The notes under the pieces are model-generated. The model made no database searches, was not told the origin of the DNA, and worked only from the letters and a program-made list of their open reading frames with translations. Positions 1-64,000 of a DNA stretch of 64,000 bases are shown one piece after another. How positions within the stretch are numbered: the stretch's first letter is position 1; the number at the start of each line of letters is the position of its first letter. The stretch is from Phytoseiulus persimilis. Lineage: Eukaryota > Arthropoda > Arachnida > Mesostigmata > Phytoseiidae. The stretch is from NCBI GenBank assembly GCA_037576195.1, contig CM075101.1, positions 40,238,001-40,302,000 of the forward strand. The letters are read 5' to 3'. A program made the position numbers and the translations under genes.

Positions 1-2961
1 AGCTCCTGAGATTGGAAACTGCTTTTGCGGAGCCGCGATTGGCTCAGTCTCGAGCGGTTCGATATTATTGTCGAGAGATCTTATACTCTGAGCCTCCGGG
101 ACGAGAGTTCTCCGGGAAACAGAGGGATCCTCTCGCTCAATGAAGACGGGAGACGAGTTCCTCCGCATCGCTCAGAGGGAGCTCTCCTTGAAGACTTCGC
201 AGGAACGAATCTCGCGGGGATCATGCAGCTACGAGACTCCCGCAAGATTTCGTTTCCTCATTTTCGCCTCGGCGACAGAAAGTCGATTTGGGTCTTTCGG
301 AGTCGAATTGCATTCGGATCCGGATACCCATTATCGAACATCGCTCGTTGTCCGGTTCGCAATCCGAGAATTCTGTTTCGCGGACATCGGTTCGTGTTGC
401 AAATCCCACATTTGCGTTCGTCGAGGGCTTGAAGAAAGCCGGTCGACATCGTTTCGCTCGTTCACAGGCAGGTGCTGCTCTGAAAAAGGGTCTCCGGTAT
501 TCACGCGTCGGAGTACAAAGCGCCTCGACCCGAAAAAGCGATCCCAAATCTATATTAATGGCTTCGACTCCATAAGCCGCATGAACTTATCCGAAAGCTT
601 GGTACAATGGCTTCGATACAAGCAGTGATGATCACCTCGATATCGTGTGATGTTCTCATTTTCTGACCTCGCGACGCGTAGCGATCCGGCTCGGGACCTG
701 GGGGGGGGGGAGAACTCGGGCTCGATCCGCCTGAGTTGGGCATCGAGTTGAGACTTCAAAGGAACTCTCTGAACGCTTCTCATGACTCCGATTCAAGTCT
801 GGCCACATCATTGTCTCCTGTAGGCCACCTGCGAACGGGCAGATCGCATCCACGTGAGGAACGCGAGCACTTGCGACACGGCTCGATTGAACGTGTGCCG
901 TTAGACGGCCCTTTTAATGACGCTGCGGTCATAAGACATAAAGTGCCGAAGCGTTTCGTACGTCGCCCTAAAGAGTTTTTCTCACCGTGTTTGGAGTCGA
1001 AAGTGCGGGCTACTCGCCCTCCGATCGGTGGCTGTCTCTGCGAACATGCTCCGGAGTCGCAGTGTCCGTTTCAACAAGATCGTACGAAAAATTAAGTGTT
1101 CTCTCTTCTTTATCGCATGGGGGCGATTGTTTCGCGGCTCAGATGCGGGTTCTTCTGCAGCCTGCCTGGCTGCCCACCCGCCTGCTTCACAAACACTGAC
1201 AGACTGGTTGACTTGCGGGCGAGTCTGACGCTCAAAGCATTCAGCGGCTGCCTCCGACTTGAGTAGGTGAACCGAACCCCTCAATTATCCCCCGAGCCAT
1301 CTCCTGCATTACCTGTGCTCGCTCTCCGCGCGGGAGACACCGAAACTTCCTGCGGAGACTCACACAGAGGAGTCCAGGTTTCTGGAACGAAATCGCGGGG
1401 CTTGGGTCTGAGGACTCGGAAGTCAGAATCCGAGCATGCGCGGTTCGCGATCGTCATATCGATAGCTCCGACGTAGAATGTGTTACGGCCATGGGACGTG
1501 AGCATATAAACGTGCTCAGCCATCGCCACTGTACGACAACTCTCAGCAGAAGTAGCTGGGAGGAATCCCGAATGAGAAGCGACGTGCATTAAGAGCCGAG
1601 AAAAAACAGCACATGCTGCACGTGTCACGCGATGTGTATTACGGAAAGGAGCCAGGTCCGCCGCCGCCATCGTCGACGTCGTGAAGCGTCGAACTTCATT
1701 TGGTATCGCGTCACGTCGGCCAGTTTCAGAGCCGGTCGGCCCAAATCGAGTCATCAGACCACGCGATCTGCTCAGGATCACGGCCAGCTCGGATTTGATA
1801 GCGTTTTCATTTACTCCATCGACTCCCGTCGCCAGTTTTCCCTAGATGCGAGGACGAAGACAACTCTCTCGAAGTTGTCTACTGACCTGAGACCAGAAAT
1901 CTTGAGGGGACTGTTGCTCCTCGTCTGAATGGAGGATGTTCTAGGCTGGGGAATCCCGTATCTGTTCATATGATCGTGGCTTCACACCAGAATCGAGCGG
2001 AGTGCGGGGGGAGGCTTCAGTCGCTGATCGCCGTTTTTCCGAATCGAGTTGGTGCGGGCCGGCCGAAGAAAGCGGTGGCCTCGCACTGACATAGAAACGA
2101 TTCGCACGTTGGCTTCCAGTTGGAACAGTGTTCGGCATAATCAGGGCAATTAGACGTTCGGCGTCAGCGATGGATGCATCGTTTTCAAAATAGATGATGC
2201 CGCTGTCGCTGCACCATCGCTATTTCAGCCGATTCGGTCGCCGCTAGGTCCAACGTAGAAGACAGTCAGTCAGTTGGTCGCCCTGTCGGCCCAGTCCGAC
2301 GTCATTATAGCGAAGCGTGACGGCAGGACCCTGCTCGCTTAAATTACAGAGTGTTCGTTTCGAATTCGGCTTCACATCTCCGGCCGAATCTCTTGTTGTT
2401 TCCTCTCTGTGTTTAAACGCGCTGTTGTCATTACGACATTGTGTGTCGTATCAAGCTACGCCAGAGTTCGTTTAGCTAATTTCGTTTGGCCGCCGAGCGA
2501 CGGTTCCCGAGCTCCGAACTTCGTTGGAATCACGTCTTCGCAGAACCACAACGGGCGATCGGGCATTCTACTTCACACCACGACCAATCATGCTCAGACG
2601 ATAGAGAGCGGAACGCTTCAAAACAGCTTTCCGATGCCTTTTCACATTCATTTTCCCCCGCGCGTTCCCGTTGAAGTATCCGCGTGGTTACTCTGTGATC
2701 CGCAACGATCCCGATCGGTCCAGGATTTGCTTGATATCGTTTCGTAGCGTGGTCGCAACTTTTTTTCCATTGTTTCATCTGGTCGCAGTCGCCAACCAAC
2801 CGTTTTCTGAAAGAGCGTTCGAGTCGACGTCATGTAATCCAGTCTTCCTCCGGTGGGCCATCAAACGGCGCTCCTCCGGCCGTTGCAAAACGACTCGGAG
2901 TCAGAATACGATTTTTTTTTCAAAACGGATTCCAGGCTCAGAAGAGAACCTTATTTTCCAG
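1..2961. other. Upstream region of the homeobox gene, no exon resolved
   Basis: The 5' part of the homeobox gene (N-terminal exon, promoter) should lie here or beyond the left edge. I could not identify an exon carrying the N-terminal repression motif expected in this family. Open frames on both strands are short, overlap each other and show no domain. A G run (about 700-711) and a T run (about 2910-2920) are the only simple-sequence features noticed. Confidence 0.5.
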
Positions 2962-3220
2962 CTGCCGCAGCCGCCGCCTTCTCGGCTTTGACAGCGCCGC
3001 TACCCCCTCGGCGGATAGGACATCCTTACCAGAACAGGACCCCTCCCAAACGCAAGAAGCCGCGTACCTCGTTCACCCGTATGCAGATCTGCGAGTTAGA
3101 GAAACGCTTCCACAAACAGAAATATCTGGCCAGTGCCGAGAGAGCGCAGCTCGCTAAGCAACTCAAGATGACCGATGCCCAGGTCAAAACCTGGTTCCAG
3201 AACCGTAGGACGAAATGGAG
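2962..3220 (+). CDS. C15: TLX/C15-type homeobox protein, homeodomain exon
   Basis: This exon encodes most of a homeodomain transcription factor of the TLX (Hox11, Drosophila C15/clawless) family, a nuclear DNA-binding regulator of development. The frame reads an alanine-rich stretch, then the TLX signature [20 protein letters not shown]. The homeodomain follows from about 3051, including [18 protein letters not shown] and helix 3 [13 protein letters not shown]. Threonine before WFQNR (homeodomain position 47) is diagnostic of TLX proteins. The exon ends after TGG AG at a GTGAGT donor; read through, the frame stops at once, as expected at a splice site. The acceptor is inferred at CTTATTTTCCAG just before 2962. 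A second acceptor about 20 bp upstream is possible, so the left edge is less sure than the right. Confidence 0.93.
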
Positions 3221-3517
3221 GTGAGTTCAGTCTTCCAAGTAAAGTTCTCCTGAGGGTCTCGTCGCCTCCTGGCGGAGCATCCGCAATCGACCCGATCCGC
3301 CGATTCCGTTTTCACAAATGTCATCGGAGTTCTGCGGGCTTTTTGCTCATACAGGTAGGCGATGTACAATGGGCTCTAATAGACCATGACAGATCCTCTT
3401 CAGGCCCCATTCGGCCTCTCAGACGGATCTGTTTATTTGCCAGTGATGTGGTGTCTGCTGTCGTCGTCGTTGACGTCCGCGTTTTTGATATCTTCGTAGT
3501 CGTGTTCGTTTGACGAC

Positions 3518-3592
3518 GTGGGTTTCGAACCTAGGCGGAGGCGCGCACGCGTCATCGTTACGACGGCTCGCCGTCGGTCATCCGAAACCCAC
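3518..3592. other. Stem-loop closed by a 10-bp perfect inverted repeat
   Basis: GTGGGTTTCG (3518-3527) is the exact reverse complement of CGAAACCCAC (3583-3592). The intervening sequence carries a second hairpin, CGACGG-CTCG-CCGTCG (3561-3576). The 75-nt length resembles a tRNA, but there is no acceptable A box or cloverleaf. It lies about 300 bp inside the homeobox gene intron. Function unknown. Confidence 0.5.
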
Positions 3593-6468
3593 TAAGCCCA
3601 CAATCAAAATCGGAGTGAGATTCTGTATTCGTTTAGTATCCAGCAACAACTTCGATGACAAGATGTTTCTCATCATGATTCTTGCCTTGTCAATCGCCGT
3701 CGTCGTTGTCGATTGAGTATTTGAGTCGATTGCGGATTCCTCTTCTGTTGGCGTTGGCCCTGTCGTCGTCAGGAGCGGATCTGAGCTGATCTGGTGGCCA
3801 AGATATTCCATCCACGTCCGAGCAGTCCGCTTGCTGGACCACCGCATAAATTCACTGCCGCATGTCACCATAAAGTCCGAGTTGCCGCCACCGCGTTTCG
3901 TGTACTTGGCGCCAGAGTCCTGCTCGCTGTTTTCGTCTCCTCACGCGCTAGCTACTTTTCTCTCGCGGGGGTTTCATTGAACCGAATCGCTATCGGTTGC
4001 ATGCGAAATGACATCTTCGAAGATCGAACGTCGGATAGAACGCCGCCGTTGCCACCGTTGTTGCCGCTGCCCCCTTCCAGCATTCTGTGTTCGCGGCAGC
4101 CGCCCGTTCTTACAGAGTTGATATCGAGTAGCAAATCGTTTGCCCGCTCGCTTGGCCGCTCAACCGCCGGCTGCTGTTGCTGCCGTTGTTCCTGCCTAAC
4201 CGCCCAAAGCTGCCAATCCCAAAAGACCCGCATTATTGCGAACAGGTTCGGTCGTTGCTAATTCGTCTTTAAGAGCCTCTGTTGTGAAACATTGAGAACA
4301 AGTAGTCGTCGACGAAGATATCGTTGATGATGCTCACGTCGAATCAGACGTGGCCAAGATGATGATCAAACTGGCGTGGCTCTGGCGAGCCGCCATCCGC
4401 CGACGATCTCCTAGTCTGCGAGGCTTCAGCGGGACGCGTCAAACTCGCACACGAACTTCGGGGGCGTGTCGAGATGCAACACTCCTGGTTTCCGAACACG
4501 GGACCTTTGTCGGGGCTGTTCGAACTAGCAGACGATGCGGCCAGCTGACTTGGGCGCAACGCATGCAGCGCACTGAGCGCACTGCCCGCTCGGCGACGGC
4601 GCCGGTGGTACGCGACATGTCGGGAGGAATAAGCTGAAACCCGGTTCCATTCGATCCGGTTTCGACTGACTGAGTGAGGCTACACGAGCTTATGAGTACG
4701 TACTTGAGGGTTAATGACGCGGAGCGAGGATATATGCAGATTGAACCGATATCACCTCGGCAACAACTCGTTCTGCAGTAATTATGACACAGTGTTAACA
4801 GCCAGCGCTCCGCGATCATCATCGTAGTTGTTGTTGTCGTTGCTGGTCGTAGCGTCAGCTGCGGAGTCATAATTGTTCAGGTACCCTGCTAAGCTTATGT
4901 TCCGCGGCTCAGATCGCCAGTCACTGATGCGATCGTTGTTACGTGCGTTTGGACGCTCTGAGTCCATCGGCAAGTCCGCGTTCCTAGTTGGAGAGCCCGC
5001 TCGGTTGTGAAGAAGCTTAGCATCCGCTTGGATTTCGACTCTCTGTATCGCGTATGAGGTTCCTATCTCGTCTGGAACGAAGCATTGAGCATGACTGCTC
5101 TGTTGTCAACGTCGTCATATCGCCGATCGCTGCAATTTATTCCGGATGGCTGTCCTTTTCGACCGGTTGAGCCCTTCAGCGAGACGGGAGGGGATTCTTT
5201 CACTGCTCGTCATTCTTCTAACTGGTCGGGGGCTGAATCAAGGAGCGCTGGAACTTGTGATGCTGTTGACGCCGTCCAAAAACGGCCCTCCCGCCTAAAG
5301 ATCTGGTGAGAGCAACGAGGACGCCGACAGCGAGTGGTCGAGTTGAATGGGGCTTTGCACACGTCAGCAGAGCAGCCACACGAGATGACGATGTCCAGAC
5401 CCCGGGGAGCATCCAGTGCTTGCCCAGCTGCTTGAGCTTTTTTTTTGCGCGCTCTCCCTCCGGGCGATCGCGCATCGCAACTATCACACGGAGAAGGAAA
5501 GAAAACTTGACGGGAAATGGGGGAAACTTCAAAAGCAATCGGTCCGACCTGAAACGGACGGCGAGTTCACACGCGCCGGTTTATCGGTCGCGGGCACGGA
5601 ACCGACGATGGAACGGTTGCATGAGGTTCCGGCGCTGGATGAATAACTGAGTCTCAGCTGAGTTGGTGCCGTTACACCCCGCGACGGGTTTCTCCATCGA
5701 GACAACAATCAGCATCGCTGGGCGCCGGTCGTAGATCACGCCAGAAATCGGCTCTCATCGGTTCTGGTAATGGGACAGAGAAGCTCTAGTTGCCCGGTCG
5801 CCTGACGATTCAAGACAATCGATGGGTTCCCGAGGATTTCCCGTCCAGCGTGCTTCCCGAAAACGGCGATTGACGTTGATGTCCAATTTTTGTGAAAGTG
5901 GATGGCGACGAGTTTTTCCTTTGGAGTAATTCGCGCTCGTAGACCAGGTAACTGCCGTAACAACCAGCTCCCGCAAACGAGCTCCACGACGACGGAGTGA
6001 AAGCGCAGCATAAAACAAACAGCCGCCCCGCAGCATAAAATGCTCCAAGTCGCTGTGCCTGCCTCCGATGCTGCACCTCTCTCGCCGCTGTTGACTGCCG
6101 GTCGCAGCTGCCGTGGTGACCGACGTCTTGCCGCCCCTTCGCTTCGGATTGTTCTGTTGTCGTTAGCGCTGTCGATGTCTATTGTTGTGTTCTCGTTGAC
6201 AGCTCGCGCTGTTCGACGACGGTTTCGGACACGCGCTCCACGAGAACACAAACGTCGGCAGTTAGATGGACGGGTAGAGCAACAGTCGAGCCGACGAAAA
6301 ACGTTTCCGGATCGAAATTTGACCGAGATGCCGGACCCATCTTCCCAGGTTCCGTGCACCCTGGTGGGGTTTAACCAACCGGCACCCCGTCTGACATTCT
6401 CAATAGGGTAAGTTCCGAAGAACGAGTTTGCTCTTCCTTCGAGAAACGAGTCGATCGTCCACGTAGAC

Positions 6469-6534
6469 GCGAGCGCGAAGAAAAACGAACGCGAGCGCGA
6501 AGAAAAACGAACGCGAGCGCGAAGAAAAACGAAC
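6469..6534. repeat. 22-bp tandem repeat, three perfect copies
   Basis: The unit GCGAGCGCGAAGAAAAACGA plus AC is repeated three times without mismatch, followed by a decayed start of a fourth copy. The 22-bp length is not a multiple of three, so it does not encode a repeated peptide. It sits inside the homeobox gene intron. Confidence 0.9.
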
Positions 6535-7951
6535 GCGTGCGCAGGTACCGACGAACAGCACCAGCATGCGAACAAGCGAGGTGATGTTGGCGATCAAATA
6601 GACTTCGTACAAGACCTCATATTGTTTGCACTGCGGTTATCATTATGACAATGATCCCGACATCAGCGCCATCACCATCATCATTATTTTTTATCAGAGA
6701 TGTCGGAGTTGTTCGTGACTCCATTCTTATCGTCTCCGTTTTTCATCGTTGGAGAAACGCTTCGCGGCTGTCCAGACGACTGCCGAGAGGGGTGAATGGA
6801 TGTTTCGCATAAACCGATAGCACGGAGACATCATGATCTGACATAATCAGCGAACTCCTTGGAACAAACAAACTACTCCTCCCAGAGACAGACGGCGTTT
6901 CCCAAGACAGCATTGAAGATGCTGACGCTGATAGGGCCGGCATCGGAGGAGCTCGGGAAACAAAATGCTCCGTCGATTTGCATACGAGGTCCCGCCCGGA
7001 GCAATTTCCGTCCACTTCAAGACGAGCCGCGGTTCTTCTGGGCAGAGAGATGCAGAGTAAGATCTGAGTTCTTCATCATCGCAATATACAACACATTCAA
7101 GCTCCGGAGCACTCTCCGAACCTTAGCGTCCTTTGCAAAACGTGCCGAGGTAACATCAGCGAGAGTTTCCGGGAACACCCAAGAGACGCGCATTTATAGA
7201 TCCCATTCAGAACGAAGTTTAAGTACTACGCTCCGAGCTTGAGCCCAGTTCCCGTTTCTTTCTTCTTCTGCCTGAGGGTTTGATGCCTGGAGGAGCGAAA
7301 TGGACTCGGGCGGGAGGCGTTTCAAGTCTCGCGGGTCTTCTCAGGAACGAATGCGGTTCCTAAAACCTGAACTTCATCTTCGGATCGGGTGTTGTCCGTG
7401 ACCGTTCCGTTATCGTGGGATGAGGAACATCGATTCTGGATGCAAGAAACGGAGGTATCTGAAACCTTCGGGTTTTGTGTATCTCTCTTGACTTCTTTCG
7501 TGTTCCTCCCGTCTTTCTTCACGATTTTCAGTTTTTTTTTTCGGCGCCATTCACCGCCTCTTTTCGCACGCTTCACCCCGTTCCTCGGAAAATTTCACAT
7601 ATCGAGAAAGAATTGCACTGAACGAACAGAGTTGATGTGAGCCTCACATCTCTGAGCCGATTCGTCTCAACGTTGTTGTTCAGACGACGGCTCCGGTGAC
7701 GACCACCGCAGCCGAGTGATAACAATTGGTGAAGCATTTTTCATCGGTAACGGGGGTGCACCACGGAAACCCATTTGCGGAAGGATTGACAGACAGCCGA
7801 CAGAAAACGCGCAGGGAGAAAGACAAACAGAATTCAGAGCTGCTTTACTCGGCGGACAGAGCGCTCAAGTCACGACAGTGATCCGAGACGTGATGTGATC
7901 TGATCTAAGTGGGCGTAGTTGGAGCGATTCAGTCGTCGCGGAATATCTATA

Positions 7952-7973
7952 ACACACACACAGACACACACAC
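7952..7973. repeat. (AC)n microsatellite
   Basis: An interrupted AC dinucleotide tract with one G substitution; a further short CA tract follows near 7994-8004. Intronic. Confidence 0.9.
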
Positions 7974-10900
7974 TCGCTCAGTCACTCGCCGGCTCACACA
8001 CACAATGGTCATCGTGATGTTCGTTCGTCATAATAATAATATCGGAGGACATGTTCATTGTTTTGTTCCGTGTACAGATCATCCATCCAACAAGTCGTTA
8101 TATTGTAGTTGGTGGGATCTGCTGCCCGACGCGGCCGCCAGCTGAAGTATCATCTGGGCAGCTCGTCGTCTCACACTATCTGGAGCTGTATAGCGTCGTG
8201 CTTCTCCTCATTGATTCGCCATTCATGAATCGAATCTTCTGTTTCGGGTTTACGTTCCCTCTGCGATATTGAGATTCAAGAATACGTACGCATTCCCTCT
8301 TGCTGTAAAAATTTTCCCCGTCCTTACGATGGGTCCGCCTCGATTCCCCTCCATGGAAGGTGTGGCGGGTCCCTCGAGCCAATCGAGCCCACTTGAACAA
8401 TGTAAATAGATCGATGGTTTAATCAGGGACCGACAGTCGATTATGATGTCGATTCATGCGCTCGCCTGTCCGATCCAGGAGCTGATGGACCCACGGTCCG
8501 ACAGATGAACAGGCAGACTGGAATCATCGCCGATGATGACGTTTGACGCACAAGCCGCCGGTTCGAGAGCTGGTGATGAAGGATGACTATCATGTCGGAA
8601 AGCTCCACGAACAGATACAAAAGATTCGAACAAAAGCTCTGGCTGTGGAACTGGAAAAGGAGGCAAAGGCGAGAGATGACGGCGCTCTGTATAAGAACAA
8701 ATATCATAACGACGTTTTAATAGGACCGCTGCTCGAAGCCGCTAGTGTCGGAATGGGAAATGCACAACCTGAATCGTCTTCGAATGGATAATTCTGGGCT
8801 CTGTGAGCAGCAGCAGCGGAACCACTCACTCTGCCAGTCAGTCAGTCGCCGAATGAAGGAATAGCAACATTCGTTTCTATCCATACAAGCGACGTTTGTT
8901 TCGTTTTCCTCAGTGAGCCTCTCCCGCAGCACGCGAAGCTCTCATCAGAAAGCTAGCCAAAACTCGTTCCTCGGTGGGGCGAAAGATGTAAAGGGTTACC
9001 GGAGCCGCCGGGTCCCGAAAGGTACAAACTGCCGCAAATACGTTAGAATCACGCTACGTTCTCACGTGACACAATTCGGACCTACGTCCGAAGGGCGCCT
9101 TCTGAGGTTGATTTTCGCGGAAAATGTTGAGATCGGAGACCTGGGTGGCCAGGCCTTGTCTACGGTCGCTCATACTACAACTTGCTTCCACTTTATCGCC
9201 CCATGAGTGAGCTGTTCATCCTCGTGAGCACGACAAGAACGTCCACACTGACCTGCTTCGAGTTATCGATGCTCCATGATGTGTACTGTTCTGATCGCTC
9301 GCTCGAACTTATGACGCATTCAACAGCGATGCCACCTCTATCTGCTCCTGTGGTGGTGAATGAGATCAATGGATTGATTGAAGAGCTGGTTGTCCTGCCA
9401 GCCGCTTGCTCGATGGATGGATGGATGAATACATGGACGGGGAAAACGAACGATCAGATGCCTACCACAGAACGTAGCCGTTAATCACCGCAACGCGATC
9501 ATTATCACTTGCATTATCGATAGGGCGTGAGAGGGATCCGTTCGACGAAAACCAAGTCGAGAGAAAACGTTCTTGCACCGCTCGCTGAATCGGGGGCCGA
9601 TGGCCGTCGAAGCTAATAGCACGTGTTCCTTCACTGATTGGCGAGCTCAGTCGGGGCGATCCATTCGACCGGATGACCAGCCGATCATTGACGCGATATG
9701 TTTCCGCAACCACTGTTTGGGGAGATGACCACGGCCGTCCAACGAAGGCGATGTTTGCTCTGTGATACACAGCCTCAACTGAACCTTATTGCGCTACAAG
9801 GTTGATGACGATCGGAGCGAAGTCTCGGGCGAAGCTAGACAGGGGGCAGAGAATAATATTCCACAGAGATTCTAGGCGGAGATGGGGCTCACCTAGTTTC
9901 CGAGTCGAACTCGGGGTATTCTCCGTTGTGGCGTAAGGTTCCATCGTGTACGCCGGGCTCGTTGTCTGTCATATTGGCTAGAAGACGGCAGCGCCCTTGT
10001 AAACTCGTATAATTAGATGCGTTTCAAGCCATTACGTCCGGACATCGCTACAGAAGACATTATCCGGCATGCTCGCCTGCAAGCCTGTTCGCTTAAGCGA
10101 TTTGGCAGGAGAGGGATCAGAACGATATTGCAACAGCCGTGGTATTTAGTGATAATGGACGCCGTTCCTCCACTTCTGCTCATAGACCAAGTCGAACGGT
10201 TATCACTTTATGTTCCCAACAACAACGGCCGCGCCATCGAAATTGATGGAGACGACGCAGGAGAAGCCTCATAAAAGTCGCGACAAGACAGATCAGTCGT
10301 TCGATAGATCAAACCGACGGCTGCACAGACTGGCAGACGGGAAGAACGTCGACGTTGCGAGGTTCTCGATGGGCAGCGATTCTAACGGAAAACGTCGGCC
10401 AAAACTTCTGGAGGGAAATCGTGCACTATGGGAACGTCGTCGAAGAGGTCCTGTTGTAATTTGTGAGCACTAACGAGCATCTCCAAATGGAAGCTTCGGC
10501 TGCTCCGTTCGTCGTCATTATTACGCCATAAAGATGTAGCCCTTCACTCCATATGCCCACGTGGGGAATGAGTCAGAGTGACCAACAGTCGGAGGTGATG
10601 ATACCGAGAAGCATCCTGACTGAGTTTGCCCGAGGTCGGGAGCATAGCACGGATTTAGAAAACGCCGTCGCCTCGCTGCATGGCGAAGAAGGAGAACATT
10701 GAAGCGAGTGATCCTCCGCCCCACTGGAGTACTCCGCCGAGTTTCATGGGAATCCGTTGCATCATTTGGGGCGGCAAGAACTACTCAGGAATTCATGGAG
10801 GGTTCTAATTGGAGTGCGAACAATGAGAAGCCATGGACAACGCTTGCACCGTCGTGCTGATAACGCGGCAAGTCACTGCCTCCGAATGATGGCAATGACA

Positions 10901-12621
10901 ACAGCAAACGGATCTCATTAAACTCAATGAATTATTAGCGAAAACTAGCACCTTTCAACCCTGCCTCGGCGTTGAAGGCCGTCATTTTGGCCGCTGAAGC
11001 TGTTGATGGGAGCTCCTTTCGCGCATTGTTCAGCCGGAGATGGACGGAGGAGAAATCGTGGAATACGAGTTAGGCTCAGATGGATTGGGTCGTCTAAGTG
11101 CGGAACAAGGCTGGATGGACTGAGACGGATCGCCCAAGCGCATGCCCAAGCAGACACCGAAGAGCCGTGGCCAAAGACAGCGACATGTGGAACGTCGAGT
11201 ACTTGAATGCGAGCGAATGGACAGAGCGACAATGATGAATTCCGCTCTGGCGAGTTTTGAATGCGGGACGTTTCATGCCACACCCTGCGGCGGTCGGCGG
11301 CAGCGGTGATGGCGTACAAACGAGGCTAAAAAAAGTTAATCCATTAGACCGATGTTGCTGGGCTTGCGAATCGCTCAGAGACCACTTCAAAAGTCGCGTA
11401 TATTGGTTCGGCTCGCGAAATCGGAGATGGGTCTTACGGAGGCGTCCTCACCAGATCACGTTCTACATTTGCACCACTCTCTGAGTGAATGGATTGTTCC
11501 GCAGAAGGTTATACAACTCGAGATACAAACAGTCAAACGAGCTCATGATCCGTTATGGATGTTTCCTGGGCGCAGAATGTAAACCCACTGAAATTTGTGC
11601 CCACATGAATGTACGTTCCGCGAGCGCGGGCTCTGTTTCGATGTCGTGAAGCGTGTCCTGTTCGGGTAATGGGCTCGATTGTTGCACGGAGTGTACGTCA
11701 CGCGTGCGGTACCTTCCGCAGAGCGGTGTCAAAACAGCGTCAGCAGCACTCCGATCTTTCAGTCAATTCGGTAACAGCGGCCGTGGTGGCGGCGATGGGA
11801 GCGAGCCACGGTAAGAGACTCTTGGTCGGTCCCCAGAGTCCTGGAGACCGCTATATTAAAGTCGAATATGGAACCATTGCGAAATTGATGCTACGTGAGC
11901 TCCGCCATCCCTGCATAAGGGAACTATCGGACTGATCTCATCTGATGAGGCCGGCCGAGCGGCCCCGACCGCAGCCGAGTTTATTCATTCATCTGCTCGC
12001 CCATCCATTCATTCATCCTCTTCTCCGTTCGGCTGCCCAACCACGGAAATATTGAATCCGACAAATTTGCTCGTTACCGAACACGAGCCTCCATTCCGGC
12101 GATGGGCTCCCTTCAGGAGTTCGAGGACAACCGAGTGAGGGATCTCGTACGCTTCGCTTCCCTGTTCACTCGGAGCCCGCGAGGGACCCGCCTTGGAATG
12201 AGACCTTACTCCGTTGAACCGAGAAGGTCTCGTCGGAACAAACTTCATCCGAGAGCCGAACGGAAACGACAGTTGGAATCATTTCGTTACTCGCAGTGAG
12301 GACTTCTCAACGATTGCGCACACGCTTAGACGAGTCGGAGAGACAATTCATGCGTCAAATCGTAAACGGATAAATGGTCGCTGACGTCGGAGCTTGTGGT
12401 GGCAGCGGCGGGCATTGTTCAGCGAGTTCCACGAACAAACAAACAAACAAAGACATGAAACAGACATTGACTATCATCGCTCGGGGAGGGGTTCCATCAC
12501 AAGTCATGAGAACCACCGAAAACCGCTGCTAGCGAGTGGGAGTATCTCAACGATCAAGCGAAATTGAATTCATACATGGGAGGAATCGTTTTCCTTTTAC
12601 CTTTAGATCTATTGTTCACCA

Positions 12622-12637
12622 GTGTGTGTGTGTGTGT
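12622..12637. repeat. (GT)8 microsatellite
   Basis: Eight uninterrupted GT dinucleotides within the homeobox gene intron. Confidence 0.9.
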
Positions 12638-13793
12638 ACCGAGCGGTTTGTTCAGCGGTGGTTGGAACATCATCGACGGCCGACAGCGGGTAGACGAGCG
12701 GGGGGACTGAAGTTCAGTCGACTGAATTTCGGTTGAGTGAAGGCAACTGAAACGGCAACAGCCAGTCTGAAGGCATCAGAAGACGACAGGCCCGAATTAG
12801 CAGTAGAATGACATGCGGGTATTTGGTCGTCGGCTCCACTCCATGGCTCTGGAGCCCGCTCGTCTTAGAGGGGTCACCGTTGACACTGAACTCTGGACAA
12901 GCAGCAGAAGCTGACCTCCACCACAATTTCCTGAGTCAACAGTGACTTGAGGAGTGAATGGGCCGGGCATCAAATCTCATCAAACGAGCAGAGTCATCGA
13001 GGAGCGGATCCGCCGGAGAGAACGTTCGCGGACCCTGAGATGTGGCTCGCGGAGGTCGTATTTTCCTCTGAGCGGTGGTGAAACACGACAATGGCACGAA
13101 TATGTTGAGCTCGTCGGGCCGGAGTCGAGAAAAACGGAGCTTGCTCGCAGCGACGGGGTTCGTCGGTAGGTGGCTTCCTCGCTCCTAGCCCGCTTGTTCT
13201 GATCATAAATTTTATGGAATCACTAACTCAATTACGACCCGTCCTCTCGCAACCAGGCAGCCGGGCGGACAGGCGGGCCGACTCACTACACCTGTGCGCC
13301 TAGCACGCTCCGACCCTGATCGAATACTCGGCGCGTTTTTAACTTAAGATCGACTCCTGAGGGAAGAGCCCGCGCTGCGGCACCCGAGGAAGAAGAAAGA
13401 TATTGACAAGCTCCGAAAGTTCCGCGGGAAAGCTTCTCGAGAAGCCCCGCGTAGTCCACTTGTTGCTTGAGCTCCAAAGTCCCTGCACGGCTCAGCCAAA
13501 GTTACGGGTCCCGTTCGGTGGAGAAGAACTCCTTTCACACCGAGAGGACGACCGCGGCTAGTCAATGGGCTCGATCGATGGATGAAAACGCTAACGGCGA
13601 GCCTGACAGCAGGAGTTTTATCAGAGAACGTGTTCGTTTTAGCATGTGCCAGGACGGAAGCTCCCTGTGTCCCGTATCGGTCCATTAGGTGGGGCAAAAG
13701 AGGAGGCAGAGACGGCTGTGGCGAGAGAGGCCAAGTTCTAAATGGTCAATTACTCAATTACTACCACTGCTGCTTGTATTGCGGTCGCAACTG

Positions 13794-13817
13794 CAGTCAG
13801 CCAGTCAGTCAGTCACT
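13794..13817. repeat. (CAGT)n microsatellite
   Basis: An imperfect CAGT tetranucleotide tract within the homeobox gene intron. Confidence 0.8.
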
Positions 13818-16800
13818 GAGTCCGTCTGTCCGGATGGTCGCTGCTGGGAGTCCGGGAGGCTCGTTGTGTTCCGAATGGCAACGCGGTCGGAAGCAAGCGA
13901 GCAAGAGTAGCAGACGGAAGGACAGACAGGCAAGCACCGTTTCCACTTGTGCTCTTGTGGTGTGGCAATAATTGAATCACAAGATGGACAACACCCGTTG
14001 GACAAGCAGGCAACTGACCGACCGACGGACGGAGCAGCCGAGCTGGTTGGCCACAGAGTCTGCTGCCATCGGCCTAATGAGTGTTACTTGCTGCCATTCA
14101 GAACAGGACAACACGTTTAGCCAGTACACTGCGCGTTCGCGCTCATGCGCCCGGTCCGAGTCCGGTTCCCACAGGCTGGTAAAGACACGGCGCGGTGAGA
14201 TTCTTTGAAATAAAAAGACCCGGATGAGAATCTACCTCTGCTCCTCAAGCGGAGTTCTTGGGATCGGATTCCCTGACTCCGAAGTCCAACGCGAATGCTA
14301 TATTCCTGCCGTTCAATCGGGAAGCTGGGTTTGGCGTATCCACAGAAGCCCTGCCGATCGCTCGGACATAACAGAGTTCCTGAAAGCTAGTATTCACCGC
14401 CGAGATTACCGTGATCGTGAACGGCGGATGTTTACTTCGTTCTCGAGACCAGATCCTCCCTGCGAGCCTCATATCGTCCTCATTCAGCCAACCGACCGCT
14501 CGTTCGAACGATTCGCTGCTCTACCTGCATCTGACAGCACCATGAGTCAGTGAAAATTGAGTTATACATACAGAGAGCGCCACTGCTATACTCCTCCTCG
14601 GCATCCTTCCGAAAACCTCACCAATATCTCTCGATCGTCCTCGGAGGTCGAAGCTGGTTCCGAGCCGAAGAACTCCAATCGTTCCACATTGCCGAACTCG
14701 CAAATGGATTATGAATAGAGTCACCAGGTCGCTTCATAGCTGTTTCACATCCCATTTCCGTGATGGGTTCAATTGCGCTTCGAATCAGCTCTTCAATGAA
14801 TTCTCGTCCCGAGTTGTCCGATTAGGGCCAGCGGAACGTGCTGATAACGGTAAGACACGCACACAACGCCAGCAGAACACGCACGCATCAAGACACACGT
14901 GGCATCTTCTTACGAGAACCCCAGGAATCACCTGTCGCCAGTAACTGTGATCGTGCCCGAGTCGGCGCAGCCGAGGCGTTCAGACAGGCCATCATCAGAT
15001 TTGTGACAAATCCAGCGAAATAATTACGTAGACGGTGATGACAACACGGCTTGCTCTTCGACTGAGTTACGGACAACGACACACCATTCTCTAATCATCT
15101 GGTCTCGCTTCGAGAGAATACTGAGAGGAGTTCCACATCTCGGGAAGGAATCCCGCGCCTTCGGTCCGTATTTCAGTTGAAGTTCCCGTTCTGTCGTCCA
15201 GAGCACTTTCATCCGAAGACGGACGGAGCGGCATCGCGGGCTTCAGTCCTTCCCAGCTCAGCTGGATCGACGGCTTGGAGCAATCGGAAGAATTTTCCAC
15301 GAGAATCAGAAACGCTCGCCGGAAAAATGAACCACTCGATGTTTTCCGCAACGGAAAACAAATCGGTCTTTGACGAATTCGAGAGGGTGTTCGAAAGAGA
15401 TCAGTCTGTACTAATGCGCGTTGATATCAGGGTTCTGGTTTGCGAAACTGTGGAATGCTCAAGCGTTTCGACAATGAAAGCGTTTCCGTTGATGTCAGCA
15501 GTCTTGGACGCAAACCACGGAGAAATCTCCCGAAGCCATCAGAGAGAATCAAAACTCACCGATCCGGAGGCGTTTCTCTACTACATGATTATACTTGTTG
15601 GAGTTCTCAAGTGACTCAGACAAACATTTCGATTGTGTTATTTGTCTTTCTATTTTTTGTTCCGACCGGTTCTCGGCTCGATACGGGACGGGTGGATGAA
15701 AAAATCGGCGGAAAAAAGAGCTGGAGAGAAAAACCGATTACGAGTCACCGCGGAGTGCTTGGTGATGATTTCGAGTCAGGTGATTTCAGCGAGCAGGAGC
15801 AAAAAAAAGCTGTGACCAGGAACCAGCGAGTTACGAAACCCAACGCGAGATGGAGATGTAGAGGAGAAACTCGGGAGAGCCAGGTAGCCTAATACCAATC
15901 AGTTTTTCCGTGAGCTGTTGAAGCAATTTTCGGCGTCACCGAACCGTACGCGGCAGGGGTTCTTGGTTGCGGCGCTGCGGAATCACGGAACGAGTTCTTG
16001 AGATGCTCCTCGCAATGCACCTAAGCATTTCTGGCAGCGAAATAAAATGTCAATCGTCACAAAGTAAAAAAACATTCTGATACTCCGATCAAAGCACGAT
16101 ATCATTCGATCTAGTAGAATGCGGCGAAATCGTTGCCGTTCAACAACCGCGGCTCCTCTCCCTGAGCCGCTGGTGTTCATGTAAATTACGCCCTTCATGC
16201 GATTGTCGGGGAGAGATTTATTTATTCGTGTTTTATTGCACTGACATCAAGAGTACGGTCACCTAGGAACGTGAGAAGAGAGCGAATCCAAGCGTGAAAC
16301 GGGATTCCGACAGTGGTTGAATTCAAGGGTGACTCCCGCGTAGTCTGAGATGCGATGCTCGCCGATTTTGTGAATTTCAGTAGCATGATCCACTGAGGAA
16401 AACTTCTCTCCTCTCGAATGCGGAGCTCATTGAGATACCAGCGGGGCAAACAACAGATCCAGGGAACTAATGCCCTGGAAATGAATCAAACTACCGCAGT
16501 TCCTCCGGGAGTGGGGCGGAGATCGGTCTCCTGATCGAGAGCCCAATGGGACTCAGGAGTCTCTCGGCTATCGTCGAGCTGCACCGGATCACAGCGGAGC
16601 TCATCTCGGTGTCGCTTTCCTATGCCAAGATTGAGAAGTCGCGCGAATGGAAAAATAAATGGCAGATGCATTGGAGCATGCTACTGATCATGCACATTTC
16701 GCGTACAGCTGGGGGCGGCACGAAATCGCAGCTCTGAATGAGCCGAATCTCATAAAGTACTGCGGAGCCACAGCACCAGGCGGCGCTGCTCATGAGCGCA

Positions 16801-17996
16801 CGAAGAAGCGAATGAGAACTTCTTAATAGGGGCCTGCTCGGCTGCCTGCTTGCCTGTCGGCTTGCCTGGCTGTGTTGTTCGTTGGACAGATAATGCCTCT
16901 GAAGCAGATGGCAGCGGACAAAGTTGCTTCCTCACTCACTCGCTCGCTCGCCATCATCGTCATTACGTTGGCTTCAACGATATTAGCGTCGGATGAGAGA
17001 CGATACAACTGCATTATGGTGGTCCTTCTGTCGGCGCGTTCGGCCGCCCGTTGGTTTGTCCGGCCGTCTCTGTGCATTCCTCGTCATGGGAGTCAACTAA
17101 AGAAGAATCAACTACAATCCTAAATATGTCATCAACATGACAGACCGGGATGTATGACAGCCCCGGGTGCAACTGTCGCGTGAGGTTTCCCAATCAGCGG
17201 TGGCGTGGGCCTCGACTGCGGAATATACGGCAACGCGCTCCAGAACGGTTGAAAATCAGGAATGATCGAGGTCTCGGTTGAGGTTCATCAAGCCCAGGAA
17301 ACCCTCTCGAAGATGGATGCCCGAACTGGCAGAGGAGTCCAGATGGAAGGAGGCTTGACCTTCCGCCCTCTCTATCCATGCAGAGCGATCGGGGCTCACT
17401 TGTTCGGTTCGGTAGCCTGGAAGTGTCGGGAGAAATAGGATACGCCGCAATAAAGTATCGATGAAAGCAGCTTGATCGAGCGAATTCAATGGGGGACAGA
17501 GACGGCGGACAAGGAGAACGAAGGACAGTTACTCGTTTCACGGCCCCCGTATCCGTGATCGAGGTCATTACGCGGGCGCTTTCTCTTTTTCCGTTCGCCC
17601 ACCGTCTCCTGATGTACAGAACACACGTAGTCGTCGCGCGGTCGCCGATTGGCCCTCGACTGACTGAGTCTGTCATGGTCGGTGTTGAAGTTCCGAAATC
17701 GTCCGTAGCAGGCGCTTCATCAGGCGAGGAATGAGAAAAGAAAGCAGACCGCGAACAAGCCTCTCGTTGGCTGCGCGACATACGAAAATAGCAATTAAAT
17801 GGGTTGGACGTCTACATCAGCCTCTTCCACTCACTCCCTCGCACGCTCTCTCTCCGCGGCTCGGCCGACGCGCGTGATTCGGGGCTCTTTATGAAAACCG
17901 TCTACAAATTAAAGCGGTGCCTCATCTGGAGAATTATGCAAGAATTCATTTAGCGCTGAGCCGTCTCCTCATTCAGGCTCGATCTTCGTTCACCAC

Positions 17997-18025
17997 GGCG
18001 GCGGCGGCGTCGTCGTCGTCGTCGT
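17997..18025. repeat. (CGG)n/(CGT)n trinucleotide tract
   Basis: A run of CGG triplets passes directly into a run of CGT triplets, about 300 bp before the final exon of the homeobox gene. Confidence 0.9.
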
Positions 18026-18321
18026 GACCGACTCTCATTTGCTATTCGAGCGCTCATCAATAACTGCGCGCATTATCATTTCTTCGGATTCTTGGTTTGT
18101 GATGTCGAGCCGTCTCGGGAACGGCCGAAATAAATCATCGCTGGAAATAGGAGCTCTGTGCTTCTGCTCTAACCTCGAAAGAAGCGGCGAAATCGAGAAA
18201 GTAACGAAGTCTCTCAAAAAGTTGATTTTTCCCATCGGATCGGAGAACTGGACCCCGAGGCAATTAGTTTCCGTCTTGAGGCTATTCCGGAGATCTAAAA
18301 CGGAGCACTTCTCCTTTCCAG

Positions 18322-18646
18322 GCGACAAACCGCTGAAGAACGCGAAGCAGAACGCCAGGCCGCCAACCGCCTGATGATGTCCCTCCAAGCTGAAGTTGTA
18401 CAGAAGTCGATGCAGTTCGCCGCTCAGCAAGTGTCTTCAGATCCGAGGGACCAACTACAATGTTTGAGCAGCGCATCTCTGCACGCGCTCCAGTCGCTGC
18501 AACCCTGGGCAGCTGAAGCGGCGGCCATAAATGCAGCCCAGCAAGCCGCTGCCCTCCAGGCCGCAGCTGCCGGAGCTCAGAACGCACCTCCCGGCAGTGC
18601 TGGTGGACCACCGACTCCCCATTTTCTCACGACGCCTCTCTGCTAA
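18322..18646 (+). CDS. C15: TLX/C15-type homeobox protein, C-terminal exon
   Basis: The exon follows CTCCTTTCCAG and continues the homeodomain frame exactly: AG|G gives R, then [18 protein letters not shown], the conserved segment that directly follows the TLX homeodomain. A SLQAE segment comes next, then a conserved-looking [19 protein letters not shown] region that resembles the C-terminus of Drosophila C15, an alanine/glutamine-rich tail, a proline/glycine-rich segment and the stop TAA at 18644-18646. With the upstream exon this gives about 193 residues; the N-terminal part is missing. The intron position at the end of helix 3 appears conserved in the family, from general knowledge. Confidence 0.95.
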
Positions 18647-19265
18647 AAAGTAGAGTAGGCCGGAAGAAAAGAAAGTTTTTTTTTTGTAAGAAAAACGGAG
18701 CATTATGCAGAAAATCCGGTGCAGCGAAGTCTTAGCGGAAATCTTCGCCTTTAGTTTCGGTGCTAGAGGACCTATAATCCTCGTGAATACGATGGAGCTC
18801 CGAAGTTCCACGACCTATTATGACTATGCATTTCAAGTGAATATGTGTCCGCGCACGATTGGACTCGCAAGAGGTAGCTTACCCAATGACCTAATGATTC
18901 GGGAGGAGAAATTCATTTTCGAACCGTCTTGAACCTAGCTGCGACGACGATGAATCGGAATGAAAACTGACACCGCATCAATCGGAGCGAATAGACGGAA
19001 CCACATTCTCGTGCAATGGGACACAGCGCATGCATTTCCTAGTTAGAACGGGAGAAACTGACTGGGGGACATTGGTCGAATGATAAGCAAGGGAAAAATA
19101 TTCCAACGAGAACTGGATTCATTACAAGAACGGGCTCCTCAAATTAGCGGGCATGATTGACTCTGTAAATACTTCGAAACAGGGTGGCTCGTGACGAATG
19201 CAAAATCCTGAAACGCGGGGAATGAACGGTAGGCAGGATTTTATCCGGGGGAACGTGTAAATAAA
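18647..19265 (+). terminator. Probable 3' UTR and poly(A) signal of the homeobox gene
   Basis: The first AATAAA after the stop codon that I noticed is at 19260-19265, about 615 bp downstream; another is at 19783-19788. Neither is proven. A short open frame at 18705-18932 lies here and is treated as non-coding. Confidence 0.4.
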
Positions 19266-22200
19266 AGTGAAAGCAGCTCTAGATTTTCTTACAGTGAGCC
19301 CTGAGTCAGTCGACCGCTGCCGGTTCTTCGCGGTCGGAGCAGCGGTTTCGTCCGAATCGCCTCCGTACCCTCAGAACGTGGTTCTGTACATAGATACAAG
19401 AATGGGGAGGATGGAGACGACCATGATTATAATTGTTACCGCTAGTGTGTTGCTATTTATAAGAAGAGGATGAGAATAAGCAGAGCGGATCGGAGCGGAA
19501 GCATTGATAGGAGGGATCACAAGGATTTGAACAATAGGAAGCTTGATTCATGTAATGACGACTGAGAAATTCGGTGCGAAAGGAATGCTTTGCAAGCAGC
19601 AGCGAGTTTTGTAGAAAATGAGCGGGATGGAAATTTCGCCCGAGAGAGAAGCGAAGAAAGGACCCAGACCTTATTCCTCTGCAATTCTTAGTCTGGAATC
19701 CGGAAGTCGCAGATTCTCCGACTTGAGTGATCAAGGAACGGGAGAAGTTTATTGATGAATGAATGAACGGTTCTAATGGATGAATAAATTCTGGAAATGT
19801 CTGTAGAAATTCCCGTTATTATCAGTTCTCGCGCGAAACTCAGGACGTTGACACGGAGCTCGGTGAGAGTAGCTCAGGAGGACGAAATCGGAGCATTTCA
19901 GCGAGAGGCGGGCCAAACTCCTTCACAGAGACGCTTCCTTTTCGGAGAGGGACGACGTGCTGTGACCGCGCAGATTCCCTCAGATGTCCGTTGAGCTTGT
20001 CGTGCAGAGTAGAACCGACTTCTCTTTGGAACGGTAGCGATTGAAGGGACAGGATACAACAAGCTGACTGAATAACGCCCATTTTATCGAGTTTCCCTTC
20101 TGACTTTTGGCAACGTTTGATCGAGATGTTTCAGCGCAATGACTGAAGCGACGTCTTGCCTCGATACTTGACGGTACTCTCTGAAGCCATTGCAGCGGCC
20201 CGCCATCCATGCGGCTAAGTGCTACCTTCTACCGACGATACGCGCGCGGCAAACAAACCAGGGGATCCGGTCATGTTCGTCCGCCCGTACGTCAGTCATT
20301 TCGCCATTCCGAGAACGTTCGAAGAAACAGTTGGAATCGCACGAGTCAGCACAAATGATACAACGCAAATACTCGTTCAAGTCAGCGTCTGTCATACTCG
20401 GTCAACAATCATTGCTTCAGCGAGCAGCCTTTTCTCTGTTTCTGTCGGGGCGACCGTTGTGTTCCGTGGCGGTTCTCGAAACAATGCCTCCGATACCACG
20501 AGTTTGGGAGCACCAGATACAACTTTGTGCTGAGTAACGAATCAAACTCATACGATATTCAACCAAAGGCAGGAAATGAGAACCTTTGCTAACGTTCCAT
20601 AGCTTGCTGCACAGGGGTATGTACCCGGAAGGTTGACTTCCTGGAATGGGAATCGAGGGATCCATTTTTGAGGAGCGGAATTTCCCCCTGCCCCGCGAGA
20701 CGTGATACCCAGGAGAAAGGCCCAGGGAGCTATAATTCACCACACAACAATATTCTTATCATCTCGGCCATCATCGGCATCTCCGCGCCCCTTGAAGAGG
20801 GCGCCCCCTCTCGCCTCCAGACAGCACCAACATGTCTGTGGAACCACAGACTACTCATTTGTTTTTTGCGGGGACAAGGTTTGAAAATATTAGTCCGTGA
20901 ATGCGCCACAGTCCGCCCTGACGTTTTAGCCATCTCGGCAACCAACTGATTCCAGTTGGGTATTCCATTCGAAACTAGTCACAAGAAGTCTGAGGAGTTA
21001 GAATCGGATTCCCTCTTCCACTGGGACTCGTTAGGAAAATTCCTGGAGAGCACCTCTCACTGAGGCGTCTCCGAGTGCAAGGCTATTTTGACCAGAGTCC
21101 GTTTCCGTTAAGACTCATTGGGAGCAGATGATCGCTTTTATTACGATTTGCAACCTCCTCCTTAACATTCCATTCCCTTCTGATGTGGGGGACGGCTAAT
21201 CCGTGGATCTTTGATTTGTTTTCCCCAACTTGCTAGAGCAAACTGCATCAACGAACCCTCAGCTCTCCCATCCAATCTCACTCAGTGAGTTAGTTCAGCT
21301 TGAAACTTTCTTCCTCCCCAGACCTCATCAGTGAGAAATTGAAGAACAACAAATTGCCTCTCGACACGAAAGCGGGTTAACTCACAGCACAACTGATTCC
21401 TCGTGCGGTCTTTGGACTTGAAACGAACTCAGCTCTGACAACAAGATCGAGTGGAACTTGAATCGCTTCGCTTCGACTGGACCCAGGATGCGGATTTGGA
21501 TAAGAACTAGACCAATGAAACTTTACGGGCAGTTCATCGGCCCCCAATCTTCTTCGCACATGATGAACTCCCCCGGATTGAACTCTCGTCGAAATTTCGA
21601 GTGAAATTCGCAACAGAACGTGTCCTATCGTCGATGACGAGGCAGGATCTCCTCGTGTACTTTTGGTTTCTATGGCCGATTTTCGTGTATTTCAGGCAGA
21701 GTTCAATTGCCTACCTCGTTGAGCCACTATCGTCGACCGGATGAATACAAAGGACTGGAAGACCTCGAGCGTAATAAGTATCGTCATAGTCCGCGGCCAG
21801 TAGTTGGTGTTCCTGCGAGGAATATTAAATAGCGGCTTGACAGGCCCATTAGGCGAAGTCCATTCATCAAACACAAGCGGGTATAGCCGACCGCCAATGA
21901 ACGAACCGAGGACTACCTTGGGGGGCTCGCGCGTTACGTATGCACTCCGATCGGTAGTGCTCAACGCACCTCAAAGAGGCTCAGATAGAACCCGCCGAGG
22001 CAGAAAACCTGCGGCCGAAAGCACGATCACACTCACTCGCGAGCCATTTACATAGAACTCGTCGGACACGAACAGAGTCAAACTGCGGTCACTCAGCCGA
22101 ACTGATTCCACCCAATGGAATGACTTCAATTTCCCGCAGAAGCAGCGACCTCGTAAGGGCGCTTTCGAAATCGTTCACGCATCTGAATCGCAGAAACATT

Positions 22201-23051
22201 TGCACGCGAACGATCCTCGTCTGGTCCTGTGTTCCTTCACAGGACAGCCCATAGAGCTCCGTGCAAGAGGCTGTCGTCGGTTGCGATCAGCCACACGGAC
22301 GGGAAGGTCCGGAACAAGCTGTCCGGGAATCGCGTGCTCCAGAACGACTTCTCAGAATCGAAATTACAGGATAGATTCACAAAGCGAATGTGCCATTAGA
22401 CCCAGATGTGTTCAGGTACCTGCGTTCCCATCTTCCTGGGATTATTTAGACGACGACGACAAACAATCATATCATCGCTCACACACAACTCACCGCTCTC
22501 ATCAAAATGACAGAATGGTCAAGCAAATAGCGAAAGTCGTTGCTCGCTGGGTGGTACCAAAACAGTGCGAGCACTGACTCAATGAAGCTTCTGTCGTCAT
22601 TCGTTCCTGGATCGATTCGGGTGATCAAATATTCCGTAACCACAAGTACGCAGACGCATCGAAGTCTTGATCCGATCGACTTCGGACTTTGACCCCGAGT
22701 TCCTCGAGTCACGGGCATGATGAAGATTTCCAATAGAGGCGACGAACTGCCAGTTCTTCAGGGTTCGTTGCGACCAGACTTCACTGCTCAGATGGAGGCC
22801 AGAGCACCGCGTGCAGGAAAAGTTGGGAAACACTGGGAATCGGCTCGGCATTGAATTACGTGGATGATCGTTCACGGTTTCGATAGTTGCGTTTCCCCGA
22901 CTCGTGTTCGAGCTCACACCGCGCATATCGAATTTGGGTGATCAGCATCGGCGTGTCTCAGCTCCGGGAATCTCCTGGTATGGATGCTCTCGAGGCTCTT
23001 CGTTTGACCTCCACCGGGATGACACGAGGCAACCACGAATAGTCTGGAGTT
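19266..23051. other. Intergenic region, nothing recognised
   Basis: Open frames are short and mutually overlapping. I found no protein domain, transposon terminus or strong hairpin. A few donor- or acceptor-like sites are not supported by a frame that continues across them. Confidence 0.4.
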
Positions 23052-23576
23052 GATTCCAATCATCCAGGAGGACTTCCAGTGCTCCAACAGACGCAACAGC
23101 GCATGACCGCAGCAATAGCGATTTTCCCTCCGTTCGGCACAAATTTATCCTGCTTATTGTTCACGGCCCAACGGTGATGATGACTTCGTCGACAACGAAG
23201 ACAACTTCGCAGACGACTCCGGCGATTTCGACAATGGCTCCAACGGCGACCTATCTGACGCCGTTTCTATCGGATGGGTCTGATAGCCGCCCAACAGATT
23301 CGGTTGAATTCTTTCGCTGCCTGGTTCGTGTTTGTTCAGCGTTGACTCGCTGCTCGGTGTCGGTCAATTCACACAACGATTCAGAATCAATTTTCGGTAG
23401 CTCTCGTCGTCTTGGCGAATCATTGTCAGCGATTGAACCGCTGGAGAAGACGTTGTTCAGATCACATGTCCGCCGTTTGGCTCCGTTCGACTGGCTGCGA
23501 AACCTGAAAAGGACGAAGATGATGAATAACGAGATGATCGGCGTCATCATCTTGTCGTCGCCATCGGCGAAAAGGT
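23052..23576 (+). CDS. Possible exon of unknown function
   Basis: A frame of about 175 codons stays open from after a TGA near 23050 to AAAAG|GTGAGC, where the apparent stop lies inside the donor consensus. A possible acceptor (ATCATCCAG) sits just after the left end. The product has a hydrophobic patch (FILLIVHG), a threonine/serine-rich stretch and a basic C-terminal part. The opposite strand is also open for 157 codons (23251-23724), with a hydrophobic segment (IISLFIIFVLF). At most one strand is likely real. No family recognised. Confidence 0.25.
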
Positions 23577-23749
23577 GAGCGAACGAGCGTCCAGGCAAAT
23601 CGGCGGAACGAGAAAAGTGTCTGCCAATAAAGGAAGCGCAAACACGAAAATCGAATAGCAATATGGATTTAGTGGTGGCTGGCTGGCAGCGGCGTTCGTC
23701 GACGGTATTGGAACAAGCATGCAACTATTTCGAGCCTCTTTCCTCAAGT

Positions 23750-25340
23750 GAGCGATAGCTTTTGTTTTTCCTCGTTTCGTACAACGAATCCCAGAAGGGG
23801 CACATTGAGTCGAGCTCCGGGAAACCGCTCGCTCCTACGATGCTTCTCCTTATCAGCACTTGCGTGTTTTGTCATGACGACCTCAGAGAAACATTTCCGT
23901 TGATTCCAGTACATACCCGAGACGAGCCCATCGCAGATCATTCTCGAGCAGGGCGTTGGATCTCGCGGAGCGCAAGGGATCCGTCATTTCCGTTAAGTGC
24001 CGGGAAGATTCGAAAGCTGGTTCGAGCCCGACTCAGAAGCGAAAAGGATTCCTGAGTATTCTTTGACACTCGGTGCGCTCTTCTTTCCGAGTTATTATAC
24101 TAATAAGCATGTGTGGGAGGCCGTCTTTTTTGCGGAAAAAGTTCACCAGGATTTATGCGTCGTGTCTGCTCGTTCGCTCGCTCGCTCGCCTTCCCGACCC
24201 GGCTCGTGTGGTGAACATCGCGCGGCTTCTCGCCCGCGTGAGCTGCTGCAAGTTAAGCTCAGAATAATTTATGAGCTTGAAAATTCCGGAGCCCAGGAGA
24301 TAAAACACTTTAACCAGCTATCCAGCCACCCAGTGAGCCTCAACGTATGATGAATTGCCTTCAGGGACATATCTCAAGTCTTCCCCTCACTCGACATTCA
24401 TAGGACAATATTCTGCAGCACGGGGTCGATTCAAGAGTTCCGCGACTGAATCGGAATTAGCCCAGTGAGCGGATCCCTCGCTCTGCGAATTCTCGCGCAG
24501 GCGCTCTCATCGAACATCGATAGTCGGAAAAGTTCTCATACATTACGCCGACAGGAATCGATTGCGCAGAAACGCTCAAACAACAACCTCGACGAGGGAA
24601 TCTCGAGTGAGATTAGTTCACGGCAATGCTGACAGCAGAGGGAACCAGCGTCCTGGGACTAGAACGCCTCGCTGCGCCGGACGAAGCTGCCTCATAACGA
24701 AGAGATTGTAGATGAGATGGAGAGATAACAGAGAGGAGCGCGCTCCGGACCCACCGTGCCGTCAGAGTTTGAGGCAAGTGATGTGGGACTTTGTTCGCTT
24801 AGGTACCACGTGACGCATTCACATGGAGAGGAGAAGTGCTCCACCGAGTGAAAGATTCGCTCTTAATTCGAAGGGACAGAATGATTCAAATCCTTCTTGT
24901 GTGCCAGGGCGATCCTAGCGAGAGGCCGTGCAATGAGGAGGATAAGAAACACTGTTTTCTTCCTGTGAAGGATTACACAGGGTGTGCACGCGAAAATTAG
25001 CTTCGATCTTATTCTTGCCGAGACGAGAAGATTGCCACGTCGACTACAAGACGACGAGGGAAGCGTATACTCATCAAGTATTTATTCACACCACCACTCC
25101 GTGGATAACCTGCACGAAAAGACTGGAGACCTCCTCTCCCTCCGTAAGCCAAAGTTCGGTCACGTGACTCTGTGACAAGATCGTTGTCGCCCGACTTTTT
25201 ATCATTGATCTACGACAAGAACATCATTGTTCCGGGGCAGTCTCAATCACTTGTGACAGTCCATGTAATGAGGTCCGACTAACTGAATCGTCAGTCAGGC
25301 AGCTCCACTTGGGGCAATGCTGAGTTCTGAAGTTGGTTGA
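23750..25340. other. Intergenic region, nothing recognised
   Basis: Only short overlapping open frames. A (CGCT)n-like tract lies around 24168-24190. No transposon terminus or domain seen. Confidence 0.4.
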
Positions 25341-25343
25341 TCA

Positions 25344-26040
25344 GTGCATCATTTACTCGCCTGGGAATCGAATCATCGACCGGAAAGATATTTTCAATCA
25401 TTCTCCGGAGAAGTTGTCCGGGAAGAAGCAATCAAAGGGCACCCAACAAAGAGGAGCTTCCGCCGTTTCGGAGCTACCACGACGCCAAAAAGACTGAGGA
25501 AACTTCTCGAAGTCAGACATCGAGATGCGAGGAGACAGGCTTTCGGTGTACACCACTCCTCCATGTCAAACAGATTTAGCGGAGGGAGAATGGATTGGAG
25601 TTCTTCGCATTCCGGAGAATGTATTCAGGGGGGGATCTGTGGGGCCGACTTGATCGCCCGAACTTGGCTTCATTCCGCACATGGACAGACACCGACTTGC
25701 GAGAGTTGCTCATGGGAATTCTTACCGCACCGCAGAAATCGCGAATTGATGATTTCATCCCAATGACTCAAAACAGAGGTGAAGAATGGAGCAGAGGCGT
25801 AGTCCCCAGTTAGCATTCATCGATGATTCAGAAAGCCCACAGGTCTCCAGGATACGCAGGATGACTCGCGAGGGTATCGGCTTCTGGTGTGGCAAGCGCG
25901 TGAGTGCTCGACAACAGGATCTGAGTGAGGTGCGTGTCCCAACGGCGGCTGGGCCGGTACAAGTGGAAGCTTCCCCGAAGAAGCAGCCTGCAGGTTTGGA
26001 GTCGCAGGACAAGCCGACGGAAGCAGCCGCATCAGCATAA
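25344..26040 (+). CDS. Possible coding region, exon structure unresolved
   Basis: Several plus-strand frames here look protein-like. One is basic (25344 onwards, with GEVVREEAIKGHPTKRSFRR). A second (about 25595-25780) contains GGDLWGRLDRPNLASFRTWT. A third begins at an ATG at 25786 and runs 84 codons to EAAASA and a stop at 26040. A possible donor GAG|GTGAAG and acceptor CAAAACAG lie between the last two. I could not join them with confidence and recognise no family. This may be a real short-exon gene, a decayed one, or chance. Confidence 0.25.
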
Positions 26041-26243
26041 GCAAAGGAGAAAATTTGATTCCCGGCGAAATCCCGTTCTGCAATCCAAAACTGCCTGCGA
26101 TGACTCTCGATCATACACTCGTCAAAATACGTAATCGTTTTCTGAGATTCTATGTCGTGTTATGGACTCCACTATCCCTCTGATCGAGCTCGCGGAGCCG
26201 AGAAGAAGTGTCAGCAATGAAGAATGAACATCAAGAATTTGTC

Positions 26244-26269
26244 AGAAGGGGGGAAATATACCCCCTTCT
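26244..26269. other. Small perfect hairpin
   Basis: AGAAGGGGG (26244-26252) pairs perfectly with CCCCCTTCT (26261-26269) around an 8-nt A/T-rich loop. It lies in an apparently gene-free stretch. Confidence 0.6.
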
Positions 26270-28321
26270 CTTCCAAATTTCCGTCTAGACTTTGTCTCGA
26301 GGTGCCTCTCGGCAGTTGAGAATTGGTCAGTTAGACTCACCGCAACATGAGGAGTTGTGAAAAACTGCAACGGGACCGGATCTGCACGAATCCAAGATTC
26401 TTTCGCTATCCGAACCGAACCAGCTATTAAACGACCGTCTGCAAATTAAGTGTGGGCAATTTTTTTGGTAGACTCCGGTCTTTCCGGAACTACCGCCTCG
26501 ACTTCGTTCAACTTTCACTCCTGTGTTTGAATGGATGTAATTACCTTAGCTTCAGCGGAAATGGCGAAGAATAATTTCGAGCACAAATCGCCCTCTGTGA
26601 GCGTCAAGGGAAGCCTCAAGAAGGAATTATACTATGCCAGGAGAACCGGGTAAAATTATGCCTGAATATAAAACAATTGATTCTTGGGACCAAATGGGTC
26701 ATGAATGCATATGAGAAGTCGAGACTAAATTAACCCATTGATTTCCTCGGAATGAGGGGGTATATCGAACTGCCATGATCTGAAATACCGTGACAATGCC
26801 GATGTCGCTCAAGGTGGCGTTCGGAAAACGATTGCTAATAGTGAGTGTATAACCAACCTCACTTCAAGTATGCGAAATTTTTGAAGCATCCGAAATATGA
26901 TATGAGAAACTGTGCGGACGTGCGGTACTGTCTGGATAAGATCTTCTCTATTGGATGTCTGCCCTCTAAATTCTCTCATGGAGAGATCCGTTCAAACCCT
27001 GTGTCGAGAAGCTTCCTCCTCCTTGGAAGACCATCAAAGGCTTTTCTAGGGGCCGAGGGGTGATCTCTATCAGGTTTCTCACTCTTCACCTTCTACGATC
27101 AACATCGATGAATTGTTTGACACGTTTTCGGCAATGCGTTGGGTCCGATATCAAGTGAGTTCTCTGAGGATATCTTCTGAAGGAAACGCTTCTCAGAACC
27201 GGTCAGCGCTTCCAGAGAGTCGCTGCCATCCCCACGAGTGAGTCGCACGAAAAGTCGAAGAAGATCGGCCGTCAAACACCTCATGTTAGAGACTGTACCT
27301 CAGGCTTTATGGCCGAGAACGAGCAGATCGCGGGTCTGGAATGAACCCCTTCAATCAATCTCCCCCGGTTAACACGGGGACGAACAGGGTATCCGCGGAG
27401 AGGTGTCACTGGAGAACATCGTGGAGAACCAACAGAAGCGTCTTGCGAAGTTCGCAGAATTTCGAATTAGCCGATGACTTTTGCACCCTTGTGAACTGAG
27501 CCAATATGGAAATTCCCTGAACAGCGATGTAGAATGGGTAACCGGTTGAGAAACATGAAGAAACTCGGGGCTCTCGGCTCGCCTCGTTGCTGAGGATGGC
27601 TCACATCTCAGAGGGGCTCACTCCCAGCATAAGCGTTGCATTACATGATCTTGAAATGGGGAATCGGTTGGTCCAATCTCTCGCGATCGTGAAACACGAG
27701 AAGTCTTCAAAAACACCAAAACGAGATTGCGAGCGTGGTCCCTCCCAAACGAACTTGTCTGTCCAAGTTACCTAGGAAAACCTTTGGGAATGGCTCGATA
27801 TAGGCTCCCGCGATCTATTGCTGGTGGATCAATCATAGTATTAATGGCGGGACTTTGGGAATGCACGAACAGGGAGTTCCGAGTTATGAGTCACTGATTT
27901 TCTATCTCGTAAGAATGTTCTGTCTGAGGATTTCCAGTTTCTGGCCTGTTTCCGATTTGACTGGGGTTTCGCGGTCGTGTTCGGCTAGCTCAGGGATATC
28001 CCACGTCATAGGAAGAGCCTCGAAGTCCAGGCATTCTTCGTTCAATACCTTCGCTCTATCCATGGAAAAGGATGAATTCTTCGTTGACATTCTCGGTCTC
28101 ACTCATCGAGCTACTCTTCCACCCTCTCTAGCAGATGGTTACTGAATATTGCCTGAGCTTCCAGGCTGTACGCACAAGTCTCAACGGTGTAGGGATCCAA
28201 GTCAAAGATTCACCAAACACCATAAGAGCACGGGTCGGAGAACCAGGTCCACTGGCATCTTGATCAGGAAAGAGAGATATGGCGAAATGCGTGATCGTTT
28301 CCTCTACCTTGCGTACATCTT
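26270..28321. other. Low-information region with weak coding-like fragments
   Basis: Fragments such as 27587-27775 (+), 27855-28145 (+) and 27902-28102 (-) read as plausible peptides, but they overlap on opposite strands or lack supported splice sites. They might be upstream exons of the model that ends at 29246, but I cannot connect them. Confidence 0.3.
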
Positions 28322-28324
28322 TGA

Positions 28325-29246
28325 TCTTCTAATATTGACGACGATCGATACAACGGGTACATAGACTCTGAAGGAGGGGATACTGCGAGCCGCTTGAGGC
28401 CGTCTCTTGACCACCCCAAACTTCCCCCCGATCTGGCGAAAAATTCGATACCATGTCCTGCTCCACCTAGAATCTCTCGTGCCGTGCATAAAGCAAATCA
28501 GTGCGTGCAGTGGGAAGGGTCATTGGGCTGCAATGTAAAACATCGGCATCCGGTGGCTTCACCTTCGGAAAACGTCAATTTCAACTCGAGTTCACTGAAG
28601 AGGGACGGCGAAGCGGTGAGTCGTACCTTGGAAAGGGCGAATGACTCCGGAGTAAACCACTGCTATTGTTTGCTGGCTCCGCTCATCAAGGGAAGATGAA
28701 AACTTTTCTGAGAATGAGCGCACAATTTGCCTGCCCAACGTCGAAAATGCTCCAAGTACATGGCCAAGAACGATTGTGTCGATTTTCAGCGCACTTGCTT
28801 CTGTCTGGGCGTAACATGTCTGCTGGATCTGGGCATCCATGGAATTATTAGGTGGATTCGAGGCTAAGTGAGATGGAATTGATGGAGGGAAGCGTGAAAG
28901 CGTTCAGCGAGAATCACTGTGGGAAGGATGTTCCTATTCTCTGTGTCGGTCAATTCGTCGACGTGTCTCCGTGTCCGTTCGCCCATCCATCCGTGAGCAT
29001 TAAGAGGTTTTCTATTAAGGCATGCGCTGTGTAAGTAATCATAAGTGATGAGCAGACGTTATTCTCACATATAGTTTCCTTGTGAGATGCGAACACTTCA
29101 CGGGGAAAGAGATGATGATCTTTTTCTGCCGCTGTCGTTTCATCAACATCAGCGAGCGAACCAGTGAGCGAGGAGAATCACGGTCTTCGCTGTTGAGTGA
29201 ACAGTCGCCTAGTGATGCAGAATGCAGGATGCAGCGGACCGAGTGA
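28325..29246 (+). CDS. Candidate three-exon gene, function unknown (5' end unresolved)
   Basis: Three consecutive open segments join in phase. Segment 1 (28325-28615, 97 codons, containing DDDRYNGYIDSEGGDTASRL) ends at GAA GCG|GTGAGT. Segment 2 (28852-29030, 59 codons plus 2 nt, preceded by ATTATTAG) ends at GCT GT|GTAAGT. Segment 3 (29075-29246, preceded by CACATATAG) uses those 2 nt and stays open for 57 codons to TGA at 29244-29246. Introns would be 236 and 44 bp; the second is unusually short. The start codon is not identified: the first segment begins after an in-frame TGA, and its acceptor may be the TACATAG near 28363. Segment 2 contains a cysteine/proline stretch and segment 3 is cysteine and serine rich. 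No family recognised. Confidence 0.38.
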
Positions 29247-30367
29247 AACGAACTTGATGGAATTTGATGAAATGCTCGCCCGTCAACGCGTTACCCGGTC
29301 GGAGGAAATTACCCGTTAACGAACAATCCGACTCCGAGTCAGACGCGGCCTTTCTTGAGCTCTTCTCGTTTTACACCGCTTTCATTGGACAAATCCAACC
29401 ATAGTTCGTCGATCCCTTCGGTGACGTTTTCGACGGAGGGGAATCACGGCGCGGAGTTTCGCCTCATTGTAACTATTCGAAGAGCACGGAGATTCTATCT
29501 GTGAGGGTGGGAGGAATTACGAGTTGACTTTAGGCAAATACGCGGCGAACGTATCTACGGCATCGACTGGAAACAAGTTTGAATGAGTCAGCTTTGAGAA
29601 CCATTCTTTTGCAGCTCCGAAATCACAAGAAACGTTGATTTATCAATGTATTTAACAAGACCGCTAGCTCAGTCAGCCAATATCTCGGCAAGAGACGCTG
29701 ACGTGAGATAGCCCTTAGAACACCAGCGGAAGCTGATGCGAATCAACGATACCATTTGATGGCTGCTCGATTTCTACCGACCATCATTGCCAGGATGTTA
29801 CCCTACAGAGTTCGTATGGTTTCCGAATCCACGGGGAGAATATTGTCAGAATGATTCGGAGCTTCGAATTTTATACCGAACAAGGGGTTGAGCGATTGAC
29901 CGCAAACTGATTCTGGAGCTGATTTGAAAAGCCTGAGAGCCTCGTCTCAGAACCGCCACCCAAACAGAGGTTTGAAGCTGAACCGTTCCCCACTTGAAGT
30001 CGACGTATCGATCACTCTAAAGTCTGGGAGATAGGGGACAACTTTTCCAACCGAAAATATACCAAGAATCTACAGTCATCGATGGAAATTCCAAGATCCG
30101 GTACTTTTCCTCAGTGCGGGGGACGTTGCTAAATCGTGCAAAATTATCGGGATTCACAAACATGCATACAAGCGAAGGTTCCAGTAATGTTTTCGGTAAA
30201 AAAGTAGTCCCTCATCTCCCAAACTTCAGGGTGGATGTGTTCCTTGACCCAGAGGACAATGAGAATATTTCGCTGCTTGTTAACTGCTGTCACTGGCAAA
30301 TGCGGACTACATTACCGAAATGAGACGTTCGCCCGTCCATGAGGCGGGGCAAAAGTCATCCAGATAC
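29247..30367. other. Gene-free stretch
   Basis: Apart from one short frame near 30114-30323, this kilobase lacks open frames of useful length on either strand. No repeat or transposon terminus was noticed. Confidence 0.5.
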
Positions 30368-30981
30368 TCAGTGTCCATCGATCCGTGAAAACGAATCATT
30401 CCTAAACACAGAGGAGAAGGTTGGTTCGATCAGGCGGAGAAGGAGAGAGGAAGAGTTGGAGTTGGCGATATGTTGGGCCGTTTGTACAGATGGCCAAGGT
30501 ACGTCAATGCTAGCCGGCCAGCATACATGACCGCGTGGTCTAAAATTCTGCATTATGGGGCTGGCTGAATAGCGTTCGCCAATACAACCGAGAGAGCAAA
30601 TTCGATTACTCACAGCAAAATATAAAATAAAGGCTGGGTCGTAAAATTCTCTCGAGAGGAAAAACTCTGTTCCCCGTTCTCGGTCCCGTTTCCAGACTCA
30701 ACCTTCGAAAAGAATGCAACCTTTCTCCGAGCATCGTGAACAGATATCTCCTCGGCTGTGCGAGATCGATGCGCCGATTCGTGCGCTCCACTTCGTGTGA
30801 GCCGACCAACATCCGACTGAAACAGCATGGTTTCATAGAGCGCTTGCTTCCTCCAGTTGCCTGTTACCGTGTGGGAACTTATCGTGAACGCGTCAGGATC
30901 GATCTGAGGAAGGAGGGATACGATATTGTCCTGTTCTACCTCAAACCAATCGTAGCTCGGTGGAAGATCAGGCTCGTTCAT
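30368..30981 (-). CDS. Candidate two-exon gene, 179-aa protein of unknown function
   Basis: Exon 1 (30981 to 30614) starts at an ATG, reads MNEPDLPPSYDWFEVEQ, and is open for 122 codons plus 2 nt until CT|GTGAGT, where the apparent stop lies inside the donor. A 74-bp intron (30613-30540) ends GCAGAATTTTAG. Exon 2 (30539 to 30368) completes the split leucine codon and stays open for 57 codons to TGA; the total of 540 nt is an exact multiple of three. The product is acidic at its N-terminus and serine rich, with no signal peptide or clear membrane segment. I recognise no family. Phase agreement across strong splice sites is the main support, and the start could lie in an upstream exon. Confidence 0.42.
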
Positions 30982-30993
30982 GGTACCGGATAG

Positions 30994-33900
30994 ATTGTAG
31001 GCTATTTTGGAAGCTAGAAAACGTCAACCTTTCTTTGATGTTCACTTTCCGTGGAAAGGTTTCGCTGCCAGATCAGCATCACTCTGAAGCTCACTTGATG
31101 AATGATGTTGTTAACAAAGACGAGAATACGGACTCCATTATTTCGCTCTGGCCGCAGACAGGCTTTGTGCCGAAACAAAACGTGCCGCATATGAGCTTCT
31201 GATGTTACGGCTTTTGTTGCTTCCAGACAAAACGCTTAAAGCGCCGCGATGGCAGCTGTGGGATTCGAGGGATAATTGTGGCATGTCACCATCTGTGGCT
31301 GAATGACATTTGTGCCTGTCGGAATTCGGTCGATAACGCGAGGCTTCGGAGAACTGAACAACGGCGTTAAGTCCGGCTCCGATCCCGCCCCGGACTCCGG
31401 AGATCCGTATCCAGACCGAAAACATGTGATCCGAGCTCCCCATGCAGTCGTGATTCGCATCAGTATTCCGTTCGTTAAGCGGCGAACTCAGTTTGACAAG
31501 TTACTGACGCTTGCAGTGTGCACGGGAATCGACAGCACGCTGTCGAAACTTGTGTGCACTCATCGATTGGCATTCGGAGCCATGACGGAACGGGCTGAAC
31601 AGTGTCAGCTTTCCACGATTGGCGTCAGCAGAGGTGCTCGCCCTGATCTTGGAAGGTTGTGATGATGAATGATGATTGAGTCGACCCGAGAGAAGAAAAT
31701 ATCAGCATCCATAGACTCTTATCATCTGAGAACGATATGTTCTTGATGGTTTCCAGCTCGGACGAGAGAGTCAAGTGAAGAACAGCGGACTGGGCGAGTG
31801 GTCCCACAGGGACAGAGAATGCTTCCTCCCACCCAGCCGATTCAGGCCCTCGTTGCGAGGAATCGAAGTGAGCCGCGTGATACTTGATGGTATAACGGGA
31901 ACACTAACCAGTCCAGAGCTGGCAACGAGACGCGAGTCATCTCTTGAGAAACGGACTTGGCGATCGCCCGATTGCAATGTCGACCTCAACGTGCGCATGA
32001 GTGTTTGGCTTTGGTGGAGGCAACTCAGCGAATCTTACCGCGTCCGCGGGGGGACACGGTGAAGGTTCTTTCAAAAACAAGAGCTCAAGAACCCTCAGCC
32101 GTCGAAGCTGGAAAAACATTCGCACTTTCCCTTCTGGCATCCAAAACATCTCCGACTGGAGGAATGTGCATGACCTCTACTTACTCCCCTGTCCCCCCAT
32201 CCTCGATTACCTTCTTCTTCGAGTATCTCCGAAATGTCTTGAGTAATCGGCGTCCCGGGACGTCATCGGCTGACCTGGAATCCTTCTCGCACTGAATCTT
32301 CGCGGCGCCCGAGTCGGCGTATAACACAGACGTCGGAGTTCTCGCAGGAGCCATGAACCCGCATGTATACCGCGAGAAACCACTTCGCGTGCACGAGAGC
32401 ACGAGGTGTGCGGAAAGTTTCGGTTTCATGTTTGAGGGGGAACGAATGAATGCACGCGTCGAGTAACTCATGGGAGCGGACGTTGCGGGATGTTGGAATT
32501 CCCTACACGCGTGTTTCAAGATTCACATCTGGACAAGGTTGAGGGAAGCGAACAATGTGTATGGTTGCACTGAACGTAGCACAATTATTGAGCTTCTCAG
32601 GTACTCCCCAGAGCCGCATGAGAGAACTCCGGATCCCGCGACGGGTGTCAAACAATATCTCTTGAGAATAAAAACGCCGCGTTTGGTGAATCGGAATATT
32701 CCATGAAGGATATTCCCCATCGGAGGCTTTGTGACCTAGTCGAAGGCAGAATGGGAGAGTGCATGAGATGCCAAGGATAAGCAGTTGTAGCATTCGTCTC
32801 AGACCTGGCGCCCCCTCCCATCCTGGGTTTTGCTTGGCATCGTATCCCGGCTTCTTGTTGGAACAAGTGTTCCGTCGTGCGTTCTCCATCTGTGACCCCC
32901 TAATCCTTGCCAGACTAGGATTTCAATCCGGGAAGACAGCGCGGGGATGCTCGTGCACAGATCCCAAAGAATGTCCTGAGAGTTTATATATAGGCCCAAA
33001 GCTCACAATCAGCCTGAGATATTCTCTCCGCCTGCGGAAGACGACCTTCAATGTTTTCTGAGAGAAGCGAAGAACCCGTGTGCCAAATCCATGGTCATCA
33101 GACTTTGATCTCATTCCGATTTATGGATCGCCGCAATTCCCATTCTTGTGCCGACGCGGCTGTATCATTCCGACATGGACCAGACGCTAGAGCAAGCAAG
33201 TCGAAAGAACCCATTCCCGAGCGTGTTGTTGCGGATTTGAATAGAGCGGCATAGAATCGTTCCCCAGCGATCACGCGGATCGCATCAGTCTGACCTCGTC
33301 CTCCCCCGAACGGTCGCCTGATAGATCGATTTACCTGAAATATAGAACAGTTTCCCTCTATTGTTTGCCAGATTCCACTCGAGGTGAACACCAGCCGCTA
33401 CTCAAGCTTGAAAGCGGGATAACCTATCTAGATTGAGGAACTTCTTCCCGCCACGGGATAGCCGGATGGTCCGAGAAAGTGGTTTTCGATCAATTTGTCC
33501 GATTCTCGAGCTTGCGATTTGTTTTACCACACCAGCCCCATCACAAATGCTGATTATTCGCACTCTTCGGGAACGCTTCGTCTCGACTCTAGTCCCGACA
33601 GTATGCTCGGGATGACTCAAAAATATGCACATGTTGCCTCGAAATCATGGTCCAATCCTCTCAAGGCTGGGGTCAACTCGTGCTCAATCTGTGCTCCAGA
33701 GGTTTCCATTTTTTTTCGGAACTAGGGCGGCCCTTCATCGCCAATGGAACGCTCTCCCCTCCCAGATCTGTCGCTTTCCCAAAACTTCTCCTTGATGTGG
33801 CCGCCTGAAACTGACGCGTACCTTGGCGTGTCTTCATTTTTGCCCTATTCTGCTCAGTTCCTAGCCACATATGGGGAGAGCGCGAATCATATCGAATATT

Positions 33901-35457
33901 GACTCAAGGGAAAGTCAACTAAGATCTCGGAAAGTTGAAAATTCGCAGCCCCTATTAGTGAATTTTTTATGTGGAAGCTTTCCGATGCTCGCTTCAGGAT
34001 AAAGTAGTCTATCAAGTCAGGTACATAAAGGCCCCGATTGTATTCTGAGGCACAGAGTTCTGGGAGAGCAAGCTCCGGCTCACTGAGATCGAGAGCTACG
34101 CTGTCCCCTTCCACAACGGGGATTCAACGTCAACAAACCGTTTTTCTGACTGTATGAAGGCCCTATCGCCCGCTCGTCGGACCCTATCACTGAGCTCGAC
34201 AATCCTTCCTTAGGTTTTAGATATATAGGCACAGTTCAGACTAGGGATATAAGGCCCAAGCGTGGTCAGCTGAGTTGACCTCCGATACCTGAGAACGATG
34301 AGTTCTTCAGCTCCAGTGATCGAGAGGGAGCCTCGGCAAGAGGGGAATCCCTTTGGAGAACGGACCTTAAATTGAGTTCGAGACCGTTTTAGCTTCTATT
34401 CGGATCGCTCTTCTCGGTCAAAAAAAAAAAAGGAATTCCCCTCTAACAACAAGAATCGGAAGCGGCAGGCGTGTAAACGATGCCAGGGCAGAGAAGGAAG
34501 AAGAAATCGTGATGATGGGCCCCAATCGCAGAGAATCCGATGGCCCATCGAGCGGGATTGATTTGCAAGAAATGCCATTCTGGCGTCATATTGTCCAGAT
34601 GATCGAAAGTACTCCGCCGAATCGTGATGCTCACTGATGGCTCGAATGAGCATTATATCATTCTATCTTCTGCTGCAAGTATCACACGTTTGGTTCACTG
34701 CCATGAGCCCATGAGCGAGGGTCAGGAGCGGTGTTTCTCAATCTGCATGGTGAGGCGCCCACCCCGACACGCGAGGAGGAAGCTCACGCACCCGTTGAGA
34801 ACCCCCGTCACACAAGGACCTTCAATCGACCCGAGATCTCCAACACCATAATTTGCGGAAGAAGGAACAATTCCGGTTGGTTCTCTCACATTTGGACTCT
34901 GAACTCGAGGTCTCAGCTCAGTAGGTTTCATTCTTCGGTTCTGGCGAGCTGCTGTGCCGAGACTATCCCCCTTTCTGAGCAATACGTCGCCGCTATCAAT
35001 GGATGCGAGCTGTGCCGGAGACTCGAATTCGACACCGGTCGGAAAGTAGTGGCTTCCGGGTTTCTTCAGCCGAAGTCCACCACATAAGAAAACCCGCAAC
35101 ACGAGAATTGGCGTTGTTTACTGAAACATCTCGCGCGCTCAGCTGGGACATTCAAATTTCGAGTGCTTGACTACGCGGATCGATCGGAGTACTCCATTGC
35201 CCCAGTGGTCTGTGCCTCTGTTTCCCTGATTCAGCTCGTATCCGGAGAAATAGGACCGTGCATCGAGCATGGAATCTCCACGATTGGCTTCGAATCAATA
35301 ATCTGGAACCGTGGTTCTCTGAGGAGGGGGAGGGAGTGCAGAGTGGTCCGAAATTTGGGGGGAAAGCGCTGTACACTAGACCGTCCATACATAGCAAGTC
35401 TGTATAGTTGGCTTCCTAAATGGGAAATGAGCTGTATGCCGACCCTCAGAAATTAGC
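30994..35457. other. Region without a resolved gene
   Basis: Several frames read like peptides but lack start codons or supported splice sites: 31303-31662 (+), 32001-32246 (+), 33887-34114 (-, with YVPDLIDYFILKRASESFHI) and 34722-35102 (-). I could not build a gene from them and recognise no domain. A run of 12 A lies near 34420-34431. Confidence 0.35.
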
Positions 35458-35616
35458 CTCTTCAGTAGGGGTCGCAGAACCGGGTATGATACCCGGTTCC
35501 GGACCCGGGTATCGGACCCGGGTACCCGATTACCCGACTTCGGGTACCCGGTTCCAGACGCGGGTACGGACCCGGGTAAATGAGGCGGGTTCTACGATGG
35601 CCGGGACCAATCTGGC

Positions 35617-35830
35617 CATTACTTTCCAACTCTGGAGGGGTGATTCCGAGACCGATCTGAGCATTACTTCCCAACTCTGGAGGGGTGATTCCGAGACCGA
35701 TCTGAGCATTACCTCCCAACTCTGGAGGAGTGATTCCGAGACCAATCTGAGCATTACTTTCCAACTCTGGAGGAGTGATTCCGAGACCAATCTGACAACA
35801 CTTTCTCGAGTCTGGAGAGATGATTCCCTG
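35617..35830 (-). repeat. 45-bp tandem repeat, left arm (4 full units plus remnant)
   Basis: Four full units start at 35617, 35662, 35707 and 35752, followed by a diverged partial unit. The unit reads CATTACTTTCCAACTCTGGA then GGGGTGATTCCGAGACC and so on. It is the reverse complement of the right-arm units. Because 45 is divisible by three, the array stays open as a 15-residue periodic peptide in some frames; this is a by-product, not a gene. Confidence 0.92.
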
Positions 35831-35980
35831 ATACTAGCTAGTTTGTAAGCTGGTAGACGCCTGGAACGGGGAGCTCCTGTCGCTAGTGTAATGCGTTCAT
35901 TCTTCGAGCCAACAGTATGCACCTCGCACGAAGTGTCCTTCGCGGATAACGATCATAGTGGCCACATGTGTAACATGTGG

Positions 35981-36340
35981 CTCAGATTGGCCCCGGAATC
36001 ACCCCTCCAGAGTTGGAAAGTAATGCTCAGATTGGTCTCGGAATCACTCCTCCAGAGTTGGGAAGTAATGCTCAGATTGGTCTCGGAATCACTCCTCCAG
36101 AGTTGGGAAGTAATGCTCAGATTGGTCTCGGAATCACCCCTCTAGAGTTGGAAAGTAATGCTCAGATTGGTCTCGGAATCGCCCCTCCAGAGTTGGAAAG
36201 TAATGGTCAGATTGGTCTCGGAATCACTCCTCTAGAGTTGGAAAGTAATGCTCAGATTGGTCCCGGAATCACCCCTCCAGAGTTGAAAAGTAATGCTCAG
36301 ATTGGTCTCGGAATCACCCCTCCAGAGTTGGAAAGTAATG
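35981..36340 (+). repeat. 45-bp tandem repeat, right arm (8 full units)
   Basis: Eight full units start every 45 bp from 35981, each beginning CTCAGATTGG or GTCAGATTGG; a ninth partial unit at 36341 passes into the G/C-rich outer arm. The right arm has twice as many units as the left, so the arrays changed length after the palindrome formed or while it was maintained. One frame reads a repeated AQIGLGITPPELESN peptide. Confidence 0.95.
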
Positions 36341-36835
36341 GCCAGATTGGTCCCGGCCATCGTAGAACCCGCCTCATTTACCCGGGTCCGTACCCGCGTC
36401 TGGAACCGGGTACCCGAAGTCGGGTAATCGGGTACCCGGGTACCCGGGTCCGATACCCGGGTCCGGAACCGGGTACGGACCCGGTTCCTGATACCCGGGT
36501 ATTTGCGACCCCTACTCTTCAGGAGAACGTGAAATGTACTTTTTCGTTGTCGATCAAAATGACGCTCGATGACCACGAGGCTTGCCCGAGGGAGCTTTCG
36601 AAGACTGCGGTGCAAGAACGAGGTGTCACAAGGCGGACAAGTTTTTGAAGGCACATTCGCCCGACCTTCTGCAGGCCGTGGTGGACACGATGGCGGAATA
36701 AGATAATGAACCTTCGAGCGGAGTCCCTCCAACAGTAACTCTCGTAATACTGTTTAACAATCGACCATCCTAGGAACAATGTTTGAACCTTCGGTAGTCG
36801 CTGAAAGCTCTGAATATTGCGACATTTCCCTCATA

Positions 36836-37069
36836 TCACAAGCTTCTACGTGTAGAAGAGTGGTATGAGAGATTTGATGGTGCATTTGGTTTCAGTGAGC
36901 CAGCTGTTTCTTTCGGGAGGTGACGCTCCAAACTGACGCTCCAATCTCCTCGACTCCAGTCGTGCTTTTGAAGCTCGGAAAAGAGCATGGAAATGTTTCC
37001 TCGAGGGATTCGAAGGGTTTCGGAAAGTTTGAGAGCAACCAGTTCGCAGAGACTGATTGAGAAATACAT
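36836..37069 (-). CDS. Possible small exon or gene, unknown function
   Basis: An ATG in good context (ACCATG) at 37069 opens 77 codons, starting MYFSISLCELVALKLSETL, to a stop at 36836. An in-frame stop lies four codons upstream, and a possible acceptor (AATGACACAG) just before the ATG. A second frame (36892-37308) is open over the same stretch. No family recognised. It sits next to the right end of the foldback element. Confidence 0.28.
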   Translation of the reverse strand: MYFSISLCELVALKLSETLRIPRGNISMLFSELQKHDWSRGDWSVSLERHLPKETAGSLKPNAPSNLSYHSSTRRSL

Positions 37070-37495
37070 GGTTTCTGCTGTGTCATTCTAATGTTTTCGC
37101 TCAACTCGGTTCCAACCGTGTCAGAGTCAGGACGGGGTTGCAGGAAGGAGGTTGAGACAAGGAGAAACTTCTCGACGAACCCAAGAGTCGCCAATCCAAG
37201 TTTGGAAAATATCTCCGTTTGGCTCCGCTCCGAAATAAGAAAGGTTGTATTTTCTCCTGGGTATGGACCGCGCGCTCGTTTGCTCCCCCCTTCGAGGTTT
37301 ATAGACACGCAGCTATCGCCGGGAAAACTCGGGAAAGGCTAGCACACTTGATGGCCACTGAGAGCGAACGTACTCGTTGCTGAACTTCTGAATCGCGCGA
37401 CGTGATCCTAACTCCCATGTCGACTGCCCACTGACAGATCGGCTTCTCATGCGATTCAACCTCGAACCCACGGAGCGACTCTACCGATGTTCTTC

Positions 37496-37787
37496 TCAAC
37501 CATTCTCAGGGAACCTGAAAACTCGAATCGAAACCCGGGTTCGAACTGTGAGGTCGTGCCTTGATACATCTGACGCGGTAATGTTTTCGATGCGAATCTG
37601 ATCCTCAGAGAGTCGTACCGGAGTCACTGATCTTGTTCCGTAGGCTCTAAGGCAGATCGAGAAGCGCGTCATTTTTGCGCGAGAAACCCAGTTCAGATCC
37701 TCAACAACCATTATTCCCGGTAATCTTTCTCCCTTCACGCGCACAGCTGCTTTGGAGCGAGTGCGGAAAGCTGAAAGCCATGAGAAA
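37496..37787 (-). CDS. Possible coding exon, unknown function
   Basis: The frame is open for about 96 codons, containing RVKGERLPGIMVVEDLNWVS and ending FRFPENG before a stop at 37496. There is no ATG near its left end. A plausible acceptor (AATTACTTCTCAG) precedes it, which suggests an internal or last exon. Further candidate pieces lie upstream on this strand (37820-38002 and 37951-38167, the latter after CATATTTTCAG), but their phases were not reconciled. No family recognised. Confidence 0.32.
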
Positions 37788-38232
37788 CGCTGAGAAGTAA
37801 TTATTGGAATTGGCAGAATTCAGAGGCGCTGGGAAGATTGCAACTGAGAGACAGTTGTCGCTCTGATTAAAGTCTGTCTAGTCAATACTGGAATGCGCAA
37901 CTTTTTTGACCGGAGTTCAGGAGCCGCTGTCGCCCAACGGGAGAGCAGGACTAGCAATCGAAGATCTTCGTAATCTCTTGGGAAATCATCAGAGCCCAAC
38001 AAACAATTATCGGCTGTTCGCCAGCAGTGGAGGAGCGGACGAGTCGGCGCGGCATGCTGACGAACAGTCGAGCGAGTGAAGGGAAATCGTGGTTCGGAAT
38101 GTTTTCCTCATCAATGGAGCAAACGCGTTGGATGGCAATCGATTCCAGTGGATGAAGTCTATCTGAAAATATGGATATGGAATTTGAGAATTTGAAATAA
38201 ATGAATAATATAAATTCTGAAAATAAAATCAA

Positions 38233-41150
38233 CCCAGGCGGCGCAGGCTGAGGATAGAGGTAACCGAAAATGATGATTGCTGCTGATTCGCTTTACAACC
38301 CAGTGTCTCCAGCCATGAGGGCTCTAGCAGAATTCGGTATTGGTTGGAAAAATTTGTCAACGCAGTGCATTATACAATACGACAGAGCAGGGCACAGGCA
38401 GGCCATCACCACGAGGATTATTATACTACGACTATGCCCATGACCATACTCACGCTCGCATTCATATGAACGAGTATGACCTGAGTCCTCGGCCTCTACG
38501 GCAAATCGATAGTTTCGGATAAAGGACTCTGTTTCGCAAAAGTTACCAGACGTGGTCGTCAGGGGAAAAGGGTAGGGATAATAATAATGACATGGGCGGT
38601 GGGTCTGAAGGAAGAGGGAGGCTGGGAGGGATCGATATCACAATAACTGAATACGCTCACAATAGTTGCTCTCTGGAAAATGCCTCAAGTTCAATGCCGA
38701 TGCGATCACTAGCTCGGGAATTCTTCGAGAATCTCAAACAAACTTATCCTCGATTCTTACAATCACATAGATGGCCTTTGACGGCGAACCTGAGATCTCT
38801 ACAAGTGTTGCCTCGGTTGGATAACAGGAACGAGTAAAGAGGATCTGCTGTGTATAGGAGCGTTCCTATTCCAACCACAGCGATGAAACCATCCTAAGAA
38901 CCTGCATCTGTAAACGGTGATAGTAACCCTCTCTGGGTCGAAGACGTTAGCTGCATCACCTCGAGCAGAGAGAGCTATCCTGGCAGTTATCATTACTAGT
39001 CGTCTGTAGCGGCCTCCGTGTCGTTGTCCAAGAGTTCGAACCAGAAGAAGAGTTCGAAGTTGCGATACTCATCGGAAGACGAAACAAGGGAGTACCCTGA
39101 CAAATACAATGACAGAGGGAGGATGCTAGCGTCTCTCGTGACTCACAATTACGGGACAACGATGCTTACGGTTTGAGTCACAGACATTTGTGGTTACAAC
39201 TGAGAATTCTGACTGGGTTGGTTAGTTCAGATGTCCCAACCATGTCAATCATCAAAGCCATAGTTTTCTTTGCATTATTGTGACGATGCATGGTAGCGAC
39301 TACGATTCTGCAGTCCCAGACGAGCAGTACGCGCCTTTCCATCGATCACAAATGTTTTATATCCGAGGCGGAGCGACTTTCCAAAGATTCGTGCAGCTGC
39401 TCTTGAGTGCCCCACGGGTATATTGAAGCTCACACACAGATGCGTGGCGAGCCTCCATGAAGCCGGGGACTCTCTCCCAACCTTTTTTGTGAGGGTCAAG
39501 GAGTGCGTTCGACGCGTCCTGATTGATTTCTCAGTTGACCTCAAACACTAAATAATGATGATCTGAAATGGAGATCTCCAACGAGACCTCCAGAGAAATG
39601 GAGACGACTCGCGCGAGCGAACCCATATGCAACCGTATCACCTCTCTTTGGAATATAGTTTTCCTCACCTCAGGAGCTGCGCACTCCTTCATGGACTCCT
39701 CGAAATCTAACACATTCGTGACGGATCCCTCGATAGACAAGATGGCGAGGTTCGTCAACTTCGTCCGTGACATGGTGGATTGTAGATGATTCTTGATGAA
39801 TAGGGCCGGAGGCTTCATTCACTAACGTGTTTGAGCCAATCCCATGAAAAACTAGGTCTTTCCAGGAATATGTGTGACAGGCATGGGAAAGACAAAGTTT
39901 GGGAGAGGAAGTTTTCATGCGTGACCTCCTTTTCTCACAAAGCTCGCTTGCTGATGGGAGTCGCTCAAACCGGACCGTGCATGAAGTTTCTGTGAATCTT
40001 GCATCTCGCGTAATCTGAGCAGCACTGGGATTCGGTCTCGAATCTATGAAGCGCCGCCGTGAAAACTACGCGGACTCGGCGCGCCGGCGAATCCGTGGCG
40101 CGGCGCACAACCCTGATCAGGACCGAGAGCACAAAACAGCAAGAATCTCCCGGGAAGATCTCAATGAACCAGGCCGTGATAAATAACTGAATGACACCAG
40201 TGATCACTGTAGGAAGAGCTCTTGCCGTTCCCAAGGGAGCCGGAATGTTTCATGTGTAATATTGAGGCTCCCTGGAGTTATCAGCTCGTAATTTTCCATG
40301 AGACAGGTTGTCGTCCATCAGTGATTGCGATATCGATGTTGAGAGGATGACGGTCGTCAACGGCTCAGTGCTCGAAACTTGATTCAGCCAGCCCTCGCCG
40401 GTCCCCCGAGCTCTGAGACTCAGTCTTAAAGCGATGGTTGAAGTATATGACTTTCACTTCCGCACAAACGATAGCAGCGCTTCGTAAAATGGGGGAATGG
40501 GGGATAGATATCTTATTTTATCCCGGCTCTGGCGCTCCAGAGCCATACAACAGCCTCTCAATAGAATGAGTCAGATTCTACGAAGCTCTCGAGGAGAGTA
40601 TCGAAGCGGTGAAGAGATTCAGGATAAAATGGTGTTTGGAGCGACGCGGAGGTCACCAAGAGCAAATTACTACGCGACGAACCGTTCCCTCCTCCCTTGG
40701 AGCGCACCGACTTCTTAGCAGGGCTCGAGGTTGTTGGAAGTAATCGTGCGATATCATCAGTCTTTCCCACGAGATTTGAGTCCATACGACTCCTGGTCGA
40801 AAACAATGAGCTCCTCGAGCTCGCTCCTTTCTGAGCGTTGACTGTGCTGGAAGCTAGAGATGCTGCAGCAAGACTTCTCAGATTACTCCATTTGGATCGA
40901 TAGTGGCTCCAGCTCAATGAACGCACTCAACACGAGTGGTCTCAGGACCCAAGGAGAAAATGAACCAGGGACGTCGTCTGCGAGCCCTCGCCACAGGTTT
41001 CGGAGGAGACTCTTGTCTCTATCTAGGAAGAGTTCGACGATTTGAATCCCTGTTATGGGTGCGTGAGCCCATGTCATAACCAGAGCCAGTTCTGTATTTT
41101 GGGTACAACGTAGGTTCGACTGAACCGAATTGGAAGTTTTCACCATCGTA
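38233..41150. other. Region without a resolved gene
   Basis: Coding-like fragments occur mainly on the minus strand: 39965-40234 with a membrane-like run (VITGVIQLFITAWFIEIF), 40883-41146 and 40558-40926. They could belong to a membrane protein gene with several short exons, but I could not assemble a consistent model. One plus-strand frame (39568-39789) is an alternative. Confidence 0.3.
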
Positions 41151-41172
41151 CAGGGGCGGATCTGCGGGAGGC

Positions 41173-41195
41173 GGGGGGGGGGGGGGGGGGGGGGG
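41173..41195. repeat. Poly(G) tract, 23 bp
   Basis: An uninterrupted run of 23 G follows a CAGGGGCGGATCTGCGGG word at 41151 that resembles the end of some hAT elements. No partner terminus or target duplication was found, so only the homopolymer is annotated. Runs of this length are prone to assembly length error. Confidence 0.9.
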
Positions 41196-41754
41196 TTGAG
41201 AGAGGCTCACGAAAAATTCTGCCAGGCGAAGAATGTCGCGGCTCTGTTCTCACAGCTCAGGATGCTTCTCAGCTGAGAAGATTGATTCTTGCGACGATGG
41301 ATCGTCTCCAACACGAAATAAAGGGCCGTTTCAAACGTTTGACTGACTTAGACAACAAGGTCGGCTTCTAGCCAAATGTTCGAATTTCGCACAGTTTTAC
41401 AACGGGGATGTCGATGCTGGTGTCATGTTTAGGGAGACAATAGACTGCAGGATGTTGCTCAGCGTTCGAAATTATGGTATGGTATTTGATGACAAAGGTA
41501 AGGTTTAGGGTGTTCATGACGCATCTATCACCAATCTTCCCTTCATGCAGGAGCTTTTCAACAGATCAATGGTCTCGTTCTCCCAGTTTGCTACGGCTTG
41601 TGACGTTCGTAGCACGATTTAGGGGTCCCTCTCGGGACCCAGTCTGAGGTCTGTCCATCCATCAAGCAAGATCTCATAGGCTCGCATCAACTACGCCCCA
41701 GGTTCCTCACCAGCATTCCCAATTTCAAGCACGCGACCTTTCTCCGCCCTCTAA

Positions 41755-42910
41755 TCGGACCCTGGTTGAGCTCATCCTCTCGGCGAGCCAGGAGATGCGT
41801 GTCATGCGCATTGAGCCGCGAACGGTCCGCTCCGTCGTGGCTGAGGGCTTGACCGGAGTGCTCGACCTAGTCGCGGCTGACAACGACAAGGACGCCTGGG
41901 AATCGCTGCTGTCATTCCCATTCGTTGTTCTGCATCTGCCCGCGCGCTCTCCAACGTCTTCCTCGCTCCCAACCACGGTTAGGGCCAAGCTGTGTCTTGG
42001 CTTCGTTGCACCTCGAACATCCGCCGCCCCCTGCCGATTTGGTCATTCCCACTCCGCCATCCTCGGGGCGTTGACGCCTGTTGGCACCTCGAGTGCACCT
42101 CGGTTGAGGAATTGCTTCCAACTGTTTTCGTGGGGATCACCTCCTCCGAGTCGTGCGCAATATCGCGCCGGACCTCTTCCACCTCGATGAGCAGTCGTAC
42201 GAGAACCCTAGTTCGCTGTAGTTCGGATCTTATGTCCTCTCTTCATCGACTGGCATTCCGCCAGGGGATCCTCTCGGATCGGCTCTGTTCAGGCTCAGCA
42301 TCCGGAACCTTGTCGACTCAATCGAGGAACCCTCCAATGCCTGCCAGTACCTGAACGACGGGAGAGTGGGTGGACCGATCGAGACCCTGGCGCGAGACGT
42401 CCGGCGCGTCCTGGATTTGCATGGTATCAGCGGGCTTGATCCGTACCCGGCGAAGTGTGAACTGTTCCCGCCCGGAGTGGGAGACGACCACTCTCTGGTC
42501 ACATGCCCGACGACGAAAAGCGGCCTGACGGCCTCACGCTTATCCCTTTCTCTAAGGGGAGAGCCCTCGTCTGGAATGCAATGGTGACCGACTCTCTGAG
42601 CCCTTCCCTGGTCGATCCCGGTGCGTGCCGCGCAGGGTCCGCCGTTGCGAAGACGGAGGCGGCAAAAGTCAGCAAGTATGCCGCGCTGGCGAGCGGGTAT
42701 CACTTTTGTCCATTCGCATTTGAGACCATGGGTGGTCCCGGCTCCCACACCGCGAGCAACGGGAGACAAGAGGCTTGGACGCTTCTTGGTTCAGCGCCTG
42801 TCCTTGGATGTTCAGCGGGGCAGCGCGACATCGGTGTTGAGCACCATGAGTGGCTGGTTAGAGCCGAGTTGGCGAGGAACCCAGGATTCCCGACGCACAC
42901 TGAGGGCTAA
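41755..42910 (+). pseudogene. Decayed reverse-transcriptase retroelement fragment
   Basis: Broken reading frames together resemble an element common in invertebrate genomes. At 41795 there is a segment with VADNDKDAWESLLSFPF. Near 42250 comes GIPPGDPLGSALF, the reverse-transcriptase motif just before the catalytic box, then QYLNDGRVGGP, where the catalytic YLDD has become YLND, then PAKCELFPPGV. In another frame at 42503 comes RPDGLTLIPFSKGRALVWNA, then SPSLVDPGACRAGSA and YHFCPFAFETMGGPGS. Frame changes and a stop (ENPSSL*) show it is dead. The RPDG..VWN segment may be the remnant of a C-terminal nuclease-like domain; that and the exact class are inference. Neither terminus is clear. Confidence 0.7.
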
Positions 42911-43020
42911 TATTCGGGCTGAATGATGCAATATTTCCTGAGGCTATCGTAAAACACAGGTTTCGTCTTTCATCGAGTCGCTCCGACCAGGGGGGAATTA
43001 TGCTCATGTATCTGATTCGA

Positions 43021-43100
43021 TTCAGGCGTGGAACAGGACCGGAATAGCCGGTTCCAGCGCCGGCTCCAGAACCGGTCCTGAGGCCCGGTTCTGTTGCCCC
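43021..43100. repeat. G/C-rich palindromic remnant resembling a hAT end
   Basis: Nested CCGGTTCC/GGAACCGG-type words end in GTTGCCCCTA, which resembles the outer part and terminus of the foldback element at 35.5 kb. No left partner was found. A 10-bp match TTCTCCGCCC occurs next to it and again near 41740, but without a terminus there. Confidence 0.4.
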
Positions 43101-43976
43101 TATTCTCCGCCCATCACGGAGACGAGAGCGTATTCCCGAATTCCCGCGTGGGTATACAGCTTTGGCTTACAATAGTCGTCTGTATTGATCTCTATCGAAA
43201 CATTCTCCAGCGAAGAGAATGTCTCGTCGGATTACCGGGCTTTGATGACCCAGTAGAGAATGGCCGATTTTACCCTCCTCAACATTCATTGAAAACAATC
43301 GGAGGGAACCGAATTCGAGTCGTCATCGGAAATCTCTTCGCGGTGAGTGCCCTCGAAATAAAACTTTTGAGCATGAAGATGAACTAACTACGTAGTCGGA
43401 ATTGATGAACCACAGTCACAGTTCATGGCGAGAAAAAAATGTGGTGGGGGAGGGGGCGCATCCTGGCAGGTGTTGCCCGGGCGCCATGAAGGCAGGATCC
43501 ACCACAGCTACACTGTGCTCTGTTCTTTACACAACCGCGATATCCTGAGTGATTGTTGCAACAGGCGCTCCGCTCGTTTGAGGTTTCTAACTTCTTTCAT
43601 TGTATGGGAAGCCCTCGCAAAGTGCGGTGTCGCACAGTGCGGAAAAGACAGTACGGCTGTCCGAAGGGCTTCTTCTAAGGGTCTGTCTCTGCCATGTCCT
43701 GACGAATATGCTCGAGGAACTTATTCTTTTCAGGTTCTCAGCCTCCTTCCCTCGAGATTCGCATCGTGCGGCTCCCAGTGGTCCGGACCTGGAAACCGCG
43801 CGATGCGAGGACTTTCTGTACTATTTCTTTGGTTGGGATGATGGTACCCGAATTCTTGATCGGCTGGGTTTAACACTACTGATCGCCGATGGAATCAGAG
43901 AATGACGCACTGAGTTGAAAATTTCGTGACCCCTTTCCATGAAAGCCACAATACCGTTGAGGGTTTCTTCTCGGAT

Positions 43977-44011
43977 CGCAGATGAGCTTCTATCCGTTGA
44001 GCTCATCTGCG
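43977..44011. other. 12-bp perfect hairpin
   Basis: CGCAGATGAGCT (43977-43988) and AGCTCATCTGCG (44000-44011) are exact reverse complements around an 11-nt loop. It lies in the spacer downstream of the secreted-protein gene (which ends at 44540, minus strand). No flanking duplication identifies it as a transposon. Confidence 0.7.
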
Positions 44012-44286
44012 TTCCCGAGCTGGGTCAGACCTTCCCTCTGCGCTCCATCCCGTGATAGATGAAGATATGATGATTCTTCCGACGGGGGAGACGTCAGTTC
44101 AATCGCGATCTCAGACGCTGTGTACCCCAAGAATGGAGTCGGTTCGCTCTGAAACTTTCTCAGCAGAGCAGACCGGCAACACTCCAGCAACATGAGTCAT
44201 GAGATTTCTCTCTTCAGACATGGAGGTCCAGAATCGAATGTGAGGAAGGAAGCGTGTACTCCGAGAGCTGCATGAGTATGATACAT

Positions 44287-44292
44287 TTTATT
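44287..44292 (-). terminator. Candidate poly(A) signal for the secreted-protein gene
   Basis: TTTATT on the plus strand gives AATAAA on the minus strand, about 250 bp past the stop codon at 44540. Confidence 0.45.
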
Positions 44293-44539
44293 TATCTGTT
44301 TGCGAGCGATATGGTAGACTTCATGTCCCGAAACATTGCCTAGTGTTGTGCTTCATCGAGGCTTCAATGGATTGCTTCGGCAGGAAACGCGATTCGACGA
44401 GAAAACCGAGCTGAAGCTCCGCTTTTCGCAAGATGCATTCCGTGTCGAACCGCGGGTATGGAAGTTAGGGGCCAAGTTGACGACAGGGTGAGAGAAAATA
44501 CTTTCTCGCATGGAAATTGGAACGACAGCTTGAATGATA

Positions 44540-45454
44540 TCAGACAGCGTTTGACGGATCTTCTGTGGCCGCCTCTGAGCTGTTGCTGACGCTGCTGAAT
44601 CCCAGCATATCGTTCAAGATGCTAGGCTCGGCGTCGATCAAAGCTCTCACCCAGTCCGGATTGCGCACCGCCAAGGAAATAAGCTTTTTCGAGCTCGGCA
44701 GAAGCTCGATGTTTGGATGCTCCGCAAAGGTTTCCGGCTTTGGGATCAGGGATTGTATCATGCTCAAGATCATCTCGGGGCTGTCGTGAACTAGTGTCGG
44801 GAGCGGGTGCTTTCGTAGGAGCGGCAACAACTCTTCGATAGAAGTCTCGCATTTCATATTCTTAGGGTTCTCCTCAGTAGGCTTCGAGTCACTGACGGGC
44901 ATGTGTCCTGCAAGGTCCCCAACACCGATCGGCACCGATATTATCTTATCGTCGGGGACATTGGTGTCGAAATCCATTGAATGTTCAGGCACCGCCTTGA
45001 TCGCTTCCAGCACCTGTTGATTTTAGGAACTTAGAGTGAATGGGAGCTCTCGTTTTGGAACCAGAATATTTGTTCCAAAGTATTTGAAGTCGTATGCCAA
45101 TAGTGTGCTCGAAGTTACCCTTTTTGCCTCCAGCAGTTCAGCTTTCGTGCCAACGATCACGGGCATTGGAGCGATCTCTACGGGCATGCCCTTTGTTAAC
45201 TGACTCATCTTCGACCACATCGGAGAAATGAGCAAGTTTCTGCCAGAGTCTGCGAAAGTTTGAGATTATTCAGCATTCAGGAAGAAGAGAAGGGGAACGA
45301 GATATCGTATCCACAGAAAAGGTCTTCGAGAATACTCACTTTGTTGCGTACTCGGATTAGTCCAAAAACTGCCATCAGCCCCGTTAGAGGAGCCGCTGAA
45401 GGCATTCGCGGAAATCCCGCAAAGCAGGAGTACCGCGATCCCGGTGAAATCCAT
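44540..45454 (-). CDS. Secreted protein of unknown function (3 coding exons, 239 aa)
   Basis: Coding exons: 45454-45340, 45249-45119 and 45013-44540. The start ATG at 45454 opens a signal peptide, MDFTGIAVLLLCGISANAFS, with a likely cleavage near residue 18-20. Donor AACAAA|GTGAGT and acceptor CTTTCGCAG bound a 90-bp intron; AAAAGG|GTAACT and AAAATCAACAG bound a 105-bp intron; both junctions keep phase (1, then 0). A further 85-bp intron in the 5' UTR (45553-45469, GTGAGTAC..CTTCCAG) is likely. The mature protein is acidic and leucine/proline rich, with SIEELLPLLRKHPLPTL and a helical C-terminal region. One cysteine (MKCETS) is visible in the mature part. I recognise no family; it could be a salivary or other extracellular protein, but nothing shows that. 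Confidence 0.75.
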
Positions 45455-45559
45455 TCTCGTATAACTCTCTGGAAGAGGATGATATGAGCGTCTCCAGCCC
45501 GTCAGCCGTCAGATCGCGGAGAAGTAAATAACACGGAAAACTCTTGTACTCACAAACGT

Positions 45560-46072
45560 GAACTGGGATGATCCGAGCGAACTTTTGGCCAAGATCTGTT
45601 AACAGTCCAGTGTACTCTGAGACTTATGCTCGACGGCTTATGAGCGAACACGGGCCAAGCTCTCTTACTAACTGAGAGAGACCAGAAATAACCCAGACGC
45701 GCCATCAGACGGAACCGGTGGGCTCCAATTAAGGACCGTGAGTCTTGATTCCGCTACGAAACAGATAGAGGAGCCACTCTGAACCATCAAACTCGAGGGT
45801 GCTTCGAGGAATTGAGCACTCTGGAACGATGTTCTGAATCGTTCTGAACCACACACGGTTTCCGACCGCCGCGGTTTCTCATTCGCACCATAGCTGGAGG
45901 GGTTCGAGACTCCCACGAGGGGTTTTGAGGCACGCACAGCCCGGCGTCGGCGAAGTCGCCATATCCAGCCCGCGTGATGACTGGATTACTTTAACTCCAC
46001 TGCTGGTGGGGTAATCCCCTGCTGATAGTACTTTGCCAGCAACTCTCCAGATCTCGTCACTGAGAAGATGGG
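45560..46072. other. Probable promoter side of the secreted-protein gene, nothing else recognised
   Basis: The first exon of the minus-strand gene at 44540-45454 likely ends at 45554, so its promoter should lie here. No clear TATA box was found. The facing plus-strand candidate exons begin at about 46073, so the two would be divergently transcribed. Confidence 0.35.
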
Positions 46073-46431
46073 ATGGATCGAGCTTTGTCCAAAGTCCTCC
46101 GAAGTTCCTCTTCAGTCTTCGAGGCAGTTTATGGCGGAAGGAGCTGAATTGAGGAGTCGAAATCTGTGTCAGAAGTAGTTACTGTGTGAAGTAGGCTCTT
46201 TCCGCTGCCCACGAGCTGCGCCTCTTCGCGAAAGAGACTGAAGCGGCCAGCATACCTGTGGTTTGGCGGTTAAGACAGATGAAACATCAAAGACAAACTA
46301 ACTTGCGTTCATTCACGCTCTTGAGCCAGGAGCTTGAGGAGAGAGACCTTATTCTCAACGAGAGCTCAGACGCTCTCTGGGATGCGCTCAGTGACCCCAA
46401 GAAGGCACCCCCGATTAAAGTGTTGAAGTGA
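46073..46431 (+). CDS. Candidate short-exon gene, about 96 aa, unknown function
   Basis: The frame 46195-46431 is open for 78 codons plus stop and reads strongly like protein: AHELRLFAKETEAASIPVVW, later SFTLLSQELEERDLILNESS, ending PPIKVLK. It follows an in-frame TAG at 46192-46194 that doubles as a possible acceptor (GTGAAGTAG). A possible first exon 46073-46126 starts MDRALSKVLRSSSSVFEA and joins in phase over a 68-bp intron, but its donor (GTTTAT) is weak. The basic, serine-rich start would suit a mitochondrial targeting signal, which is speculative. The stop may be bypassed by the nearby GTGAAG if the gene continues. Confidence 0.4.
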
Positions 46432-46505
46432 AGTGCGAGAAAGTACTCCCCCGTAATCACGACATGCTACACGGAGCTTTGTTTGCAGAAAGGAGCGGCG
46501 GATGA

Positions 46506-46702
46506 GGGGAGTTGGGAGCCGATCTCCCTCTCTACATTTTCTCGACCCGCGAGAACCACGAAATTGCCGGGTACATGGTGGAAACTAGAGAAACGAAAAA
46601 CAACGGAGATACCTTCGATGTAAGATCGCGTCGTAACCTCCATGAATGGCGATGTTGATGATTCTGACCACTCTCTAGGATGAAATACTCCTGAGAGTTT
46701 AG
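46506..46702 (+). CDS. Candidate terminal exon pair, unknown function
   Basis: The frame containing LPLYIFSTRENHEIAGYMVE runs to TTC GAT|GTAAGA at 46620. A 59-bp intron ends ACCACTCTCTAG, and the next exon (46679-46702) continues in phase as DEILLRV and stops. An in-frame TGA at 46503-46505 means an acceptor must lie just after it. Another frame is also open here and ends near the same donor. This may be the 3' part of the 46073-46431 gene, but phases at that link were not resolved. Confidence 0.35.
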
Positions 46703-48319
46703 AATTCGCCCCTCATTAGGGGTATCCCCCCATGAATCAGGCCGGGGGACATCTTCATGATCGAAAGTTCTCTGAATATGGGCATCGAATTTCGCGGCGT
46801 CTTTTTCGAAATCCTCGATTTGCAGCTGGCGCCGAAAAGAGCGCCACGCAGATCTCTCTCTCAGGTGGAGACGATCCTATGAGCTGAACTTTTTACATCC
46901 ACCTTCGCTGGATCCCTTCGTTCGACTGCTATTTCGACTCCTCTGCTCGCATTACAGGGAGGGGGGGAAACTCCGAACGGACGTTCGCTGATTGCGGAAC
47001 AGAGTTTCATCATTGGAGAATGTTCTCATCGTACATAGGAATCGTAGTTCGTATGGGCATTTCGAAATGCGTATCTCTGCTCCTTCCAGCGCGTATCGCT
47101 ATTGTTTCGGCGCATATTGGCATGCATAAGTCCAATTTTTCCGGTGCATCGAGACACGAACTCTGCTGATCAAACAGCCAGTTCTCTGAAATGTTTTCGA
47201 GTGTTGATTCTCACGCTGCGGATTCGGGACACTTCCTCCTGACGCGAATCTGTGAGATTGTCGACGAATGACGGCTCGATGTGACACTTGGAAGAGTTCC
47301 GACCAACCTATGCTGAATAACTGGAACGCAGAAGCTCGAGGATGGAATGGCTAGCGAGGTAGCTGGCGCAGCTGACACCACCATTAAGAAGGAACACTTT
47401 CCACGACTCTCGGAGTCGATGGCAGCATGGTTTCCGACGCTTGTAGCATTCCAATTTTGGGGGAGTCCACGAAACGGGCGTCCATAGTCAACTGACATGA
47501 ACTTCTGATGCCACTGAGGAATATGGAGGAAACCTTCAATACACAAAGATTCCTGAATTGAATGATCTGACTCCATTGGAGATTCAACGAAAGATCCGTC
47601 GGTAGTTGTCTCTGCGCCGAACTGCTGAGTTGAAAGAAGAGTTGAGATCTCGATTTGAACACGGTACGTTGAATCGGGGTAACTGTCGGTTCCATCGACG
47701 AGAAATTTCGGAACTAAGATCCCCGAGTTAACGTCGACGAAGAAAAGGAGCTAGCGTCAATCTATTCCGTGGTGGCTTCCATCGAGCTAACTTCAAGCTT
47801 CCGAATGCCCGTCAACTCCGGAACAGCTGAGCTCACGATTGCTGGAATAGTATGGACGACTTGCGAATGAGAGGAGGGTCTGATTCTCCAAACTAGAATA
47901 ATTTCGTTGGGAACACGATCGGGTGGTTCCGATACAACAACAAGGTCTAAGACTCAACTGCAATTAGCGTGTATTCGGTAAGATCCTACAATGCAGAAAA
48001 AGTTTCACAACGAGTTCGTTCAGCTGATATTGGATTGGATTTATTCCGTTCTCACTTGTACATATCTGTTCCCTCTCATTTCAGGGGTGAATTGTTTCGT
48101 ACTCACAGATCACGACGGAAGCCTAGCGCTTCGACCTAGAATACCCTTGCGTTGAGGCTTGAGACGTAATGAATCGAGATCGAAAACATTCGCGAATGGG
48201 GCAGACGAGATCGTATGATTTTCCACGAGTTGATAGTGAGAACACGAACAGTCGAGGCGATCGCTGACCTTTGACTTCGATGTCTGAGACGTGCTTCAAT
48301 AACAGTAGAGACAGTCATT
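46703..48319. other. Intergenic, with a possible poly(A) signal for the zinc-finger gene
   Basis: AATAAA on the minus strand (TTTATT at 48040-48045) lies about 275 bp past the zinc-finger stop codon. Minus-strand frames at 47211-47695 are open but show no domain. Nothing else was recognised. Confidence 0.4.
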
Positions 48320-49102
48320 TCACTTTTTCGTGTGTCGGAGGTAGTGCTTCCTGAGATCCAGTTCATAAATGAACCTCAGAGGGCATTTCTCACATGGATG
48401 GGTTGGTGGTCCGTCATGCAGTCTCAAATGACGCGTCAAGTCATTGCTCTGAATGAATGCTTTGTTGCATTTGGTACACACGTAAGGTTTTTCACCGGTA
48501 TGGATTCTTTCGTGCGATTTGAGATTGCTCTTGTCGGCGAATCCGCGCCCGCAGTGCTGGCACGGGAAAGGTTTTTTACCAGCGTGAATACGAGCGTGCA
48601 AAGTCAGGGATGTTTTGGAGGCGTAGGCCTGCTTACATAAACGGCAACGGAAGGGCTTCTCTCCCGTGTGCGTTCTAACGTGCCGAGTTAGGTGAGTTTT
48701 CTGAGAAAACGCCTCGTTGCACTCGGAGCAGACGAAGGGTCTTTCCCCGGTGTGCAGCCTCCGGTGCGTTGATAGATTACCCCGTTGGGTGAATTTAGCT
48801 CCGCAGTCGGAGCAGACGAATGGCCTCTCTCCGGTGTGAGTGCGGCTGTGCCGCAGCAGGCTCTGCTTGTCAGAGAACCTTTTCGAGCAAACGCTGCATT
48901 TCGAAAACCTTCGTCGGCTACCAGTGCCCGATCGTGCCTTCGTAGTTTTTTTCTGTCCAATAACAGGAAGGCGCCCTTTGTGCGATATGGAGGCTTTGTC
49001 AGCGTCGGCGCGATCGTGTGGAGGATTCGTTTCTTCCCGAAAATTCCCGTGCCGACATTTGTTTAAAACGCACTTTCCGCAAGTGACGGACGAAATTTTC
49101 AT
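48320..49102 (-). CDS. C2H2 zinc-finger protein, seven fingers
   Basis: A probable nuclear DNA-binding protein. From the first ATG (49102) the frame gives 260 residues: a cysteine-containing start (CGKCVLNKC), a basic linker, then seven consecutive C2H2 fingers from about residue 69 to 257. They begin [102 protein letters not shown] and [17 protein letters not shown]. Linkers are classical TGERPF/TGEKPF/TGEKPY, except AGKKPF between fingers 4 and 5 and a divergent one before finger 7. The frame extends upstream to a TAA near 49170 with no ATG, so an upstream exon joined near there is possible. No BTB or KRAB domain is seen. The orthologue is not identifiable. Confidence 0.9.
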
Positions 49103-49179
49103 GACAGCGCACCGACGTTCCAGTGTACGCGATTCAGATGTTACAGCTTGATTCAATGGTACTGCCTGGAGCTTTTACG

Positions 49180-50613
49180 ATACCACAGTGAACAGCGATA
49201 CACGAGTTTCGAGCCTGAAACTATAAAGCGAATCGGTTGAATACAGAGTGACCACCCGATTTCAGTTATCCATATCAAATCGGAGAATGAAATCCTCTCT
49301 TAAGGACCGCATTACGCTTTTCCTCGAAGGGATTTCAAAATGCCTCCCTGACAATGTACAAACTAAATATGAGAAGAGTACCTCCCGACAGATGATTCTT
49401 CCGACACCCAAGCGGAGTACTTTTTGAGAGCAGTGCAAGTTATCGACGTCACCGTTGAGCACGTTTCACACCGGCTGCATACGAGCCGCAGACATCAGCT
49501 CTCCAACGGCAGATTGATTCAGCCACTAACTAGTGAAATTTAGAGCCTCGTAATTCTCACCTGCTCATATGCTCGAATTACAGGTCAGGAGCGAGACTCA
49601 GTGGCCTGGAGCCGTCTGCTACAGAGCCGCGCTACTAACTGCACAACAACGAAGCCCGCTCCCGAACTTCTGCCGGAGTCCCAGAGCGTTGGAACGCGGC
49701 GGATCCAGGCTCCCTGACTGTGTGAGCGACCAGCCGGCCGGGGAACGCAACGAGGCTACGACCGCCGCAAGGTGGCAATCAGTACACGGTTGAAGAAAAT
49801 TGACTGGTGGAAATATTCTCGTCGTAGGGAGCTCCATGATGAGCCAGGAAAGCAGTCGTATCCGCCCTCAACTCATCAGCCAGGTAGAGAAAAAGCTAAT
49901 TGAGGTGTATACCGACGAGAGAGCCATGAGTTCTCTCCCTCGCTAAGGCCACATCGTTCGACCGTCAGCTGAAACTGAGTAGACTCCATCTCACAGCGCC
50001 CTTTGAGCAATGCCGGCGCACAGAGCCGGAGCTAAGTAGACTGGACTAGAATATCCCTTACTATACTCGTCCATGACGCTTCAACTCCATGTCTCGTCGG
50101 AGTTCTGAGGAGTTGATGTTATTCCCGGTCTCTCGCTCAATCGTGATCAGATTGAGATCACATCAATTTACGAATTAACGGCTATTGATTATCGAAGTCG
50201 ATAGAAGTCGAGGAAATCGCAGAAACTGCGATTTTTTGCCTTTTGCGCGATTTTCGGCGTCCTCCGCGATTGCTGTTGCTCCCGGCTTTCGCCGCGATAA
50301 CCGAGGACGTTCGAATCACTGCAATAGCTTCTGAGGCCGTCTTCGAGCATATCCCCTGGTTCGACGGAGAAGATTTGGAAATAGGCGCGATCCAGACGCG
50401 AAGGCGGAGCTTAGAATGATGTTGAACTCGATCAAGGACTTCGACCACTTCAATCACCCCGCGGACGTCTGGCTTGCTTCAGCCCAACGCTTAACGAAAC
50501 TTCCTCTAATAGCGCTAACTTGCCTCAGCGTTCCAGTCGGTAGCGTTGTGATATTCGCGATTTTTGACCGCGACAAATTTGCAGCCCCAGTTATGTCTCT
50601 CGAAGCTTGGACC
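49180..50613. other. Intergenic region, nothing recognised
   Basis: This likely includes the promoter side of the zinc-finger gene. A possible acceptor on the minus strand (CTTTATAGTTTCAG, near 49215-49228) might mark an upstream zinc-finger exon. Open frames have no recognisable domain. Confidence 0.35.
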
Positions 50614-50828
50614 GTTTACATCAGTGGTTCTCAAAGCGGTCGATATCGACCCCTGGGGGTCGACCCCCAGGAGTTCGATGGCCGATCTTCGGTTTACAGA
50701 GGTGATGCCGGAATGGATTTGACCATACTTCTTGGCATCGACGTAGGTGGACCAAGGGGTCGACGGTCGATCCTCGGGGGACTAGGGGGTCGATGGGTCA
50801 GTGGAGTTCGAGAACCACTGGTTTACAT
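50614..50828. mobile_element. hAT-type MITE, 199 bp, with 8-bp target duplication
   Basis: The element 50622-50820 starts CAGTGGTTCTCAAAGC and ends GTTCGAGAACCACTG, imperfect inverted repeats of the form common in hAT elements. It is flanked by a perfect 8-bp duplication GTTTACAT (50614-50621 and 50821-50828). The interior is rich in GGGGGTCGA words and has no coding capacity. The termini differ from those of the foldback at 35.5 kb, so it belongs to another hAT family. Confidence 0.88.
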
Positions 50829-51629
50829 CAATGGCTCGACCATTCTCCCGACTCATCGAATCCCGTGGTCGACTGTATAAGAGTCTAGAGGAGAGGATTC
50901 GAGTGGCAATTTTTCGTCGAGTTCATAGAGATTTTTCCGGGGTGAGTCTTGCGGAAAGTAAGCTCCCTCGGTCGTTTCGCTAGAGCCGAAATGAGGTGAC
51001 ACCTTGTTCTCTTCACTATCGATATAGGGATCACGATCGTTGGGCTGTAACGTCCTGTTCCGACACATCCTGTTTCAATAAACTCGGTCAAGGTTTTCAT
51101 CTGTTCCCTTTGGGGCGCTACTCGTAAATCCTTCCAATTTCGTACTTTCGGCACTCATCCGTTGAGGACTCCGAGGAAGGTAAAATGCATTTACGCCCTG
51201 ACCCTGCGAAGATGACCCGGGAGTGTCGGACTCGTTGGAGAGTGGCTCCATAATAGCGATCAAAACACCGTCCCAGCACCGGATCCCCGGAACTGGCGTA
51301 GCTACGTAATGATCAGGCGCCCTAGAACTAGGTTACCTCACGGGGAAGAGGGGGGGGGGGTTGCTGGAGTGAAGAAACGACGGTGGAGATAGTCCGATCC
51401 CTTCGGTAACCTATTGCTGATATGAATTCGAGGACAGCCCTCCATCTCGGCCGACGACGAGTTGGGCAGCGCTTGCTCTGGAAATGAGAGGGAGCGACAT
51501 GTCAAGAGAGGAGGCCAGCTGGAGGCGGAGGTGGGCGTGCGCTGGGCATTCTTCATATGTTTAGGCTGGGTCGTCTGTTGGAGCGGTTTCGCTCGCTATT
51601 CCGCTATTAGTTTATCTCAGAGTATAGTT
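50829..51629. other. Intergenic region with a G run
   Basis: No coding region recognised. A run of 10 G lies at about 51351-51360. Confidence 0.4.
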
Positions 51630-51860
51630 TCCGGACCCCTCCAGACTTGGGAAGTAATGGCCAGGTTGGTCCCGGAGTCACCCCTCCAGACTTGGAAAGT
51701 AATGGTCAGATTCGTTCCGGGATCACCCCTCCAGACTTGAAAAAGTATGGTCAGATTAGTGCCGGAATCACCCCTCCAGACTTAGGAAGTGATGGTTAGA
51801 TTAGTCCGGGAATCACCCCTCCAGACTTAGGAAGTGATGGTCAGATTGGTCTCAGATTGG
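51630..51860 (+). repeat. 45-bp tandem repeat array immediately 5' of the LINE
   Basis: About five units (starts at 51638, 51683, 51728, 51773 and 51818) read CCTCCAGACTTGGAAAGTAA then TGGTCAGATTGGTCCCGG and so on. They are the same 45-bp family and orientation as the right arm of the foldback at 35.5 kb, but more diverged. The last unit ends in GTCAGATTGGTCTCAGATTGG at the presumed LINE start. Confidence 0.9.
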
Positions 51861-51959
51861 AAATGGTGGGAGTCACGTCCTTGAGGATGCTCGAGGGGGC
51901 TTCGGAGAAACTCGCAGCGCTGCCGGGCTTCGACGAAGAGCGAGCTGTGGCATACGTGG

Positions 51960-52867
51960 ACCCGGTGTGTCGAGACCAGATACTCCGCAGGGCAATGGAA
52001 GTAGCATGCTGGGCCACGGGGGCGCTCTCGGAGAAGACTTCGGAGTCCTGCAGGTCTGCTCAAAGGGTGCTGTGACTCTGCCAAGGGAGGGCGGCATAAC
52101 AACCACGATCGAGGTCAAGTCAGGGGAAGGAAAAACCTTCGAGGACACTCTACGGGGAGTGCGGGGGCTGTGGGATTCAGGCAAGCTCGGCGTTAAAGTC
52201 CGAGGGGTCCCGATGAAAGATGGGAGCGGTAATCTCGTTATCAGGCTCGAGGAGCAGCGGCAGGGAGCGGGGAGGGATTTCGCGAGGGTGCTGAAGGAGA
52301 ACGCCAACTCGGAGGCTGAAGTGAGGGAGGGAACGGGACTGAGACCGGTGGCTCTCTGGGGGTACGACCCGCTAGTCGCCGGTCGCGGAAAGAACTCTTC
52401 GGAGTCTACTGCGGATCCCGGAGAGTGCCAAGGTCGCGGTGGATGAGCCCCGTCTGGTGAGGGCTGAAGTATGGAGGGCCCCAGTTACCTTACCTGCGGA
52501 CGCTGCAGAAGCCCTTCTGCAGCATTCCAGCTTGGGAGCCGGTGTTGTCGAACCGAGCGGTGGGTCGAGGTCCAGACCTGCTTCAGGTGTCACGTCCCGG
52601 GGCATACGGCGAGAGAGTGCACGATGAAGGGAGGGGACGGGAAAGTATGCTACAGATGTGGCGCAGCTGAGCACTTGGCGAAGGACTGCACCGCAGGCCC
52701 AACCCAGATGTTACGTTTGTGATACTGAGGGGCACCGAGCGGACAGCAACTCCTGTCCGGAGAGGGGAACAACAATGAAGGAGATCATCGGGGCGATGAA
52801 ACGGGGCAGAAGCAAGAATGTGCCGGCGGCGGACGGATGGACCACTGTGGGGTATAGGAAACAAAAC
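51960..52867 (+). pseudogene. LINE ORF1 (gag-like) with three CCHC zinc knuckles, frameshifted
   Basis: The upstream frame contains GKLGVKVRGVPMKDGSGNLV, the segment typical of R1/TRAS ORF1 proteins ahead of the knuckles. After a frameshift near 52440, the knuckles CFRCHVPGHTARECT and CYRCGAAEHLAKDCT appear. After another near 52710 comes a third, CYVCDTEGHRADSNSCP. The protein would bind nucleic acid in the retrotransposition particle. The frameshifts show it is not functional. Confidence 0.8.
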
Positions 52868-52870
52868 TAA

Positions 52871-53541
52871 ATGGGCGGGATAACCATAATTCAAATAATC
52901 CTTAACCGGAGAAGGGATGCCCACAGCATGCTTGAAAAGGTGGTCCAGGAGATGCGGGTGGATTTGGCGTTGCTCTCGGAAACCAACGAGGCGATTGCCA
53001 AGAGCCATGGAGATTGGATCTGTGACGAAGCATGTGGCACAGCAGGTTGGGTGGCGGATAACAATGGGTCACTGAAACTGAAAGGACGGGCGGGGGCAGT
53101 GGCTTCATCTGGATGGAGATCGATGGCATCGGGGTTTTCTACTCGTGCTATATATCGCCAAGCAGGCCCCTAGATGACTTCAAGAGTTTTCTTGGGCGAC
53201 TCGGGGAGTGTGTCGTTGGCCACAGAGGGAAGAAGATTTTCATCACGGGGGACTTCAACGCAAAGGGGGCTGACTGGGGCAACCGTCACACAGATGTGAG
53301 AGGGAGGTACCTAGAAGACTGGATGGCTGGGAACGACCTTGTCATACTCAATGACGGGAGACGGAACTATACAGGGATGAATCGACTGATTTACTGGTGG
53401 AATGAGGAAGTGGCCGCTCTGCGCCTAAAAAGGACCGCGAGTAGAACGGCGAACTGGCTGGGACGTCGAGACCGGGGAGCGCAGGGGAGGGCTACATATA
53501 CCAAGCAGATGGCCTTGTATGGGAGGGCACGGGGAAACTGA
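52871..53541 (+). pseudogene. LINE ORF2 endonuclease domain, internally deleted
   Basis: The frame begins MGGITIIQIILNRRRDAHSM, then MRVDLALLSETNEA (family usual: a glutamate-containing catalytic motif). After a frame change it shows ITGDFNAKGADWGNRHTD, with the catalytic GDFNAK motif. The expected distal SDH motif is missing: soon after RNYTGMNRLI the text jumps to WWNEEVAALR, which normally lies beyond the endonuclease, so roughly the last quarter of the domain is deleted. Confidence 0.8.
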
Positions 53542-53594
53542 GGGCTGGCATAAGAAGGAGCGAGGCGAGGGCCTGGAGGGAGTTAATCGAGGAG

Positions 53595-55499
53595 GTGGAA
53601 AAAGACGTATGGGGAAATCCGTATAAAATTGTAATGGGAAAATTCGCGAGGAAGGGACCGAAGCTGGCTGATGAAACAATGCAGGAAACAATTCGGGGGC
53701 TTTTCCCGGAGCGCTCTGAGGGGGAGGGGGGCACCGACGGGACCGAGAGAATGGGTATCCAGAATCGGGGACGGATGATTCCAGAGCTAACTTCGGAGGA
53801 GATAATTCGGGCAGCTGACGGACTGGCGACGCGTAAAGCGCCAGGGCCGGACGGAGTTCCCGCTGAGGTGGTGAAGCTCTTGGCCAGTAGATGGCCCAAA
53901 TTGGTGGGGGATTTTTTTAATCAGCAGGTGAGGGAGGGTGGGTTCCCGCTGCCTTGGAAGCGGGCGGGGCTAGTGTTCAAACCGAAGGGAGGGGGAGGAG
54001 GGCAGATGCCGATTTGCCTCCTAAATAGCACAGGGAAGTTGTTTGAAAAGGTCATCGTCGAAAGACTGCACGTGGAGATCGAGCATCTGGGGGCGCTAGC
54101 GGGGAATCAATATGGTTTCAGGAGGGGTCTATCGACGGTCGAGGCAGTCAGATGGGTTATCAGCCGAGCGATGGAGGAGAGGGTGAAGCGCTAAAAGACT
54201 AGGAGTTTCGTCTTGTTGGTGCTGCTCGATGTCAGGGACGCGTACAACTCGCTGAAGTGGGGGAAAATATTGCGGGCCATGAGGGGGGCAGCGGCTTCTC
54301 GGAGTACTTAATCCGGGTCGTTCCGTCGTATCTGAGCGAGAGGGGAATCGTTCTGAAAGGGGGCGATTTCAAAATCACGGTTGGGGTTCCATCTTGGGCC
54401 CAACATTGTGGAGCCTTGCGTATGACGGGGTTCTGAGGGTGGGCATGCCGAGGGGGGGGGCGAGTTTTTAGCTTACGCTGACGATCTCGCACTCCTCGTC
54501 AGGGCCAAAACTAAGGGCGAGGTGGAGAGTATTGAGAGCCGGGCGCTGGGGATAATCCATGAGTGGATGAGGAGCTTCAATCTGGAGCTGGCACCGAACA
54601 AAACGGAATTTCTCTACCTTATAGGGAAGAAGAGGGCGAAGGGGATGAACCTGGATTTGAGAGGGGTGGCGATCACGCTTGTTGATAGGGTGAAATACCT
54701 TGGGGTGATTTTGGCCAAAGGGCTTTCTGGGAGGGGGCACATCGGGTATGTTGCGGAGAGGGCGAGGGAAACATCGAGAAAGCTTGGTAGGTTGATGCCG
54801 AGGATTGGGGGAATAGAGGGAGGGGACAGACGCCTGCTTGCGTCAGTGGCGGAGTCGGCGGCCATGTATGCGGCCCCTGCGTGGGCGCATATGGCACTCG
54901 CGTCAAAGGGTAGGCGGCAAGCCATCCGAGCGGCACAGAGGACGCTTGCGATCAGAGTGAGCCGGGCTTACAGAACGGTCTCCACCGATGCAGCCCTCGT
55001 ACTTGCGAGGATGGTCCCGTGGGATTTACTGGCGCAAGAAAGGGCCGCGTGCTGGAGGAAGGAGGGACTCGGAAGGGAGGAGGGGAGGGAGAAGACCATG
55101 GAGGCATGACAGCGTGAATGGGAGGCGGGTCTAATAGGGGAGTCGAAGGGGAAATGGACGAGGCATCTCATAAGAAACTTGAAAAAGTGGGTGGACTGCG
55201 AGCACGGGGAGCTCAACTACGGGACAAGCCAGATTCTCACGGGGCATGGTCAGTTTCAGACCTTCATGGTCAAAATAGGGAAGTCAGACTCCGATGTGTG
55301 CACCCTGTGCACTGCGGGTGGAACAGACGATTTGGAACACACCGTGCTTCACTGCGAGGCCCTGCGCAACATCAGAGGGGACTGGGCTGTGGGTTTCAGT
55401 GGAGGGGGGATGAGAGAGGTGGTGGAGTACGGGCTCAGGGTTAGGGAAGAATGGGATTATGTTCCGGGGCATTTCGAAAGAATCACGTCAAAACGGTGA
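53595..55499 (+). pseudogene. LINE ORF2 reverse transcriptase and C-terminal zinc-binding region, broken
   Basis: Ordered motifs are visible in shifting frames: RKAPGPDGVPAEVVKLL; PICLLNSTGKLFEKVIVERL; GNQYGFRRGLSTVEAVRWV; LLVLLDVRDAYNSLKW (catalytic Asp motif); GSILGPTLWSLAYDGVL; and FLAYADDLALLV (catalytic YADD) near 54465-54500. The thumb and connection follow from 54522 (VKYLGVILAKG). The C-terminus has LTGHGQFQTF and a CCHC-type finger CTLCTAGGTDDLEHTVLHC. At least three frame changes and several stops separate the motifs. Confidence 0.85.
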
Positions 55500-55985
55500 G
55501 GGAGGAAGGTCGGAGGGCGCGACTCGTCGCAAACTCCGAATTACGTCGGACGGCTGAAGCGGGAGAAAGGGCCCGTCAGCGGGCTCTGGACACTGCCGAG
55601 AGACCGACGGACTCTCATTGACTGGATGCGGGGGGTATTTAGGTTCGAGCAGCAGAATCTCAGCACAACACATACAACGGTACACGTTCGCCTCTGAGCA
55701 CGGCACACACATCGGCACACTTCTCATCATACACAACGGAACACCACCAAGCAAATGGCTCGCGAGGATACGATGTAGGATACGAAGACAAGAATGATGA
55801 CTCCCGTTCCCATTGGCTCGAAGTAATGCTAAACCAATTCCGTCCATGGGAGCGGCCCACCGCCCGGAAGCGGGGGTTGGGGAGACTCCAGGTTTTTAGT
55901 GGGTTTGCGACTCCCACAGTACTGTGCTGGGGCTATGGCACAGTCTGCCTCACGCATTTCTCTTCCTGGACCCCAGAAAAAAAAA

Positions 55986-56184
55986 CTTGGAAAGTGATGG
56001 TCAGATTGGTACCGCGATCTCCCCCCCCCCCTCCAGACATGGAAAAGTGTAGTCAGATCGGTCCCGCAATCACCCCTCCAGGCTTGGAAAAGTTTTGTGA
56101 GGTCGACCCCGGAATCACCGACTTCCGAAACCGAGGCCTGACCCGGGTACCCGGTTCCCGACACCCGGTATTTGCGGCCCGTAG
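55986..56184 (+). repeat. 45-bp repeats and foldback-type terminus 3' of the LINE
   Basis: About three diverged units with TCAGATTGGT/TCAGATCGGT cores are followed by a G/C-rich CCCGGGTACCCGG segment ending GTATTTGCGGCCCGTA. This matches the outer right arm and terminus (GTATTTGCGACCCCTA) of the foldback at 35.5 kb with changes in the end. With the array at 51630-51860 it looks like one foldback-type arm split by the LINE. A run of C lies near 56022-56031. Confidence 0.8.
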
Positions 56185-56567
56185 TCGAGATTCGTGATCC
56201 TCCCGTTATTACCGTGAACATTCGGGCTATGTATGTGGGAAAGCAAAACATGGGGAGAGAGACTGGAGCTACCGCGGAGGGATCTCTGCACAGAATGATT
56301 GCGGGCATATGGCTGAGCCTCTTCGTAACCTACATGCCGAAAGTAAAATCAGGAGAAGTTTTGAGCCGAGAAATCAGACCCATATTCTCTCGTTACATCC
56401 CCCTCAAGAAGCTTCGCCCCCAAATGGCACGGCCACCGCATAGACAGCTATGAACAGAACGGAGACGACAGCAGCACTGCTAGGTGGTCACCGTCGCAAA
56501 AAACCTGCGAACACTTCGTTCCTATAAAACGAACTGCAAGCGGAACGACTGGAGACATGTTGGGATC
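56185..56567. other. Spacer between repeat remnant and Tc1 element, nothing recognised
   Basis: One short open frame (56172-56453) with no domain; no other signal. Confidence 0.4.
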
Positions 56568-56569
56568 TA

Positions 56570-56768
56570 CAGCCCACAACACGAAATTATCGACAGTCAA
56601 GTTTTCTAGACTATTCCTGATGACAAAGAGAGATGATGTTGATGCTGCCATGGAATACTCCCAGCATCACCACGATTGTGGCGATAGAATATTTCTTCGA
56701 TTCGAGGAAGACGACGCGTAAGATTCCAGAAAATCGATTTCGAGCCGTAACATGAAATTATCGACAGG
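56570..56768. repeat. Left inverted terminal repeat of the Tc1 element (outer and inner sites)
   Basis: The outer transposase-binding-like site is at 56570-56596 and the inner one at 56744-56768, both containing GAAATTATCGACAG. The sequence between them does not match the right end obviously by eye. Confidence 0.85.
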
Positions 56769-56802
56769 CTGATTTATTCCACGATTTCGGAATTCTCGAA
56801 AG

Positions 56803-57798
56803 TTAATACTTCGTCGAACCCCCTTTCGCCTTGATGACCTCAAAAATGCGCCTTGGGAGAGAATCATAGAGTGGTTTTATGTCTCGTTCCCCAATTCTGG
56901 CCCAAGAAGAAAGAATCGCATGTTTCAGTTCTTCTCTTGAGTTGTACTGCTTCCCATTGGGATAGACGAGCCGAGCTAACGTTCCCCAGAGGTTCTCAAT
57001 AATGTTCAGGTCGGGGCTCTTCGGAGGCCAGTCAAGAAAACGTACTCCGCTCTCCCGGAACCAATCTTTGATTATCGCCGCCGTGTGCACGGAGGCGCAA
57101 TCTTGCTGGAAGATGAAATCCGTTCCAACTTTCTCCAAAGCTTGAGGTCGCAGGTGGTTCTCGAGTAGCAGCTTATAGTCCACGGAGCGCATTATTGTCT
57201 CCACGAAGATGATTTGGAACGTCCCGCGGCGACTGACCGCTCCCCAGATCATAACTGAACCGCCCCCGGACTGTCTTTTGGAATAGAATCGAGGCTCTTT
57301 CCGAAGATCGTGATAGTAGTTATGGAATCCATCCGGGCCGTCCAGATTGAACTTTTTCTCATCGCTGAAGACAACTTTATCCCATTCCGAAGTCCAACTC
57401 ATCCATTCCTGGGCGCGATCGAGCCTAGTGTCTCGGTGCTTTTTCGTCAGCGGGGGCTTCCCGCACATTTTCTTGAATTTCAGATGATACGCACTTCTCA
57501 AAACGCGCCAGACGGTCTGTTTATGCACTGGGAGGTTGTTTGAGTCTCTGATTTGAGCGCAAGAGACACTCTTGTTGCTCGCATCCTGAATTATCTTCCG
57601 TTTCTGACGATCTGAGAGCTTTGTGCTTCGTTTCTTGTACGATCTGATGCCATACTCCGCCCCTAATCTCAAATACCGCAGCACTACGTCCGCTGTTCTG
57701 CCGATCTCTCGTCCGATAGCTCTTGCTGCGAGCCCAGAGCCGTGTAATTGATCGATGCGAATCCTTTCTTGAGGAGTCAGAGCCGGTTTTCGTCCCAT
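56803..57798 (-). CDS. Tc1 transposase (DD34E), intact
   Basis: A 331-residue cut-and-paste transposase starting at an ATG (57798). The N-terminus is a paired-like DNA-binding region with two helix-turn-helix units (about residues 7-110; GLAARAIGREIGRTADVVLR in the first). The catalytic DDE domain follows: D146 in VVFSDEKKFNLDGPDG, D233 in FIFQQDCASVHTA and E268 in SPDLNIIENLWG. The 34 residues between the last two define DD34E, the Tc1 family. GGGSVMIWGAVSRRG, the glycine-rich conserved box, lies between. Length is close to the family norm of about 340, with no stop or frameshift. It could be active, although the terminal repeats have diverged from each other. Confidence 0.96.
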   Translation of the reverse strand: MGRKPALTPQERIRIDQLHGSGLAARAIGREIGRTADVVLRYLRLGAEYGIRSYKKRSTKLSDRQKRKIIQDASNKSVSCAQIRDSNNLPVHKQTVWRVLRSAYHLKFKKMCGKPPLTKKHRDTRLDRAQEWMSWTSEWDKVVFSDEKKFNLDGPDGFHNYYHDLRKEPRFYSKRQSGGGSVMIWGAVSRRGTFQIIFVETIMRSVDYKLLLENHLRPQALEKVGTDFIFQQDCASVHTAAIIKDWFRESGVRFLDWPPKSPDLNIIENLWGTLARLVYPNGKQYNSREELKHAILSSWARIGERDIKPLYDSLPRRIFEVIKAKGGSTKY

Positions 57799-57955
57799 AT
57801 TGAGGGAATTAATTCTTTCTCACAAATCTTGACGAGCCGGAGTTCTGAGTCGACAAATCGTACTTGTGTGTCCTTCGTTAGCACTAACTTGACATTCGTC
57901 GGTATCAGCCTCACGAGAAAGTGCTGAAACTCCAACCGAATGCGCGATTTCAACG

Positions 57956-58154
57956 CTGTCGATAATTTCGTGTTACAGCTGGATATCAAAAATGTTCGAT
58001 CCTGAGCCTAAACTTCGTTCTTCTCAGTCGGTTGATCTAATCTCAAAGTCTGTCGCACCTAGTGGAATTCCCATGGCAACACTGACTTCGTTATCCAGCG
58101 GGTGCGGAAATCATCCACATAGAATGCGTGTCGATAAATTCGTGTTGCGGACTG
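57956..58154. repeat. Right inverted terminal repeat of the Tc1 element (inner and outer sites)
   Basis: The inner site is at 57956-57980 and the outer at about 58128-58154, in inverted orientation to the left end. Confidence 0.85.
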
Positions 58155-58156
58155 TA

Positions 58157-58900
58157 TGTATTCCGATGAAACACTCTGAAACCTCTATTGAACACCATAA
58201 GTGCCGCTGAGCTTTATCAACAGAAGTCTGGTAACGGGGTGGTCTCCAGACAGTTTGGGAAGTGCCGGAAGACCCAAAGACACTCTGAAACGAAGCAGCT
58301 TCCTGTGTGGATGTAGCCATTCAATCGGTCTTTTGTAATCAGCGGTATGCCTCTAGTTCGCTGGTTTGGAGAGGAACCCGTCAAATATTTGATGCATCAC
58401 TGATGCATTTCGCAGAATCTCAGGATAGGGAGTAGTCCTCACCTCAGATTGTCAAACCCGATCCAAGCACCAGTTCTCTGATCAGTCACTCAGCGATCCA
58501 ACATCTCATCTACCCGCCGCAACCGCAAAACTCTGATCCTCAATTCCTCACTTGCTACTGAAACTTTCCGGAGCCCATCGCAAGAATCTTTCGCCGACCG
58601 AATTCCGCTCAGAATGGATTTTCTGCGAATGATGTGCGAGTCTCTTCGAAGTATAGACCGGTTAGCAACTGCGAAGACCACCGAGAGTCTCCCCAGACAA
58701 TGCTGGAACCAAATGCGTCCGATCGGGCCAAACCCTGCGCATTCATCTCGACGCCGCGGCTTTTCGTGGACATTTCCATTTTTTGACTTGGAAATGTCGT
58801 TTCCTGAGGCTTTCCTGCAGTCTGCTAGTACTTGACTCACATTCAACTTACATTAATTTACTGTATTCTACATTAGCTTACTTAACTTGAATCAAGGTTC
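58157..58900. other. Region without a supported gene
   Basis: A minus-strand frame of 118 codons (58490-58846) with no ATG at its start and a plus-strand frame (58614-58835) overlap. Neither shows a domain. Confidence 0.35.
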
Positions 58901-58959
58901 CCAATTTTGAGGCTCAGTAGCATTCTGGGACAGATTCAGGTCCGGTCACGGAGTCGATC

Positions 58960-59215
58960 TCATCAAACTCTCGGGGGCATACGGAGTTGATTCCGGGCTT
59001 GATCTGACCACACTTTCCTGGGTCTAGGGGGCGATTTCGTAGTGGATGTGGGCATACTTCTCGGGTTACATGGAGGTGATCCCAGGATACATGGAGGTCG
59101 ATTTGCTCATGCTTTTAGGGGTTTATGAAAGTGGTTCGGGGTCGATCTGACCATTCTTTTGCGGTATATGCAGGTGATTCCGGGAACGTTCTGACCATAC
59201 TTTTTGGGTTCGACA
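58960..59215 (-). repeat. Diverged repeats related to the 45-bp family
   Basis: Degenerate units with cores such as TCGATCTGACCA, ATACTTTT and GGAGGTGATTCCGGG recur at roughly 45-60 bp. They read in the orientation of the left arm of the foldback at 35.5 kb. Unit boundaries are blurred, so this is an old array. Confidence 0.6.
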
Positions 59216-59579
59216 GGGTTTTAGTGGGTATTGGCTGCCACCTCGAGAAGCTTGAGTCCGACACTACCACGGGTTTCATTTCCCGGGTCAGCCCTATAGA
59301 AAGCGGCCGAACATCTCATCAATCTCGGACTGACTAGCAGAATCGGATCCCGCGCGAGTTCTGGCAACTGGATGAGCTGGAATGCCGTCAGCAACGCCCT
59401 CGTTAGAGCAACAGTACGTTCATATCTACGGCGAGGCATAGCCAGCTTTGTTATTGTTGGACACCCCCCTATGACCTCCAGGTCATCCCCTCAAGTCAAC
59501 CCGCGAGCCTAAGCAACGAAGACGATTGAGCCGAAACCTCCCCAGGAGACAGCGTCAAAGACTCTTGGTAATCTAGGTG

Positions 59580-60310
59580 GAACGGTATCGGCGAGGGTGA
59601 GCGGGCTTCTGAACGGAATCCCTGATACCGCGCACCTCTGCCAAGGTCGACCGGAAGCACGGCACCCTCTCATACCCTCTAGCCCAGGAGTGGGCAACTT
59701 GGTGCGGCACGCGGACCGCAGTGCAGAGCACCATCGCGGCCGTGCAAACCTACGGGCTGCCACAGGAAACGTATCTCAGCGAGCTCGAAGTATTCCCAAT
59801 CCATGTGACATCTCTCCGAACAGCGACATCCGGAAAAGATGAGGTTTCAAGCTCAGGAATCGTTTCCTTGGGGTGCATCAGAAACCTGAGCTCCAGGAAA
59901 ATCACGATGCCTCGATGTGCCTATCGAAGAGTGAACACTCGACTCACTCGTCCACCAAGTTGAGGAGACTCACTCAGGTTGGGGAAGATCGTAGGAAATG
60001 TTGAATCTTTTTTTCATAGAAGCGATCCGGCGATTTCAAGCGCTTGTTGCACAGGGCCCTGCTCAAACACAGTGGTCCACTCGCAAGGGTTGGGTCGCAA
60101 TATGCCCACCCCTGCTCTAGCCAATATTCTAACCGGCCACGGATCTTCCGGGACGTACTTCCACAGGATCAAGAAAATTCCGAGCTCCACCTGCCTCCTC
60201 GGTGACGCCGGCTTGCCGGATAGCCCTGCACACACCTTCGAGTCTTGCACGGATTTTGCAGACATCAGAGCAGCCTTCCTCCGGAAGAACAACCTCTATC
60301 TCCCGTGCCA
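59580..60310 (+). pseudogene. LINE ORF2 3' relic, split by a MITE
   Basis: If the MITE at 59685-60114 and one copy of its 8-bp duplication are ignored, the two sides join in one frame: AKVDRKHGTLSYPLAN followed by ILTGHGSSGTYFHRI, then SSTCLLGDAGLPDSPAHTF and ESCTDFADIRAAF. LTGHG followed by a cysteine/histidine finger is the C-terminal signature of R1/Jockey-type ORF2 proteins, also seen in the LINE at 51.9-56.0 kb. An in-frame stop lies upstream (near 59610), so the copy was already decayed. Coding-like text back to about 59300 may belong to it. Confidence 0.65.
59677..60122. mobile_element. hAT-type MITE, 430 bp, with 8-bp target duplication
   Basis: The element 59685-60114 begins CAGGAGTGGGCAACTTG and ends with ATATGCCCACCCCTG (reverse complement CAGGGGTGGGCATAT). 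It is flanked by a perfect 8-bp duplication CTCTAGCC (59677-59684 and 60115-60122). CAGGGGTGGGCA termini and 8-bp duplications are hAT hallmarks. There is no transposase. It is inserted in a LINE relic and so is younger than it. Confidence 0.9.
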
Positions 60311-60334
60311 TTCTAACGCCTCCGGGAACCCCAG

Positions 60335-60520
60335 AAGTATGGTCAGATCGACCCCCATGGACCATAAAATGTATGGTCCAAACGACGTCGAAATCACCTC
60401 CATGGACCCCGAGAAGTGCGGTCAGATCGACGTCGGAATCATCCCTATGGACAACAAAAAGTATTGTCAGATTGACGTCGCGATCACCTCCAGGGACCCC
60501 GAAAAGTATGGTCGGTACTT
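60335..60520 (+). repeat. Diverged 45-bp tandem repeat, about four units
   Basis: Units read AGTATGGTCAGATTGACGTC then GCGATCACCTCCAGGGACCCCGAAA (45 bp), repeated with substitutions. The unit length, TCAGAT core and GAATCACC/GATCACC words tie it to the 45-bp family at 35.5 and 51.6 kb. Orientation is opposite to the array at 58.96-59.2 kb, so the two could be arms of an older foldback enclosing the LINE relic. Confidence 0.8.
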
Positions 60521-60991
60521 GTTTCTTGGGCCCCCTCTTCGGAAGCGGCGCGAAAACCAGCCTGAATGGCGAGCTCTCAGCCCCTCAACGGGCGGCGCAG
60601 GCGGAGAGGAGGCGGGCGAAAGGTAGACGAAGCGGTACACAGGATCCATGCTAGGTTGGACCTCCGCCCGTGGCATGTTGCCAGCCGCTCCAGCCCCCGT
60701 GTCTTGACCGACCGTGTTTTTTGCTCCGCTTTCGAGGAGGGGGCCTAAGATACAAGTACCGAACTCGTTACGCACACTCAGAGTTTTAGGCCCCAGCGCC
60801 ATGATATAGCGCGTAGTTTGGGCCCCGAGCGGGAAATTTCGCCGACCCCTGCCGTAAACGAACTACCTCGAAGGTCGCAGCGAGGCGCGAAAGGGGTTGC
60901 TAGTCATGGAATAAATCATGTGAAACAAAAATTCAGCCAGTTTTTTTTTTCATGAGACTGGACGCTTTTTGACGAAAAGTGAGATTGAGAA
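60521..60991. other. G/C-rich repeat-like sequence, origin unclear
   Basis: Words such as GGCCCC recur, and CGCCGACCCCTG at 60839-60850 resembles a hAT right end. No matching left end or flanking duplication was found. A T run lies near 60941-60949. Confidence 0.35.
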
Positions 60992-61799
60992 CTAGAACGA
61001 GTTGGTTCGTGGGAACCTACACAAACTCACACCCTCAGCGCTATCTCGCTCTCTCAGACGTTCAGCAAATCTCATATGAGCTTCCAGAGCTTTCTGAAGT
61101 TGTGCCTTAGTGCCCCAAGTGTACAAACTCATGATGTCGAAGTTCCTGCCATCCACTTTATCACCAAACTCATTCAAACAACTTTTGACTTCATAGGGGA
61201 TCATCTGCGTTCTTGCTGATGGCCAAGCGGCTCCGAGTGGCTGGTTTTGTTGATTGCTTCGCTTCTCAGCAGGTGCGAGAGCTGTCTTCGGCCTCCCGGT
61301 AATCGGGACGGCGTCCATCTCAATTCGTTTGCCTTCAGGCAGCAGTCTACTCTCTGAGCCAGCTGCGCTGCTAAGAGACTCGGAGCTTCGTTCTCGCTTC
61401 ACACAATTTTCATATCTGAGGTCATTGGCCGTGTTGCTTGGTTCGATTACGTTCGACGACTCGTCAAGCATGCTTTCGTAGTCAGAAACGACCGAGAGGT
61501 TGTCATCTGTGACCCGAAAAGAGAATCAATAATCATTTTCTCAATGGCATAGCGTTTCCGGATGATGTGCAGGCCGCATTTTCAGTTGAGATGCCTGGAT
61601 ATTCCAGGCGTGAAATAGTTCCGGTCCTACCTGAAATCGGCTCGAATCCACTCCCGAAATCTTCTCCTTCGTCACTACTCACAGGGTCGAGGAGCATCTC
61701 CAAACTCATCAGCTGCTCATTCGGAATCAGACGCAGCAAATATTTATCGAGAGCCAAGCAAACTCGCATGAAGAATTCGTTGTCTTCTGGTGAATCCAT
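60992..61799 (-). CDS. Two-exon gene, 227-aa protein of unknown function
   Basis: Exon 1 (61799-61631) starts at an ATG directly preceded by an in-frame TGA and reads MDSPEDNEFFMRVCLALDKY, then LLRLIPNEQLMSLEMLLDPV. It ends ATT TCA G|GTAGGA. A 124-bp intron (61630-61507) ends TTTTCGGGTCACAG. Exon 2 (61506-60992) completes the split codon as aspartate and is open for 171 further residues to TAG. The middle is acidic, serine rich and disordered-looking. The C-terminal part has a more ordered, helical look (MIPYEVKSCLNEFGDKV, then TKAQLQKALEAHMRFAERLR). No signal peptide or membrane segment is seen. I recognise no family; a nuclear or cytoplasmic scaffold-type protein would fit but is a guess. 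Confidence 0.72.
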
Positions 61800-62995
61800 T
61801 CAAGGTGGTGATTACGGTGCAGTAACGAGGAGTTCGGCTCGCGGAGCTCACGGCGGCTCGCTTTTGCACCCCGATTCCATTTCTGCAACTTCAACCAGGA
61901 ACATCCTCGTTTCACCCGCTGCGTTCCGTTGGGGAGTCCTAAAACGTAGGCCTTGGAAAATCAGATGAGAATCAACGTGGTCATGGAGACCCAGTAGAAC
62001 ACTGGGATGTACAATCGAGGAGCTCGAGAGATTTCTCTGATACAGCGTTTATATGAAGCCAATCGTCAGTCCGAAAGTTCCAGGAGCCACACACGAAGGT
62101 TGCAGGTCTCGGTGGTGCTGACAATTTGACTGCTGATTCTGTGGATGATGGGGAAATCGATGCGTTCCTGCAATCTCTGACGTCTTCTCCAAGTTCATCA
62201 AGCGGTGCAGTGCCGTGACCAGACAAGGTGCCGCCCGGGGTTTAGGTCAGAAAACGTCAGAGAGTCTGGGCTCTTTCAACAGTCACCAAATCGGAGCGAC
62301 AGTTGTAGAGGAGGGAGAAGGAGGTCGTAAACCACTACCACAGAAAAAAATTAGTGGCGACTCGCGTTCTGGACTCCAGGCCGGCGGGTCGCTTGGCTCG
62401 TTGCTCGGTCGACCCATCAACCGAAGTTCCTACCGTTTCGGGGAGTCTCCGTTTGCCTCCGATTCTTCAGAGCACAGCTGCCAGCACATGGTCTCCGTAT
62501 CCCTGGAGACCTGTTCGTCGTGACAGGAGTCAATATTTGCGACGGAGGTGATCGCTTCGACCATCTGGTGCGTTGATCGCACCCAGGTGAGCCTGCTTTC
62601 ATTAGAGAAACAGAGGAGGAAATCCGCGGTGAAAAAAATGCTTCTAGGAAACTTCGCCCGCAACTTAGGTCGATTTGTTCGAATTTTCAGATGGATTCAC
62701 GACAAGCGATCGACACTCGAAATTTCATAGGCTTAACGATGAATTATTGAGCGATCCACAACCGGCCGGCTTCCACAAATTTCGAAAGATCACTGGACGT
62801 CACCGGGAAACCATCCGTCAATGAGACTCGGATCAATTACACAGAATCTGAATCAAGTGAAACCACCCGCTGTAATTCGTTCGGAGCATCCTTGGAGTTT
62901 CAAGAGTCAATCGAGCTCAAATTTTCTTGTGAAAGTCGAGTGACTCTATCACAGTGGTTGGCCACGCCGACGCCGGAGCTGTTCGTGAATCTAAG
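61800..62995. other. Region with weak coding-like fragments, unresolved
   Basis: A plus-strand frame from 62007 begins MYNRGAREISLIQRLYEANR. Another plus-strand frame ends in DNLTADSVDDGEIDAFLQSL followed by a stop near 62218. A donor-like CACCCAG|GTGAGC (62585) and an acceptor-like GAATTTTCAG (about 62681-62690) also occur on the plus strand. I could not combine these into one model. Confidence 0.3.
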
Positions 62996-63130
62996 TACAG
63001 TAAAACCTGAGATGAGAACCACCTCTACAATAGGACATTTCAGGGTATCGGACCACTGAGTTCGGGCACCGATTTTTCCGGCCACAGAGATCCATTCATT
63101 TCAGACAAAGGGACCACCTGACTTACGTGA
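62996..63130 (+). repeat. Possible MITE remnant (CAGTAAAACCT-type end)
   Basis: TACAGTAAAACCTGAGATGA, then repeated GGACCACC words (around 63050, 63110 and 63143), resembles the end of widespread small DNA elements inserted at TA. No right-hand partner was found inside the window, so it is probably truncated. Confidence 0.35.
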
Positions 63131-63421
63131 TCACGGACCACCCCTTTCCAGAACCAGAGTTCCCGAGTCGGGTCGCAAAAAAAACGCCAAGCGGAGCCGC
63201 AGTTACCCGACACTGGGGCAGGTATCGTCGTTCTATGGTCTGCGAAGCCATCTCTGACTTCATATTCTATGAAGCGATTGCAAAACCTTCTCTTTAACCG
63301 CTCATAAATACCTCATGGAATCGCTCGTGCCCACGGCAAGGCGCACTCGATTTTTCTTCCGAATCGTGCGCATGGTCCCATTGACTGACTGAAGAATTAT
63401 GGACTCAGCGCGCTCAATTTA

Positions 63422-63733
63422 TTATGTTCGAGTCGCTCGATTCGCGGAATGAAATCGAGTCAACCGAAGTTCTGATCCAAGATGATGTTGTCCTAAGTTC
63501 TCAGTGGCCACGCTAAATCTCTTTGTAGTCGAAGGCTTTCCGAACGTTGGAGATGTTGTCTGAGTCGACTGCCTCAGCCGTGTGCAGTTTTCGCCGATGA
63601 CAAATTTCAACAAGCTCAAATCTCGTTCTGGCTGGACTGAGGTCACAGGAACTGTGATAAGGACATCGTAAACTTCTTTGAGCAGTGGACCGCGGGGTCC
63701 GTCATTTCGATACGACTTGAGCTCGCTGATCAA
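63422..63733 (-). pseudogene. hAT transposase C-terminal dimerisation domain, relic
   Basis: The frame reads PLLKEVYDVLITVPVTSVQP then ERDLSLLKFVIGENCTRLRQ, matching the conserved end of hAT transposases (pattern: L..ip.TSa..ERvFS......R.rL). FS is replaced by LS and the frame drifts after RLRQST. The rest of the transposase is not visible in the remaining sequence to the right edge. It is a degenerate fragment. Confidence 0.6.
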
Positions 63734-64000
63734 GCTCGCACGAATGACCGAATTCCGCCAGAAGAGAGTTGAAGCCGGTGCCTCCGAAAATACTCAGAAA
63801 CACGACTCCGAAATACGAAGTGCTTGTCTATCTCAGCCCTTTCTCGCGCACAGAAACCTCATTACGACGCTTTGCATCAGACGGAGAGAGGGGATCCAAG
63901 CTATTGACACCCCTTTATTTTCGAGGAGGAACACGACGAAATGAATTTTCACGTTTCTTTCAAGGAGTACTATTTGGAGAGTTTCGGGCATCGCAATGCT
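63734..64000. other. Right edge of window, nothing recognised
   Basis: One plus-strand open frame (63678-63944) overlaps the hAT relic and has no domain. Confidence 0.4.

What the first reader, a model, noticed from the sequence alone, without database searches (positions are those of the whole stretch)
51630..56184. R1-clade LINE embedded in the 45-bp repeat: possible target-site specificity
Seen: 45-bp units in one orientation run up to the LINE start, and the same unit resumes after its 9-A tail, followed by the foldback-type terminus. Known: many R1-clade LINEs are site specific (28S rDNA, telomeric repeats, microsatellites). Inference: this LINE may have evolved to target the 45-bp repeat carried by hAT foldback arms, a retrotransposon parasitising a DNA transposon.
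Basis: partly seen in the sequence, partly recalled or inferred. Interest (0 to 1): 0.75.

Follow-up and report, generated by a model that had tools for sequence, protein, structure and literature searches.

The report
R1-like LINE inside hAT foldback repeats
An old, broken LINE retrotransposon sits inside a 45-base tandem repeat belonging to a cut-and-paste foldback transposon; one nested copy like this is expected in transposon-rich DNA and does not by itself show that the LINE aims for that repeat.

Summary
Five 45-bp units in one orientation (51635-51853) run up to a degraded LINE of about 4.1 kb that ends in nine A (55977-55985). The unit resumes at its position 11-12, same orientation (to 56116), followed by a decayed foldback terminus (to 56183). 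The unit belongs to hAT-type foldbacks: an intact one lies at 35466-36514 with TIR TAGGGGTCGCA and 8-bp duplication CTCTTCAG. At the LINE locus only the right terminus was found.
The LINE's apurinic-type endonuclease is closest to TRAS1 and R1Bm among solved structures; R1 clade is likely but untested by tree.
Target specificity cannot be decided. No host genome is held, and seven scans of viral and prokaryote collections (four LINE parts, three unit patterns) found nothing. Arrays cover 2.4% of the window outside the LINE and 11% of the transposon-rich 50-61 kb, so one chance hit is unremarkable. A second R1-like LINE remnant (59646-60272) lies between divergent 45-bp arrays, but is cut within coding sequence and meets the array at another phase. 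A possible target duplication of about 26 bp cannot be told from array homology. Most likely: ordinary nested TPRT insertion.

The parts
51635..51853 (+). Left array: five 45-bp units (type U1), last one cut after unit position 39
51854..55985 (+). LINE-1: R1-like non-LTR retrotransposon copy, broken by several frame changes and stops, probably 5'-truncated, ending in nine A
   Evidence: 5' boundary uncertain
52468..52719 (+). ORF1 (gag) stretch with CCHC zinc knuckles (two matched stretches)
   Evidence: Pfam zf-CCHC E 9e-11
53062..53538 (+). ORF2 apurinic-type endonuclease part
   Evidence: Pfam Exo_endo_phos_2 E 4e-12; TRAS1 EN 1wdu E 1.6e-4, from the 53113-53541 stretch
53445..54191 (+). 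ORF2 reverse transcriptase, N-terminal part
   Evidence: Pfam RVT_1 E 0.002, below the curated cut-off; LINE-1 ORF2p chains E 2.2e-6 to 3.3e-6
54426..55106 (+). ORF2 reverse transcriptase with YADD motif and following region
   Evidence: Pfam RVT_1 E 9e-7, 29.2 bits against a cut-off of 29.6; motif
55179..55496 (+). ORF2 C-terminus with a C-x2-C-x9-H-x4-C motif (read by eye)
   Evidence: translation; Pfam zf-RVT E 0.039, below cut-off
55977..55985 (+). A9 tail at the 3' end; last A may belong to the repeat unit
55986..56116 (+). Right array: resumes at unit position 11-12 (one partial unit), then two further degenerate units
56117..56183 (+). Decayed right foldback terminus; no left partner found
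35466..36514 (.). Intact hAT-type foldback: TIR TAGGGGTCGCA, 8-bp TSD CTCTTCAG (35458-35465 and 36515-36522), inverted arms carrying the 45-bp units
58930..59225 (-). Divergent 45-bp units, minus orientation, left arm (limits approximate; model hits at E 1e-4 or better 58989-59203)
59646..60272 (+). LINE-2: second R1-like ORF2 C-terminal fragment (63 aa aligned, 41% identity to LINE-1), split by a hAT MITE
   Evidence: tblastn E 1.8e-12 on the 1223-base empty site; phmmer E 7e-11 among 18 frames; unsplit part alone E 1e-6 in the whole masked window
59685..60114 (.). hAT MITE inside LINE-2, 8-bp TSD CTCTAGCC
60312..60515 (+). Divergent 45-bp units (type U2), plus orientation, right arm; begins about unit position 38

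Best explanation
An R1-like LINE copied itself by target-primed reverse transcription into the right-arm 45-bp array of an older hAT-type foldback transposon. Shown: the LINE is flanked on both sides by units in one orientation; it has a 3' A tail; the repeat belongs to hAT-type foldback arms. Inferred: the insertion was 5'-truncated and duplicated roughly 19-29 bp of target (units 51815 and 55985); the foldback had lost, or later lost, its left arm; the landing site was a matter of opportunity in a transposon nest, not a dedicated target. The copy is now broken.
For: Same-orientation units on both sides and A9. The last left unit and the first right unit share a 19-bp exact match at the same unit position, the longest of 20 units compared (next 14 bp), as a target duplication would give. 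The surroundings are a nest of transposons: a Tc1-type element at 56568-58156, hAT MITEs at 50622-50820 and 59685-60114, and divergent arrays. Arrays occupy 770 of 6873 non-LINE bases in 50-61 kb and 1411 of 59872 in the whole window (E 0.1 or better, envelopes; 1182 of 64000 at E 1e-3).
Against: By total matches the last left unit (24 of 26) ties with two others (51680, 36181), and over 28 positions unit 51680 is ahead with 25 against 24, so a target duplication is not proved; a target deletion of about 17 bp gives the same phase jump. Both LINE remnants recognised in the window lie in or between 45-bp-type arrays, which is more than chance favours if both count as independent.
Confidence: 0.7

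Rival explanations
1. The LINE family is specific for the 45-bp unit: its endonuclease nicks the bottom strand near unit position 11-12 and the family lives in foldback arrays, a retrotransposon parasitising a DNA transposon.
For: [quoted passage not shown] The insertion lies in an array class that is 1.7% (U1 only) to 2.4% of the non-LINE window. A second R1-like remnant lies between arrays of the same superfamily.
Against: One insertion only; no recurrence of phase can be tested. The array to the right of LINE-2 starts at about unit position 38, not 11, about 40 bases after the last recognised LINE-2 codon, and LINE-2 is cut within its coding region, so it is not a TPRT junction. The resemblance of the LINE 3' tip to a U2 unit does not survive a fair background (227 of 4132 other 30-mers score as well).
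Confidence: 0.15
2. The LINE is cargo: a fragment captured inside the foldback (as LINE-2 may be in its loop) and spread with it, not inserted by its own TPRT.
For: LINE-2 lies between inverted arms (- then +), the layout of a foldback loop; foldbacks with captured loops are known (recalled).
Against: At LINE-1 the arrays on both sides have the same orientation, and the LINE ends in an A tail directly against a unit, as TPRT predicts. The loop region of the intact foldback (35780-36010) shows no LINE homology: best phmmer E 1.8 for gag, 0.87 for EN, none at E 1 for RT1, RT2 and C-terminus.
Confidence: 0.1
3. The array is younger than the LINE or arose around it by tandem expansion (slippage or unequal exchange).
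For: Arrays can expand; the right units match the consensus less well than the left (34-36 against 38-42 of 45).
Against: The phase jump falls exactly at the A tail, and the right array leads into a foldback terminus.
Confidence: 0.05

Closest known systems
R1-clade LINEs TRAS1 and R1Bm (telomeric repeat- and 28S rDNA-specific; clade and targets recalled)
   Same: Apurinic-type endonuclease with best matches among solved structures to TRAS1 (1wdu) and, weakly, R1Bm (2ei9); gag CCHC knuckles; C-terminal CCHC-like motif; lies in a tandem repeat
   Different: Target specificity unproved; single broken copy; the repeat is a transposon-borne minisatellite and not rDNA or telomere
Tx1-clade LINEs, some of which target a DNA transposon (Xenopus Tx1, recalled; 'transposons' are listed as LINE targets in PMC4640811 and PMC5035012, passages seen)
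   Same: LINE inside a DNA transposon
   Different: There recurrence is established (recalled); here one case; clade probably different
Tetris foldback of Drosophila virilis (PMC4079207, outline and abstract seen)
   Same: Foldback whose arms carry internal tandem repeats that can form longer arrays
   Different: Repeat of about 220 bp against 45 bp; no sequence relation tested

Membership tests
R1-clade non-LTR retrotransposon | Apurinic-type endonuclease N-terminal to RT in ORF2 | tested here: met
   Exo_endo_phos_2 E 4e-12 upstream of RVT_1 stretches
R1-clade non-LTR retrotransposon | Endonuclease nearest to R1-clade endonucleases | tested here: met
   phmmer against PDB: TRAS1 E 1.6e-4 first, R1Bm E 0.54 second (the latter weak); no L1 endonuclease among the 8 hits at E 1 or better
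R1-clade non-LTR retrotransposon | RT groups with the R1 clade in a tree | not testable with these tools
   No reference set of LINE RTs is held; the five PDB hits of RT part 1 are four LINE-1 ORF2p sequences and one named only RNA-directed DNA polymerase
R1-clade non-LTR retrotransposon | C-terminal CCHC motif in ORF2 | tested here: inconclusive
   Motif visible in the translation, but Pfam zf-RVT E 0.039 is below its cut-off
Target-specific LINE | Independent copies inserted at the same position of the same target | not testable with these tools
   No host genome; no copies in viral contigs or genome contigs
Target-specific LINE | Defined target-site duplication | tested here: inconclusive
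   19-bp exact shared stretch, longest of 20 units, but 24 of 26 ties with two other units and one other unit is ahead over 28 positions
hAT-type foldback (element at 35466-36514) | Short TIRs and 8-bp target duplication | tested here: met
   TAGGGGTCGC / GCGACCCCTA and CTCTTCAG on both sides
hAT-type foldback (element around LINE-1) | Both termini and 8-bp target duplication | tested here: not met
   Right terminus only; no left TIR above shuffles in 49.5-51.7 kb

The most novel reading that the evidence does not exclude
A lineage of R1-like LINEs is specialised on the 45-bp minisatellite of hAT foldback and MITE families, cutting each unit near position 11-12; both LINE remnants in this window would be relics of that association, and the DNA transposon would act as a mobile safe haven for the LINE.
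Probability: 0.14. Interest if true: 0.65.

Novelty: new member of a known kind. Interest (0 to 1): 0.27.

Why it matters
If the LINE really targets the unit, it would be a case of a LINE whose safe haven is itself mobile and dispersed, and a direct way to study how R1-type endonucleases change targets. As it stands it is a well-defined nested insertion that suggests relative ages (foldback before LINE) and shows that the 45-bp unit is shared by several hAT-like elements.

Tried and rejected
Other copies of the LINE: RT part 1, RT part 2 and the endonuclease in viral contigs and RT part 2 in genome contigs: none. The 45-bp unit as a DNA pattern in viral contigs (two patterns) and genome contigs (one): none. 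The Tc1 transposase and RT part 2 in plasmids, and the transposase in viral contigs: none. These collections are of viruses, plasmids and prokaryotes, so the misses say little.

LINE 3' tip resembling a unit: against one U2 consensus it looked striking (P 0.005 over 2000 shuffles; 0 of 794 LINE and 17 of 4858 window 55-mers as good). Three unit types had been tried (U1 P 0.91, U3 P 0.20), and against all array DNA of the window 227 of 4132 other 30-mers and 111 of 2000 shuffles did as well. Rejected as evidence.

Unit-like sequence beyond 51854: P 0.11, and 74 of 395 LINE 50-mers as good. Rejected.

Recurrence of phase between LINE-1 and LINE-2: not found; the array right of LINE-2 starts at about unit position 38 (60312) and LINE-2 is cut within coding sequence.

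First target-duplication count (match table) was off by one base; corrected. The exact-match list is unaffected.

Full report
Observation. Units begin at 51635, 51680, 51725, 51770 and 51815, all on the + strand. The last one breaks off after unit position 39 (51853). After the LINE and nine A (55977-55985) the unit resumes at position 11-12, again on the + strand, and goes on to 56116. An nhmmer model of the unit scores these stretches from E 7.5e-27 to 5.5e-8. The right side then runs into a decayed terminus (56117-56183) that aligns with that of an intact foldback elsewhere in the window (0 of 1000 shuffles and 0 of 3540 other window 67-mers as good).

What the repeat is. At 35466-36514 lies a complete foldback: TAGGGGTCGC and GCGACCCCTA at its ends, CTCTTCAG duplicated on both sides, and inverted arms holding five units on the left and eight on the right. 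An 8-bp duplication with such ends fits the hAT superfamily (recalled; I found no transposase in it). At the LINE locus only the right terminus is present; a left terminus did not beat shuffles in 49.5-51.7 kb (39 of 100 as good with the intact element's TIR, 75 of 100 with the locus's own right end). More diverged relatives of the unit lie at about 58930-59225 (-) and 60312-60515 (+) and form inverted arms (0 of 200 shuffles as good). A weak match (E 0.097) lies inside a hAT MITE at 50622-50820 with duplication GTTTACAT. So the 45-bp unit is a shared ingredient of several hAT-like elements here; for the MITE that is only suggestive.

What the LINE is. Stop-free stretches give gag zinc knuckles (E 9e-11), an apurinic-type endonuclease (E 4e-12) and two reverse transcriptase stretches (E 0.002 and 9e-7, both below the curated cut-off). 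They lie in different frames with stops between, so the copy is broken at several places. Among solved structures the endonuclease is nearest to TRAS1 (E 1.6e-4) and then, weakly, R1Bm (E 0.54), both R1-clade (recalled); of the other six of eight hits three are R1 fusion constructs and three are chains named CDL. Clade membership by RT tree could not be tested: the five PDB hits of the RT stretch are L1 ORF2p or an unnamed RNA-directed DNA polymerase. I call it R1-like.

Is it targeted? Four protein scans with LINE parts (in viral contigs; 24 in prokaryote genomes) and three DNA pattern scans with the unit found nothing. What remains is internal. Array DNA makes up 1411 of 59872 bases outside the LINE (2.4%; U1 type alone 998, 1.7%) and 770 of 6873 (11%) in the transposon nest at 50-61 kb. 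For a LINE landing in that nest, hitting an array is a one-in-nine event, noticed after the fact.

Second LINE. With LINE-1 masked, the only match to LINE-1 proteins better than E 0.5 in the window is a C-terminal fragment at 60120-60272 (E 1e-6), and no DNA match at E 0.1 or better and no further RT Y/F-x-DD motif of the pattern used was found. Closing the hAT MITE that splits the fragment (empty site, duplication CTCTAGCC) extends the match to 63 aa, 41% identity, E 1.8e-12 in that 1223-base stretch (phmmer E 7e-11). It lies between the inverted divergent arms, about 420 bases from the left one and about 40 from the right one. This is the most interesting thing in favour of an association: both recognised LINE remnants lie in or between arrays. 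Against it, the fragment stops within coding sequence and the array there begins at about unit position 38, so it is no insertion junction, and the layout suggests capture as a foldback loop. LINE remnants unlike LINE-1 would have been seen only by Pfam in the ORFs that I scanned: 25 of the 36 stop-to-stop ORFs of 150 aa or more, one of them in part. Shorter or unrelated remnants may have been missed.

Junctions. The last left unit and first right unit share 19 exact bases at the same position, the longest of 20 units (next 14). Over 26 positions the last left unit has 24 matches, equal to two other units; over 28 positions another unit (51680) leads with 25. A target duplication of about 19-29 bp is the natural reading, but in a tandem array a deletion of about 17 bp would look alike. 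A resemblance of the LINE's 3' tip to a U2 unit seemed promising and failed on a wider background (227 of 4132).

Literature. [quoted passage not shown] PMC5035012 (passages) lists the same kinds of targets. So a LINE specific for a DNA transposon would not be a new kind. PMC4079207 (outline and abstract) describes a foldback with tandem repeats in its arms. Seven completed searches (listings) showed no paper whose title or abstract start speaks of an R1-clade LINE in a 45-bp foldback repeat; that library is partial. The 2003 paper on R1-clade targets is not held.

Verdict. Observation confirmed; a nested, old, probably 5'-truncated R1-like LINE in a hAT-type foldback arm. Specificity is possible (about 0.15) and cheap to test with the genome.

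Noticed in passing
56568-58156: Tc1-type DNA transposon with an uninterrupted 331-aa transposase ORF (56803-57798, - strand; DDE_3 E 1.6e-18) and paired inverted repeats at both ends (outer 56568-56595/58129-58156, inner 56736-56767/57956-57987; 88-89% complementary), an IR/DR-like layout.
   Followed up: partly
50622-50820: hAT MITE (CAGTGGTTCTCAA ... GAGAACCACTG) with perfect 8-bp duplication GTTTACAT, carrying one weak relative of the 45-bp unit (E 0.097).
   Followed up: partly
59685-60114: hAT MITE (CAGGAGTGGGCAA ... TGCCCACCCCTG) with duplication CTCTAGCC, inserted into a second R1-like LINE fragment.
   Followed up: yes
60512-60762: Element with 48-bp inverted ends (85% complementary) starting TCGGTACTTG, adjoining the U2 array; no target duplication seen by eye.
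   Followed up: no
48320-49174: C2H2 zinc-finger protein ORF (284 aa, seven zf-C2H2 stretches) on the - strand.
   Followed up: no
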